Below the pieces are notes generated by a model that ran no database searches, was not told the DNA's origin, and saw nothing but the letters and a program-made list of their open reading frames with translations. Made by a program: the position numbers and the translations under genes. Positions 1 through 49,697 of a DNA stretch of 49,697 bases are shown here, piece by piece. The DNA is taken from contig NZ_MQVR01000010.1 of NCBI RefSeq assembly GCF_001907295.1, positions 1-49,697 of the forward strand, read 5' to 3'. This stretch comes from Bowdeniella nasicola. Its GTDB lineage: Bacteria > Actinomycetota > Actinomycetes > Actinomycetales > Actinomycetaceae. Each line of letters begins with the position of its first letter. The first letter of the stretch is position 1.

Positions 1-87
1 AAGACCCTCGGCTGGAAGACCCCCGCCGAAGTCTTCGGCGAAGCACTACAATCCCTGAAACAGGCCGGTGTTGCAACCACCGGTTGA
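1..87 (+). CDS. IS30-family transposase, C-terminal end (partial)
   Basis: The first 28 codons of the window read KTLGWKTPAEVF and end in TGA at 85-87. The K-T-L-G-W-K-T-P-A-E-x-F pattern is the usual C-terminal tail of IS30-type DDE transposases, which cut and paste the element. The catalytic domain lies to the left of the window. Helicase homology on the other strand resumes within a few bases of the stop, so the IS end must lie at about 87-95. That would put the stop codon in or beside the terminal inverted repeat. Family assignment rests on this short tail only. Confidence 0.75.
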   Translation, partial: KTLGWKTPAEVFGEALQSLKQAGVATTG

Positions 88-421
88 ACCTGCCGCCGAA
101 CAGCGAGATGAGGTCGAAAAACTTTTCCGACACGAGCGCCTTCAGCGGGGCCGTGTAATAGGTGCGGCCGCCAGCGGCGAGCGAGGCGAGGTGGGTCGAC
201 AGGGCGATCATCGATTTGCCGGAGCCGGTCGGGGTCGCGGCGATAGTGTGCGCGCCGGAGAGGATCGCGAGCGCGGCCTCCTCCTGATGCTCATACAGGG
301 GGCGTCCAGTCTCGGCCGCCCAGGAGGAAAACGCCTCGAACAGGGCATCGGTATCGTCCAGCTTCCCTTCGTCGTCGAGATCATCAAGGAGGACGTTCAG
401 GGCAGGGCGTAGCGCGGACAT
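88..421 (-). pseudogene. DEAD/DEAH helicase (DUF3516-type), truncated by the IS30 insertion
   Basis: Read from ATG at 421, the minus strand encodes about 110 residues of a superfamily 2 helicase. They include a YEHQEEA Q-motif-like segment, the Walker A motif ATPTGSGKS, and motif Ia TYYTAPLKALVSEKFFDLI. This pattern fits the large actinobacterial helicases that carry a C-terminal DUF3516 domain (about 800 residues). Homology stops after FDLISLFGG, exactly where the IS30 end begins, so motif II and all later motifs are missing here. The start, 36 bp upstream of the divergent FAH gene, looks native. What remains cannot be a working helicase; the rest of the gene may lie on the far side of the IS. 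Confidence 0.7.
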
Positions 422-444
422 GACTCCATCATCCCAAATCGACG

Positions 445-456
445 TAGGCTTGCCCT
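445..456 (+). promoter_or_regulatory. -10 element TAGGCT of a likely leaderless promoter
   Basis: TAGGCT (445-450) is followed by six bases and then the ATG at 457, so the last T is at -7 if transcription starts on the A of ATG. No Shine-Dalgarno sequence precedes this ATG. TANNNT at this exact spacing is the usual sign of leaderless mRNAs in Actinobacteria. The function is inferred. Confidence 0.45.
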
Positions 457-1236
457 ATGAAGATCGCGCGCTATACCCACAATGACGAGATCACCTACGG
501 TGTGCTCGACGGCGATGACCTCGTGGCCCTGCGGACCGACCCGCTGTTCGGCGGGTTTGAGACGACCGGGCGGCGCGTCCCGCTCGATGAGGTGCGCCTC
601 CTCTCGCCGATCATCCCGCGTTCGAAGGTCGTCGGGATCGGGAAGAACTATGCGGATCATGCCGCCGAGATGAACTCGGAAGTACCCGCGGAGCCGATCA
701 TGTTCTTCGTCCCGAACACCGCGGTCATCGGCCCCGATGACCCGATCGTGCTGCCGCCGTGGGATGACGTCGTCCACCACGAAGCCGAACTCGCGGTCGT
801 GATCTCGCGGCCGTGCAAGGACGTGCCGATCGAGCGCGCAAAGGAAGTCATCTTCGGTTATACCGTCGGCAATGACGTCTCGGCCCGCACCGCCCAGCGC
901 GGCGATACGACGTGGGCGCGAGGCAAGGGTTTTGACACGTCGTGTCCGCTCGGACCGTTCCTCGTCATTCCGGAATCAGATGCGGAATTCGACCCGACGA
1001 ACGCGGCCGTACGCTGCTATGTCGATGGCGAGTTGCGTCAGGACGGCAACACGAAGGACATGATCTTTTCGATCCCCGAGCTCATCAGCTATGTGACGTC
1101 CGTGTGTTCGCTGCTGCCCGGCGACGTCATTTTGACCGGCACCCCGGCCGGCGTTGGCCCGATCGAGCACGGCCAGCGCGTCGAATGCGAGATCGAGGGG
1201 ATCGGCGAACTTACGAACCTCGTGATTCGCCGGTAA
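457..1236 (+). CDS. Fumarylacetoacetate hydrolase (FAH) family protein
   Basis: A 259-residue cytoplasmic enzyme of the FAH superfamily, which hydrolyses or decarboxylates acylpyruvates and related 1,3-dicarbonyl acids using Mg2+. Visible family motifs are GKNYADHAAEM, HHEAELAVVI (metal-binding acidic residues), GYTVGNDVSART and the C-terminal ILTGTPAGVG. The short N-terminal domain followed by the catalytic domain is typical of the YcgM/HpaG-like group. The substrate cannot be read from sequence. In many Actinobacteria this gene sits just upstream of gltX; here hrpB and a minus-strand lyase are inserted between them. The start has no RBS but has a well-placed -10 box, so leaderless expression is likely. 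Its last 26 bases overlap the convergent lyase gene. Confidence 0.9.
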   Translation: MKIARYTHNDEITYGVLDGDDLVALRTDPLFGGFETTGRRVPLDEVRLLSPIIPRSKVVGIGKNYADHAAEMNSEVPAEPIMFFVPNTAVIGPDDPIVLPPWDDVVHHEAELAVVISRPCKDVPIERAKEVIFGYTVGNDVSARTAQRGDTTWARGKGFDTSCPLGPFLVIPESDAEFDPTNAAVRCYVDGELRQDGNTKDMIFSIPELISYVTSVCSLLPGDVILTGTPAGVGPIEHGQRVECEIEGIGELTNLVIRR

Positions 1237-2392
1237 TCGCCGCCGCGAGACGCCGCACGAGTTCCATGACGTTGTCGGGACTCATCGCGAGGTTCACGCG
1301 CAAGTGGCCCGGGCTGCCACAGTTCGCGCCATCGATCGCAGCGACTTTAGCCTGCTGTAGCGCGAACTCGCCCGGAGCCGTAATCCCATAGGGGCGCAGG
1401 TCGATCCAGGCGAGGAACGTGCCCTCGGTGGGGTAGTGGCCGGCGTTCGGCAGGGCCTTGGAAAGCTCGCGGGCGAACAGGTCGCGGTTGGCGCGCAGCA
1501 CGTCGAGGACTTCCGCGAGCCAGTCATCGCTGTCGCGGTAGGCGACGACGGTGCATTTCACGCCGAGCGGGCTCGCGAGCTCCTCATAGTGCTCGGCCCA
1601 GGCCGCCAGCGCCGCCCGATCCGCCTCGCTCGTGACGATGCCCTGGGCACACTTCAGGCCCGGGATGTTAAAGCCCTTCGACGTCGAGGTCCCCGTGATC
1701 GTGTGGGACGCCGCGATCGGTGAGATCGACGCATAGGGGATGTGTCGGCGGTCCTCATCGAGAACGACCGGGCCGTGGACTTCGTCGGCGAAAACTCGCG
1801 CACCGGTCGCGATGACAATGCGCTCGATATCTTCCAGTTCCTTACGCGTCAGGACTCGACCGACGGGATTCCACGGGTTGCACACGATGAGCAGGCCGCC
1901 GCGCGGCTTCAGCGCCGCCTCGATGCCCGCCAGATCGAGGGAGTAGCGGCCGTCGGGACCAACGCGAGAGGGGACCTGGATGATCGCGCGTTTGAGCAGC
2001 GCCGGGTGGGACAAGAACGGCATATAGGTCGGCGTCGGAATGACGACGGGAAGGCCCGGCTGAAGCACGTGCTCGAGTACAGATTCGAGAACCGCCACCA
2101 CATCGGGGTAGACGAAGACCGTCTCGGGTGGGACCTCCCAGCCGTAGCGGCGCCCTAACCACTCGGCGCTCGCGTCCTGCATCGCGGCTTTGTCCGCCGG
2201 GATGAGATAACCGAAGGCGCCGTCGGTGGCAGCGCGCTGAATCGTCGCGGCAATGGCGGGGGAGATCCCGAAATCCATCTCGGCGACCCAGGTGCCGATC
2301 GCGTCGGGATACGTGGACCATTTCAGGGAGCCACGCTCGCGCAGCCGGTCGGCGGAGAATTCGGAAAAGTCTGGGAAATACCGCGACGTCAT
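1211..2392 (-). CDS. patB: PLP-dependent C-S lyase, MalY/PatB type
   Basis: 393 residues of a fold-type I aminotransferase-like enzyme. Markers are the N-terminal KW-x9-WVAEMDF of the MalY/PatB group, CNPWNPVGRV, the cofactor Asp in FADEVHG (about residue 203) and the Schiff-base Lys in STSKGFNIPG (about residue 239). Members cleave cystathionine or cysteine conjugates by beta-elimination, releasing a thiol, pyruvate and ammonia. They also appear in methionine biosynthesis or as regulators. The chosen ATG at 2392 gives the usual N terminus; an upstream open frame reading antisense to hrpB is a shadow. The start is 18 bp from the divergent hrpB start, and no RBS is seen, consistent with leaderless translation. 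Confidence 0.88.
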   Translation of the reverse strand: MTSRYFPDFSEFSADRLRERGSLKWSTYPDAIGTWVAEMDFGISPAIAATIQRAATDGAFGYLIPADKAAMQDASAEWLGRRYGWEVPPETVFVYPDVVAVLESVLEHVLQPGLPVVIPTPTYMPFLSHPALLKRAIIQVPSRVGPDGRYSLDLAGIEAALKPRGGLLIVCNPWNPVGRVLTRKELEDIERIVIATGARVFADEVHGPVVLDEDRRHIPYASISPIAASHTITGTSTSKGFNIPGLKCAQGIVTSEADRAALAAWAEHYEELASPLGVKCTVVAYRDSDDWLAEVLDVLRANRDLFARELSKALPNAGHYPTEGTFLAWIDLRPYGITAPGEFALQQAKVAAIDGANCGSPGHLRVNLAMSPDNVMELVRRLAAAITGESRGS

Positions 2393-2410
2393 GTGGACTA
2401 CCGTACTGGT
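2393..2410. promoter_or_regulatory. Divergent leaderless promoters with overlapping -10 boxes
   Basis: Only 18 bp separate the ATG codons of patB (minus, 2392) and hrpB (plus, 2411). On the plus strand TACCGT (2399-2404) ends 6 bp before the hrpB ATG. On the minus strand TACGGT (2405-2400) ends 7 bp before the patB ATG. The two hexamers share five base pairs, so RNA polymerase probably cannot occupy both at once. The -35 regions would lie inside the opposite coding sequences. Inferred from spacing; there is no room for a Shine-Dalgarno sequence. Confidence 0.5.
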
Positions 2411-4873
2411 ATGCGTACATGGGGAGAAGTGCTCGAGCGCACGACGTTGCCGGCGGCCGAACTCGCCGACCGTCTCCCTGGCTCCCGGCGCGCCGTCGTC
2501 ACCGCGCCGCCGGGCTCGGGCAAGACGACGCTTGTACCGGTCATGGCCGCGCTCGAGACCACCAGACGCGTCCTCGTCGCCGAGCCGCGCCGCATTGCGG
2601 TACGCGCCGCTGCGCGCCACCTCGCGAGCCTCCTCGGCGAGAGTGTCGGGCAGCGGGTCGGCTACTCGATCCGCGGCGAATCGAAACGCTCCAGTGGCAC
2701 CCAGATCGAGTTCGTCACGACGGGGCTGCTTATCCAGCGGATGATCCACGACCCCGACCTCGCCGGCGTCGGCGCTGTCATCCTCGATGAGGTGCACGAA
2801 CGCAGCCTCGATACCGACCTCGCGCTTGCCTTCGCCCTCGACATCGCCGACCTGCGCGATGACCTCACCCTGTGGGCGATGTCCGCGACGACTGACGCGG
2901 CGGCGCTCGCGGCACTCATGGGAGAGGGGACCCCCGTCCACAGCGCCAGCGGGCGCATGTTCGAGGTCGACACGTCCTTCGTTGCGCCGCCGGCACGTGT
3001 GGCCGCCCTCGATGCGCGCGGCATGAGCCGCGACTTCCTGCGCTTCCTTGCCGCCCACACCGCCGAGATGATCAGTGGAGTCGAGGCCGGGACGCTCCTC
3101 GTCTTCGTGCCTTCCGTGCGCGACGTCGACGAGAGCGTCGCCGCGCTGCGAGGTCTCACCGATGCACCCGTCCTGCCGCTGCACGGCTCGCTGCCCGCCG
3201 ACTCCCAGGACCGCGCGATCGGGCCGCACTCCGGCCCCCGTATCGTCGTGACGACGTCCGTCGCGGAAACCGGCCTTACCGTCGCCGATGTCGTTGGCGT
3301 CATCGACGCGGGCCTGTCCCGCCAGCCGCGCTACGATGCCGCCCGCGACGCCTCCGCCCTCGTGACCGTGCGCGCCTCAAAGGCCGCGATGACCCAGCGT
3401 GCCGGGCGCGCCGGGCGCACCCAGGCAGGCTTTGCCCACCGCCTCCTTGCGCCCCAGGAATGCGCGGCGCTCCGCGCTGCCGATCCGCCCGAATCCGCCA
3501 CCGCAGACCTCACCGATGCGGCCCTGGCGCTCGCGGCTTGGGGCGACCCGGACGCGTCGAACTCGCGTTTCCTCGACCCGCTGCCGCCAGCCGCGCTCAC
3601 CCCTGCCCGTGCTCGTCTCGTCGAACTCGGTGCGGCCGATGCCGACGGCAAACTCACGGCCGTGGGAGAGCGCCTCGCCGATCTCCCACTCGACCCGCGC
3701 ACGGGCGCAGCGCTGCTTGCGCTCGCCCCGGCTATCGGCGTCGAGCGCGCGGCCCGGATCGCTGCCGCACTCGAATCTGGGCGGCGGGCACCGGGCTCCG
3801 ATGCTCGGTTATTGCCCAACCCTGGCGCCGATAAGCGAACCATCGGCCGTCTCACCCGAGCGCTTCGCGCCAGCGCTACGTCCCGCCCGAACCGAAAGAT
3901 CGACAACGACGCCGCGCTCGCGCTCATGATCGCGCGCGCTCACCCCGGCTTTATCGCGCGGGCCCGATCGGCGAACTCTCTGCGCTATCTCACGGCCAGC
4001 GGACTCGGGGCCGAGCTCCCGACGGACTCTCCGCTGATTGGCTCGCCGTGGCTCGCGATCGCCGAAGTCCAGCGCCTCGGCCAGACCTTTCTCGTACGCT
4101 CCGCGGCTCCGCTGCCGGAGGACCTCCTCGACTACGCGGGTGCCCACCTCATCTCCTCCTCGACGCAGCACGAGATCCACGGGACCACGGTCCGTGCCAC
4201 CCGCAGCCGCCGGCTCGGCGTGATCGACCTGCACACTCAGCCGATCGCGGTAGACCCGGAGGCCGCCCGCCCCCTTGCGCGCGAGCTCATCGCCGAGCAT
4301 GGGATCGGCATCGTCGACGCGCCGAGCCCGGCCGTCTCCTCACTGCTCGACCGGCTTGCGTTCCTCCATGCGCGCCGCGGCGAGCCATGGCCGGACTTCT
4401 CAGCCCAGGCGATCGCCACGAACCCGGACCTCCTCGCGATGTGCCTGGACCGCCTCGTGCACGGCAAGCGCGCACGCAGCGAGGACCTGCGTGCTGACAT
4501 CATGGCGGCCCTGCCGTGGCCAGAGGCTGCGCGCCTCGATGAGCTCGTCCCCGAGCGTCTGGAGATCCCGTCCGGGCGGAGCGTCGCCCTGTCCTATACC
4601 GACGACTCGGTACGGATCGCGGCGAAGCTGCAAGAGTTTTTCGGCGCGGCCTCTTCCCCGACGGTGCTCGATCAGCCCGTCGTGATCGAGTTGCTCGCGC
4701 CCGGCGGCCAGACCCTCGCGACGACGGCTGACCTCGCCTCGTTTTGGGCGGGCCCCTACGCCCAGGTCCGAGCCGAGATGCGGGGCCGGTATCCGAAGCA
4801 TCCGTGGCCCGAAGACCCGATCGCCGCAACCCCCACGCGGCTGACCAACCGAGCGCTGCGCGAGCGCGGCTAG
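2411..4873 (+). CDS. hrpB: ATP-dependent helicase HrpB
   Basis: 820 residues of a DEAH-type RNA helicase. Walker A APPGSGKTT is at about 32-40, DEVHERS at about 126-132 and SATTD at about 158-162. The helicase C domain carries VTTSVAETGLTV and QRAGRAGRTQAG, followed by the HA2 region and the HrpB C-terminal domain ending in PYAQVRAEMRGRYPKHPWPEDP, the hallmark of HrpB. The length matches the family (about 800-850). The physiological RNA target of bacterial HrpB is not established. ATG at 2411 is chosen over an in-frame codon 18 bp upstream because TACCGT sits at the leaderless -10 distance from it. gltX starts 12 bp downstream. Confidence 0.93.
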   Translation: MRTWGEVLERTTLPAAELADRLPGSRRAVVTAPPGSGKTTLVPVMAALETTRRVLVAEPRRIAVRAAARHLASLLGESVGQRVGYSIRGESKRSSGTQIEFVTTGLLIQRMIHDPDLAGVGAVILDEVHERSLDTDLALAFALDIADLRDDLTLWAMSATTDAAALAALMGEGTPVHSASGRMFEVDTSFVAPPARVAALDARGMSRDFLRFLAAHTAEMISGVEAGTLLVFVPSVRDVDESVAALRGLTDAPVLPLHGSLPADSQDRAIGPHSGPRIVVTTSVAETGLTVADVVGVIDAGLSRQPRYDAARDASALVTVRASKAAMTQRAGRAGRTQAGFAHRLLAPQECAALRAADPPESATADLTDAALALAAWGDPDASNSRFLDPLPPAALTPARARLVELGAADADGKLTAVGERLADLPLDPRTGAALLALAPAIGVERAARIAAALESGRRAPGSDARLLPNPGADKRTIGRLTRALRASATSRPNRKIDNDAALALMIARAHPGFIARARSANSLRYLTASGLGAELPTDSPLIGSPWLAIAEVQRLGQTFLVRSAAPLPEDLLDYAGAHLISSSTQHEIHGTTVRATRSRRLGVIDLHTQPIAVDPEAARPLARELIAEHGIGIVDAPSPAVSSLLDRLAFLHARRGEPWPDFSAQAIATNPDLLAMCLDRLVHGKRARSEDLRADIMAALPWPEAARLDELVPERLEIPSGRSVALSYTDDSVRIAAKLQEFFGAASSPTVLDQPVVIELLAPGGQTLATTADLASFWAGPYAQVRAEMRGRYPKHPWPEDPIAATPTRLTNRALRERG

Positions 4874-4885
4874 ACTGGAGACATC

Positions 4886-6400
4886 ATGGAGACCACAGCT
4901 GTAACACCCGCAAGTAGCGCGCCCGTTCGCGTGCGATTTTGTCCCTCTCCGACCGGCACGCCGCATGTCGGCATGGTGCGCACCGCCCTGTTCAACTGGG
5001 CCTACGCCCGCCACACGGGCGGCACCTTCGTCTTCCGCATCGAAGACACCGACGCCAAGCGCGATTCGGAAGAGTCCTTCGACCAGATCATCGACTCCCT
5101 GCACTGGCTCGGACTGACCTGGGACGAGGGTGTTGGCGTCGGTGGCCCACACGAGCCCTACCGCCAGAGCCAGCGCATGGACATCTACCGCGACGTCGTG
5201 GCCAAGCTCCTGAAGGCCGGCTACGCCTACGAGTGCTACTCCACCCCCGAAGAGGTCGAGGAGCGCCACAAGGCGGCGGGCCGCAACCCGAAGCTCGGCT
5301 ACGACAACTACGACCGCGACCTGACCGATGAGCAGATCGCCGAGTTCAAGGCCGCCGGCCGCGAGCCCGTCATCCGGATCAAGATGCCCGACGAGGACAT
5401 CACCTTCACCGACCTCGTCCGCGGCGACGTGACCTTCAAGGTCGGCTCCATCCCGGACTATGTCATCGTGCGCGCCAACGGCGAACCCCTCTACACGCTC
5501 GTCAACCCCGTCGACGACGCGCTCATGGAGATCACGCACGTCCTGCGCGGGGAGGACCTCCTGTCCTCCACGCCCCGCCAGATCGCCCTGTACCGTGCCC
5601 TGATCGAGATCGGCGTCGCGAAGTACCTGCCCGAGTTCGGCCACCTGCCCTACGTCATGGGGGAGGGCAACAAGAAGCTGTCCAAGCGCGACCCGGAGTC
5701 CAACCTCCTGCTGCACCGCGAAGCCGGCATGATCCCCGAGGGCCTCGTGAATTACCTGGCGCTGCTCGGCTGGTCGATCTCGCCCGACAACGACATCTTC
5801 TCCGCAGACGAGATGGTCACCGCGTTCGATATCCACGACGTGAACCCGAACCCGGCCCGCTTCGATGTGAAGAAGTGCACGGCCATCAACGCCGATCACA
5901 TCCGTATGCTCGACGAGGACGATTTCGCGCGCCGTTGCGTGCCCTACCTGAAGGCCGCGGGCCTTGTCGAGGCCGAGTCCTACGACGAGCTCACCGAGCG
6001 CGAGCGCGAGATCCTCACCGCGGCCGCGCCGCTGGTGCAGACGCGCGTCCAGCTCCTCGGCGAAGTCCCGGCCATGATGGGCTTCCTCTTCGTGGACGGT
6101 AAGGACCTCACCTACGACGAGAAGGCCGTCGCTAAGCTCCGTGACGACGCCAGCGATGTCCTTACCGCCGGTATCGCGGCGATCGAATCCGGCGAGTTCA
6201 CGCTCGAAGGCCTCGAGTCCGCGCTGCGCGAAGCGATCGTCGAGGGGATGGAGATTAAGCCCCGGTTCGCGTTCGGCCCGCTGCGGGTCGCCGTCACCGG
6301 CCGCCAGGTCTCCCCGCCGCTGTTTGAGTCGATGGAAATCCTCGGCAAGGACGAGACCCTTGCGCGCCTCGCTGCGCTCAAGGACAAGCTCGCCCAGTAG
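4886..6400 (+). CDS. gltX: Glutamyl-tRNA synthetase (GluRS)
   Basis: 504-residue class I synthetase that charges tRNA-Glu with glutamate. In organisms without GlnRS it also mischarges tRNA-Gln for GatCAB. The HIGH-type motif [10 protein letters not shown] is at about 20-29 and the KMSKS-type motif KLSKRDP at about 264-270. FRIEDTD and [13 protein letters not shown] are also family-typical. GGAG lies 7-8 bases before the ATG. It follows hrpB by 12 bp and is followed by tRNA-Gln and two tRNA-Glu genes, so the enzyme and its substrate tRNAs are clustered. A long intergenic space with its own candidate promoter suggests the tRNAs are transcribed separately. Confidence 0.97.
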
Positions 6401-6427
6401 CCGTGAGGTCTCTCACCCCCTGATGAT

Positions 6428-6456
6428 TTGGGGAACGAGACGCGCTCGGGTAAATT
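6428..6456 (+). promoter_or_regulatory. Candidate promoter of the tRNA-Gln/tRNA-Glu cluster
   Basis: TTGGGG (6428-6433) and TAAATT (6451-6456) are 17 bp apart. The predicted start near 6463 would give a leader of about 50 nt before tRNA-Gln, containing the inverted repeat at 6467-6505. Confidence 0.4.
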
Positions 6457-6466
6457 AATCCTTCGG

Positions 6467-6505
6467 TTGGCTTTCGGTGACACTTCGCCGTAATCCGAAA
6501 GCCAA
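6467..6505. repeat. 11-bp perfect inverted repeat ahead of tRNA-Gln
   Basis: TTGGCTTTCGG (6467-6477) and CCGAAAGCCAA (6495-6505) are perfect complements separated by 17 bases. No T-tract follows, so it is not a standard terminator on either strand. It could be a leader hairpin guiding 5' tRNA processing or a protein-binding site; TTGGCT and TAATCC inside it could also be read as a -35/-10 pair 18 bp apart. Confidence 0.6.
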
Positions 6506-6512
6506 TCACCCT

Positions 6513-6584
6513 TGGGGTATGGTGTAATCGGCAGCACGACTGATTCTGGTTCAGTTAGTCTAGGTTCGAGTCCTGGTACCCCAG
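6513..6584 (+). tRNA. tRNA-Gln (CTG anticodon)
   Basis: 72-nt cloverleaf with acceptor TGGGGTA pairing with TACCCCA and discriminator G. The anticodon loop is TTCTGGT in an ACTGA/TCAGT stem, giving anticodon CTG. The T arm contains GGTTCGAGTCC. The 3' CCA is not encoded. Its position right after gltX fits the indirect Glu-tRNA-Gln route used by most Actinobacteria. Confidence 0.95.
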
Positions 6585-6605
6585 CGACAACACTCAATTG
6601 TCCTT

Positions 6606-6678
6606 GCCCCCATCGTCTAGTGGCCTAGGACGCCGCCCTCTCACGGCGGTAACGCGGGTTCGAATCCCGCTGGGGGTA
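6606..6678 (+). tRNA. tRNA-Glu (CTC anticodon), copy 1
   Basis: 73-nt cloverleaf with acceptor GCCCCCA pairing with TGGGGGT and discriminator A. The anticodon loop CTCTCAC in a CCGCC/GGCGG stem gives CTC. A CCA follows directly at 6679-6681, so the 3' end may be encoded in this copy. Confidence 0.96.
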
Positions 6679-6697
6679 CCAATAACTGAAGACTTAG

Positions 6698-6770
6698 GCC
6701 CCCATCGTCTAGTGGCCTAGGACGCCGCCCTCTCACGGCGGTAACGCGGGTTCGAATCCCGCTGGGGGTA
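6698..6770 (+). tRNA. tRNA-Glu (CTC anticodon), copy 2
   Basis: Base-for-base identical to the 73-nt tRNA-Glu at 6606-6678, in tandem 19 bp downstream. Flanks differ, and unlike the first copy no CCA follows (CAG instead). It is directly followed by the terminator at 6777, so the three tRNAs probably form one transcript. Confidence 0.96.
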
Positions 6771-6776
6771 CAGGAG

Positions 6777-6805
6777 AAAAAACCCGCCATCACGGCGGGT
6801 TTTTT
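6777..6805. terminator. Intrinsic terminator of the tRNA cluster (bidirectional)
   Basis: AAAAAACCCGCC, loop ATCAC, GGCGGGTTTTTT: a 12-bp stem with an A-tract on one side and a T-tract on the other. It ends the plus-strand tRNA transcript and can also end the convergent minus-strand ABC/XRE operon, whose last stop is 7 bp away. Confidence 0.9.
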
Positions 6806-6811
6806 CGTTGC

Positions 6812-7036
6812 CTATCCGAGCGGCGTGAACTCCTCTAGGGAGAACACTGACTCGAGCGGGACGTCAAAGAACTTCGCGATCCGCAGCGCTAGCACGAGCG
6901 AGGGCGAATACTCGCCGCGTTCCAGGTAGCCCACCGTTTGGTAGTGGACACCGAGCGCCTCCGCGAGCTCCCGGCGCGAGACTTCCCGATCCGCGCGCAG
7001 CACCGCGATGCGGTTGTGGACCTGTTCTTCGCTCAC
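6812..7036 (-). CDS. XRE-family HTH transcriptional regulator
   Basis: 74 residues, almost entirely a Cro/CI-type helix-turn-helix: NRIAVLRADREVSRRELAEA then LGVHYQTVGYLERGEYSPS and LALRIAKFFDVPLESVF. Small stand-alone HTH proteins of this type commonly act as repressors of a linked transporter operon. The start overlaps the permease stop by 4 bp (ATGA), so it is the third gene of the ABC operon and probably autoregulates it through the palindrome upstream of the first gene. No sensing domain is present, so what releases it from DNA is unknown. Confidence 0.88.
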   Translation of the reverse strand: MSEEQVHNRIAVLRADREVSRRELAEALGVHYQTVGYLERGEYSPSLVLALRIAKFFDVPLESVFSLEEFTPLG

Positions 7037-7869
7037 GAGATCCCCACCTGCGAACGGATCTTTGCCTGCATCCCCGACAGCGTGGAGATCGTTTCGTTTC
7101 GGAAGGAGCGACGGATCACGATGACGGCGAGACCAAACCCGATCACGAGCCAGGCGAGCAGAATTCCTGTGGCCAAGACCGGCATGTACTCGCCAATGGG
7201 CTCGAATGCCGCCTCGCCTCCCAGCAGGGTGGCCCGTGCGAGATGTCCCGCCCAGTAAAAGGGGAGCACCTGGTGGATGAGCTGGACCCAGCGCGGCAGG
7301 ACTTCCAGTGGGAAGAATGTTCCCGACGTGATCATCACCGCCACGAACACGAGCGTGCCGAGGAGGTTGGTGTAGGTCCCACGGATGAGTGATCCCAACA
7401 CGAAGCCGAGCGGGGCGCAGGCAAGGATGACCAGCAGGGCAATGGCAAGGCCCAGCAGGAGGCGGGAGGTCGGAATATCAAAGTCGAAGAGGAAGATCCG
7501 AGCGGCGATAAAGATGAGGATCTGCGTGCCGAGCATGACGACCGTCGTGGTGAGGGTCTTGCCGACGGACCAGATGAGGGGGCCGTTGGGGAGGATACGC
7601 ACCCGAAGCAGCGTGCCGGCCATGCGTTCGGCATACATCTCGCTCATGACAGACATGGCGATGAGAGCGCCGATGACCGCGATGATGCTCGCGATCATGT
7701 ACGTACCTCCCGTCGCGGGACTCACGGCTTCATCGCCCAGTTGACGCGCCGCGAGGACGAATACGGCGGGCACGAAGATGAATCCGAGCAGCCCGGTTCC
7801 TACGAGATGGGGACGTAGATCGGCCTTGACCTGCGAGCCAATGGCGTGTGCTAGATCGGTGATACTCAT
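7033..7869 (-). CDS. ABC-2 type transporter permease
   Basis: 278 residues with about six hydrophobic segments, including GFIFVPAVFVLAARQLG near the N terminus and a last one at LATGILLAWLVIGFGLAVIVI. The sequence FVLGSLIRGTYTNLLGTLVF followed by GTFFPLEVLPRWVQ is typical of ABC-2 (drug or lipid export) permeases. It overlaps the upstream ATPase and the downstream XRE gene by 4 bp each, so the three are translationally coupled. The substrate cannot be predicted; antimicrobial or toxic-lipid export is the usual role of such operons. Confidence 0.85.
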   Translation of the reverse strand: MSITDLAHAIGSQVKADLRPHLVGTGLLGFIFVPAVFVLAARQLGDEAVSPATGGTYMIASIIAVIGALIAMSVMSEMYAERMAGTLLRVRILPNGPLIWSVGKTLTTTVVMLGTQILIFIAARIFLFDFDIPTSRLLLGLAIALLVILACAPLGFVLGSLIRGTYTNLLGTLVFVAVMITSGTFFPLEVLPRWVQLIHQVLPFYWAGHLARATLLGGEAAFEPIGEYMPVLATGILLAWLVIGFGLAVIVIRRSFRNETISTLSGMQAKIRSQVGIS

Positions 7870-8726
7870 GCGGCGTCGTCATCCTTTCCAATGATCGACA
7901 GGTAGGCATCTTCGAGGGTCGGCCGCGTGATCGTCAGATGGGAAATCTCGCTCAACGGGAGCGTGGCGACGAAGGCTTCGACCTCGTTGGTCGCGTGCAC
8001 GTGTTGCTTGCCTTCGGCGCGCCAGGTCACCTGGACCGGAGCCACGAGTTCTTCGCGGAGCTGCCAGGGGGCTCCGTCGGCGATGATGCGACCATTGTTC
8101 ATGATGAAGATCCGGCTCGCGAGCTTTTCTGCCTCGCTGAGGTCGTGCGTCGTGAGAAACACTGTGACGCCCTCATCGATCACCGAATCGAGGAGGTCGT
8201 GGATCTGTGCCTTGCCGGCCGGGTCCAGGCCGGTTGTAGGTTCGTCGAGAATCAGTAGCGGGGGATAGGCGAGCAGGGCCGCGGCGAGGTCGACGCGGCG
8301 ACGCTGACCGCCCGAAAGCGTGCGCAGGACGGCGGTTGCCTTGTCTGCGACGCCGACGGCTTCGAGGGTCTCGGTGATATCGCGCACCCGGCGGCCGGCT
8401 GAGCGGTGCGCGGCGGCGATCCACGTCAGATGCTCGACGACCCGCCACTTGGGGTGGTCCGCCCAGTGTTGCTGGACGAGACCGATGCGCGTGAGGAAGG
8501 CGGAGTTGCCGCTGCTGGGGGTTTCGCCAAAGACTTCCAGCCGGCCACTGGACGGGGACAGTGTCCCGACGAGGTTTTCTACCAGTGTGGTCTTTCCGAC
8601 GCCGTTGGGGCCGAGAAGGGCGACGACCTCTCCCGGTTCGATCGTGAGCGACACATCGTGCAGCACATGGTTCTTTCCATAGGAGAAGTTCACCTCCCGG
8701 GCTTCGATCATGAGTGGTGTGGTCAC
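7866..8726 (-). CDS. ABC transporter ATP-binding protein
   Basis: 286-residue nucleotide-binding subunit. Walker A is LLGPNGVGKTT, the Q-loop lies near RIGLVQQHW, the signature is LSGGQRRRVDLAAALL, Walker B is PLLILDEPTTGLDP and the switch His is in TTHDLSEAEKL. A C-terminal extension of about 80 residues (from IIADGAPWQL) is typical of ABC-2 exporter ATPases. GTG at 8726 is chosen because AGGAG lies 5 bases upstream; an earlier in-frame start lacks this. First gene of an ATPase–permease–XRE operon with 4-bp overlaps. Confidence 0.92.
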   Translation of the reverse strand: MTTPLMIEAREVNFSYGKNHVLHDVSLTIEPGEVVALLGPNGVGKTTLVENLVGTLSPSSGRLEVFGETPSSGNSAFLTRIGLVQQHWADHPKWRVVEHLTWIAAAHRSAGRRVRDITETLEAVGVADKATAVLRTLSGGQRRRVDLAAALLAYPPLLILDEPTTGLDPAGKAQIHDLLDSVIDEGVTVFLTTHDLSEAEKLASRIFIMNNGRIIADGAPWQLREELVAPVQVTWRAEGKQHVHATNEVEAFVATLPLSEISHLTITRPTLEDAYLSIIGKDDDAA

Positions 8727-8756
8727 ATGTACTCCTACGTCGAACATTGGCAATCG

Positions 8757-8778
8757 AATGTAGTACTTATACTACATT
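8757..8778. promoter_or_regulatory. Perfect palindromic operator upstream of the ABC/XRE operon
   Basis: AATGTAGTA (8757-8765), spacer CTTA, TACTACATT (8770-8778): nine-base perfect arms in an unusually AT-rich patch. On the minus strand it contains TATAAG, which could be the -10 of the ABC operon. It lies 31 bp from the ATPase start and 48 bp from the divergent glycosyltransferase start. The XRE protein encoded in the operon is the obvious candidate ligand, although similar GTAGTA-TACTAC sites are also known for GntR/YtrA-type regulators. No gene of that type is seen here. Confidence 0.65.
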
Positions 8779-8825
8779 ATGTTTTGGTGGCGCTATATAT
8801 CTTTGGTGCAGGGCACAATGGCAAT

Positions 8826-9932
8826 ATGAGAATTGCCCTCGTCTCCGACTGCTATCCACCGCGTCTTGGCGGGATCGAGACCCAGGTGCGCTCCCTTGCA
8901 TGGGCGCTGGCGGCAGCCGGGCACGACGTCACGGTCATCACCGCGACGCCCGATGGCTCCGAGCGGGGCGAACACACCGAGGTGTCCGAGGGCGTGACGG
9001 TCCTGCGCCTGACCACGCGAATGCCCGGCGATCTGCCCGTCAACCCGTGGGTTTCAGGCCGCCTACGGGAACTTCTTCCGATCTTCGATGCCGTGCACAT
9101 CCATACCGGGATCGTCTCGCCGTTCGCGCGCATGGCGACGACCGCGTGCCTCGCGACCGACACGCGAGCGGTGATCACGTGGCACTGCCACCTCATCGAC
9201 GCGACGCCGTGGTACCGCTTCGTCAATCCGCTTCAGGCGTGGCAGGAGCGCGGCATGATCCTCACCGCGGTCTCGAGCCCGGCTGCCGACGCGATCGAGG
9301 CAGCCGCGCGCGGACGCGTCACCGTCGACGTCTTGCCCAACCTGATCGAGCGGGAGCCATGGGGTAGCATCCGGCGAATCGCTCGGCCGGGCGAGGCCGC
9401 TGGCGTGCTGCGTGTCGTCACCGCGACGCGGCTCGCGGGCCGCAAACGTGTCCTACCACTCGCGAAGCTCGTGGCCGATGCTCGGAGGGGCGCGCCCGTG
9501 CGGCTCGATGTCTACGGCGATGGGCCGCAGCGCGCAGAACTCGCGCGTCTCATCCGTCATGGCGCACCGGTGCGCATATTGGGACGCGTCGGCCCGCAGG
9601 AACTGGCTGGGGCCTATCGCGACGCGGACCTCTTTATCTCGCCGGTCATCAAAGAAGCATTCGGGATCGCCGCGCTCGAAGCGCGCGCTGCGGGTCTTCC
9701 CGTGATCTATCGCCGCGGGTCAGGCATCGCAGAATTCATCACCCATGGCCGCGACGGCCTGGAAGTGACGAGCGACGAAGAGATGAGCGCTGCCCTCGTG
9801 TCGTTGCACCGGGATCGCGAGCGGCTGCGCGCACTGCGCGACTACTGCCTTACGCATCCGATCGCGCACACGTGGGACGCGGGGCTGGCGCAGTTTGTCC
9901 GCGCCTATGAGCGGCTAGGGGAGCGTACTTAG
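8826..9932 (+). CDS. GT4-family glycosyltransferase
   Basis: 368 residues with a GT-B fold. The N-terminal acceptor domain starts MRIALVSDCYPPRLGGIETQ and continues through AAAGHDVTVITATPDG. The C-terminal donor domain has VTATRLAGRKRVLPLAKLV, YGDGPQRAEL and the E-x7-E motif region SPVIKEAFGIAALEARAAGLPV. GT4 enzymes retain anomeric configuration and often build phosphatidylinositol mannosides, glycolipids or capsule; the acceptor here is unknown. ATG at 8826 gives the canonical start; a much longer open frame upstream overlaps the ABC gene and is not coding. CACAAT ends 6 bp before the ATG, a possible leaderless -10. The stop overlaps the convergent IclR stop (TTAG, 9929-9932). Confidence 0.9.
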   Translation: MRIALVSDCYPPRLGGIETQVRSLAWALAAAGHDVTVITATPDGSERGEHTEVSEGVTVLRLTTRMPGDLPVNPWVSGRLRELLPIFDAVHIHTGIVSPFARMATTACLATDTRAVITWHCHLIDATPWYRFVNPLQAWQERGMILTAVSSPAADAIEAAARGRVTVDVLPNLIEREPWGSIRRIARPGEAAGVLRVVTATRLAGRKRVLPLAKLVADARRGAPVRLDVYGDGPQRAELARLIRHGAPVRILGRVGPQELAGAYRDADLFISPVIKEAFGIAALEARAAGLPVIYRRGSGIAEFITHGRDGLEVTSDEEMSAALVSLHRDRERLRALRDYCLTHPIAHTWDAGLAQFVRAYERLGERT

Positions 9933-10648
9933 GCTTCCGTGCGCTGCATGACCTGCGACAGCCGGTTAGCGGCCGCGACGACGGCCTGCGCATGCAGGCG
10001 GGCCGGCTGACGGCCCATGCGTTCGATCGGGCCCGAGACCGAGACGGCGGCAATCACGCGGCCAGACGGTCCGCGCACAGGCGCCGACACGGACGCTACG
10101 CCGGGTTCGCGCTCGCCAACGGACTGCGAAAAGCCACGGCGACGCACCGCCGAGAGCACCGTCGCGGTAAAAGAAGCGCCGTGCAGGCCGCGATGCAGCC
10201 GGTCGGGCTCTTCCCACGCGAGCAGGATCTGCGCCGCGGAACCGGCGAGCATGGACAACGTGGCGCCGACCGGGATGGAGTCACGCAGACCCATGGGGCG
10301 CTCGGCGGCGGCGACACAGATGCGGTGGTCGCCCTGGCGGCGGTAGAGCTGCGCGGATTCACCCGTGTGGTCACGCAAGACCTTCAGGATCGGAGAGGCG
10401 GCCGCGAGCAGTCGGTCCTCGCCGGCCGAGGATGCGAGCTCACCAAGGCGCGGGCCGAGAACGAAGCGGCCCTGCATGTCGCGGGCGACGAAGCGGTGAA
10501 ACTCTAAGGCGACCGCAAGCCGATGCGCCGTCGGGCGGGCTAGCTTGGTCGCGGCAACAAGCTGCGCCAGTGTTGCGGGGCCGGACTCTAAGGCCCCCAA
10601 TACGAGCGCGGCTTTGTCGAGAACACCAACACCACTCGAGTTGTCCAT
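9929..10648 (-). CDS. IclR-family regulator, probable LtbR/NdgR (leucine biosynthesis)
   Basis: 239 residues: an N-terminal winged HTH (LDKAALVLGALESGPATLAQLVAATKLARPTAHRLAVAL) and a C-terminal IclR effector domain (ILKVLRDHTGESAQLYRRQGDHRICVAAAE to the SVSGPIERM strand). It is divergent from leuCD. IclR proteins in this position are NdgR in Streptomyces and LtbR in Corynebacterium, which regulate leuCD and branched-chain amino acid genes; that role is inferred here from family and position. A candidate operator lies between the two starts. The downstream end overlaps the glycosyltransferase stop. Confidence 0.88.
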   Translation of the reverse strand: MDNSSGVGVLDKAALVLGALESGPATLAQLVAATKLARPTAHRLAVALEFHRFVARDMQGRFVLGPRLGELASSAGEDRLLAAASPILKVLRDHTGESAQLYRRQGDHRICVAAAERPMGLRDSIPVGATLSMLAGSAAQILLAWEEPDRLHRGLHGASFTATVLSAVRRRGFSQSVGEREPGVASVSAPVRGPSGRVIAAVSVSGPIERMGRQPARLHAQAVVAAANRLSQVMQRTEA

Positions 10649-10663
10649 AGCCCAATACTCTCA

Positions 10664-10678
10664 TCTCAGAGCTTGAGA
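10664..10678. promoter_or_regulatory. Candidate operator for the IclR regulator
   Basis: TCTCA (10664-10668), spacer GAGCT, TGAGA (10674-10678): a 15-bp interrupted palindrome in the 71-bp gap between the IclR gene and leuC, preceded by a second TCTCA at 10659. TTGAGA at 10673-10678 could serve as the leuC -35, so binding here would affect leuC transcription. Inferred from position and symmetry. Confidence 0.45.
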
Positions 10679-10719
10679 CGCAACTGCGTTTGGGTTCGGT
10701 TCCAGGGAGATTTACCACC

Positions 10720-12126
10720 ATGCTAGGCACATTGGCGGAGAAAGTGTGGCGGGATCATGTGGTGCGTCGCGGTGAAGCAGGCGCGCCCGATTTGCTCTAC
10801 ATCGATCTCCACCTCCTCCACGAGGTGACATCGCCGCAGGCGTTTGACGGGCTCCGTCTCGCCGGGCGGCCGGTTCGGCGACCGGATTTAACGATTGCGA
10901 CCGAAGATCACAACACGCCTACGGAAGATATCTTCGCGCCCATCGCGGACCCCATCTCGCGTCTGCAGATCGAGACGCTGCGGAACAACTGTGAGGAATT
11001 TGGCGTCCGGCTTCACCCGCTCGGGGACGCTGAACAGGGCATTGTGCACGTCGTCGGCCCGCAGCTCGGGCTCACCCAGCCGGGCATGACCGTCGTCTGC
11101 GGCGACTCCCACACCTCCACCCATGGCGCGTTCGGGGCGCTCGCCTTTGGCATCGGAACCTCCGAGGTCGAACACGTGCTCGCGACCCAGACCCTGCCGC
11201 TCGCCCCGTTTAAGACGATGGCGATCACGATCGATGGTGAACTGCCCGAGGGGACGACTGCCAAGGACATCATTCTCGCGATCATCGCGAAGATCGGGAC
11301 CGGCGGCGGGCAGGGGTACGTGCTCGAGTACCGCGGCAGCGCCATCGAAAAGCTCTCGATGGAAGCGCGGATGACGATCTGCAATATGTCGATCGAGGCC
11401 GGCGCCCGTGCCGGCATGATCGCGCCCGATGAGACGACGTTCGCCTACCTCAAGGGCCGCCCGCACGCGCCACAGGGCGCCGACTGGGATGCCGCCGTCG
11501 AATATTGGAAGACCCTGCGCACCGACGAGGGCGCCATCTTCGATGCCGAGGTGACGCTCGAAGCCGCCGACCTCGAGCCCTTCGTGACCTGGGGGACGAA
11601 CCCCGGGCAGGGTGCCCCGTTGTCTGCCTCGGTGCCCGACCCCGTCGAGGCCGGCGGCGACGCGGAGCGCGAAGCGATCGAGCAGGCCCTTGCCTATATG
11701 GACCTGAAACCCGGCACCAAGCTGCGCGACATCCCCGTCGATGCCGTCTTCATCGGCTCGTGTACCAACGGCCGGATCGAAGATCTGCGCGCCGCCGCCG
11801 ACATCATGCGCGGCCGCAAGGCCCACCCGAACGTGCGCGTCCTCGTGGTCCCAGGCTCGGCCCGAGTACGACTGCAGGCCGAGCAGGAAGGCCTCGATCA
11901 GGTCTTTACCGACTTCGGTGCCGAGTTCCGGTTCGCGGGCTGCTCTATGTGCCTTGGCATGAACCCAGACCAGCTGTCGCCAGGGGAGCGCTGCGCCTCG
12001 ACCTCGAACCGCAATTTTGAAGGACGGCAAGGCAAAGGCGGACGCACCCACCTTGTCTCGCCGCTCGTCGCGGCCGCCACGGCCGTGCGCGGCACCCTGT
12101 CCTCGCCCGCCGATTTGAGGGAGTAG
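10720..12126 (+). CDS. leuC: 3-isopropylmalate dehydratase large subunit
   Basis: 468 residues. With LeuD it isomerises 2-isopropylmalate to 3-isopropylmalate in leucine synthesis. Aconitase-family signatures are visible: [37 protein letters not shown] (first cluster Cys) and [14 protein letters not shown] (second and third Cys), so all three [4Fe-4S] ligands are present. ATG at 10720 has AGGGAG 10 bases upstream and gives the standard N terminus [13 protein letters not shown]; an in-frame codon 30 bp earlier is not needed. leuD follows after 2 bp. Confidence 0.97.
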
Positions 12127-12128
12127 CC

Positions 12129-12749
12129 ATGGAAAAGTTCACGAGCCATACCGGCATCGGCGTCCCGCTGCGGCGCTCCAACGTCGACACCGACCAGATC
12201 ATCCCCGCCGTCTACTTAAAGCGCGTGAAGAAAACCGGTTTCGAAGACGCGCTGTTCGCGGCGTGGCGCAACGAGCCGGACTTCGTTTTGAACAACGATG
12301 CCTATCACGCCGGCTCGGTCCTCGTTGCCGGCCCCGACTTCGGTACCGGTTCCTCGCGCGAGCACGCCGTGTGGGCGCTGTGTGACTACGGCTTCGCCGT
12401 CGTCCTGTCACCGAAGTTCGCCGACATCTTCCGCGGCAACGCCGGCAAGCAGGGACTCGTTGCGGGAATTATCACCGACGAGGATTACCAGACCCTCCTC
12501 AAGCTCTTAGAGACCGAGCCCGGCACCGAGGTGACCGTCGATCTGGTGGCCCGAACCGTCACGTGCGGGAGCTTCGTTTGCCCGTTTACTATCGACGATT
12601 ACACCCGCTGGCGGCTGCTGGAAGGGCTCGACGATATCGCGCTGACGCTACGTCACGAGAGCGAAATCACGGCGTTTGAACACCAGCGTTCGTCCTTCAA
12701 ACCTCACACCCTGCTGGAGGCGAAGACACCTCCTGTTCACCAGGCATAA
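12129..12749 (+). CDS. leuD: 3-isopropylmalate dehydratase small subunit
   Basis: 206 residues, the swivelling substrate-binding subunit of isopropylmalate isomerase. Family markers are [19 protein letters not shown] near residue 20, [17 protein letters not shown] (substrate-binding GSSREH) and [14 protein letters not shown]. The length matches the family (about 200). GGGAG lies just before the ATG and leuC ends 2 bp upstream, so the two subunits are made from one message. Confidence 0.97.
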
Positions 12750-12827
12750 TAGGGTCGGTCCGCCGTAAGGTGGATGAAGAAGGCAGCTTATCTACTGGGC
12801 CCTATACTGCCGGGCAGTGAGGACGAA

Positions 12828-14147
12828 ATGAAATCGGTGCTTCGGGTCACCGGCGGCCGACCGCTCGTTGGTGAAATTACCGTTCGAGGAGCCAAAAACT
12901 TCGTATCCAAAGCGATGGTGGCATCGCTGCTCGGAACGAGTACGTCGGTCTTGCGGAACGTTCCCCAGATCAACGACGTCGAAATCGTCTCCGGTCTGCT
13001 GTCCCTGCACGGGGTCTCCGTCGAGTCGGACCCGGTCGCGGGCACCCTCACGATGGATCCGTCCAACGTCGATTTGGCGCGACTCGCCGACATCGACGCC
13101 CACGCCGGCTCCTCGCGTATCCCGATCCTGCTGTGTGGCCCGCTGCTGCACCGCCTCGGGGAGGCCTTCATCCCGGACCTCGGCGGCTGCCGGATCGGTG
13201 ACCGGCCTATCAACTACCACCTCGACATTCTGCGCGAGTTTGGCGCCCACGTCGAAAAGCACTCCGAGACGGGCATCCACATCACGGCGCCCAACGGCCT
13301 GGAGGGCACCAAATACGAACTGCGCTACCCGTCCGTCGGCGCGACCGAACAGCTGCTGCTGACGGCCGTGCGCGCCGAGGGCAAGACGGAACTGCGCAAC
13401 GCAGCGATCGAGCCCGAGATCATGGACCTCATCGCCGTGCTGCAAAAGATGGGCGCGCTCATCTCGGTCGACACCGACCGCGTCATCCGCATCGAGGGCG
13501 TCTCCGAACTCTCTGGCTTCAACCACACTGCGCTGTCCGACCGCATCGAATCGGCCTCGTGGGGCGCGGCGGCCCTCGCCACCGGCGGTGAGGTCACGGT
13601 CAAGGGCGCGACCCAGCCCGAGATGATGACGTTCCTCAACATCTTCCGCAAGGTCGGCGGCGACTTCGAGATCTCCGACGACGGCATCCGCTTCATGCAT
13701 CCGGGCGGCAAGCTCAACTCGATCGTGCTCGAGACCGACGTGCACCCCGGCTTCATGACCGACTGGCAGCAGCCGCTCGTCGTCGCCCTCACGCAGGCCT
13801 ATGGCCTGTCGATCGTGCACGAGACGGTCTACGAAAACCGGTTCGGCTTCACCGACGCGCTACGCAAGATGGGTGCGCACATTCAGGTCTATCGCGAGTG
13901 TCTCGGCGGCACGCCCTGCCGCTTCGGTCAGCGCAACTTTAACCACTCGGCCGTCATCTCGGGCCCGACGCCGCTGAAGGCCGCGGACATCACCGTGCCC
14001 GACCTGCGCGGCGGTTTCTCCCACCTCATTGCGGCCCTCGCCGCGGAGGGCACGTCGAACGTGTCCGGCATCAAGCTCATTAACCGAGGTTACGAAGACT
14101 TCCTTGGCAAGCTCGCCGCGCTCGGCGCGGATGTGGAGATGGTCTAA
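12828..14147 (+). CDS. murA: UDP-N-acetylglucosamine 1-carboxyvinyltransferase
   Basis: 439 residues. MurA transfers enolpyruvate from PEP to UDP-GlcNAc, the first committed step of peptidoglycan synthesis. Seen are VTGGRPLVGEITVRGAKN at the N terminus (PEP-contacting Lys-Asn), the loop GGCRIGDRPINYH with a catalytic Cys at about residue 121, and DLRGGFSHLIAALAAEG near the C terminus. The Cys is notable because mycobacterial MurA has Asp there and is fosfomycin-insensitive. ATG at 12828, with GAGGA 4-8 bases upstream, gives the standard start; an in-frame ATG at 12774 adds 18 unusual residues and precedes a TATACT -10 box at 12803-12808. plsC starts 2 bp after the stop. Confidence 0.95.
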   Translation: MKSVLRVTGGRPLVGEITVRGAKNFVSKAMVASLLGTSTSVLRNVPQINDVEIVSGLLSLHGVSVESDPVAGTLTMDPSNVDLARLADIDAHAGSSRIPILLCGPLLHRLGEAFIPDLGGCRIGDRPINYHLDILREFGAHVEKHSETGIHITAPNGLEGTKYELRYPSVGATEQLLLTAVRAEGKTELRNAAIEPEIMDLIAVLQKMGALISVDTDRVIRIEGVSELSGFNHTALSDRIESASWGAAALATGGEVTVKGATQPEMMTFLNIFRKVGGDFEISDDGIRFMHPGGKLNSIVLETDVHPGFMTDWQQPLVVALTQAYGLSIVHETVYENRFGFTDALRKMGAHIQVYRECLGGTPCRFGQRNFNHSAVISGPTPLKAADITVPDLRGGFSHLIAALAAEGTSNVSGIKLINRGYEDFLGKLAALGADVEMV

Positions 14148-14149
14148 GC

Positions 14150-14884
14150 ATGAAGATGTCCTTCGGACGCACCTACCCGCCCATGTACCGGTTTATCGAG
14201 GGCATCGCACGGCCCCTCATGGCGCTGTACACCGAACCGCGGTGGTCTGGCGAGGACAACCTGCCCCGCGAGGGCGGGTTTATCGCCGTCTCCAACCACG
14301 TCACCAACATGGACGCGCTGACCTTCGCGCACTTCCTCGTCGCCCAGCAGATCCCGGTGAAGTTCCTCGCGAAGTCGGAACTGTTCCGCATCCCCGTCGT
14401 CGGACGGATGATCGGCGCTGCGCACCAGATCGAGGTCAAGCGCGGCACCCGCGACGTGTCGTCCGCCCTCGACCAGGCACGACGCGCCCTGCGCGCCGGC
14501 GAATGCGTCGGCATCTTCCCCGAGGGCACCCTGACGCGCGACCCTGACATGTGGCCCATGAAGGCCAAGACCGGCACCGCGCGCCTCGCGCTGGAGACCG
14601 GTGTGCCCGTCATCCCCGTCGCCCAGTGGGGCACCCAGGAACTGCTCGAACGCTACGGCGCAAAGCCGAAGCTCGGGATCAACCACCCCGTCTACGTCTC
14701 CGCGCTGCCCGCAGTCGACCTCGATGACCTGCGCGGCCAGCCGATGACCGGCGAAATCGCCCGCGAGGCGATGCGCCGCATCATGGCCGATCTGACCGCC
14801 GGCGTCGCCGAGCTCCGCGGCGAAGAGCCGCCCGAGCACATCTGGGATATGGCCATCGACGGCGACCCGCGCCCGAAGAAGTAA
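14150..14884 (+). CDS. plsC: 1-acyl-sn-glycerol-3-phosphate acyltransferase (PlsC family)
   Basis: 244-residue membrane-associated acyltransferase that adds an acyl chain to lysophosphatidate. The NH-x4-D catalytic motif is NHVTNMD and the glycerol-phosphate motif is FPEGTLTRD; KFLAKSELFRIPVVGRMI lies between them, as in the family. ATG begins 2 bp after the murA stop and gpsA follows 17 bp downstream. Phospholipid precursor genes plsC and gpsA are adjacent, so the cluster links envelope lipid and wall synthesis. Confidence 0.93.
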   Translation: MKMSFGRTYPPMYRFIEGIARPLMALYTEPRWSGEDNLPREGGFIAVSNHVTNMDALTFAHFLVAQQIPVKFLAKSELFRIPVVGRMIGAAHQIEVKRGTRDVSSALDQARRALRAGECVGIFPEGTLTRDPDMWPMKAKTGTARLALETGVPVIPVAQWGTQELLERYGAKPKLGINHPVYVSALPAVDLDDLRGQPMTGEIAREAMRRIMADLTAGVAELRGEEPPEHIWDMAIDGDPRPKK

Positions 14885-14901
14885 CCCGAACGAACCACAC
14901 C

Positions 14902-15927
14902 ATGCAACTCTCTTCCGATTTCACTCCTACGCCGCGCATCGCAATTTTGGGGACCGGCGCCTGGGGTACCGCGTTCGCTCAGGTCCTTGCCGACGCCGGC
15001 CATCCGTCGGTGATGTGGGGCCGATCCGAGGCCACGGTCGCGGATATCAACACGAACCACCACAACTCCTCGCGCCTGCCCGGCTTCCCGCTATCGGAAT
15101 CGATCAGCGCGACGACCGACATCACCGAGGCGGTCTCGGGCGCCGACGTCGTCGTGGTCGCCGTGCCCGCGCAGTCGGCGCGCTCGGTGCTGGAGCAGAT
15201 CGAGTCTTGGCCTAAGGAAGTCACGCTCGTCTCCCTCATGAAGGGCGTCGAGCTTTCCAGCGACCTACGGATGAGCGAGGTCCTCGTCGATGCGACGGGC
15301 GTCGACAGCTCCCAGATCGTCGTCGTCTCGGGGCCGAACCTCGCGAAGGAGATCGCGGCGAAACAGCCGACCGCGACCGTCATGGCCTGCGAGGACGCGG
15401 AACGCGCCAAGCGCGTCGCGGCCCTCACGATCACCGACTATTTCCGTCCCTACCTCAACACCGACGTCATCGGCGTCGAGCTCGCGGGCGCGGTGAAGAA
15501 CGTCATCGCAATCGCCGTCGGGATGGCCGTCGGCGCCGGATTCGGCGACAACACGAAGGCCACGCTCATCACGCGCGGCCTTGCCGAGATCACGCGGCTC
15601 GCGCTCAAGCTCGGCGCGGATCCGAAGACGATGGCGGGCCTAGCCGGGATGGGGGATCTCGTCGCGACGTGTGCGTCCCCGCTGTCGCGCAATCACACGT
15701 TCGGTGCGCACCTCGCGCGCGGGATGAGCCTCGAGGAGGCCATCACCGCGGCGGGCGGCACCGTCGAGGGCGTCAAGACGAGCCGGTCCGTGCAGCACCT
15801 CGCCCGGTCTGTCGGAGTCGAGATGCCGCTGACCGACGCCGTCGTCGACGCCTGTTTCGATGGGGTGGACCTGCAGGCGATGATGAAGTCGCTGCTGTCG
15901 CGCCCCCATAAGGACGAGCGGCGTTAG
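14902..15927 (+). CDS. gpsA: Glycerol-3-phosphate dehydrogenase [NAD(P)+]
   Basis: 341 residues. Reduces dihydroxyacetone phosphate to sn-glycerol 3-phosphate for phospholipids. The Rossmann motif ILGTGAWGTAFAQVLA lies at about 15-30. VVVVAVPAQSAR, SLMKGVELSS, VVSGPNLAKEIA (catalytic Lys region) and GAVKNVIAIAVGMAVGAGFGDNTKA are family-typical, as is LAGMGDLVATCASPLSRNH. Stop codons of this gene and the convergent lipoprotein gene overlap by 4 bp (TTAG, 15924-15927), leaving no room for a terminator between them. Confidence 0.96.
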   Translation: MQLSSDFTPTPRIAILGTGAWGTAFAQVLADAGHPSVMWGRSEATVADINTNHHNSSRLPGFPLSESISATTDITEAVSGADVVVVAVPAQSARSVLEQIESWPKEVTLVSLMKGVELSSDLRMSEVLVDATGVDSSQIVVVSGPNLAKEIAAKQPTATVMACEDAERAKRVAALTITDYFRPYLNTDVIGVELAGAVKNVIAIAVGMAVGAGFGDNTKATLITRGLAEITRLALKLGADPKTMAGLAGMGDLVATCASPLSRNHTFGAHLARGMSLEEAITAAGGTVEGVKTSRSVQHLARSVGVEMPLTDAVVDACFDGVDLQAMMKSLLSRPHKDERR

Positions 15928-16466
15928 CCCTTCTTCACCAGCCACATGACGTTGGCGGCATCGCAACGGTTGCCCGCGGCGGACTTCACTTCATCGCCCG
16001 AGTACCCGATGCCTTCGAGGTCGACGACCTGGCCGAAGCGGTAGCTGTTGGAGCCGATGGTGACGGTGTCCTTGCCGTCGTAGCTGGAGCCCGTGGGGGC
16101 GAGGATCGGCAGCGGACGGCCGCCGCCCGGCACCGGGACGAAGGAGATACAGCCGCCCTGGCCGACGACGATCTTGCCGTGCAGGCCCTTGGAGTCCTGC
16201 GGGCCGGCCTCGCTCGTGAGCAAGATCTTGCCGTGGATCTCTTCAGCCTTGACCTCGCTTGAGCCGCCCTGCTGCGAGGCTTCGCTCGTCGTTGACTCGG
16301 TTGACGGTTCCGCGCTGGTCGCCTCCGGACTCTCGCTTTCGCTCGCGCTGGCCGTGGCAGACGGTGCGGCGCTGCTCGGCGCGGGGGAGTCGGTGTTGAC
16401 GGAAGCGGAACAGGCAGAAAGGGCTAGCAGGCTTATGCCGACGGCCGCAATAATCGAACGACGCAT
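15924..16466 (-). CDS. Putative secreted lipoprotein
   Basis: 180 residues. The signal peptide MRRSIIAAVGISLLALSAC ends in an LSAC lipobox with the lipidated Cys at about 19. A Ser/Pro/Glu/Thr-rich linker follows (about 20-72) and then a compact domain with KILLTSEAGPQ, GGCISFVPVPGGGRPLP, YRFGQVVDLEG and CDAANVMWLVKKG. Two Cys in the mature domain could form a disulfide. I do not recognise the domain. It is probably anchored to the outer face of the membrane. Convergent with gpsA and divergent from ddl across 95 bp. Confidence 0.82.
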   Translation of the reverse strand: MRRSIIAAVGISLLALSACSASVNTDSPAPSSAAPSATASASESESPEATSAEPSTESTTSEASQQGGSSEVKAEEIHGKILLTSEAGPQDSKGLHGKIVVGQGGCISFVPVPGGGRPLPILAPTGSSYDGKDTVTIGSNSYRFGQVVDLEGIGYSGDEVKSAAGNRCDAANVMWLVKKG

Positions 16467-16561
16467 GATGATCCTTCAGCTACGACACAATTCTCTTGCC
16501 ATCCAGCCTAACGCCGTGGCCGAGGCCTCCAAAGCGCCAGCCGGGCGCTAGTCTGGATGAG

Positions 16562-17665
16562 ATGGAATCCACCGGACGCACACCCCGAATCGCGCTGCTC
16601 ATCGGCGGGATGAGCGGGGAACACTCGATCTCCTGCCTCACGGCCGCGGGAGTACTACGCAATATCGACACCGATCGCTTCGACGTGCTCGTCCTCGGCA
16701 TTACTCGAGGTGGCACCTGGGTCCTCGTCCCACCCGACCCCGAAGCTCTGGACGGCGGCACCGCCAAGGTCCCGACGGATGCGCCAGCGGTGACGCTCGT
16801 GCGCACCACGGATGGCGAGGTGCGCCTGATCGGGATCGAGGACGGCACCGACCATGGCGTCATCGATGTCGTCTTCCCGCTGCTGCACGGCCCCTTCGGT
16901 GAGGACGGCACCGTGCAGGGACAGTTCGAGATGCTCGGCGTGCGCTACGTCGGCTCCGGCGTTTTCGCCTCGGCGGCCGGCATGGACAAGCACTTCACGA
17001 AGGTCATCCTCGAACAGGCCGGCCTGCCCGTCGGCCCGTACGTGCCCGTAACAAACGATGAATGGCGAACCGAACGCGCAGCCGTCCTTACCCGGTGTGA
17101 GGCACTCGCGCTGCCGCTGTTCGTCAAACCTGCCCGCGCTGGATCCTCGCTCGGCATCACCAAGGTCGAGGATTTCGCGGACCTGCCCGCCGCCATCGAA
17201 ACGGCCCACGAGCACGACCCGAAGGTCATCATCGAGGCGGGCGTGACCGCCCGCGAGATCGAGGTCGCGGTCCTCGGCGGCCGCGATGGCACGCCGCGCG
17301 TCGCCCCGGTCGGGGAAGTCGTCATGGACCTCGCCGACGGCGAGTTCTACGACTGGGAGACCAAGTACTTCTCCCACAACGCCGTCACGATGAAAGCGCC
17401 GGCGGTCCTGCCCGAGGGCGTCGCGGAGCGCATCGCGGATGCCGCAGCCCGCACGTTCCAAGTGCTCGAATGCGAAGGCCTTGCACGCGTCGATTTCTTC
17501 TACACCGAGGATGGCGAGATCCTCATCAACGAGATCAACACGATGCCGGGCATGACGCCCTACTCGATGTACCCGTTCATGTGGCAGCAGACGGGATTGA
17601 GCTACCGGGACCTCGTGACCGAACTGATTGAACTCGCGCTGAGCCGCAAGATCGGGCTGCGCTAG
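16562..17665 (+). CDS. ddl: D-alanine--D-alanine ligase
   Basis: 367 residues. ATP-grasp ligase making the D-Ala-D-Ala terminus of the peptidoglycan stem peptide. LIGGMSGEHSISCLTAAGV at the N terminus, PLLHGPFGEDGTVQGQFE, FVKPARAGSSLGITKV, GLARVDFFYTEDGEILINEI (metal-binding) and NTMPGMTPYSMYP are all diagnostic. ATG at 16562 is used: TAGTCT (16549-16554) lies 7 bp upstream, which suggests a leaderless message, and an ATG 6 bp earlier is out of frame. The stop overlaps the convergent DUF3515 stop by 4 bp (CTAG). Confidence 0.96.
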   Translation: MESTGRTPRIALLIGGMSGEHSISCLTAAGVLRNIDTDRFDVLVLGITRGGTWVLVPPDPEALDGGTAKVPTDAPAVTLVRTTDGEVRLIGIEDGTDHGVIDVVFPLLHGPFGEDGTVQGQFEMLGVRYVGSGVFASAAGMDKHFTKVILEQAGLPVGPYVPVTNDEWRTERAAVLTRCEALALPLFVKPARAGSSLGITKVEDFADLPAAIETAHEHDPKVIIEAGVTAREIEVAVLGGRDGTPRVAPVGEVVMDLADGEFYDWETKYFSHNAVTMKAPAVLPEGVAERIADAAARTFQVLECEGLARVDFFYTEDGEILINEINTMPGMTPYSMYPFMWQQTGLSYRDLVTELIELALSRKIGLR

Positions 17666-18225
17666 CTTCCGGAGCGGTCGCCCACGACGTCGGTCGAACC
17701 GACGCAGTGCTTTGTCGCTTCGACGACCTTGAGAGCGCTTGCCATCGCTAACAGGACGGCCGTGGGCTGTTCGAGCCCCGTCTCCGCGGGGACGATTACC
17801 TCGACGGCAGGGGAGCGGCCGTAGCTCAAAAACGTCCAGGCCGAATCGGGCGCGTGCGGCGGGATGAGTTCGGAGCCGGCCTCCGGGTTGATCCAGTCGA
17901 TCGCGTCCTTCTCGCCGTCCTTTGACGTCGACGCGCTCACCGAGAGGCAGCGATCGGTCGTCGGGGGCGGGGGCGCGATACCGCAGCGGATCGTGATGGG
18001 AGCCTCGCTCGTGCCATAGGCCATGGTGCCCTGAGCGTCGGTCGGGATCTGCTTCATCCCCTGGATCTCGCGCGGCATCTTTTGCAGCACGCGGGCGCAG
18101 ATCGGATCGGGTGCCTGCGCGCCGGGCGTCAAGTGCACTGGGGTCGCACAGGCCGACAGCGCAAGGACGCCAGCACACGTGACAGCGATGCCGCCACTGC
18201 GGCGGCGAAACAACAAGGAGGGCAC
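17662..18225 (-). CDS. DUF3515-family lipoprotein
   Basis: 187 residues. A short basic N terminus (FRRRSGG), a hydrophobic segment and LSAC with Cys at about 26 make a lipoprotein signal. The mature part has PDPICARVLQKMPREIQG, IRCGIAPPPPTTDRCLSV, AIDWINPE and VEVIVP, which with the ddl–thiL neighbourhood fits the actinobacterial DUF3515 family (function unknown). GTG at 18225 is chosen because TACAGT ends 6 bp upstream (leaderless spacing); longer open frames reach into thiL on the opposite strand and are shadows. Divergent from thiL across 22 bp. Confidence 0.85.
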   Translation of the reverse strand: MPSLLFRRRSGGIAVTCAGVLALSACATPVHLTPGAQAPDPICARVLQKMPREIQGMKQIPTDAQGTMAYGTSEAPITIRCGIAPPPPTTDRCLSVSASTSKDGEKDAIDWINPEAGSELIPPHAPDSAWTFLSYGRSPAVEVIVPAETGLEQPTAVLLAMASALKVVEATKHCVGSTDVVGDRSGS

Positions 18226-18247
18226 ATACTCACTGTACGGTTCAATC
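18226..18247. promoter_or_regulatory. Divergent leaderless promoters with overlapping -10 boxes (second case)
   Basis: The GTG starts of the DUF3515 gene (minus, 18225) and thiL (plus, 18248) are 22 bp apart. On the minus strand TACAGT (18237-18232) ends 6 bp before its GTG; on the plus strand TACGGT (18236-18241) ends 6 bp before its GTG. The two boxes share only the TA base pairs at 18236-18237. Both have the last T at -7 if the RNA starts on the G of GTG. No RBS precedes the thiL start. Confidence 0.55.
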
Positions 18248-19294
18248 GTGACGAACTTAAACCGAACCATTGGCCAGCTGGCAGAAGACGAGCTTCTCGC
18301 ACGGATCATCCCGCAGCTGCCCGCAGGCAGAACGGTGATCGACAACGGCGACGACGCCGCAGTGCTGCCCGCCGATGACGGCAGCGTCGTCGCCTGCACC
18401 GACGTCATGGTGGAGGACCGGCACTTCCGCACCGCCTGGTCGACGGGCGGTGATATCGGCTGGCGCGTCGCGATGCAAAACCTGTCAGATATTTCTGCGA
18501 TGGGCGCGGCCGGCACGCAACTCCTGATCGGCCTCGTGATGCCGCCGTCGACCACGCTGGCCTGGGTTGAGGACTTCGCGCGCGGTCTGCGCCAGGCGTG
18601 CGAGGCCGGAGCCTTTGCGTGGGGATCTCCGGTCGGCGTCGCGGGCGGGGACCTGTCTGGCGGCGAAAAGATCATGGTGAGCGTGACGGCGCTCGGCTCG
18701 CTGTGCGGGCGGAAGCCGCTTACCCGCGCTGGCGCTCGTCCCGGAGATACCGTCGCGGTTGCTGGCACACTCGGGTTTTCGGCGGCGGGCCTCGCGCTCG
18801 CGACGGCGGGAAAGATTCCCGCCCGGCTCGCCGATGACTGGCAGGACCTGTCGGAAAGTGGCGCGAGCGCCGACCAGTGGGCGCAATACGCCTGGCATAT
18901 CTATCGGCGGCCCCAGCCCCCACTCACCGCTGGCGTCAGCGCCGCTGACGTGGGCGCGAGCGCGGCGATGGACATCTCCGATGGCCTGGTCCGTGATCTC
19001 GGACGGCTCGCGCGCGCTAGCGGTGTGAGCATCGAGCTCACGCCCCCTTGCGACCTGCCGGGACTAGTGAGCATCGCGGAGAGTCTTGCTCCCAGCGAGG
19101 GCAAGGCGCTGGCGAACTCCTGGTGGCATTCCGGGGGAGAAGACCACGCCCTGCTTGCCACGTTCCATTCCGGGACCGAGCTACCAGACGGCTTCACGGC
19201 GATCGGACGTGTGCTTCAGGACTGCGAGGGCGGAGCACTTACCGGCATCGATCCGGAGGCGGCCCGCGGCTGGGACCACTTCGGCCAGGGATAG
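18248..19294 (+). CDS. thiL: Thiamine-monophosphate kinase
   Basis: 348 residues. Phosphorylates thiamine monophosphate to thiamine pyrophosphate. The AIR-synthase fold motifs are present: VIDNGDDAAVLPADDGS, ACTDVMVEDRHFRT, MQNLSDISAMGA, VAGGDLSGGEKIMVSV and MDISDGLVRDLGRLA. GTG at 18248 is used because a -10 box lies at the leaderless distance; an in-frame ATG at 18179 would overlap the divergent DUF3515 gene. A strong bidirectional terminator follows 15 bp after the stop. No TPP riboswitch is seen upstream. Confidence 0.93.
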   Translation: MTNLNRTIGQLAEDELLARIIPQLPAGRTVIDNGDDAAVLPADDGSVVACTDVMVEDRHFRTAWSTGGDIGWRVAMQNLSDISAMGAAGTQLLIGLVMPPSTTLAWVEDFARGLRQACEAGAFAWGSPVGVAGGDLSGGEKIMVSVTALGSLCGRKPLTRAGARPGDTVAVAGTLGFSAAGLALATAGKIPARLADDWQDLSESGASADQWAQYAWHIYRRPQPPLTAGVSAADVGASAAMDISDGLVRDLGRLARASGVSIELTPPCDLPGLVSIAESLAPSEGKALANSWWHSGGEDHALLATFHSGTELPDGFTAIGRVLQDCEGGALTGIDPEAARGWDHFGQG

Positions 19295-19309
19295 CGGCAG
19301 CCGGGCAAG

Positions 19310-19342
19310 AAAAAAGAGGACGGGGTTGCCGTCCTCTTTTTT
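19310..19342. terminator. Bidirectional intrinsic terminator between thiL and rpmB
   Basis: AAAAAAGAGGACGG, loop GGTTG, CCGTCCTCTTTTTT: a 14-bp perfect stem flanked by A- and T-tracts. It ends thiL on the plus strand and rpmB on the minus strand. Confidence 0.93.
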
Positions 19343-19352
19343 GCGTTTGCGC

Positions 19353-19547
19353 TTACTTGGTGTTGCGCGCGACCTTGCCAGCCTTGAGGCAGGAAGTGCA
19401 CACGTTCAGGCGCTTCGGAGCTCCATCGACGAGGGCGCGCACGCGCTGAATGTTCGGATTCCAACGGCGCGAGGTGCGCACGTGCGAGTGCGACACGCTC
19501 TTGCCGAAGCTGGGGCCCTTGCCGCAGACGTCGCAGGTGGCAGCCAC
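19353..19547 (-). CDS. rpmB: 50S ribosomal protein L28
   Basis: 64 residues, standard actinobacterial L28. CDVCGKGP near the N terminus and CTSCLKAGK near the C terminus supply four Cys, so this is the zinc-binding (C+) form. [19 protein letters not shown] is the rRNA-contacting core. GTG start at 19547 has GAGGAG about 6-8 bases upstream. It is transcribed alone, away from the recG operon, with 189 bp to the divergent DAK-domain gene. TTGACC on the minus strand near 19640 may be part of its promoter. Confidence 0.96.
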
Positions 19548-19736
19548 GGTTCTTCTCCTCGGATTAACGATTTCCCGCCGGTGCGGGAGGTCTATCAGGC
19601 GCTCGCGTCGGCATCAACCGACATAGAGCAACCGGTCAAGAATACACAGGTTTGTCGCTAAAACCCAAACCCTTGCGCCCGTGCCGTAGGCCACAGAGGT
19701 GATTGTGTCAGACATCGGCGGTAACCTGCGATACAC

Positions 19737-21227
19737 ATGGACACCACACCCACCACCCTCAACGCCCACCGCGCCCGCGCCTGGCTCACCGAAGCCCTGC
19801 GCGCGCTCGCTGCCGTACGCACCCGCGTCGATACGCTCAACGTCTTTCCGGTGCCGGATTCCGATACCGGAACCAACGTGGTGCTCACTGTCACAGCCGG
19901 CGCTCGCCAGGCTCAACTCATCGGGGACGACGCCGACCTACCCGCCCTGACCGCCGCCGTCGCCCACGGCGCCCTGTGGGGAGCCCGCGGGAACTCCGGC
20001 ATCATCATCTCCCAGGCGTTCCAGGCCCTCGCGCGCACCTTCGAGGGCGTCACCGAAGCGAGCGCGACGGACCTCATTCGCGCCCTAGACGCAGTCGCGA
20101 TCGCTGTGCGCGACGCCGTCGCCAAACCCGTCGAAGGTACGATCATCACGGTCGCCCGCGAGGTCGCCGAAGCCGTAGTCAAGCTCCCCATGACCGCGAC
20201 GCTCGCCGACGTCGCCAAGTGCGCGCAGGCCGCGGGAATCGCCTCGCTTGCGACGACGGGCGAGCGGCTCGGAGCCGAGATCGGTACGCCCGTCTCGATT
20301 GACGCCGGCGCCGCCTCATACGTCGTCCTGCTCGACGCGTTCGCTCAGGCTCTCGGCGTCACCGACCGGGCCCCGATCCCGTGGGAACTCAGCGACTCCC
20401 ACCCCAGCGGCGATGGCTCCTGCCTGCCGGACGAGGGCGAATTCGAGGTCATGTACGTGACCGTGACCGACCGGCGCGGCGCAGCCCACCTGCGCAGCCG
20501 ACTAAGCGATATCGGGCACTCTGTCGCGGTCGTGGCCGGGCAAGAAGACCACTGGCACGTCCACGTCCACACCGATCATCCGCAACTCGCACTGCCAGCC
20601 ACGGCCGCCCATCAGGTCTTGGTGCGCCACCTCCAAGCGCCCATCGACCCGCACGGCATCGTCGCGACGACGAACGCCGTCGGATTGCTCGAGGAACTGG
20701 CCCGCTGCGGAGCGGTGACGGCGCTCGCCCCCTCCCGCTCGGCGCTGGTGCGCGCGATCATCGACTGCGGCAGCACCGACGTCACCGTACTGCCCGCGAG
20801 CAACGCGCTCGCAGACCTCGCACGCGAAGTCGCGAACGATCCGCAACTGCGCGCCGAGGGCATCGACGTGCATGTCGCACCGACGCACAACGACCCGCAG
20901 GTCTATGCGGTTTGTACCGAGTGGGGGATATCTCGCCTCGTCGACTCCGATGAGGACCCGGCCTCGATTGCGCAGGCGTGCGTCGCCGACACCGAGGTGC
21001 GAGGGCTTCGGTTCAACCTCGCAGACCGTGGCGCGTCGATCTCCTCGTGCCTGCAAACGCTGCCGCTAACCGCCGACGACGTCGTCACGGTCTTCGTCGG
21101 GGACAGTGTCCACGCGACGAATATGCTGCGCTCCGTCCTGCCGGTTCTGCAGGCGCAAAACATCGAAGTCCAGTCGCTCGCCGCCGGCCAGCGTTCCCCC
21201 GACCTGTGGATCATGCGCCATGGCTAA
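19737..21227 (+). CDS. DAK2-domain (fatty acid kinase-like) protein
   Basis: 496 residues. The N-terminal DAK2/DhaL-type domain has LNVFPVPDSDTGTNVVLTV (three Asp binding two Mg2+ and ATP) and LWGARGNSGIIISQAFQAL. The C-terminal part (from about 230) has VMYVTVTDRRGAAHLRS and GQEDHWHVHVHTD, as in FakA-like proteins, and ends in a DegV-like fold with VTVLPASNALADLAREV. The family member in Firmicutes, FakA, phosphorylates fatty acids bound to FakB; whether this one does is unknown. TAACCT (19722-19727) would give a leader of only about 4 nt. The stop overlaps recG by 8 bp. Confidence 0.9.
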   Translation: MDTTPTTLNAHRARAWLTEALRALAAVRTRVDTLNVFPVPDSDTGTNVVLTVTAGARQAQLIGDDADLPALTAAVAHGALWGARGNSGIIISQAFQALARTFEGVTEASATDLIRALDAVAIAVRDAVAKPVEGTIITVAREVAEAVVKLPMTATLADVAKCAQAAGIASLATTGERLGAEIGTPVSIDAGAASYVVLLDAFAQALGVTDRAPIPWELSDSHPSGDGSCLPDEGEFEVMYVTVTDRRGAAHLRSRLSDIGHSVAVVAGQEDHWHVHVHTDHPQLALPATAAHQVLVRHLQAPIDPHGIVATTNAVGLLEELARCGAVTALAPSRSALVRAIIDCGSTDVTVLPASNALADLAREVANDPQLRAEGIDVHVAPTHNDPQVYAVCTEWGISRLVDSDEDPASIAQACVADTEVRGLRFNLADRGASISSCLQTLPLTADDVVTVFVGDSVHATNMLRSVLPVLQAQNIEVQSLAAGQRSPDLWIMRHG

Positions 21228-23388
21228 CGACGCGGCACTGCGGCCCTTCTTCTACCAGAACCTCGCACGTCACCTCGGGGCGACGAGCGCGAAGAAACTG
21301 GCGCGGCTGGGATTGCACAGCGTCACCGACCTGCTGTGGTACGTGCCCTTCCGGCTCTCCGACCCCGGCGATCTCGTGCCCATCAGTCGCCTGCGGCCCG
21401 ATATGCCCGCCGTCGTCGAACTCGAGATCACGTCCACGACTTCCAAGACGACCCGTACCGGCACGGTCGTGGTCGAGGTCGCGGGAACGGACGGCCACGA
21501 CACCATGACGCTCGTGCACTTCACGCGCCGGCGCAACCTCATCGCGTACTACAAGAAGCGGTTCACGCCCGGCACGCGCGGGTTCTTCGCCGGGACGGCC
21601 AAGGACTCCTATGGCACGATCCAATTCTCCCACCCGGACGCCTACCTCTATGAGCATCCCTCCCAGCGCGCGGCAGCGCTGCGGGAAGCGACCGAGCTGC
21701 AGCCCGTCTATCACGCGTCCTCCGCCGTCGGGTCGTCCGCCATCGCCACCGCGGTCGGCGCGATCCTCGATACCGCCCGCGATGGCGACATCCCCGAGAT
21801 CATCCCCGACGCGATCCGGGCCGAGCACGACATGCCCTCGCTGGCGCAGACGTTCCGCAACGTCCACCAACCCGCCGACGCCGACACCTACGCGAAGGCA
21901 CTCGGGCACCTGAAGTTCACCGAGGCCTTCCTCCTCCAGCTCCTGCTCGCGCAGCGTCGCCAGGCCGCCAAGGAGTTGCGGGCCACGGCCTGGCCGATCA
22001 GCGAAGACGGCCTCGTCCGTCGCTTCGATGCGGCGCTGCCCTTCGACCTGACCGAGGGACAACGCACGGTGGGGGACCAGATCGCCTCCGACCTTTCGAA
22101 CCCCACCCCCATGATGCGACTGCTGCAGGGCGATGTGGGCGCGGGCAAAACCGTCGTCGCGCTGCGCGCCATGCTGCAGGTCGTCGACGGCGGCGGCCAG
22201 GCCGTGCTCCTCGCCCCGACGGAAGTCCTCGCCTATCAGCACTACCGGACGCTGACCGCACTCGTCGCCGACCTCGGAGTGCACGTCACCCTCGTGACCG
22301 GATCCCAAAAATCCGCCGAACGCCGCCGCACGCGCGCCGAGGTCGCAAGCGGCGAAGCCAGTATCATCGTCGGCACGCACGCACTGTTTTCCAATGACGT
22401 CATCTTCACCGACGTCGGCCTCGTCGTCGTCGACGAACAGCACCGCTTCGGCGTCGAACAGCGTGATCAACTCCGGCACGGCCCCACGGGACCCGCCCAC
22501 ATCCTGCACATGACCGCGACCCCAATCCCGCGCACCATCGCGCTCACGGTCTTCGGAGACCTCGAGGTCTCCACCTTGCGCGAAGTCCCAGCGGGCCGGG
22601 CAGCCGTCGAAACCTTCCGCGTCGCGAACGACAACGAACGCTGGATGGCACGCATGTGGGCCCGCGCCGCCGAGGAAGTCGCAGCGGGCGGGCGAGTCTT
22701 CGTCGTCTGTCCTCGCATCGGCACCGACGACGACGCGAGCGACGGCGCCGACCTCATCGAGGCCGAGGACGACAAACCGCGCGTGCTCGCCGGCGTCGCC
22801 GCCACGGCAGCTGCCCTAGCCGACAATCCCGCCCTCGCCGGAATCAGCATCGGCCAGCTCCACGGACGCATGAGCGCTGCGGATAAGGATGCCGCCATGG
22901 CAGCCTTCGCCGCGGGCGAGGCACCAATCCTCGTCACCACGACCGTCATCGAGGTCGGAGTCGACGTTCCCGATGCGACCGTCATGATCATCCTCGACGC
23001 GGACCGCTTCGGCCTCGCCCAACTCCACCAGCTCCGCGGGCGGATTGGTCGCGGCACGAAGCCCGGCCTGTGCTTTGTCGTCTCCCAACAGCCGACGCTG
23101 CCCTCGGCGGACCGGCTCGCCGAGTTCTGCGCGACAACCGACGGTTTCCACCTCGCCGAGGTCGATCTTGCGAACCGTCGCGAAGGCGATGTCCTCGGCC
23201 GCTACCAGACCGGCGGTCGCAGCGGCCTGCGAGTCCTGTCGGCCGTTTCCGATCGCCCCATCATCGAACATGCACGGACCGCCGCCCGGCAAACGGTCGC
23301 GGCCAATCCGGAGCTTGCGAACGAACCAGGCCTGCGCGCGGCCCTCCTGGAATTGGCCGCAGAAGGGGAGTACCTGGAGCGCACATGA
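21220..23388 (+). CDS. recG: ATP-dependent DNA helicase RecG
   Basis: 722 residues. Branch-migration helicase that remodels stalled replication forks. An N-terminal wedge/OB domain (about 60-200) precedes the motor: Walker A QGDVGAGKTVVALRAML, VLLAPTEVLAYQHY, VVVDEQHRFGVEQR (DEQH), TATPIPRTIALT and LHQLRGRIGRGTKPG. ATG at 21220 gives the expected N terminus and overlaps the DAK-domain stop; an in-frame start 114 bp upstream lies within that gene. rsmD starts inside the last codons. Confidence 0.96.
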   Translation: MANDAALRPFFYQNLARHLGATSAKKLARLGLHSVTDLLWYVPFRLSDPGDLVPISRLRPDMPAVVELEITSTTSKTTRTGTVVVEVAGTDGHDTMTLVHFTRRRNLIAYYKKRFTPGTRGFFAGTAKDSYGTIQFSHPDAYLYEHPSQRAAALREATELQPVYHASSAVGSSAIATAVGAILDTARDGDIPEIIPDAIRAEHDMPSLAQTFRNVHQPADADTYAKALGHLKFTEAFLLQLLLAQRRQAAKELRATAWPISEDGLVRRFDAALPFDLTEGQRTVGDQIASDLSNPTPMMRLLQGDVGAGKTVVALRAMLQVVDGGGQAVLLAPTEVLAYQHYRTLTALVADLGVHVTLVTGSQKSAERRRTRAEVASGEASIIVGTHALFSNDVIFTDVGLVVVDEQHRFGVEQRDQLRHGPTGPAHILHMTATPIPRTIALTVFGDLEVSTLREVPAGRAAVETFRVANDNERWMARMWARAAEEVAAGGRVFVVCPRIGTDDDASDGADLIEAEDDKPRVLAGVAATAAALADNPALAGISIGQLHGRMSAADKDAAMAAFAAGEAPILVTTTVIEVGVDVPDATVMIILDADRFGLAQLHQLRGRIGRGTKPGLCFVVSQQPTLPSADRLAEFCATTDGFHLAEVDLANRREGDVLGRYQTGGRSGLRVLSAVSDRPIIEHARTAARQTVAANPELANEPGLRAALLELAAEGEYLERT

Positions 23389-23951
23389 CACGCATCATCG
23401 CAGGCGAACTCGCCGGCCGGCAGCTCGCCGTCCCCGCCAAGGGCACCCGACCCACCTCCGACCGCGTCCGGGAAGCCATCTTCTCCACTCTCGACGCCAC
23501 CGGCCTGCTGCCCCACGCCCGCGTCCTCGACCTGTGTGCGGGCTCCGGCGCTCTCGGCTTCGAAGCCCTCTCGCGCGGCGCGCGCCACGCGGATCTCGTC
23601 GAAAACCACTCCAAGAGCGCGGCCACCATCACCGCGAATGCGCGCACACTGGCACTGACTGAGCAGGCACGCGTCCATGTCACCGGTGCGACGAGCTTCC
23701 TGGAGTGCGCCACGATCGCCTATGACGTGATCTTCATCGATCCGCCCTACGACATCGCCGGCGAGCTCACGGCACGGTGTTTGCACCTCATCAATGAGCT
23801 TGACCTCCTTACTCCCGACGGCCTAGTCGTCGCCGAATCGGCGACGCGGAGCGAGAAAACCGACGTCGAGGGTTGGCAGGTGTGGAAAGAGAAAGCCTAT
23901 GGAGAAACCAGGGTGGCCTACCTGGAGCGAGCCGATAGGCTAGAGGAATGA
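23385..23951 (+). CDS. rsmD: 16S rRNA (guanine(966)-N2)-methyltransferase RsmD
   Basis: 188 residues. Typical RsmD N terminus TRIIAGELAGRQLAVP and TRPTSDRVREAIFSTL, SAM-binding LDLCAGSGALGFEALSRGA and the catalytic N-methyltransferase motif DPPY in VIFIDPPYD. Methylates G966 (E. coli numbering) of 16S rRNA. Overlaps recG upstream by 4 bp and coaD downstream by 4 bp, part of a translationally coupled run. Confidence 0.94.
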   Translation: MTRIIAGELAGRQLAVPAKGTRPTSDRVREAIFSTLDATGLLPHARVLDLCAGSGALGFEALSRGARHADLVENHSKSAATITANARTLALTEQARVHVTGATSFLECATIAYDVIFIDPPYDIAGELTARCLHLINELDLLTPDGLVVAESATRSEKTDVEGWQVWKEKAYGETRVAYLERADRLEE

Positions 23952-24436
23952 CGACATCCATTGCAGTGCTGCCCGGCTCCTATGACCCGATGACCCTCGG
24001 TCACGTCGACGTGATCAAGCGCGCCCGATCAATGTTTGATCGCGTCATCGTGGCCGTGGCATACAACGCGTCCAAGAACTCCCTGTTCGACCTCGACACC
24101 CGGGTCGAGCTCGCCCGTGCCTCGACCCAGGAGATTGAAAACGTCGAGGTGAAGCCCGTTCCCGGCCTGCTCGCCGACTTCTGTCGCGAAGAAGGCGCCA
24201 CCGCGATCGTCAAGGGCCTGCGCGGCTCGGCCGATTTCGATGCAGAACTCGCGATGAGCCTGATGAACCGCGAACTGTGCGATATCGAAACCGTCTTCAT
24301 CATGGGCGCCCCCGGGCTGAACCACATCGCCTCGTCGATCGTCAAGGATGTCGCCCGCCACGGCGGAGATGTCTCGGAGTTCGTCGATCCTGCCGTCGCG
24401 CGAGCCCTGAGTGGTGCCTTTAGCCGGAGGGGCTAG
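23948..24436 (+). CDS. coaD: Phosphopantetheine adenylyltransferase
   Basis: 162 residues. Transfers AMP from ATP to 4'-phosphopantetheine in coenzyme A synthesis. LPGSYDPMTLGHVDVIKRA carries the (T/H)xGH nucleotidyltransferase motif, KGLRGSADFDAELAM binds the pantetheine arm, and HIASSIVKDVARHGGDVS is the ISST-type C-terminal motif. Length is typical (about 160). Starts in the rsmD stop; its own stop shares one base with the GTG of the next gene. Confidence 0.96.
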   Translation: MTTSIAVLPGSYDPMTLGHVDVIKRARSMFDRVIVAVAYNASKNSLFDLDTRVELARASTQEIENVEVKPVPGLLADFCREEGATAIVKGLRGSADFDAELAMSLMNRELCDIETVFIMGAPGLNHIASSIVKDVARHGGDVSEFVDPAVARALSGAFSRRG

Positions 24437-24966
24437 TGAACGAGGAAGCGACGTCCGAACACCGGGGTAGTTCCCTCACGGAAATCCTCGACACGCTCGC
24501 TGACATGGTCCGCAACGCGCGTGCCATGCCCATGAGTGCTTCCGTCCTCGTCTCGCGCGCCGAAATGCTCGAGATGATCGACACCGCCCGCGAGCTGATT
24601 CCCACCGAGATCGCCCGCGCCGACGCGACGCTGCGCGGCGCCGACGTGACCATCGCATCCGCACGCGAGCAGGCCGAGAGGATCCGCGCGCAGGCGAGGC
24701 GCGAAGCCGAACAACTCCTCGGCAACGAAGAAGTCGTCACCACCGCCACCCGGCACGCCAAACACGTCGAAGTCGAAGCCGAAGCCCGGGCCGCCAAACT
24801 CACGCGCGATGCCCAAGACTATTGCGACCGCACTCTCGCGCAGCTCGAGGTCAACCTCAACCGTGCGCTGCGGGAAGTCGCGGGCGGGCGCAAGGTCCTC
24901 GGCGAAGCCATAGCCGCCTATGATGAGACGGCCGCCGGAAAGAAGGACTCCTCAGATGATGCATAA
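24436..24966 (+). CDS. sepIVA: SepIVA-like DivIVA-family coiled-coil protein
   Basis: 176 residues, highly charged and predicted mostly helical. An N-terminal segment SLTEILDTLADMVRNARAMP and MSASVLVSRAEMLEMID precede a coiled coil with ASAREQAERIRAQARREAEQ (about 75-160). No transmembrane segment. In mycobacteria the homologue between the pantetheine/ribosome genes and DUF177–rnc is SepIVA, a septum- and pole-associated cell-division factor. Automatic annotation often calls such proteins ATP synthase subunit B-like because of the coiled coil. GTG start with GGAGGGG just upstream. Confidence 0.8.
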   Translation: MNEEATSEHRGSSLTEILDTLADMVRNARAMPMSASVLVSRAEMLEMIDTARELIPTEIARADATLRGADVTIASAREQAERIRAQARREAEQLLGNEEVVTTATRHAKHVEVEAEARAAKLTRDAQDYCDRTLAQLEVNLNRALREVAGGRKVLGEAIAAYDETAAGKKDSSDDA

Positions 24967-25552
24967 CCGAGGTGCGATCGATGCCAACAGCCCGTGGGTG
25001 GTCGACCTCGCCGAGCTGCCCCGCTCACCCGGAACGCAACGCGACCTCGATCGCGAGATCCGGCTCGCCGAACGCTGGGGGAGCGACGTCACGTGGATCG
25101 ACGAAGGCGAGCCCATCACGATCGATGGCACGCTCGACTCCGTCCTCGATGGCGTCTTCGTCTCCGCCGGAGTGAAAACGACCGTCGCGGGGGAATGCGT
25201 GCGGTGCCTGACCCCGCTGTCCCGCGAGGTCGACACCCGCATCGACGAGCTCTTCCTCTACCCCGAGGCCGTAACGCGGGCCAAGGAGGAGGGCGATGAG
25301 GAAGCTGAAGAGCTCTACCGCATCACCGATAACTACCTCGACCTCGAACAGGTCGTCCGCGACGCGATCCTTGGCGAACTGCCGTTCAGCCCGCTATGCC
25401 GCGAGGACTGCGAAGGACTGTGCGCCGAATGCGGCATCGTCTTGCGGGACGCCGACGAAGACCACCACCACGAGACCATCGATCCTCGCTGGCAGGCCCT
25501 CGGCGCGCTCATGAGCCCGCAGGACGGCGATGAGGTGGACGGCGCCGAATGA
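24956..25552 (+). CDS. yceD: DUF177 (YceD) family protein
   Basis: 198 residues. Has the family's CVRCLTPLSREVDT and CREDCEGLCAECG cysteine motifs, which suggest metal binding, and a central acidic stretch EEGDEEAEELY. The function of YceD proteins is not settled; they are linked to ribosome and 23S rRNA maturation by their constant pairing with ribosomal and RNase genes. The ATG-ATG start overlaps sepIVA by 11 bp. In many bacteria rpmF follows directly; here rnc does, so L32 must be encoded elsewhere. Confidence 0.88.
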   Translation: MMHNRGAIDANSPWVVDLAELPRSPGTQRDLDREIRLAERWGSDVTWIDEGEPITIDGTLDSVLDGVFVSAGVKTTVAGECVRCLTPLSREVDTRIDELFLYPEAVTRAKEEGDEEAEELYRITDNYLDLEQVVRDAILGELPFSPLCREDCEGLCAECGIVLRDADEDHHHETIDPRWQALGALMSPQDGDEVDGAE

Positions 25553-26229
25553 GCCCGACTCCTCCGGCCATCCTGGATCACCTCGGGGTCACGATCCCCG
25601 ACGAGTTGCTGGTCCTTGCGCTCACTCACCGCTCCTTCGCCCACGAAGCGGGCGGCATGCCGGACAACGAGCGCCTAGAGTTTCTCGGCGATGCGGTCCT
25701 CGACATCATCGTGACGGACTACCTGTACCACAAGTACCCCGATCATTCGGAAGCGGAACTCTCGATGCTGCGCGCCGGCGTCATTTCCCAAGAATCGCTC
25801 GCACAGGTCGCGCGCGAGATCAATCTCGGCGGCTTCCTACTGCTTGGCAAGGGCGAACTGAAGACGGGCGGCAACGACCGCGACTCGATCCTGTCCGACA
25901 CGGTCGAAGCCCTCATCGGCGCCACCTACCTCACGCACGGGCTCGAGGTCACGCGCGCGATGGTGATGCGCCTAATTCAGTTCCAGCTGCAGCAGGTAGT
26001 CTCCGGCCGCCAGGGCGTCGATTGGCGCACGCAGTTGATGCTGCGGGCGGCCGAGCTAGGGCTCGACGAGCCCACCTACACAGTCGAATCCTCCGGCCCC
26101 GACCACGACCGCCGCTACCACGCGACCGTCACCGTCGGCCACGTCTTTGGGCAGGCAGCGGCCACGAGCAAGCGGGTGGCGCTGCGCGACGCGAGCGCGG
26201 AGGCCATGGCCAAGCTGGGCGATGCCTGA
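25549..26229 (+). CDS. rnc: Ribonuclease III
   Basis: 226 residues. Cuts double-stranded RNA, including the rRNA precursor. The endonuclease signature NERLEFLGDAVLDII is at about 40-54, with later acidic residues in SDTVEALIGATYL. A dsRNA-binding domain (about 150-225) has WRTQLMLRAAELGLDEPTY and the C-terminal KRVALRDASAEAMAKLG. Starts in the DUF177 stop (ATGA) and overlaps mutM by 8 bp. Confidence 0.96.
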   Translation: MSPTPPAILDHLGVTIPDELLVLALTHRSFAHEAGGMPDNERLEFLGDAVLDIIVTDYLYHKYPDHSEAELSMLRAGVISQESLAQVAREINLGGFLLLGKGELKTGGNDRDSILSDTVEALIGATYLTHGLEVTRAMVMRLIQFQLQQVVSGRQGVDWRTQLMLRAAELGLDEPTYTVESSGPDHDRRYHATVTVGHVFGQAAATSKRVALRDASAEAMAKLGDA

Positions 26230-27124
26230 ACTACCCGAAGTCGAAACGGTTCGCGCGGGCCTCGCGGACCACGTGCTCGACCAGGTCATCACTGAAGTCG
26301 AGTTCCGGCACCCGCGGGCGACGCGCCGCAGCCCCGGCGGGGAGGCTGCCCTAGCCGATGCCACCACCGGCGCCCGCATTACCGCGATCGCGCGCCGTGG
26401 AAAGTACCTGTGGTGCGAATTCGGCAACTCGGATGCCACACTGCTGATCCACCTCGGCATGAGCGGCCAGATCCTCATCGATCCGCGCCCCGGAATGCCG
26501 CGCCACCATCTTCGCGCACGCTTCGCGATCGGCAGCCACGAAGTTTGGTTCGTCGACCAGCGTACCTTCGGCCACCTCATGATCTCCGAAAGTCACGAAA
26601 CCCCCGACGGCCAACCCGCGGGCTGGGGGAGCAACCAGCCACGAATCCCCACCGCCATCTGGCATATCGCGCGCGATCCACTCGATTCTTACGCCGACCT
26701 GCCCGCCATCGCCCGCGCGATCCGTGGACGGACCACCTCGATCAAACGGGCGCTGCTAGACCAGACCGTCGTGTCGGGCATCGGCAATATTTACGCCGAC
26801 GAATCGCTCTTTCACGCCCGCATCCATCCGCGCCGGGCGACGGCCACGATGAGCCAGAAACAGGCGCTCAAAGTCCTGCACGAAGCCCGAGAGGTCATGA
26901 CGCAAGCTCTTGCGGCCGGCGGCACCTCCTTCGACGTGCTATATGTCGATGTGGCCGGGCGTTCGGGCTATTTCGAACGCGAGCTCACCGTCTACGGTCG
27001 GGCTGGCCTCCCGTGCGTCCGCTGCGCTCGTCCGATCGTGCGGGAGTCGTTTGCGAACCGGTCATCGCACCGGTGCCCATCGTGTCAACGCACACCCGCG
27101 CCAGCACACCTGGCAAAGTGCTAG
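26222..27124 (+). CDS. mutM: Formamidopyrimidine-DNA glycosylase
   Basis: 300 residues. Excises oxidised purines such as 8-oxoguanine. Begins MPELPEVETVRAGL, with the catalytic Pro2 and Glu3, then KYLWCEFG (the conserved catalytic Lys), H2TH-region SGIGNIYADESLFHARIHP and a C-terminal zinc finger with CVRC and CPSC. About 30 residues longer than E. coli Fpg because of an insertion near HETPDGQPAGWGSNQ. ATG at 26222 starts inside rnc. The stop TAG overlaps the -10 box of the response regulator. Confidence 0.95.
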   Translation: MPELPEVETVRAGLADHVLDQVITEVEFRHPRATRRSPGGEAALADATTGARITAIARRGKYLWCEFGNSDATLLIHLGMSGQILIDPRPGMPRHHLRARFAIGSHEVWFVDQRTFGHLMISESHETPDGQPAGWGSNQPRIPTAIWHIARDPLDSYADLPAIARAIRGRTTSIKRALLDQTVVSGIGNIYADESLFHARIHPRRATATMSQKQALKVLHEAREVMTQALAAGGTSFDVLYVDVAGRSGYFERELTVYGRAGLPCVRCARPIVRESFANRSSHRCPSCQRTPAPAHLAKC

Positions 27125-27128
27125 GGTC

Positions 27129-27785
27129 ATGTCCGTGACCACTTCTCCTGCCCCCCGAGATATTCGTGTGATGATCGTCGACGATCACGAGATCGTGCGC
27201 CGCGGAATTGCGGAAATCGTCGACCGAGCCGACGGCCTGATGGTTGTCGCCGAGGCCGGAACCGTGGCGGAAGCCGTCCGTCGCGCGACGCTCGTGCGGC
27301 CCGAGGTCGTGCTCGTCGATTTGCAGCTGCCCGATGGTACCGGCATCGACATCATTAACGCGCTGCGGCAGGAAGTGCCCGACGCCAAGGCCGTCATCCT
27401 CACCTCCTTCGACGATGATGATGCGGTCTCGCAGGCGCTGGATGCGGGCGCGAAGGCCTACCTGCTGAAGACAGTGCGAGGCGTCGAGATCTCCGATGTC
27501 GTCAAGGCTGTCGCCGACGGCCGGGTACTGCTCGATGAGCGTACGGTCACGCGTCGTCGGGCCGATCACGAGGATCCCACCGCGAATCTCACGCCGTCGG
27601 AGCGTAAGGTGCTGGAGCTCATCGGTGATGGCCTGTCCAATCGCGAGATCGGCGAACGGCTTGGAGTCGCGGAAAAGACCGTGAAGAACCACATCACCGC
27701 GCTGCTTGCCAAGATGGGTTTGCAGCGCCGCACCCAGGTTGCCGCCTGGGTCGCTGGCCAGCGCGCCGCCGGCTGGCGCCAGTAG
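27129..27785 (+). CDS. DosR/NarL-type response regulator
   Basis: 218 residues. The receiver domain has VMIVDDHEIVRRG, phospho-acceptor Asp at about 64 in VVLVDLQLPDGTG, VILTSFD and the conserved Lys at about 114. The LuxR-type HTH at 153-215 has LTPSERKVLELIGDGLSNREI and VAEKTVKNHITALLAKMGLQRRTQ. The recognition helix EKTVKN is identical to that of mycobacterial DosR (DevR), whose Lys179, Lys182 and Asn183 contact DNA, and AEAGTVAEA and LPDGTGI also resemble DosR. It converges on the sensor kinase gene with abutting stops (TAG then CTA). TAGGGT at 27122-27127 is a likely -10; a leaderless message would then start at the in-frame GTG at 27135. Confidence 0.92.
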   Translation: MSVTTSPAPRDIRVMIVDDHEIVRRGIAEIVDRADGLMVVAEAGTVAEAVRRATLVRPEVVLVDLQLPDGTGIDIINALRQEVPDAKAVILTSFDDDDAVSQALDAGAKAYLLKTVRGVEISDVVKAVADGRVLLDERTVTRRRADHEDPTANLTPSERKVLELIGDGLSNREIGERLGVAEKTVKNHITALLAKMGLQRRTQVAAWVAGQRAAGWRQ

Positions 27786-29447
27786 CTAGGTGAGCGGGAC
27801 CTGCCAGCTCAGCAGGGTCCCGCGCCCGATCTCCGGTCGTCCCAGCGAGAAACTGCCGCCGTGACGACGTGCCCGCGCGGCAAGATTATCGAGCCCGGAA
27901 CGGCGCGTGGAGCGCGGATTGAGCCCTGCCCCGTCGTCCTCGACCTGGATTTCGATCCGGCCCGTCGGACCCCGTCCGATCACGCCGACGCGCACCTGCA
28001 CCGAATGCGCCCGCGCGTGCCGCGCCGCATTCGATAGGCCTTCACGAACGACCGCGACGACGTCATCGGCGATATCGGGATCGATACGCGCATCGAGCTG
28101 ATCTGTCAGTGTCCCATCATCGGAGTCATCGACATCCTGACCATCGACGGAAATCACGAGCGAGGGCGCATACCCGAGCGACGTGCGCCCGAGGGATGCC
28201 TCGCGCCGGAGGCGCTCGACGATGATCAGGGCCTCATCGGGTTCGCGCAGCCGGTGCACGATCGAGCGGATCTGGCGCACGGATTCGTCGACGGACGACA
28301 GTGAGTATTCGAGCACCTCGGCGAGGTCTTCGCGGCCGAGCGCGCGCACCTGTTCGCGTGCGGACTCGAGCTGCATGCCGGTCGCGAACAGCTGCTGAAT
28401 GGCCAGGTCGTGCAGGTCGCGGCCGATGCGCGCGCGTTCGTCACCGAGGTTTGCGAGGTCTTCGGCGTGGCGGGCCGCGGCGAGTTCGAGGGCGAGCGCC
28501 GCCTGCTGTGCCACGGCCTCAGCCATGAGCAGATCCGTGCCTTCGAAGGGCGGGCGGCCGGGTTTGCGCAGCAGGATCATGACGCCCATCCGGGCGCCGC
28601 GTACGATCATCGGGGCGTACAGCGCCGAACCGAAATGCCGCAGCGCGGGAACCTTGAGCGAGGAGACACGCTCCAGGGAGTCGACGATGAGGCCCGTGCC
28701 GTCAGCAAGCGCCGTCAGGGCGCGCCCATCGGAGGGGAAGACGGTGCCGAGCAGGTCGCGGGAGCGGTAGCCATCCGAGATCTCGCAGGCCCACGACGTG
28801 CCGAGGCTCGGTAGCACGATGCAGCTCGTGTCGGCGCCCGCGACCTCGCGCACGCGGTGCGCGATCATCTCGAGGGCTTCTTCCTCCTCGGTGCCCTCCA
28901 GCAGGGTCGTCGTGATCTCCTGGGAGACCTGGATCCAGCGCTCCCGGGCCCGTGCCATGCCGTACAGGCGCGAGTTCTCGACGGCGACCGCGGCGGCCGC
29001 GGCGAGCGACTGGATCGTGCGCACGTCCAGGCGCGTGAAGCCGCCGTCTTTTTCCGCGAGGTAGAGCCGCCCGAAGACCTGGTTGCGGATCGTCACGGGA
29101 ACGCCGAGGAAGGAGCGCATCGGCGGATGCCCTTCGGGAAAGCCCCCGAAGTCCTCGTGCGTCGTCAGGTCCTCAAGGACGAGCGCGCCGTCGGCCGGGA
29201 TCGCGCCGAGCACGCCGGTGCCGCGCGGCGGGTGGCCGAGCTTTGTGACGTCGTCGGGCGCCATCCCGTGGTGGACGAACTGGACGGTCGAACCATCGGA
29301 GGCGAGGACGCCCAGCGCGGCGTAGCGCGCGTCGGTCAACTCGGCTGCGAGATCGACGAAGCGCTGCAGCAGTTCGGGCGTCTCCAGCGTCGCCGTGAGA
29401 TCGAGCGCTGCTCCGTATAGCGCGTCGGGCGCGTAGTCCTCACTCAT
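27786..29447 (-). CDS. DosS-like GAF-GAF sensor histidine kinase, probable heme-based
   Basis: 553 residues, soluble. GAF-1 (about 15-160) contains GFPEGHPPMRSFLGVPV and FGRLYLAEKDGG. These align without gaps to the mycobacterial DosS segment holding the proximal heme ligand His149 and distal Tyr171, here His107 and Tyr129 (same 22-residue spacing). GAF-2 is at about 180-325. The HisKA_3 box ERARIGRDLHDLAIQQLF has the phospho-His at about 346, and the ATPase has REGLSNAARHARA and VEDDGAGL. The DosS family senses O2, NO and CO or redox state through heme. It overlaps cydC by 4 bp, so it is made with the CydDC transporter, while its likely partner regulator is on the opposite strand. Confidence 0.9.
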   Translation of the reverse strand: MSEDYAPDALYGAALDLTATLETPELLQRFVDLAAELTDARYAALGVLASDGSTVQFVHHGMAPDDVTKLGHPPRGTGVLGAIPADGALVLEDLTTHEDFGGFPEGHPPMRSFLGVPVTIRNQVFGRLYLAEKDGGFTRLDVRTIQSLAAAAAVAVENSRLYGMARARERWIQVSQEITTTLLEGTEEEEALEMIAHRVREVAGADTSCIVLPSLGTSWACEISDGYRSRDLLGTVFPSDGRALTALADGTGLIVDSLERVSSLKVPALRHFGSALYAPMIVRGARMGVMILLRKPGRPPFEGTDLLMAEAVAQQAALALELAAARHAEDLANLGDERARIGRDLHDLAIQQLFATGMQLESAREQVRALGREDLAEVLEYSLSSVDESVRQIRSIVHRLREPDEALIIVERLRREASLGRTSLGYAPSLVISVDGQDVDDSDDGTLTDQLDARIDPDIADDVVAVVREGLSNAARHARAHSVQVRVGVIGRGPTGRIEIQVEDDGAGLNPRSTRRSGLDNLAARARRHGGSFSLGRPEIGRGTLLSWQVPLT

Positions 29448-31219
29448 ACGATCTCCTTTTCCTGCTCTAGCAGCCAACGATAGTGTGCGTTGCGCGTGAT
29501 CAGCTCATCGTGGGTGCCCCGGTCGATAATCTGGGCGGGGCCCTCGCTGCCGAGCATGATGACCTCATCGGCCGCGCTAAGCGGCGTGAGGCGGTGCGTG
29601 ACAAGGACGACGCTACGCCCCTCGGACTTCATCGTGGCAAACAGGTCCGCGATGAGGGCGTCGGCGGTCGGCCCGTCCAGGTGTTCGGCGGTCTCATCCA
29701 TGACGAGGATCGGCGCGTGGGACCCGAGGGCACGCGCCAGCAGGATGCGGCGCCGCTCGCCGCCCGAGACGGTGTGTCCATCGGAGCCGAGCACGGTGTG
29801 CAACCCCTCGGGCAGCGCCGCGAGCCAGTCGCCCAGGCCCGCGCGCTGCAACAGCGCCGTGGCGCCTTCGTCGGTGAGCGAGCCGTTGCCGACGCGCAGG
29901 TTTTCCAGCAGGCTCGTGTGGAAGATATGCGCGTCCTCTTCGGTCACGGCAACCATGCGCGCCAGGTCGGTGCGCGTCGCCTCCGTGCCGTCCAGCAGGA
30001 TCTTCCCGGAGCGGGCGGGGATAAAGCCCGCGAGGGTCGCGAGCAGTGTCGTCTTCCCGATGCCCGACGGCCCGACGATGGCGACGCTGCCGCGCGGCGG
30101 CACGGTGAGCGAGATATCGGAAATCACGGTCTCGGCGTCGGGCCAGCCGGCGCTGACGTCCCGCAATTCGAGGCTGGCTGAAGCACTCCGGCCACCGGAC
30201 GAGGCGGCCGGAGCCGGGGCGGGATCGAGGTCTTTGGACAGCGGCTCGGTGACGGGAGCGCCGTGCGCCGCATCGAGGAGCGAAAGGATCCGGGAGGCCG
30301 CAGCCGAGGAGCGCACGAGCTGCACCGCGGCCGGGCCGAGCAGGGCGGTCGCCTCAAATGCGGCAAGCGGGGTGAGGACGACGACGGCGAGCTCGACCTC
30401 GTTCAACTGGCCCGCGTGCAGCGCATTGATGCCGACGACCACCGCGCCGATGACCGCGGCCAGCAGCGCGAGCGTGTCGAAGCCCTGACCCAGCGCGGCG
30501 GGCAGTGCCGCCCGGTCGGAGGCGGCCGACAACTCCCGTTCGTGCCGCGAGATGCGGTCGTGCAGCTCGGGAAGGCGTCCGGCAACCTGCAGCTCGGAGG
30601 CATGCTCGAGCGAGGTCAGTGCGTCGGCGGCGAGCTCGATCTCGGACTGTCGGCGCGACAGTTCGGAGATCTTCGCGCCGCGCATCGTGAAATAGGGGCC
30701 GAGGATCCCGGCCGCGAGCTGACACAGCGCCACGATGAGCGCGATGAGCGGGGAGAAGAACGCGAGGAAGACGACGACGCCGATTCCGACGCTCGCTGCG
30801 ACAGCTGCGGGCAGGAAGGACAGGACGACGACGTTAGCGAGTTCTTCGACATCGCTTGAGGTCCTTGCAAGCAGGTCGCCGCGGCGCAGGTTCTTCAGCG
30901 AGGCGACGTTTCCGCGCGAGACGATTCGATAGGTCTGGACGCGAATCTCGGCCATGCCATCGAGAGCGACGCGATGGGAGGCGAGGCGCTCGAGGTAGCG
31001 CAGCACTGGACGCGACACGCCGAAAGTCCGTACCGCGACGGCCGCAACCGTGAGCGTCAAGACGGGCGGCATCTGGGAGGCGCGCGCAATGAGCCACGCG
31101 GCAACCGCAGACAGGGCGACCGCCGAGCCGAGGCCGAGCGTGCCGTACAGGACCGCAAGGGCGAAGGCGGGCTTGGAGATCTTCAACAGCCGCACGGCGC
31201 GGCGCAGATCGTTAGTCAC
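29444..31219 (-). CDS. cydC: Thiol reductant ABC exporter subunit CydC
   Basis: 591 residues. An N-terminal ABC exporter membrane domain (about six segments from FALAVLYGTLGLGSAVALSA) is fused to an ATPase with Walker A GPSGIGKTTLLATLAG, signature VSGGERRRILLARALG and Walker B LVMDETAEHLD. CydDC exports cysteine and glutathione-type thiols and is needed to assemble cytochrome bd. The Walker B is followed by AEHLD, as in other CydC proteins. GTG start at 31219 overlaps cydD by 8 bp, and the stop overlaps the sensor kinase start. Confidence 0.92.
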   Translation of the reverse strand: MTNDLRRAVRLLKISKPAFALAVLYGTLGLGSAVALSAVAAWLIARASQMPPVLTLTVAAVAVRTFGVSRPVLRYLERLASHRVALDGMAEIRVQTYRIVSRGNVASLKNLRRGDLLARTSSDVEELANVVVLSFLPAAVAASVGIGVVVFLAFFSPLIALIVALCQLAAGILGPYFTMRGAKISELSRRQSEIELAADALTSLEHASELQVAGRLPELHDRISRHERELSAASDRAALPAALGQGFDTLALLAAVIGAVVVGINALHAGQLNEVELAVVVLTPLAAFEATALLGPAAVQLVRSSAAASRILSLLDAAHGAPVTEPLSKDLDPAPAPAASSGGRSASASLELRDVSAGWPDAETVISDISLTVPPRGSVAIVGPSGIGKTTLLATLAGFIPARSGKILLDGTEATRTDLARMVAVTEEDAHIFHTSLLENLRVGNGSLTDEGATALLQRAGLGDWLAALPEGLHTVLGSDGHTVSGGERRRILLARALGSHAPILVMDETAEHLDGPTADALIADLFATMKSEGRSVVLVTHRLTPLSAADEVIMLGSEGPAQIIDRGTHDELITRNAHYRWLLEQEKEIV

Positions 31220-32927
31220 GGGCGCTCACCTCCAACCGTGTCGAGGTGACCGGCAGGACCGCATCGGCCACCTCAATGAGGCGGGAGCGGTGCGCGACGA
31301 CGAGGACCGTGCAGCCGCGCGCCTTCAGCGCCGCGAGTGCCGCGAGGACGGCGTCCTCGGCCGCGGAGTCGAGGTGTGCGCTCGGCTCGTCGAGAATCAT
31401 CACGGGCGTGGGGGACACCAGCGCTCGGGTGAGCGCGAGACGCTGCGCCTGGCCGACCGACAGACCGTAGCCGCCGTGCCCGATGAACGTATCCCAGCCG
31501 TCGGGAAGCGACGCGACGATGGCGCCGAGCCCGGTGAGTTCGGCCGCGGCCTCCAGCCGAGCCGAGGGTAGATCGGCGCCGCCGGTCAGCAGGGGCGCGT
31601 CAGAGGCTTCCGCATCGTCGAACTGCTGAAGGACCGTCGCAGGCAGGATCGCGGGGCGCTGCGGCACCCACGTGCACCAGCGGTGCCAGCTCTCGCGCGA
31701 GAGGTCGGCTACCCGATGGCTCTCCTCGCCAAGCTGGACACTCACGAACCCGTCGTCGGGATCGACAAGACCGAGTGCCGCCATGACAGCGGTAGTCTTG
31801 CCGGCCCCCGACGGGCCGACGAGCGCGGTGATCTCGCCCGGCTTCGCAACCCCCGATAGCGCAGCGGGGGCGGCGACATCGCGCCCGGGTGCGTGGACGG
31901 TGAGGTCGTGGAACTGAAGCGTGGGGGAGGGCCGCCCATTCGGGTGGGGAAGCTCGCCGCTACCGTCGCTAAGCGTCGGTGAATTCAGGATGTCGAAGGC
32001 CGCATCGGCAGCCGCAATCCCGTCGGCTGAGGCATGGAAGTGCGCGCCCACCTGGCGCAGCGGGTGGAAACACTCGGGCGCGAGCATGATGACGACGAGG
32101 CCCGGCAGCAGCACCATGAGGCCGGTGACGAGGCGCATGCCGACGCCGACCGCGACGAGCGCGACGGAGAGCGTGGCGAGGAATTCGAGGACCGCGCCGG
32201 ATAAGAATGCGACCTTCAGGGTCTGCATCGTCACCTTGGTATAGCTGCGGGCGAGGACCTTGACGCGGGCGATCGGACCGAGTTCCCGACCGAACCCGCG
32301 CAGGGTGGGCAGCCCGGCGAGCAGGTCAATGACCTCGGCGTTCAGCAGCCGCATCTTTGCCAGTCGGGTCGTCGAATACGACTGGGTCATCCAGCCGACG
32401 AGCGCCATAAACAGCGGAATGAGCGGGATCGTGAACAGGATCGTCAGGCCCGCGACCCAGTCGTAGATAATGACGACGAGGAGCGTCGCCGGGGTCACGG
32501 TGGCCGCGAGGATGAGCTGCGGGACATACCGCACAAAATAGGGGCGCAGGTCCTCCAGGCCCTGGGTCAGCAGAGTGACGGTTTCGGCGCCGCTATCGGT
32601 GCTGGCGCGCGGGCCGCGCGCGATCGAATGGTGCAACACCTTGGCCCGCAGTTCGGCGACGACCCGGTCGGCGGCGCGGTGCGCGTACCGCTCGTGCAGG
32701 GTCGTGATGGCGACGCGGGCGAGTGCGACACCGATGAGCGCCCAGATGATCGGTAGCCGGGAGGTGAAGCTCACGTGGTCGGTGATGACGGGAGCGATCG
32801 CATAGGCGATGAGTAGCACTTGGGCGACGATGAGCGCCGCTTTGAGGAACCCGGTCACCGCGGTCCACGCGATATACGTTCGTGTAGCCTTCACGTGAGC
32901 GAGCAGCCGCGGGTCAAGAGGTTTCAC
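31212..32927 (-). CDS. cydD: Thiol reductant ABC exporter subunit CydD
   Basis: 571 residues. ABC exporter half-transporter: membrane domain with GFLKAALIVAQVLLIAYAI and GLMVLLPGLVVIMLAPECFHPLRQVGAHFHA (CydD-typical), then an ATPase with GPSGAGKTTAVMAAL, signature LSVGQAQRLALTRALV and Walker B VMILDEPSAHLD. The signature has SVGQ instead of SGGQ, as often in CydD. GTG start at 32927; GATAAT on the minus strand ends about 8 bases before it, so a second promoter with almost no leader may serve cydDC and the kinase. Confidence 0.92.
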   Translation of the reverse strand: MKPLDPRLLAHVKATRTYIAWTAVTGFLKAALIVAQVLLIAYAIAPVITDHVSFTSRLPIIWALIGVALARVAITTLHERYAHRAADRVVAELRAKVLHHSIARGPRASTDSGAETVTLLTQGLEDLRPYFVRYVPQLILAATVTPATLLVVIIYDWVAGLTILFTIPLIPLFMALVGWMTQSYSTTRLAKMRLLNAEVIDLLAGLPTLRGFGRELGPIARVKVLARSYTKVTMQTLKVAFLSGAVLEFLATLSVALVAVGVGMRLVTGLMVLLPGLVVIMLAPECFHPLRQVGAHFHASADGIAAADAAFDILNSPTLSDGSGELPHPNGRPSPTLQFHDLTVHAPGRDVAAPAALSGVAKPGEITALVGPSGAGKTTAVMAALGLVDPDDGFVSVQLGEESHRVADLSRESWHRWCTWVPQRPAILPATVLQQFDDAEASDAPLLTGGADLPSARLEAAAELTGLGAIVASLPDGWDTFIGHGGYGLSVGQAQRLALTRALVSPTPVMILDEPSAHLDSAAEDAVLAALAALKARGCTVLVVAHRSRLIEVADAVLPVTSTRLEVSARD

Positions 32928-32963
32928 AAGATGTCATTATCCCAAAGTCGAGTGCGGTAACAG

Positions 32964-33005
32964 ACAACGCGGCGACCGAAAGGGAGGCATCGGTCGCCGC
33001 GTTGT
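32964..33005. other. 16-bp hairpin between cydB and cydD
   Basis: ACAACGCGGCGACCGA (32964-32979) pairs perfectly with TCGGTCGCCGCGTTGT (32990-33005) around a 10-base loop. It lies 10 bp after the cydB stop on the minus strand. No T-run follows, so it may be a partial terminator or an mRNA 3'-end stabiliser that lowers cydDC-kinase expression relative to cydAB. Confidence 0.75.
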
Positions 33006-33015
33006 GGGCTAGGGG

Positions 33016-34134
33016 CTACTGAGAAAGGAAGCTCATCGGCAGCCCAGCGTTCTGCTCGGGGATGTGATCCACGGTCAGGCGCTTGCGGAAGGTCCAGTAG
33101 GACCAGGCGGTGTAGGCCAGGACGACCGGCACCAGGGTGAGGGCCACGATCGTCATGACCGGCAGGGTCTTCTCCGAGCTCGACGCATCCCAGATCGTCA
33201 GCGAGTACGCGGGGTCAATCGAGGACTTCATGACGTAGGGGAACATCGTGGAGAAGATGAGGACGACGGCGAACACGGCCGCGACCGCATTCCCGATGAA
33301 CGCCCAGCCTTCACGCTCCGCGTGGGTCGCCAGCACGACGCCGACGAGCGCGAGCGCCGCGACGACGAGTCCGACCCAGCCGAGCCAATGGCCGCCGTAC
33401 AGCAGCTGCGCGAGGACCGCGAAGATGCCGGCGACAACGAGCGAGACGATCGACGCCTTCTTCGACATTGCAATGGCGCGCTGCTGCAGGCTGCCATCGG
33501 TCTTCAGGGCCAGGAAGATCGCACCGTGCGTCAGGAACAGGCCGCAGGTGACGAGGCCACCGAGGATCGTAAAGGGTGTGAGCAGCGAGAAGAAGCCAGC
33601 GAAACCGCCGGGCATGACGTGCACCGCGTTCGCGAGCGTACCGTCGGTGATCTGCTCGGGCGGGACGACCTCCCAGGTACCACGTTGCAGCACCTCGATC
33701 TTCATACCCTGCACCAGGTTGGCGAAGGCCACGCCCCACAGGAACGTGGCAACCCAGGCGGAGATCGTGTGGAACCAGTCCCACCGCTCCGTCCAGACCG
33801 GATCCGAGATCTTGCCGCGCCACTCGATGGCGACGATGCGCAGGATCAGGACGACGAGGATGACGAACAGGGCGAGGTAGAATCCCGAGAACATCGTGGC
33901 GTACCACTCGGGGAAGGCGGCGAAGGTCGCGCCGCCCGCGGTGAGCAGCCAGACTTCGTTTCCATCCCAGTGGGGGCCGATGGTGTTGAGCATCAGTCGG
34001 CGTTCGCGGGCGTTTTCCGGCAGCCAGCGAAGCAGCATACCGACACCGAAGTCGAAGCCTTCCAAGACGAGGTATCCGGCCCACAGGACCGCGATGAGGA
34101 TGAACCAGAGGACTTGAAGAAATTCGTGACTCAT
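33016..34134 (-). CDS. cydB: Cytochrome bd ubiquinol/menaquinol oxidase subunit II
   Basis: 372 residues with about eight or nine transmembrane helices. VLWAGYLVLEGFDFGVGMLL and TIGPHWDGNEVWLLTAGGA are diagnostic of CydB. With CydA it forms the high-affinity terminal oxidase that reduces O2 to water with quinol and resists NO and sulfide. AAAGGAG lies 7-8 bases before the ATG. Separated from cydA by 19 bp. Confidence 0.95.
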   Translation of the reverse strand: MSHEFLQVLWFILIAVLWAGYLVLEGFDFGVGMLLRWLPENARERRLMLNTIGPHWDGNEVWLLTAGGATFAAFPEWYATMFSGFYLALFVILVVLILRIVAIEWRGKISDPVWTERWDWFHTISAWVATFLWGVAFANLVQGMKIEVLQRGTWEVVPPEQITDGTLANAVHVMPGGFAGFFSLLTPFTILGGLVTCGLFLTHGAIFLALKTDGSLQQRAIAMSKKASIVSLVVAGIFAVLAQLLYGGHWLGWVGLVVAALALVGVVLATHAEREGWAFIGNAVAAVFAVVLIFSTMFPYVMKSSIDPAYSLTIWDASSSEKTLPVMTIVALTLVPVVLAYTAWSYWTFRKRLTVDHIPEQNAGLPMSFLSQ

Positions 34135-34153
34135 GATCGTTCTCCTTTCGGGT

Positions 34154-35626
34154 CTAGTAGACGAAGGTCATCTGCGAGTCGGACTTATCCGCGTCAGGAT
34201 CGTGATCCGGGGTATCTCCGGAGCCGATTCCTTCCTTGGTGTAGCGCGCCATGAGCTTGTACCAGACAACGCCGAGGGCCGCGTACAGCAGCGTGAAAAA
34301 GACCATCGAGATCAACACGTGCGACGTCGTGACCGAGGGGGAGACACCCGCCTGGGTCAGCATGTACACGTTGTCGACCGGGTTCGCCGGGTTCGGTGCG
34401 ACGACCCAGGGCTGGCGGCCCATTTCCGTAAAGATCCAGCCGAGGTTGGATGCGAGGAACGGCATGGGGATCGCGAGCAGGCCGAGGGTAGCAAACCACT
34501 TCTTGTCGGTCACTCGTCCGCCGCGCAGGAGGTAGAGCGCCGCGAGTGCGAGGGCCGCGGAGAAGATCGCGAGGCCGATCATGAGGCGGAAGGACCAGTA
34601 GGTGACGAACAGGTTCGGGGTGTAGTCCTGATCCGGTCCGAACTGGTCGGCGTAGCGTTCCTGCATCTCGGCCTGGACATCCTTGACGCCGGGGAACTCG
34701 CCGTTGAAGTCATTGGACGCCATGAACGAGGCGAGACCGGGGATCGACAGCAGGTGCGTCGAGTTCTCGCAGTCGTTCGACCAGTCACCCACGGTCAGCA
34801 GCGATAGGGCGGCACCCTTTTCGGTGTGGCAAATCGCTTCGGCCGCGGCCATCTTCATGGGCTGCTGCTCCGACATGAGCTGACCCTGGTAGTGGCCGGT
34901 TACCGAGACGCCGATGCCCGAGATGATGATCGTAATCATGCCGAAGATCGCGGCAGGACGCCACACCTCGCGGGCGTGGGCCTCATCGCCCCGTCGGACG
35001 GCGCGCACGATCCACCACGCGGCGATGCCGGCGATGAAGGTACCGGCAGTCAGGAACGAGGCCGTCACGGTGTGCGTGAAGGCCGCAACCGCCGTGTTGT
35101 TCGTGATAACAGCGAGGAAGTCGTCAAGCTCCGCGCGGCCGGTGGCCTCGTTGAACTTGGCGCCCACCGGGTGCTGCATGAAGGAGTTGGCGACGAGGAT
35201 CCAGTAGGCCGAGAGGTTCACGCCGATCGCGGCGAGCCAAATGGACAGCAGATGGATCTTCTTGCTCAGGCGGTTCCAGCCGAAGATCCACAATCCGAGG
35301 AAGGTGGATTCTAGGAAGAACGCGGCGAGGGCTTCAATGGCGAGGGGAGCTCCGAAGATATCGCCAACCATGCGGGAGTATTCGGACCAGTTCATGCCGA
35401 ACTGGAACTCCTGGACGATGCCGGTGGCAACGCCGAGCGCAAAGTTGATGATGAGGAGCTTGCCAAAGAACTTGGTCAAGCGCAGCCAGTGGTCCTTTCT
35501 GGTGCGGTACCACATGGTCTGCATGAGAGCGACGAGGGGAGTAAGTCCGATCGTCAGTGGAACTAAAATAAAGTGGTAAACGGTCGTTATTCCGAATTGC
35601 CACCGTGCGAGGTCGAGTGCTTCCAC
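34154..35626 (-). CDS. cydA: Cytochrome bd oxidase subunit I
   Basis: 490 residues. Markers are RWQFGITTVYHFILVPLTIG with a heme b595-type His at about 18, FQFGMNWSEYSRMVGDIFGAPLAIEAL, ESTFLGLWIFGWNR and the GRQPW motif in TEMGRQPWVV. The periplasmic quinol loop is of the short type. The C terminus is charged (DHDPDADKSDSQ). GTG at 35626 is the chosen start. Two DosR-type boxes lie 51-84 bp upstream, so this gene is the likely target of the linked two-component system. A promoter hexamer is not obvious; TAATGT on the minus strand at 35673-35668 and CATTCA at 35653-35648 are candidates. Confidence 0.96.
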   Translation of the reverse strand: MEALDLARWQFGITTVYHFILVPLTIGLTPLVALMQTMWYRTRKDHWLRLTKFFGKLLIINFALGVATGIVQEFQFGMNWSEYSRMVGDIFGAPLAIEALAAFFLESTFLGLWIFGWNRLSKKIHLLSIWLAAIGVNLSAYWILVANSFMQHPVGAKFNEATGRAELDDFLAVITNNTAVAAFTHTVTASFLTAGTFIAGIAAWWIVRAVRRGDEAHAREVWRPAAIFGMITIIISGIGVSVTGHYQGQLMSEQQPMKMAAAEAICHTEKGAALSLLTVGDWSNDCENSTHLLSIPGLASFMASNDFNGEFPGVKDVQAEMQERYADQFGPDQDYTPNLFVTYWSFRLMIGLAIFSAALALAALYLLRGGRVTDKKWFATLGLLAIPMPFLASNLGWIFTEMGRQPWVVAPNPANPVDNVYMLTQAGVSPSVTTSHVLISMVFFTLLYAALGVVWYKLMARYTKEGIGSGDTPDHDPDADKSDSQMTFVY

Positions 35627-35676
35627 CGAGCTTGCCTTTCGGTCGCATGAATGCTGATGGTGCTTTCACATTAGTT

Positions 35677-35710
35677 GGGACTTAGGTCACCCCTGAGGGA
35701 CTATGGTCCC
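35677..35710. promoter_or_regulatory. Tandem DosR-type boxes upstream of cydA
   Basis: Box A GGGACTTAGGTCAC (35677-35690) and box B GGGACTATGGTCCC (35697-35710). Compared with the core of the mycobacterial DosR consensus, GGGACT-WW-AGTCCC, box B matches 13 of 14 positions and box A 12 of 14. Centres are 20 bp apart, about two helical turns, so both would face the same side of DNA, as in tandem DosR sites. They lie 51 and 71 bp upstream of the cydA start codon. The consensus is recalled from the literature; binding is inferred. Confidence 0.7.
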
Positions 35711-36067
35711 AGCTTCTCGACACCGCTGTCGGCTACATATCGACGCAGTGTCGGAATTCGGCAGAAAACCGGACATTTCGGATAACGTGCACCCCGCCAC
35801 GATCTTTGCCTTTCCGTGTCATTCGGGCGTGTCGCGCATGCCACCGCGCTGGTGAAAGGTGCGTGTGAGATACTCTTCGAAGAGACCCGGGTGTAGCGCA
35901 CCTGCGCCGGGGTTAAAGATGTCCGCCTGATGCGCCGTTTATTCGTCGCTGCAGACGGCGGATGGACCGTGAGAATTCCCGGTCGATAGCAAGACTTTTG
36001 GTGCACCGGCGACGGTGTACCCGCCATACCCGGCGCGTGGAGCGCGGCGCTGCCGGCGAGGAGAAGC
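35711..36067 (+). other. Intergenic region and long leader of rne
   Basis: About 360 bp without a convincing gene. A Ser/Arg-rich minus-strand open frame across it (35701-36507) is a shadow of the rne start. TACTCT (35871-35876) could be an rne -10 but lacks a good -35. The last 60 bp hold CACCG-GCGA-CGGTG (about 36004-36017), a small hairpin, and the AGGAG of rne. A leader of up to about 190 nt is plausible; in other bacteria the rne leader mediates autoregulation. Confidence 0.4.
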
Positions 36068-38500
36068 GTGGATACAACGCCTAACGCGGCTGATTTGCCC
36101 CTATTTTCATCTGCCCCGCAAGCAACCTCGCGGCGCCGCAAGGCCCCCGCGGAGCGCAGCGAGGATAAAAAACTCGATGTCCTGCAAGAACTCGGTCTGA
36201 AGTCCGAGGACGACAAGGCTGACGAGAAGACCCCTGAGGCGAGCGAGCCGAAGTCGGCCGCAGAAGAGACCGGGGGAGCGATGCTGCTCTTCCAGCCTCC
36301 CGAGATCACCCGTCCGGCTCCCCGCAAGTCCGAACCCATCGACAATATCGATGACGAGGACGATGCCGATGATGAGGACACCTCGGAGGTTGAGGAGGAC
36401 TCTGGCCGGGAATCGTCATCCAAGAGCCGTCGTCGCCGCGGTGGACGTGGCGGTCGGGGCCGGAAGAACACCGACGATAAGGACTCGGGGAACGATAAGT
36501 CGGACAAGTCCGATAAGAATGAGCCCGCCGAATCCGATGATCATGACGAGGATGAGTCCTCCGATGACCAGGCCGACGGCTCCTCGCGCCGCACGCGCCG
36601 CCGTCGCCGCCGGGACGCCGGGGAGCGCGCCCGCGCCGAGGTCACCCCGCTGAAGGGCTCGACCCGCCTGGAAGCTAAGCGCCAGCGCCGTAAGGAAGGC
36701 CGCGAGGCCGGGCGTCGCCGCCAGGTCATTACGGAAGCCGAATTCCTCGCCCGCCGCGAAAGCGTCGACCGGATCATGGTCGTGCGCGAAAAGGACGGCC
36801 TGAACCAGATCGCCGTCCTCGAAGACGACATCCTCGTCGAGCATTATGTCGCGCGCCGCACCCAGACCTCGATGGTCGGCAACGTCTACCTTGGCCGCGT
36901 CCAAAACGTCCTGTCCTCGATGGAGGCCGCGTTCGTCGACCTCGGCAAGGGCCGCAACGCCGTGCTGTACGCCGGCGAAGTGAACTGGGATGCCGTGAAC
37001 CTCGACGGTCAGCCGCGCCGCATCGAGCAGGCGCTTTCCTCCGGCGATTCCGTCCTCGTCCAGGTGACGAAGGACCCGATCGGCCAAAAGGGCGCCCGCC
37101 TGACCTCCCAGGTCACCCTCGCCGGCCGCTACCTTGTCCTCGTGCCCTCGGGCGCGATGACCGGCATCTCGCGCAAGCTGCCCGAATCCGAGCGCACGCG
37201 CCTGAAGCGCCTGCTCAAGGACATCGTTCCCGACGGCTCGGGCGTCATCGTGCGCACCGCGGCCGAAGGCGCGACCGAAGAACAGCTACGCGCCGACGTC
37301 GAGCGACTGACCTCCATCTGGAAGGACATCGACAAGAAGGCGAAGAAGGCGAAGTCCGCGCCCGTCCTACTCAAGGGCGAACCGGAACTTGCCGTGCGCG
37401 TCGTGCGCGACGTCTTTAATGAGGACTTCGCCAAGCTCGTGATCTCCGGTGAGGAAGCCTTCTCGACAGTCACGAAGTACGTCAAGGACATGTCGCCCGA
37501 TCTCGCCGATCGCATCGAGAAGTGGGACGGCGAGGACGACGTCTTTGCGCACTTCAGGATTGACGAGCAGCTGTCCAAGGGGATGGACAACAAGGTGTGG
37601 CTGCCCTCGGGCGGCTCCCTCGTGATCGACCGGACCGAAGCCATGACCGTCATCGACGTCAACACGGGCCGGTTCACCGGCAAGGGCGGCACGCTCGAAG
37701 AGACCGTCACGAAGAACAACATCGAGGCGGCCGAAGAGATCGTGCGCCAGCTGCGGCTGCGCGATATCGGCGGCATCATCGTCATCGACTTCATCGACAT
37801 GGTCCTCGAGTCCAACCGCGACCTCGTGCTGCGCCGCCTCATCGAGTGCCTCGGCCGGGATCGCACGCGCCACCAGGTCGCAGAGGTCACGAGCCTCGGA
37901 CTCGTCCAGATGACCCGTAAGCGCGTCGGCCAGGGCCTCGTGGAGGCCTTCTCCGAGCCGTGTGAGCACTGCTCCGGTCGTGGCTTCATCGTGCACGACG
38001 AGCCGGTCGAAAAGGACGGCGGCGATGAGCAGCGCTCGTCGCGGTCGCGCCGCAAGAAGCAGTTGAGCGCGAGCCAGCCGAAGAAGGAGCAGGCGCCCGC
38101 CGAGCTCCCCGATGACGACGAGGCCGCCGCACAGGCGCGCGAAGCCGTCAAGGCGACGCTCGCGACCATCGCAGCCGCTGCCGCTGGCAGCCACGCGAAG
38201 GAAGAAGAGCACAAGCCGGAAAAGCCGGCTAAGCAGGCTAAGAAGGTCGCCGAGCCCGAGCCCAGCAAGTCGGCGGAGCCCGCCGCGCCCCGCGGGTCGC
38301 GCAAGCGCCGCCGCGCGACGTCGAGCTCGACGGCATCCGAATCCGTCAGTGAACCAGTGACGATCGAGGCGGCTCCGACGATTGCTGTGGGCAGCGCGAC
38401 GGTCGTCGCGAGTGGTACCGCATCCAAGCCGAAGCGGCGCTCGCGGCGGGCCACGAGCTCCACGACCGCGCCGGACGTGCCGAACCCCACAGAGAATTAG
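36068..38500 (+). CDS. rne: Ribonuclease E/G
   Basis: 810 residues. The N-terminal ~220 residues are disordered, alternating acidic (DNIDDEDDADDEDTSEVEED) and Arg/Gly-rich (SRRRRGGRGGRGRK, RRTRRRRRR) tracts. The catalytic core has an S1 domain (SMVGNVYLGRVQNVLSSMEA), Mg2+-binding Asp in VIDVNTGRFTG and IIVIDFIDM, and the zinc-link CEHCSGRG. A C-terminal low-complexity tail (about 650-810) is Lys/Ala/Ser-rich. This two-tailed design is typical of actinobacterial RNase E, which initiates mRNA decay and processes rRNA. GTG start with AGGAG upstream. rplU and rpmA follow under a separate promoter. Confidence 0.95.
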   Translation: MDTTPNAADLPLFSSAPQATSRRRKAPAERSEDKKLDVLQELGLKSEDDKADEKTPEASEPKSAAEETGGAMLLFQPPEITRPAPRKSEPIDNIDDEDDADDEDTSEVEEDSGRESSSKSRRRRGGRGGRGRKNTDDKDSGNDKSDKSDKNEPAESDDHDEDESSDDQADGSSRRTRRRRRRDAGERARAEVTPLKGSTRLEAKRQRRKEGREAGRRRQVITEAEFLARRESVDRIMVVREKDGLNQIAVLEDDILVEHYVARRTQTSMVGNVYLGRVQNVLSSMEAAFVDLGKGRNAVLYAGEVNWDAVNLDGQPRRIEQALSSGDSVLVQVTKDPIGQKGARLTSQVTLAGRYLVLVPSGAMTGISRKLPESERTRLKRLLKDIVPDGSGVIVRTAAEGATEEQLRADVERLTSIWKDIDKKAKKAKSAPVLLKGEPELAVRVVRDVFNEDFAKLVISGEEAFSTVTKYVKDMSPDLADRIEKWDGEDDVFAHFRIDEQLSKGMDNKVWLPSGGSLVIDRTEAMTVIDVNTGRFTGKGGTLEETVTKNNIEAAEEIVRQLRLRDIGGIIVIDFIDMVLESNRDLVLRRLIECLGRDRTRHQVAEVTSLGLVQMTRKRVGQGLVEAFSEPCEHCSGRGFIVHDEPVEKDGGDEQRSSRSRRKKQLSASQPKKEQAPAELPDDDEAAAQAREAVKATLATIAAAAAGSHAKEEEHKPEKPAKQAKKVAEPEPSKSAEPAAPRGSRKRRRATSSSTASESVSEPVTIEAAPTIAVGSATVVASGTASKPKRRSRRATSSTTAPDVPNPTEN

Positions 38501-38522
38501 GCGTAGCTGGGCGCACCGGAGG

Positions 38523-38552
38523 TTGCCGCGGCTAGCCGTCGTGACGTAATCT
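38523..38552 (+). promoter_or_regulatory. Candidate promoter of rplU-rpmA
   Basis: TTGCCG (38523-38528) and TAATCT (38547-38552) are 18 bp apart. The start would fall near 38559, giving a leader of about 108 nt that contains the hairpin at 38599-38641. Confidence 0.5.
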
Positions 38553-38598
38553 AGATCCTCGGTGCGCCAGTCGGCGCTTCGTACGTAGAACAGTTTTG

Positions 38599-38641
38599 CG
38601 TAGCCTTGCCCCCGAAAACTTTTGGGTTGATGGGCTACGCC
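38599..38641 (+). promoter_or_regulatory. Structured leader upstream of rplU (candidate r-protein leader)
   Basis: GCGTAGCC (38599-38606) pairs with GGCTACGC (38634-38641); inside, CCC and GGG can pair around GAAAACTTTT. Ribosomal protein genes often carry autoregulatory leader RNAs bound by their product, and this sits 25 nt before the rplU start. No T-tract follows, so it is not a terminator. Function inferred from position. Confidence 0.5.
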
Positions 38642-38666
38642 CGAATCGACAGAGATGAGAAGCAAC

Positions 38667-38981
38667 GTGGTGTATGCGATCGTCAAGGCCGGCGGCCGTC
38701 AGGAGAAGGTGTCCGTTGGTGACGTTGTCGTCGTCGACCGGATGGCCGGCGAGATCGGCGACTCCGTTGAACTCACGCCCCTCATGCTCGTGGACGGCGA
38801 TAAGGTCACCACGGGCGCGAAAGACCTTGCCAAGGTCAGCGTCAAGGCCGAAATCGTCCGCGAGGACAAGGGCCCGAAGATTTCCATCGTGAAGTACAAG
38901 AACAAGACCGGTTACCGCAAGCGCATGGGCCATCGTCAGAAGCTCACCCGCCTGAAGATCACCGGTATCGACAACGGCTAA
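38667..38981 (+). CDS. rplU: 50S ribosomal protein L21
   Basis: 104 residues. [20 protein letters not shown], a central acidic turn and [21 protein letters not shown] are standard L21. The GTG at 38667 with GAGAAG about 5-10 bases before it gives the family's usual MVYAIV start; an in-frame ATG 12 bp earlier would add MRSN. rpmA follows after 20 bp, as in nearly all bacteria. Confidence 0.95.
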
Positions 38982-39001
38982 CGCCACGAAAAGAGGACAA
39001 C

Positions 39002-39259
39002 ATGGCAACGAAGAAGGGTGCGAGCTCCACTCGTAACGGCCGCGACTCAAACGCCCAGCGCCTCGGCGTGAAGCGGTTCGGCGGTCAGATCGTCAAGGCT
39101 GGCGAGATCCTCGTCCGTCAGCGCGGCACCAAGTTCCACGCGGGCGAAAACGTCGGCCGCGGCGGCGACGACACGCTGTTCGCCCTTGAGGCCGGCGCGG
39201 TCCGCTTCGCGGATCGCAAGGGTCGCAAGGTCGTGGATGTCGTCCTGCAGGACGCCTAA
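39002..39259 (+). CDS. rpmA: 50S ribosomal protein L27
   Basis: 85 residues. Starts [20 protein letters not shown], so it has the short N terminus that reaches the peptidyl transferase centre without the cleaved extension of Firmicutes. [21 protein letters not shown] and [17 protein letters not shown] are diagnostic. AAAGAGGA lies upstream of the ATG. A hairpin separates it from obgE. Confidence 0.96.
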
Positions 39260-39283
39260 GACACCTCGCAATTCAGCGAACGC

Positions 39284-39316
39284 TAACGGGCGGGCAGCTT
39301 GGCTGTTCGCCCGTTA
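39284..39316 (+). terminator. Hairpin between rpmA and obgE (weak or partial terminator)
   Basis: TAACGGGCG (39284-39292) pairs with CGCCCGTTA (39308-39316); the 15-base loop can itself pair (CAGC with GCTG). Only a few T residues follow, so it may attenuate transcription into obgE rather than end it. Confidence 0.5.
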
Positions 39317-39351
39317 ACGTATCTTGTGACAGACCCCAAGGAGGGCCCACC

Positions 39352-40887
39352 ATGGCGACGTTTATCGATCGCGTCACCCTACACGCCAAGGCAGGAGACG
39401 GCGGCAATGGCTGCACCTCGGTGCGACGCGAAAAGTTCAAACCGCTCGGCGGGCCCGACGGCGCCAACGGCGGCGACGGCGGCAATATCATCCTCGTCGT
39501 CGACCCGAATACGACGACCCTCGCCGACTACCACCGGCTGCCGCACCGCAAGGCGACGTCCGGCACCCAGGGCAAGGGCGATCTGCGCGTCGGCGCGAAC
39601 GGCCAGGACCTCATCCTGCTCGTGCCTGACGGCACCGTCGTAAAAACCCCCGACGGCGAGGTCATCGCCGACCTCGTGGGCGAAGGCACCGAGTTCATCG
39701 CAGCCGCGGGCGGCAAGGGCGGGCTCGGCAATGCCGCGCTCGCGTCCCCACAGCGCAAGGCCCCCGGCTTCGCCCTGCTCGGCGAACCCGGCGAAGAGCG
39801 CGATCTCGTGCTCGAACTCAAATCGATCGCCGACGTGGCCCTCGTGGGCTTCCCATCGGCCGGTAAATCCTCCCTCATCGCCGCGATGAGCGCGGCCCGC
39901 CCGAAGATCGCGGACTACCCGTTCACGACGCTCGTGCCGAACCTCGGCGTCGTCGTCGCGGGGCAGTACCGCTACACGATCGCCGACGTGCCCGGCCTCA
40001 TTCCGGGCGCCGCCCAGGGCAAGGGCCTCGGTCTCGAATTCCTGCGCCATATCGAGCGCTGCGCGGTCATCGGGCACATGCTCGACTGCGCGACGCTCGA
40101 GCCGAACCGGGACCCGATCTCCGACCTCGACGCCCTCGAGGCCGAACTCGCGCAGTACGCGGCCGACCTCGATATCGAAGGCGGCAGCGTCCCGCTCATG
40201 GAGCGCGAACGCCTCGTGGTCCTGAACAAGATCGACGTGCCCGAGGCGCGCGAACTCGCAGAGTTCGTCACGGCCGAGATCGAGGAGCGTGGCCTGCGCG
40301 TCCTCGCCATCTCGACCGCATCCCACGAGGGCCTGACCGAGCTCGGCTACGTCCTCGGCGAGGCCGTCACACGCGCCCGCGAGGCCGCGGCCGACGTCGA
40401 ACCCGAACGCATCGTCGTGCGCCCGCAAGGCTCCGGCCGTCGCAAGGAGCAGGCACCGTTCACGATTACGCGCCACGAGCGCGGCGGCGCCCCGGTCTTC
40501 CAGATCCGCGGTTCCAAGCCCGAGCGCTGGGTCGTGCAGACGGACTTCGCCAACGACGAGGCCGTCGGCTATCTCGCCGACCGCCTCACGACCCTCGGTG
40601 TCGAAGACGGCCTGTTCGCCGCGGGCGCGACGCCCGGCGATGAGGTCGTCATCGGCTCGATGGACGGCGGCGTGATCTTCGACTGGGAACCGACGATGAC
40701 GACCGGACCCGAGCTCCTCGGCGCGCGCGGCACCGACCTGCGCCTGGAGGAGAACCTGCGTCGTACGACGAAGGAACGTCGTCGCGAGTACAAGGACCGG
40801 ATGGACGCGAAGGCCGAGGCCCGCGAACAGCTGCAATCCGAACGCGACTCCGGCATCTGGACCGACGCCACCGCCGACGAGGACTAG
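39352..40887 (+). CDS. obgE: GTPase Obg/CgtA
   Basis: 511 residues. The N-terminal Gly-rich Obg fold (about 1-160) has [21 protein letters not shown]. The G domain has [14 protein letters not shown] (G1), the switch [21 protein letters not shown] (G3) and NKID (G4). The actinobacterial OCT domain (about 350-430) has [18 protein letters not shown], and a charged C-terminal extension follows. Obg proteins act in 50S assembly and stress response. AAGGAGGG is an excellent RBS. Its stop overlaps the convergent lnpA stop (CTAG, 40884-40887). Confidence 0.96.
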
Positions 40888-43139
40888 CTCGCGAGCTCGA
40901 TCCAGGTCGACTGCAGGTCGCCGAGCTTCACGCGCAGGCGCTCGCCCGCGGGCCCGCGCACGTCAGTCTCGACGTGATCGTGACTGGAGTTGAAGACGAA
41001 CAGCCGATTCACGTTCGGGTAGTAGGCGACCTCGAGGCGCGCATCTCCTGAGAGCCAGACTTCGGTCATATCGTCCTGGCTGCCCGTTGCGGCGAAGACG
41101 ATCGCGCGATGCAGCAGCCGGGCGTTATCCGTGCTGTAGGGCAGCCCTGCGAGGTAGACCGCGTGGCCGGCCCCGTAGGAGTTCACCGCGATATCGACGC
41201 TGCCTTCGTGCAGGCGCAGGATCGAGGCCGTCGTCGCGAACACGTCGCCGGGACGCTCTCCGGCCCACAACTCGCCGGGCAGGTCGGCCGTGATCTCGTG
41301 GTCGGCGAGCTCGGGGTAGAAGTTCGTCGAGAGCGACCAGCCGGTCTCCCGGTCGATGCCCAGGACATCGGCGAGCTGCAGGATCGCGCCCGCGCCACGC
41401 TGGTCGAAGCCCTCGCGCGCGGCGGGGGTGTAGGCGGACGGTTCGCCGACGCCGATGAAGCCGCCGCCAGCGGCGACGAAACGCCTAACCGAGGTCACGA
41501 GCTGCTCATCGGCCCAGGCGGGCCCGCCGGAAAACGCGGTGCCCGCACTGCCGGCGTTGATGAGCACGGCGATGTCCTCGGGGACGCCGTCGCGCACGTC
41601 GTCGAAGGACAGGAACTCGACGTCGAAGGGGAGTCCTGCGAGCGACTCGACGACGCCGAGGTAGGTGTAGATCTGCTTGTACCATTTCGCGTGCGCGACC
41701 ATGTGCGTCTGCCACGTGCGCAGCGCGCCCCACGCGTTGAGGATTCCGACGCGGTGCCGAGAGTTCGCGGGGCGCTCGCCGCCCGAGGCGCTGTGCAGCG
41801 AGCGGAACTCGGCGATGATCTCCTCGATGCGGTCGATGAACTCGGGGAATTGCGTCGCGAGCGACAGGTAGCCGCCATATCCCATGCGGCTGAGCGGGAA
41901 GCGCACGATCGCGCGCCGCGCGGTGCGCCAGGACTCGTTCGCCTCGCCGAGCGGATCGCCGTCAGGATTGAAGACGTCGGGGAAGAAGTAGGGCAGGAAG
42001 CGGCCCTCGGTGTAGCGCACGCCGGGGATATCGCTGATCATGCGGCAGGTCGCGGCGCTGCCGACGGAGCCTACGACGGCGTCCATCCCGACGGCGGGGA
42101 AGTGCTCGCCGTAGGGCTCGCAGCCCATCCAGTTATCGCCGAGGAACATCATCGCTTCCTTGCCGGCGTCGTGCACGGCGTCGACGAGCGCCTTCATGTG
42201 CGCGGTAACGAAGTGGTGCTGGAAGTCGATCCAGTCGCGGTAGGCGCGCGTCGGGACGCGGAAGGGGCAGTTGTAATAGCCCGCGTCGACGAAGTCCTCA
42301 CCGGTCAGGCCGTAGCCGTATTCGGCCTCGAACGCCTCCAGCGCCTCGGGGGAGACAGAGGCGGAATAGCCGAACCAGTCGACGAACTTTTCTACGCCCT
42401 CGGTGTTGAACACGAGCGTGAAGTGGTGGAAGAACGTCGTAAACCGCACGACATCGACCTCGGGATGCTCCTTGCACCACTGCGCAATCGCCCGCTTCAT
42501 GTAGTCCCACACGACTGGCTTGCGGACCTCATAGGGCCGCACCTTCTGGCGGCTCGGATCCAGGTGCCAATCGTTGGTCAGGTAGTTGTACATCTGCGTC
42601 GAGTCCCACACCTGCTCGGCAAGGAACGCCACCGTGTACACGTGGAACGGGGTGGGCGAGACGATTCGGACCTCGGCGTCGTGCCCTTCGCCGGTGAGCT
42701 CCCAGCCGCGAGCGTCGACCTCGTCGCCGGTCGTCCGGTCGATGACCTGGAGGTAGCGCGTCGCTGCCTCGCTCGTATCCGGTCGGAGCTGATCCAGGAA
42801 ATAGCCCTCAATCAGCCGAATTGTGAGCGGTTCCTCACCGAGGGCCGTCGCGGGCGCCGTCATGAGGAACATGTGCGTGAGCGTGTCGGGGTGCGCGAGC
42901 GCGAACTCCTGATCCCCGCGCGCGGGGAAGTACGTCGAATACACCTTCTCGACGAGCTCGGCCGCGATCTCGGGCAGCTCGGTCCCGTCGGAGTTTCGCA
43001 CGGCATCAGGCTGCAAACGCGCGACGAGGGCGCGGATTTCGTCGTCCATGTCCTCCTCGATCGGGAGGGTCAACCGGCCACCGTCCGTGGTCGGAGCCAG
43101 GGCAGCGGTGTACACGTGGTCAGGATCGGCGTGGGTCAT
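40884..43139 (-). CDS. lnpA: 1,3-beta-galactosyl-N-acetylhexosamine phosphorylase (GH112)
   Basis: 751 residues, the usual size of GH112 enzymes such as LnpA of Bifidobacterium longum. They phosphorolyse lacto-N-biose or galacto-N-biose from milk oligosaccharides and mucin to Gal-1-P plus GlcNAc or GalNAc. Seen are [52 protein letters not shown] with Asp at about 335 (probable general acid), [27 protein letters not shown] and a [13 protein letters not shown] segment. No signal peptide, so it acts in the cytoplasm and needs a disaccharide importer not seen here. NahK, uridylyltransferase and epimerase partners of the bifidobacterial operon are also absent. AGGA lies about 8 bases before the ATG. 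Confidence 0.9.
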
Positions 43140-43167
43140 GCAAGCATCCTCGCGAGAGAGTATTTCA

Positions 43168-43183
43168 ATCGTTTTCGATCATA
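43168..43183. promoter_or_regulatory. Candidate lnpA promoter with overlapping sugar-repressor-type operator
   Basis: ATCG-TTTT-CGAT (43168-43179) is an A/T-centred palindrome of the LacI-family style. It overlaps TATGAT on the minus strand (43183-43178), a good -10 for lnpA, in the 79-bp gap to the divergent permease gene. A repressor here could control both directions. Inferred. Confidence 0.45.
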
Positions 43184-43218
43184 AGCGATCACCTGTTGAG
43201 CTGTGACACCATCGACGC

Positions 43219-44151
43219 ATGAGCGCTGTGTTATCCGGCCTGGGCGTCATCTGGGCCGTCATCGCGCTGGGGTGGATCCTCGGCGCCACGGGCATTGTCG
43301 GCCCCGAAGCAAAAGATCCCCTCAATCGCCTCGTCTACACCCTGGGGCTCCCCGCGCTCGTCTTTCTCACCCTCGCCCGCGCCAATATCGCGGAGCTGCT
43401 TGGCACACCGCTCGCGGTCGCCGGGATCTCCGCCAGCCTCGCCGCACTCATCTTCTGGCTCCTCGGTCGCTTCGTCCTGCGGCTGTCCCCGGCATGCACC
43501 CTCATCGGGACGATGGGTTCGAGCCTTGCCAACGCCGCCTACCTGGGAGTGCCGCTCGCGCAGTACATCCTCGGCTCCGCAGCCCACGTCGCTCCGGTCA
43601 TCTTGTTCCAGATGGGGATCCTCACGCCCGCGCTATTCATCGCCGCCGACGTGCTCGCCGTCGGGCACCGACCGAGCGTGCGCTCGGTCGGTGCGATGAT
43701 CGGCAAGAACCCGCTGCTCTGGTCCGCCATCGTCGGCGGTGCCGTCTCCGTCACCGGCATCACGCTCCCGCAGCTCGTCATCGCCCCGATCGAAATCCTC
43801 GGCGGCGCCGCCGTCCCGTGCATCCTCATCGCCTTCGGCCTGTCGTTCGTGGGGGAGCACCCGGCCGCATTCCGCCTGGCGGCGCTCGCGATCTCGGTCG
43901 CGACCAGCGTCAAACTTATCGTTCAGCCCGTCCTTGGCTACCTGTGCGCGCGATTTCTCTTCGGGGCCTCGGGCCTCGACCTGTTCGCGATGACGCTCAT
44001 GTCCGGATTGCCGACGGCCCAAAACGCCTACCTCGTGGCGTTCCGCGTCGGGCAGGGCGACTACCTCGCACGCGGCACCGTCCTTGCGACGACCGTCCTC
44101 ATCATCCCGAGCTTCGTGCTGATCGCCGCGATCGTGGGGGTGGGCACATGA
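43219..44151 (+). CDS. AEC-family (auxin efflux carrier) permease, copy 1
   Basis: 310 residues, about ten transmembrane helices. The two-repeat AEC fold shows NRLVYTLGLPALVFLTLAR in the first half and SGLPTAQNAYLVAFRVG near the end, both characteristic, plus GSSLANAAYLGVPLAQYILG at the crossover. AEC proteins transport organic anions such as malate and malonate; the substrate here is unknown. The gene is divergent from lnpA across 79 bp and overlaps the second AEC gene by 4 bp. CACCAT ends 6 bp before the ATG, a weak leaderless -10. Confidence 0.88.
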   Translation: MSAVLSGLGVIWAVIALGWILGATGIVGPEAKDPLNRLVYTLGLPALVFLTLARANIAELLGTPLAVAGISASLAALIFWLLGRFVLRLSPACTLIGTMGSSLANAAYLGVPLAQYILGSAAHVAPVILFQMGILTPALFIAADVLAVGHRPSVRSVGAMIGKNPLLWSAIVGGAVSVTGITLPQLVIAPIEILGGAAVPCILIAFGLSFVGEHPAAFRLAALAISVATSVKLIVQPVLGYLCARFLFGASGLDLFAMTLMSGLPTAQNAYLVAFRVGQGDYLARGTVLATTVLIIPSFVLIAAIVGVGT

Positions 44152-45071
44152 TCGCCGTCGTGCAGGGCCTCGCGGTCATTTGGATCGTCATCGGCATCGG
44201 ATATCTCGCCGGCCGCACGAATCTGTTTGGCGACGATGCCGAAAAGGTTTTCACCCAGCTCGTCTACTACGTGTGCGTTCCCTCGCTCATCTTCCTCGCA
44301 CTTATCGAAGCCGATCTACGAGCCGTTATCGGAGTGCCCTTCGCGGTCGCGGCCCTCTCAGCGGCCGCGACCGCGACGCTGGTCGCGCTCGTCGCGCGCT
44401 GGTGGCTCGCCTTACGCGGCGGCGACCTCATGCTCACCGCGATGTCGTCCTCGCTCGCCAACGCCGGCTATCTCGGCCTGCCGCTCGCGCACTACATCCT
44501 CGGGTCCTCACTGCACGTCATCCCGGTCCTACTGTTTCAGGTCGGCTTTTTCACGCCCCTGTTCTTCGTCCTATCGGACCTTGCGGCAAGCGGCGCGCGG
44601 ATCTCCCCGGGTCGTGTGCTGCGCACCATCGCCCGTAATCCCATCGTCTATGCGGCCGCCTTCGGCATCCTCATCTCGGCGACCGGCGTGAGCTTACCCA
44701 CCCAGGTCCTCGGCCCGATCCGACTCGTCGCGGGCGCGGCCGTGCCCGGCATCCTGCTGTCCTTCGGGATCTCGCTCGTCCCGCGCGAGACGTGGCAGCT
44801 TTCGGGCGCAATCACCCCCATTGCACTCGCCACGATCGCGAAGCTCGTCGGCCAGCCGCTCGCTGCCTTTGTGATTGCGCGTTTCGCGTTCTCACTTTCC
44901 GGTTTTGAGCTGTTCGCGGTCGTCGTCATGGCGGGTCTGCCGACCGCTCAAAACGCGTATATCGCGGCGAGCCGTTCGGGCGCGGGGGAGCGGATCGCGA
45001 AGGGCGCTGTCCTCCTCACGACACTCCTCGCGATCCCGAGCCTCATCGCGATCGGTGCCTTGCTCACCTAA
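44148..45071 (+). CDS. AEC-family permease, copy 2
   Basis: 307 residues, a tandem paralogue of the preceding gene: FTQLVYYVCVPSLIFLALIE, SSSLANAGYLGLPLAHYILGS and AGLPTAQNAYIAASRSG match it position for position. About ten transmembrane helices. Starts in the stop of copy 1 (ATGA), so both are made from one message. The pair could form a heteromer or have diverged in substrate. No solute-binding protein is nearby, which agrees with an ion-coupled carrier. Confidence 0.88.
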   Translation: MIAVVQGLAVIWIVIGIGYLAGRTNLFGDDAEKVFTQLVYYVCVPSLIFLALIEADLRAVIGVPFAVAALSAAATATLVALVARWWLALRGGDLMLTAMSSSLANAGYLGLPLAHYILGSSLHVIPVLLFQVGFFTPLFFVLSDLAASGARISPGRVLRTIARNPIVYAAAFGILISATGVSLPTQVLGPIRLVAGAAVPGILLSFGISLVPRETWQLSGAITPIALATIAKLVGQPLAAFVIARFAFSLSGFELFAVVVMAGLPTAQNAYIAASRSGAGERIAKGAVLLTTLLAIPSLIAIGALLT

Positions 45072-45130
45072 GGCTGTGTCGGTGCCAGCGGGCATGATAG
45101 ACGCAGACGCTATCGACTCGAGGAGCATGC

Positions 45131-46109
45131 GTGCGCAGCCCGATCCACATCGTCGCGCCGAACCCAACGTTCGACACGACCTACCGCCTGCCGCGAATCG
45201 AGCTCGGGGAGGCCAATCGCGTCACCGACGTTACGCGGATCTCGGGAGGCAAGGGCCTCAACACGGCCCGCGTCCTGGCCGATCTTGGCATCGAGGCGTC
45301 CGTCGGCGGGTTCGTCGGTGGACCGCGCGCCCAAGAGTTCCTCGCTGGCGTCGGCAACGTCGAGGCCTACTTCACCCTGATCGATGCGCCACTACGCTCG
45401 ACGGTCTCGGTCATCGACCAAACGGGTTCGACATCCTTCAATGAGGCCGGCCCACACGTGAGCGCCGCCGACGTCGAATCCCTCATCGAGGCAACGCTCG
45501 ATCTCCTCGAGAGCTTCGGCACCCGCGCGGTGCTCTCACTCAACGGCTCAAATCCTCCTGGCACCCCAATCGAGGCGTACTCGTTCTTGATCGCGCGTGC
45601 ACGCGAGGCCGGCCATATCGTCGAGGTCGACACGTCAGGGGACTACCTACTGGCCGCAGCAGCCGCAGGCGCTCACGTCCTGAAACCCAACGAGCACGAA
45701 CTGCTCGCGGCGACCGGGGGCGGACACCATCGGCGAGGGCATCTCGACGTTGTGGGGGCTCGGGGCCGGCCTCATCCTCCTCTCGCTGGGCGGTGCCGTG
45801 CTGCAATGGCACACGCCAGACCGCCGCCGTGTCCACGCCCAACTGCCCTATGAGCTGACGGGAAAGACCGTCGGCGCCGGGGACGCCCTCGTCGCCGCAG
45901 CGCTAGCCATTCTTGCCGAGCGACTCCCGGGCGTCCCCGGACACGAGCAGATCAAGGTGGAAACTCTCGCCGAGACCCTGCTGACGCCAGCCGACCTCCC
46001 GGCGCTCGTCGCCACGGCCGCGGCATCGGTAAAAGAACCCGTGGCAGGCCGACTGTCGCCCGCTATCCGCGATCAGCTCCTCGCGGACGCCACGTGCGTC
46101 GAGCTGTAG
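45131..46109 (+). pseudogene. PfkB-family sugar kinase (1-phosphofructokinase-like), frameshifted
   Basis: Frame 1 (from GTG 45131, RBS GAGGAG) encodes APNPTFDTTYRLPRIELGE, ISGGKGLNTARVLADLG (sugar-binding), VLSLNGSNPPG and HVLKPNEHELLAATG. The protein then continues in another frame as LGAGLILLSLGGA and GKTVGAGDALVAAALA (catalytic Asp in GAGD). The switch lies at GGGGG (45716-45720): removing one G restores ADTIGEGISTLWGLGAG and a 325-residue kinase of normal length. Either the gene is broken or the extra G is a sequencing error; both halves keep intact family motifs. The closest group is LacC/FruK (phosphorylated hexose as substrate). Confidence 0.85.
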
Positions 46110-46132
46110 CGCTGGCGGGCCGTGGCACCATC

Positions 46133-46158
46133 TGGCATGATCGCGTCAATTCATGCCA
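46133..46158. repeat. 8-bp perfect inverted repeat upstream of the 52-residue gene
   Basis: TGGCATGA (46133-46140) and TCATGCCA (46151-46158) separated by 10 bases, in the 92-bp gap after the kinase. Could be an operator or a weak hairpin for the nadD transcript; no regulator is suggested by the sequence. Confidence 0.5.
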
Positions 46159-46201
46159 CACTAGAGGGCAGACGCGTTGGAAAAACTCCTGGAGATAAAC
46201 G

Positions 46202-46360
46202 ATGACCAGTTCCCTTGTCAAGCTCTCTGCTGAGAATCCGGACCTCACCCCGGCTCACCTCCCGATGCATCCCATGATGTACGGCGTCATCGCGTTCTCG
46301 ATCCTGATGGTGCTGCTGCTGACTGCCTATGCGTTCCGGAGTGTGTGGACGCGCCACTAG
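46202..46360 (+). CDS. Small single-pass membrane protein (52 residues)
   Basis: ATG at 46202 with GGAGA 7 bases upstream opens 53 codons to TAG at 46358-46360. The N-terminal half is soluble ([18 protein letters not shown]), then [20 protein letters not shown] forms one transmembrane helix, ending AFRSVWTRH. The hydrophobic segment, good RBS and position 5 bp before nadD support a real gene. Function unknown; I recognise no family. Confidence 0.75.
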
Positions 46361-46365
46361 CGGTC

Positions 46366-47025
46366 ATGAACGCCGACATCACTTCACCCTCAACGACCGC
46401 GCAGCCGAAGCCTCGGCTGCGCATCGGCGTGATGGGCGGTACTTTTGATCCCATCCATCACGGCCACCTCGTCGCCGCGAGCGAAGTCCAAGACACCTTC
46501 GACCTGGACGAAGTCATCTTCGTTCCGACCGGGGCGCAGCCCTTCAAACTCGACCGCGACGTCACCGCGCCCGAACACCGCTACCTCATGACGGTGATCG
46601 CGACGGCCTCCAACCCGCGATTCACGGTCTCTCGGGTCGATATCGACCGCGAGGGCACGACCTACACGATCGACACGTTGCGGGACCTTAGGAAGCTCTA
46701 TCCTGACGCCGAGTTGTTCTTCATCACCGGCGCCGACGCACTATCCCAGATCCTGTCGTGGAAGGACGTCGACGAACTGTTCGGTCTCGCGCACTTCGTC
46801 GGAGTGACGCGGCCCGGACACGAGCTCGATGATTCGGGCCTGCCCGAAGCGGGCGTCTCGTTTCTCGAGGTGCCCGCGATGGCGATCTCCTCGACGGACT
46901 GCCGCCGCCGCACCGCCGCCGGCATGCCCGTGTGGTACCTCGTGCCCGACGGCGTCGTGCAATACATCGGGAAGTACGGGCTGTACACGCGCCGACCTGC
47001 CAGGCGGGCGGATTACCATGAGTGA
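46366..47025 (+). CDS. nadD: Nicotinate-nucleotide adenylyltransferase
   Basis: 219 residues. Makes deamido-NAD from nicotinate mononucleotide and [22 protein letters not shown] carries the HxGH motif, [10 protein letters not shown] and [13 protein letters not shown] are typical, and [10 protein letters not shown] is the ISSTxxR motif with Cys where many have Ile. No clear RBS precedes ATG 46366; an in-frame GTG at 46345 with a GGAG 3 bases away is an alternative that would overlap the small membrane protein gene. The proBA genes often found between obgE and nadD are missing here, replaced by lnpA, the AEC pair and the kinase. Confidence 0.93.
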
Positions 47026-47890
47026 CCAGACCCCTTTGACACGACGCGAACTACGCCGCCAGTGGGAGACCGAGCAGGCCAACAAACCGCTGACCCGGCG
47101 TGAGATCCGACAGCGGGAAGCCGAAGAAGAAGCCCGCCGGAAGGCGATCGCGACCGGCGAGCTGACGCTGACCGAAGCCTTCACCCTTGATGGCGATATC
47201 GACGGCGAACTGACCCCGCCCCGCCCGCCGCGTGCGGAGGGTGAAGCGGAGCCGACGCGCCGCTCGCTGCGCGATGCCCTCGCCGATCGTCTCGATGAAG
47301 ACGAGCAAGCGGGCCGGGTCGTGCGCGGACCCAAACACCGCACGATTGCCCCGCCCTCGACGGCGCAGGGCGTGCGGATCGTGGACCACGCCACTGGCGA
47401 GATCAAAACGCTGCGTCCCGAACAGTACGAACCGGCAACCTCGACCTCCTCGCTCGGCATCGAGTTGCCGCCGCCGGAGCCAAAATCGGAGCCTGTCGAA
47501 GAGGCTGTCGAAGAACCCGCCGACGAGCCGGTAAGCGACGACGAGCCTGCTCCTGAAGAGCCCGAGCGCGTGTCGATGTTTGCCGCGGCGAAGCCCGAGG
47601 AGCAGGCAGCCGAAGCTGACGAAGAAGACGAGAAACAGCTGACCCTGAGCCGTCGAGACCTGCGCGCGGCCAAGGGAGCGCCCGAACATGCCGGCTTTCC
47701 GCTGGATGATGCCGAGTCGACCAGCTCACCGGAGCCGAGCCGCCGCTGGATCCAGATCGTGCTCGTTATCATCGCCGTGATCGTCTTGGCTGTGATCGTT
47801 TACTTCGCCGTGCAGCAGGTGCAGCCGACCGCCGCCGCGAACCCCCTGACCGACCAGGTTATTTCCGCCCTCAACCCACCAGGAGAGTAG
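47018..47890 (+). CDS. Membrane protein with repeated LTRREL motifs
   Basis: 290 residues. The N terminus repeats a short basic motif: [10 protein letters not shown] (about 6-15) and [11 protein letters not shown] (about 24-34), and a third copy [13 protein letters not shown] lies at about 220-235. Between them is a long acidic Pro/Glu-rich linker ([14 protein letters not shown]). One transmembrane helix, [20 protein letters not shown], lies near the C terminus with about 25 residues outside. This fits a C-tail type membrane protein with a large cytoplasmic region. Overlaps nadD by 8 bp and rsfS by 1 bp. I know of no assigned function. Confidence 0.82.
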
Positions 47891-48279
47891 TGCCCGCTCC
47901 ACAAGAATCCCGCGATCTAGCCGTCATCGCCGCGACTGCTGCGGCCAGCAAACAGGCGAGCACGCTCGTCGCCCTGGACGTCTCTGAGCGTCTCGCCCTC
48001 ACCGACGTCTTCGTGATCGCTACGGGATCGAACGAACGCCAAGTCCAAGCGATCGTCGACGAAGTCCAGCTGAAGATGAAGGAAGCCGGCGCCCCTGTGC
48101 AGCGCATGGAGGGCTACCAGAACGCGCGGTGGGTGCTCGCCGACTTCGGTGCGATCGTCGTGCACGTCCAGCACGCGGAAGAGCGCGATTTCTACGCTCT
48201 CGAACGCCTCTGGCATGACTGCCCCATCGTCCCCCTGCCGGACGAGGCTCGTGGGATTGTGGAGGAGAACGAGGCGTGA
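47890..48279 (+). CDS. rsfS: Ribosome silencing factor RsfS
   Basis: 129 residues of the RsfS/Iojap family, which binds L14 on the 50S subunit and blocks joining with 30S in slow growth. AIAATAAASKQAS-type N terminus, VFVIATGSNERQVQAIVDEV, EGYQNARWVLADFGAIVVHV and RDFYALERLWHD are typical. GTG start with AGGAGA 4 bases upstream; it shares one base with the preceding stop and overlaps the next gene by 4 bp. Confidence 0.95.
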   Translation: MPAPQESRDLAVIAATAAASKQASTLVALDVSERLALTDVFVIATGSNERQVQAIVDEVQLKMKEAGAPVQRMEGYQNARWVLADFGAIVVHVQHAEERDFYALERLWHDCPIVPLPDEARGIVEENEA

Positions 48280-48893
48280 GCGTTGACCGCGTCATTTTTC
48301 TTCGGCACGGTCAAACGGATTACAACCGCCTCGGGCGCGTCCAAGGTCATGTCGACATCGAACTGAACGACGACGGCCTCGCTCAGGCCAAAGCGGCCGG
48401 AGCCGCCCTAGCGAGCTACCTCGTAGGCCGCCCTGCCACGATCGTCTCTTCCGACCTGTCGCGCGCGTTCGTGACCGCCCAGTGCTGCGCCGGCGAACTC
48501 GGAGTAGAGGTCGCGACGGACGAACGCATGCGTGAACGAGCCTTCGGCCAGTTCGAGGGCCTCGGCGGCGACGAACTGCGTGAACGCTATCCGGAGGCCT
48601 ATGCTCACTGGCGCGCCGGTGGCACGCCCGCAGGTCTTGGGATCGAGGAAAAAACCCTCGTCGGCCAGCGCATGTCCGAAGCCGTGCGCGAATACATCGA
48701 AGCGGGGGAGAGCGGCCACACCCTCGTCGTGGTCTCTCACGGTTCGGCGATCACCCAAACGCTTCGCGCCATCCTCGGTATCGCGGACCTCGAGCAGCCG
48801 GTTTTGCGGGGCCTCGACAACTGCCATTGGGCCGAAATTGAAGCTGGAGCTACGGGCTGGCGGCTGCGCGCACACAACGTGTCAGCCGGGTGA
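48276..48893 (+). CDS. Histidine phosphatase / phosphoglycerate mutase family protein
   Basis: 205 residues. The phospho-accepting FLRHGQTDYNRLGRVQGH is at about 9-26, ERAFGQFEGL supplies the acid, and VVSHGSAI the second His. In mycobacteria the gene at this position, next to rsfS and nadD, is GpgP (glucosyl-3-phosphoglycerate phosphatase, methylglucose lipopolysaccharide pathway); whether this one has that role is uncertain because the partner genes are not in view. Starts with GTG inside rsfS. Confidence 0.9.
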   Translation: MSVDRVIFLRHGQTDYNRLGRVQGHVDIELNDDGLAQAKAAGAALASYLVGRPATIVSSDLSRAFVTAQCCAGELGVEVATDERMRERAFGQFEGLGGDELRERYPEAYAHWRAGGTPAGLGIEEKTLVGQRMSEAVREYIEAGESGHTLVVVSHGSAITQTLRAILGIADLEQPVLRGLDNCHWAEIEAGATGWRLRAHNVSAG

Positions 48894-48914
48894 GATAGGA
48901 CACGGCTAGCGGAT

Positions 48915-48943
48915 TTGTATCCGTTGCGGGCGGTCGGTAGAGT
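48915..48943 (+). promoter_or_regulatory. Promoter of tRNA-Ala
   Basis: TTGTAT (48915-48920) and TAGAGT (48938-48943) are exactly 17 bp apart, putting the start near 48950, about 8 nt before the mature tRNA 5' end. Confidence 0.6.
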
Positions 48944-48957
48944 AGAACTCGCTCAAC

Positions 48958-49030
48958 GGGGCTATGGCGCAGTTGGTAGCGCGCTTCCATGGCATGGAAG
49001 AGGTCAGGGGTTCGAATCCCCTTAGCTCCA
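48958..49030 (+). tRNA. tRNA-Ala (GGC anticodon)
   Basis: 73-nt cloverleaf: acceptor GGGGCTA pairs with TAGCTCC (one G-T pair), discriminator A. The anticodon loop ATGGCAT between CTTCC and GGAAG gives GGC. The T arm contains GGGTTCGAATCCC. CCA is not encoded. Its 3' end is the likely attachment site of the adjacent recombinase-bearing element. Confidence 0.95.
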
Positions 49031-49322
49031 CGTAAGATGAGAAAATCGAAACTTGCCCCGCCTGATGGCGGGGCAGTTTTGTTTCTGCGGTGACGTGGAC
49101 CGGGGCATCGATGCTGGTGTGGGCGAGGACGCTGGCTGTGGTCTGCTCGGGAGTGTAGGTGGCGTTTTCTTCGTCGTCGATGGTGATGCGGGTGAACAGG
49201 GCGCGGTTGAGGATGCGCCGTTCGGCTGGTTCGCACTTGTTGTAGAGGTCGTCGAGGTCGACCAGGAGTTCGGTGAGCTGGTCCAAGCCTGTTGGGTCTG
49301 CTGTCGGTTTGCTTGAGTCCAA
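49031..49322 (-). pseudogene. Site-specific (serine) recombinase, C-terminal remnant
   Basis: The minus strand encodes about 95 residues resembling the C-terminal end of large serine recombinases: LDQLTELLVDLDDLYNKCEP, AERRILNRALFTRITIDDEE and a variable tail. The catalytic N-terminal and zinc-ribbon regions are missing, cut off by the IS3-type fragment starting near 49325. The frame stays open through the tRNA-Ala gene, where it gives the GFEPLTSSMPW string that many tRNA-integrated integrases show. So an integrative element or prophage once entered at this tRNA and has decayed. Confidence 0.6.
49055..49080 (+). terminator. Intrinsic terminator of tRNA-Ala
   Basis: GCCCCGCC, loop TGAT, GGCGGGGC, then AGTTTT: a perfect 8-bp GC stem with a short T-run, 24 bp after the tRNA. 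Confidence 0.85.
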
Positions 49323-49364
49323 GACTGTCTCGATCTGAAGATCGATACTGAAAGGATGATGAGC

Positions 49365-49553
49365 ATGCCATCGAAGTACAGTGAGGAGTTCAAGCGAGAT
49401 GCTGTCGCGCTCGTGGAGTCCGGCCTCACGCAGAAAACCGTGTGTAAAGATCTCGGTATCTCGAAGTCAGCTCTCGCCTCGTGGATTCAAGATGCGAGGT
49501 TCACGTCGTATGGGATGACCCCGTCAAAAGACCCTGAGTTGAGTCCCTCATAG
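49365..49553 (+). pseudogene. IS3-family transposase OrfA, truncated
   Basis: Begins MPSKYSEEFKRDAVALVESG with GAAAGGA 8-10 bases upstream. It encodes the HTH region LTQKTVCKDLGISKSALASW expected of IS3 OrfA (about 95-100 residues). Homology ends at SKDPEL (about 49544); the last codons SPS and the stop come from a second element inserted there. The leucine zipper and all of OrfB (the DDE domain) are absent, so it is inactive. Confidence 0.75.
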
Positions 49554-49697
49554 TGGTGTAGCGGGGTGGTCGTGCTGGACAGCAGGGCGGTCACCGCGTG
49601 ATCCTGGGGGTGTCAAATAGTTTGTGTAAGCCGTGTCGGAAGGAACGGTGATTATCATGACTATGTTCGATAAATCTTTGCCGGGTAGGCCTTCGGG
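49545..49697 (+). mobile_element. Left end of a second insertion sequence, possibly IS256 type
   Basis: The sequence changes from IS3 OrfA to unrelated DNA near 49545 and runs to the window edge. GGGGGTGTCAAATAGTTTGT (49606-49625) resembles the TGTCAA-x-TTTGTGT ends recalled for IS256-type elements. It is followed by a well-spaced RBS and an ATG. The exact terminus and family cannot be fixed without the rest of the element. Confidence 0.45.
49657..49697 (+). CDS. Start of a putative transposase (partial)
   Basis: ATG at 49657 with GGAAGGA about 12 bases upstream (an in-frame ATG at 49663 is an alternative start) opens MTMFDKSLPGRPS and runs off the window. Called a transposase only because of the IS-like context; the 13 visible residues do not identify a family. 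Confidence 0.35.
   Translation, partial: MTMFDKSLPGRPS

Follow-up and report, generated by a model that had tools for sequence, protein, structure and literature searches.

Conserved DosR-type boxes upstream of cydA point to a probable respiratory switch in a group of actinobacteria

The window, by which we mean the whole analysed stretch of 49,697 nucleotides from a draft genome of 2.64 Mb, carries the genes cydA, cydB, cydD and cydC together with a gene for a DosS-like histidine kinase, all of them on the minus strand (Table 1), and its CydA is 91% identical to that of Bowdeniella nasicola. Of the 120 further family genomes examined, three are from the same genus as the window, and one of these seems to be B. 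nasicola. The ATG of dosS (an alternative in-frame TTG lies at 29477) overlaps the stop codon of cydC, and the dosR-like gene lies beside dosS in convergent orientation. Both regulatory genes are located on the 3' side of the cyd genes and, contrary to the initial annotation, do not flank them. A gene for RNase E/G at 36068 is divergent from cydA and shares the intergenic region with it. Given the terminator-like hairpin between cydB and cydD, which was recognised by eye only, cydAB may be transcribed separately from cydDC-dosS, or transcription may be attenuated between them.

Table 1. Positions of the cyd genes, the dosSR-like genes and the promoter elements in the window
Feature	Position	Strand	Remark
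dosR-like response regulator gene	27129..27785	+	218 aa; convergent with dosS
dosS-like histidine kinase gene	27786..29447	-	two GAF stretches, HisKA_3, HATPase; ATG at 29447
cydC	29444..31219	-	TIGR02868, 539.9 bits, above cut-off
cydD	31212..32927	-	TIGR02857, 526.9 bits, above cut-off
Inverted repeat between cydB and cydD	32965..33004	-	terminator-like, 15-base arms, by eye only
cydB	33016..34134	-	TIGR00203, 326.8 bits, above cut-off; PF02322
cydA	34154..35626	-	PF01654, 537 bits; GTG start at 35626
Predicted -10 hexamer TAATGT	35668..35673	-	23 nt downstream of main box; TANNNT at 22-24 nt in family
Second DosR-type box GTGACCTAAGTCCC	35677..35690	-	centre about -22 from predicted start
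Main DosR-type box GGGACCATAGTCCC	35697..35710	-	centre about -42; conserved upstream of cydA
Distal palindrome GACAGCGGTGTC	35719..35730	-	centre 21 bp upstream of main box
Second distal palindrome GACACTGCGTC	35742..35752	-	counterpart in B. nasicola (L160)

Two DosR-type boxes 20 bp apart had been reported upstream of cydA, with no further site of this kind in the other intergenic regions of the window, and all of this holds: GGGACTATGGTCCC (35697-35710) differs from GGGACTWWAGTCCC at one position and GGGACTTAGGTCAC (35677-35690) at two, the centres lie at 35703.5 and 35683.5, and both boxes are the only matches with up to three mismatches in the window. Read on the cydA strand, they start 84 and 64 bp ahead of the GTG. 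Two extra GAC...GTC palindromes (centres at 35724.5 and 35747) extend the array to four palindromes with steps of 20, 21 and 22.5 bp. The boxes are thus real as described but unremarkable by motif alone, as the two matches stand against a mean of 2.76 in shuffles, 86 out of 100 of which contained at least two. Their significance rests on conservation across species and on position, not on the motif count.

For the comparison among actinobacteria, a CydA scan yielded 80 named loci, 79 of them with enough upstream DNA, and the box was sought within 300 bp of cydA. GGGACYWWRGTCCC was present without mismatch in 11/79 upstream regions, with up to one mismatch in 22/79 and with up to two in 35/79, where 0, 0.10 and 0.57 were expected from the remaining DNA of the same loci; nine rearranged palindromes reached at most 0, 2 and 16, and no GGGACYWWRGTCCC was found in the 300 bp inside cydA of these loci. 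The genera bearing a box comprise Cellulomonas, Occultella, Oerskovia, Demequina, Amycolatopsis, Saccharothrix, Nocardia, Rhodococcus and Mycolicibacterium (two loci, one of them exact). In the 12 loci titled Mycobacterium, the 300 bp upstream contained no box, a single match with two mismatches being located at -375. Two cydA genes lie on MAG contigs titled Proteobacteria (L026) and Acidobacteria (L043), which are possibly mis-binned or mis-named, and are 61% and 57% identical to the cydA of the window.

Within the Actinomycetaceae, the box status was determined for the 110 of 120 genomes with CydA, over 300 bp in 30 and over about 430 bp in 80 of them, while ten were left out, partial hits included. 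The 30 members with the closest CydA carry the box exactly in 11 cases, with up to one mismatch in 25 and with up to two in all 30 (rearranged palindromes: 0, 0 and at most 15). The corresponding numbers for the 80 more distant members are 4, 15 and 30 (rearranged palindromes: at most 0, 0 and 15), 16 of these 30 boxes sit more than 200 bp upstream of cydA, and no box with up to two mismatches was found in 50/80 over the roughly 430 bp read. Missing conservation in related species, named in the initial annotation as a possible refutation, can accordingly be ruled out for the named actinobacteria and the nearest family members, whereas the distant part of the family shows a genuine gap. Because of phylogeny, the family counts cannot be treated as independent.

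The position of the main box relative to a putative -10 hexamer is also conserved. TANNNT starts 22-24 nt downstream of it in 29/30 of the nearest family cydA promoters, window included. An alignment of the window with the 35 named box-bearing loci, which were chosen for having the box, has the hexamer at this distance in 14/36 sequences and only six more at the remaining 57 offsets. If transcription starts about 7 nt past the hexamer, the box centre lies near -42, and the predicted cydA start of the window is at about 35661. A centre near -42 suits an activator. TANNNT at the spacing of 22-24 nt was seen in none of the 30 box-bearing distant family members; as the distant boxes are weaker and lack this spacing, only the nearer genomes of the family have the -42 layout. 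The intergenic region being common to both genes, the boxes could in principle serve the divergent RNase E/G gene instead of cydA, but 358 bp separate the end of the main box from 36068 and the -10 spacing reads towards cydA in many genera, which makes such an assignment very improbable.

This activator position is conserved for the upstream box (35697-35710) only. The second box, which covers about -29 to -16 relative to the predicted start, recurs at the same place in 4/4 Bowdeniella genomes with one or two mismatches to GGGACYWWRGTCCC, and Bowdeniella is the only genus that shows it there. Owing to its position between the predicted -35 and -10 elements, it may adjust the response or restrict it. 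On the other side of the main box, a GAC-N5/6-GTC palindrome lies upstream at a distance of 18-22 bp in 20/30 nearest family members, against an expectation of about 0.005 per locus; it is either a secondary DosR site or the site of another factor. In Oerskovia and Cellulosimicrobium (L018, L020), sites of the type TTGTGAA...TTCACAA, which we take to be Rex-like, were observed just downstream of the cydA box, and redox and gas control may hence meet at cydA.

Across the source genome, loose matches to the box are not enriched (121 with up to three mismatches versus 148 for the reversed pattern, and 54 versus 55 in a second loose count). In contrast, exact RGGACNWWNGTCCY occurs at six sites versus none for the reversed pattern, and five of the six lie in promoters, namely those of cydA, nrdD, ctaC, lpdA and arcA. 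It has to be added that the RGGACNWWNGTCCY pattern was written after some of these sites, including the one at ctaC, were known. The genome-wide scan proposed in the initial annotation thus sets the sites apart in its exact form, but not in its loose form. Exact GGGACNWWNGTCCC was found 21 times in four relatives, and its reversed pattern once. Chance palindromes in GC-rich DNA would account for the window count and the loose genome-wide counts, which equal those of shuffles or reversed patterns, but the conservation across species and the exact counts in both the source genome and the relatives refute this explanation, so that practically nothing is left of it.

Nine sites in the source genome have at most one mismatch to GGGACYWWRGTCCC, two of them upstream of cydA, one each at arcA, nrdD, lpdA and gap, and three elsewhere. 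The nine sites of B. nasicola belong to cydA, gap, arcA, lpdA, nrdD, a SulP-type transporter and an Fe-S oxidoreductase subunit, with two unclear cases; the promoters of cydA, arcA, nrdD, lpdA and gap are boxed in both genomes, and the nrdD and lpdA boxes exist in 4/4 Bowdeniella. The arcA box of the source genome is positioned 78 bp ahead of the arcA match, while its second arcA copy and the arcA genes of two relatives (G062, G086) are without a box. Boxes were also found upstream of pflB and fhs in a relative of another genus, and a two-mismatch box upstream of atpB (C121:14832-14845) might extend the regulon to ATP synthase. Regarding the identity of the gene products, the NCBIfam cut-off was passed by ArcA, type I GAPDH, NrdD, lipoamide dehydrogenase, CtaC and ATP synthase subunit a, and not by the Fe-S subunit, SulP-type, PflB and FTHFS proteins. 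SulP, FTHFS and the Fe-S domain passed the Pfam cut-off, and the PflB and FTHFS sequences are incomplete at the end of the fetched stretch or contig.

Several candidates were rejected. C183:16826 and C189:108-121 were dropped as DosR sites, both being inside longer inverted repeats that are terminator-like by eye; the latter repeat is near a contig end and probably a terminator. C120:12937 and C68:24668 were not retained as promoter sites, each being within a long open frame. The numbers of sites with up to one mismatch versus the reversed pattern were mixed in six named relatives (9/8, 14/7, 8/14, 11/4, 14/7 and 31/3), without enrichment in B. nasicola (9 versus 8) or Occultella (8 versus 14). 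Demequina maris (G018), with 31 sites versus 3, possibly has a large DosR regulon. No clear shared regulon emerged from the sites in UBA1383, Cellulomonas, Demequina and Occultella, many of which are in frames or far from starts, and only single cases appear promoter-like.

The regulator encoded in the window consists of the domains Response_reg (PF00072) and GerE/LuxR (PF00196) according to Pfam, and its best PDB match is DevR of Mycobacterium tuberculosis (3c3w, E 5.7e-51). The core of the recognition helix, AEKTVKN, is identical in the alignment of both proteins and presumably includes the DNA-contacting residues K179, K182 and N183 (DosR numbering). By domains and helix residues, the protein meets the criteria for a DosR/DevR-type regulator, its DNA binding being inferred; membership in MadR (NCBIfam NF047785) was not met, with 152 bits versus the curated cut-off of 300. 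The kinase comprises GAF_2 in two stretches, HisKA_3 and HATPase_c (Pfam), and its GAF-A domain aligns with DosT (2vzw, 6.2e-32) and DosS (2w3d/2y8h). The histidine of HPPM, which we assume to be the proximal heme ligand, is conserved (codon 29127-29129; RDLHD is encoded at 28407-28421). On the evidence of this residue and the domain order, the kinase meets the criteria for a heme sensor of the DosS/DosT type, with heme loading as an inference. For the kinases near cyd in Amycolatopsis-like genomes (L069, L072, L073, L076, L088, L091), the best alignment with DosS does not begin until about residue 180. The heme GAF-A therefore seems to be missing or different there, while the DosR-type gene and the cydA box are kept.

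Genes of the DosSR type and cydA are linked well beyond the window. Among 117 family genomes with both genes, dosR is located within 15 kb of cydA in 98, always on the opposite strand, farther away on the same contig in nine and on another contig in ten. A DosS relative was present in the fetched stretch of 19/80 named loci, and a cydA box with up to two mismatches accompanied it in 17/19, versus 18/60 of the other loci with upstream DNA. The search for DosR took in 50 of the 80 named loci, leaving out most Mycobacterium and many loci in which a DosR had already been seen. A DosR-like best hit of at least 158 bits was obtained in 43/50 genomes, the border being the gap between 158 and 129 bits, set after the scores were known.

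The cydA box with up to two mismatches occurs in 25/43 genomes with a DosR-like protein and in 0/7 without. This distribution argues against the assumption that another DNA-binding protein, LuxR-type or unrelated, owns the GGGACYWWRGTCCC sites and that the linkage of DosR and cyd is coincidental. The source genome has eight LuxR-type genes; among the seven that could be aligned by tblastn, AEKTVKN was found only in the DosR of the window, the eighth (L099) giving no alignment and hence remaining outside this comparison. The main box furthermore fits the DosR/DevR consensus NNNGGGHCNWWNGNCCCBNN given in the legend of Table S6 in PMC2947987. Ownership by another protein nevertheless draws support from three Actinomyces-titled loci (L054, L063, L064), in which a good genomic DosR (71-80% identity) coexists with a cydA without box, and from Puerhibacterium (L022), where a DosR-like protein is likewise found with an unboxed cydA. 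Also, 79/80 of the more distant family members do have a DosR, and in most of these genomes the box is missing or oddly placed. Taken together, we regard ownership by another protein as unlikely, albeit not negligible, and retain the DosR-type regulator as the preferred owner.

The gene ctaC of the aa3 oxidase carries a site of a different layout. In the source genome this site (C120:3922-3935) lies over the predicted start, and the box is 22-23 bp ahead of the ctaC GTG in four Bowdeniella. Promoters were read for 30 of the 31 family ctaC genes, taking the best match in about 320 bp as the site, which is within 0, 1, 2 and 3 mismatches in 3, 9, 23 and 28 of them. Rearranged controls gave means of 0, 0, 1.67 and 7.78, although one that shares the GGAC core also reached 28 at three mismatches. 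Because of the best-match selection, sites with three to five mismatches (7/30) are weak when taken alone. TANNNT starts 12-18 nt ahead of the best site in 29/30 family promoters, and the site would thus begin at about +1 to +7, mostly at +2 or +3. A location over the predicted start is a repressor position and predicts, by inference, repression of ctaC. Among 28 named ctaC loci, from a comparison of 29 genomes picked mostly for having a cydA box, seven have a like layout (16-17 nt), namely three Cellulomonas, Oerskovia, Cellulosimicrobium, Puerhibacterium and one MAG. It is missing in the named loci of Occultella, Demequina, Nocardia, Mycolicibacterium and Amycolatopsis among these 28, for which no scrambled control is available.

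The cydA box with up to two mismatches was found in 31/31 family genomes with a ctaC match versus 29/79 without one (Fisher p 5e-11, phylogeny not removed), where ctaC counts as absent if a 90-aa query gave no match at E<=1e-6. It looks as if operator control of cyd has been kept where a second oxidase exists to choose; given that the ctaC genomes are those with the closest CydA, a single loss could also explain the association.

The ctaC layout also bears on the direction of cydA regulation. DosR might bind and yet repress cydA, since the boxes overlap the -35 element and, in Bowdeniella, the spacer between -35 and -10, where the second box occupies a position at which repression is possible. 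However, the main box near -42 keeps a near-constant distance to the -10 element across many genera, unlike the ctaC site at +1 to +7, and other sites belong to anaerobic genes such as nrdD and arcA. Cytochrome bd is, moreover, normally a low-oxygen enzyme. Repression of cydA thus appears improbable, slightly more so than ownership of the sites by another protein, and activation remains the reading that we follow here.

From the observed sites, their positions and conservation, the gene linkage and the sensor and helix residues, we infer that the boxes are quite likely operators of the neighbouring DosSR system, by which cydA would be activated from -42, anaerobic genes bound and ctaC repressed; binding, the direction of regulation, the gas signal and the promoter and start positions are all inferences. 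In such a mechanism, the DosS-type heme sensor kinase would phosphorylate DosR when oxygen falls, or when NO or CO rises, and the DosR-type regulator would occupy the operator boxes upstream of the neighbouring cydA. The main box would be the activator site, with the weaker in-phase sites on either side of it aiding cooperative binding and the box in the promoter spacer possibly limiting the cydA response. The same regulator may bind an anaerobic or microaerobic set consisting of nrdD, lpdA, arcA and gap, and the site over the ctaC start would repress the aa3 oxidase. Repression of ctaC together with activation of cydA would cause cytochrome bd to replace aa3 at low oxygen.

The earlier proposal that a DosR-type system outside the mycobacteria directly controls cytochrome bd is hence supported by conservation and linkage, with binding still inferred. 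Its label "dormancy-type" undersells the system, as the sites mark genes of respiration and anaerobic metabolism and the ctaC site predicts repression of a second oxidase. A respiratory switch of the DosR type that responds to oxygen and is not only a dormancy switch is probable in a group of actinobacteria, as far as can be judged from sequence, and ctaC would probably be shut off by the DosR-type system, given the conserved sites. We also favour, with noticeably less assurance than the operator assignment itself, that DosSR is a direct oxidase switch in part of the Actinomycetaceae and in Cellulomonas-like actinobacteria, turning cydA on and ctaC off along with nrdD, arcA, lpdA and gap (and pflB and fhs in a relative). 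If the sites work as read, anaerobic enzymes are switched on by a DosR-type system that also selects between both terminal oxidases.

DosR is known as the mycobacterial dormancy regulator, with genes of the usp, hspX, narK2 and fdxA type as targets of the Dos regulon. The window system resembles mycobacterial DosSR/DevR in its best solved-structure matches, the type of box and the type of heme-GAF sensor. In contrast to it, the sites identified here are at genes for oxidases and for anaerobic metabolism, and cyd adjoins the regulator. For Mycobacterium smegmatis, the available part of PMC7739888 places cydAB outside the DevR regulon and states, without showing the data, that the induction of cydA is normal in the absence of DevR; cytochrome bd and the dos regulon are both upregulated under CO in this species, as far as the accessible text of PMC8125079 reports.

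OsdR/OsdK of Streptomyces coelicolor is likewise a DosR-type system outside the mycobacteria and has an overlapping regulon (PMC5069765, in part). The OsdR consensus AGGGCCGATCGGCCCT differs, among others at box position 4, and the main text of that paper does not contain 'cyd' at all. For Streptomyces lividans, direct control of cydAB by a DosR-type regulator was left open in the available portion of PMC6302529, and the cydA boxes described here allow a direct test of that question. DosR boxes were predicted in Rhodococcus equi in 2010 (PMC2947987). In the literature searched, we saw DosR boxes at either cydA or ctaC described for no organism other than mycobacteria, but supplementary tables (e.g. 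those of PMC2947987) and most subscription papers were outside the scope, and this is not proof of absence. HrrSA of Corynebacterium glutamicum is similar in being an actinobacterial two-component system that orders oxidase expression; unlike the switch proposed here, it has heme as its signal, acts through sigC and is an activator of both oxidases (accessible part of PMC7337898).

Should the sites work as read, the choice of oxidase in other actinobacteria would make respiratory control a possible older, or parallel, function of DosR. ArcAB of Escherichia coli activates cyd and represses the high-oxygen oxidase. The proposed switch would share this opposite control of two oxidases with ArcAB, and differs from it in regulator family and signal. 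Although there are no expression data, the positions of the sites fit an ArcA-like opposite control, with cydA on and ctaC off.
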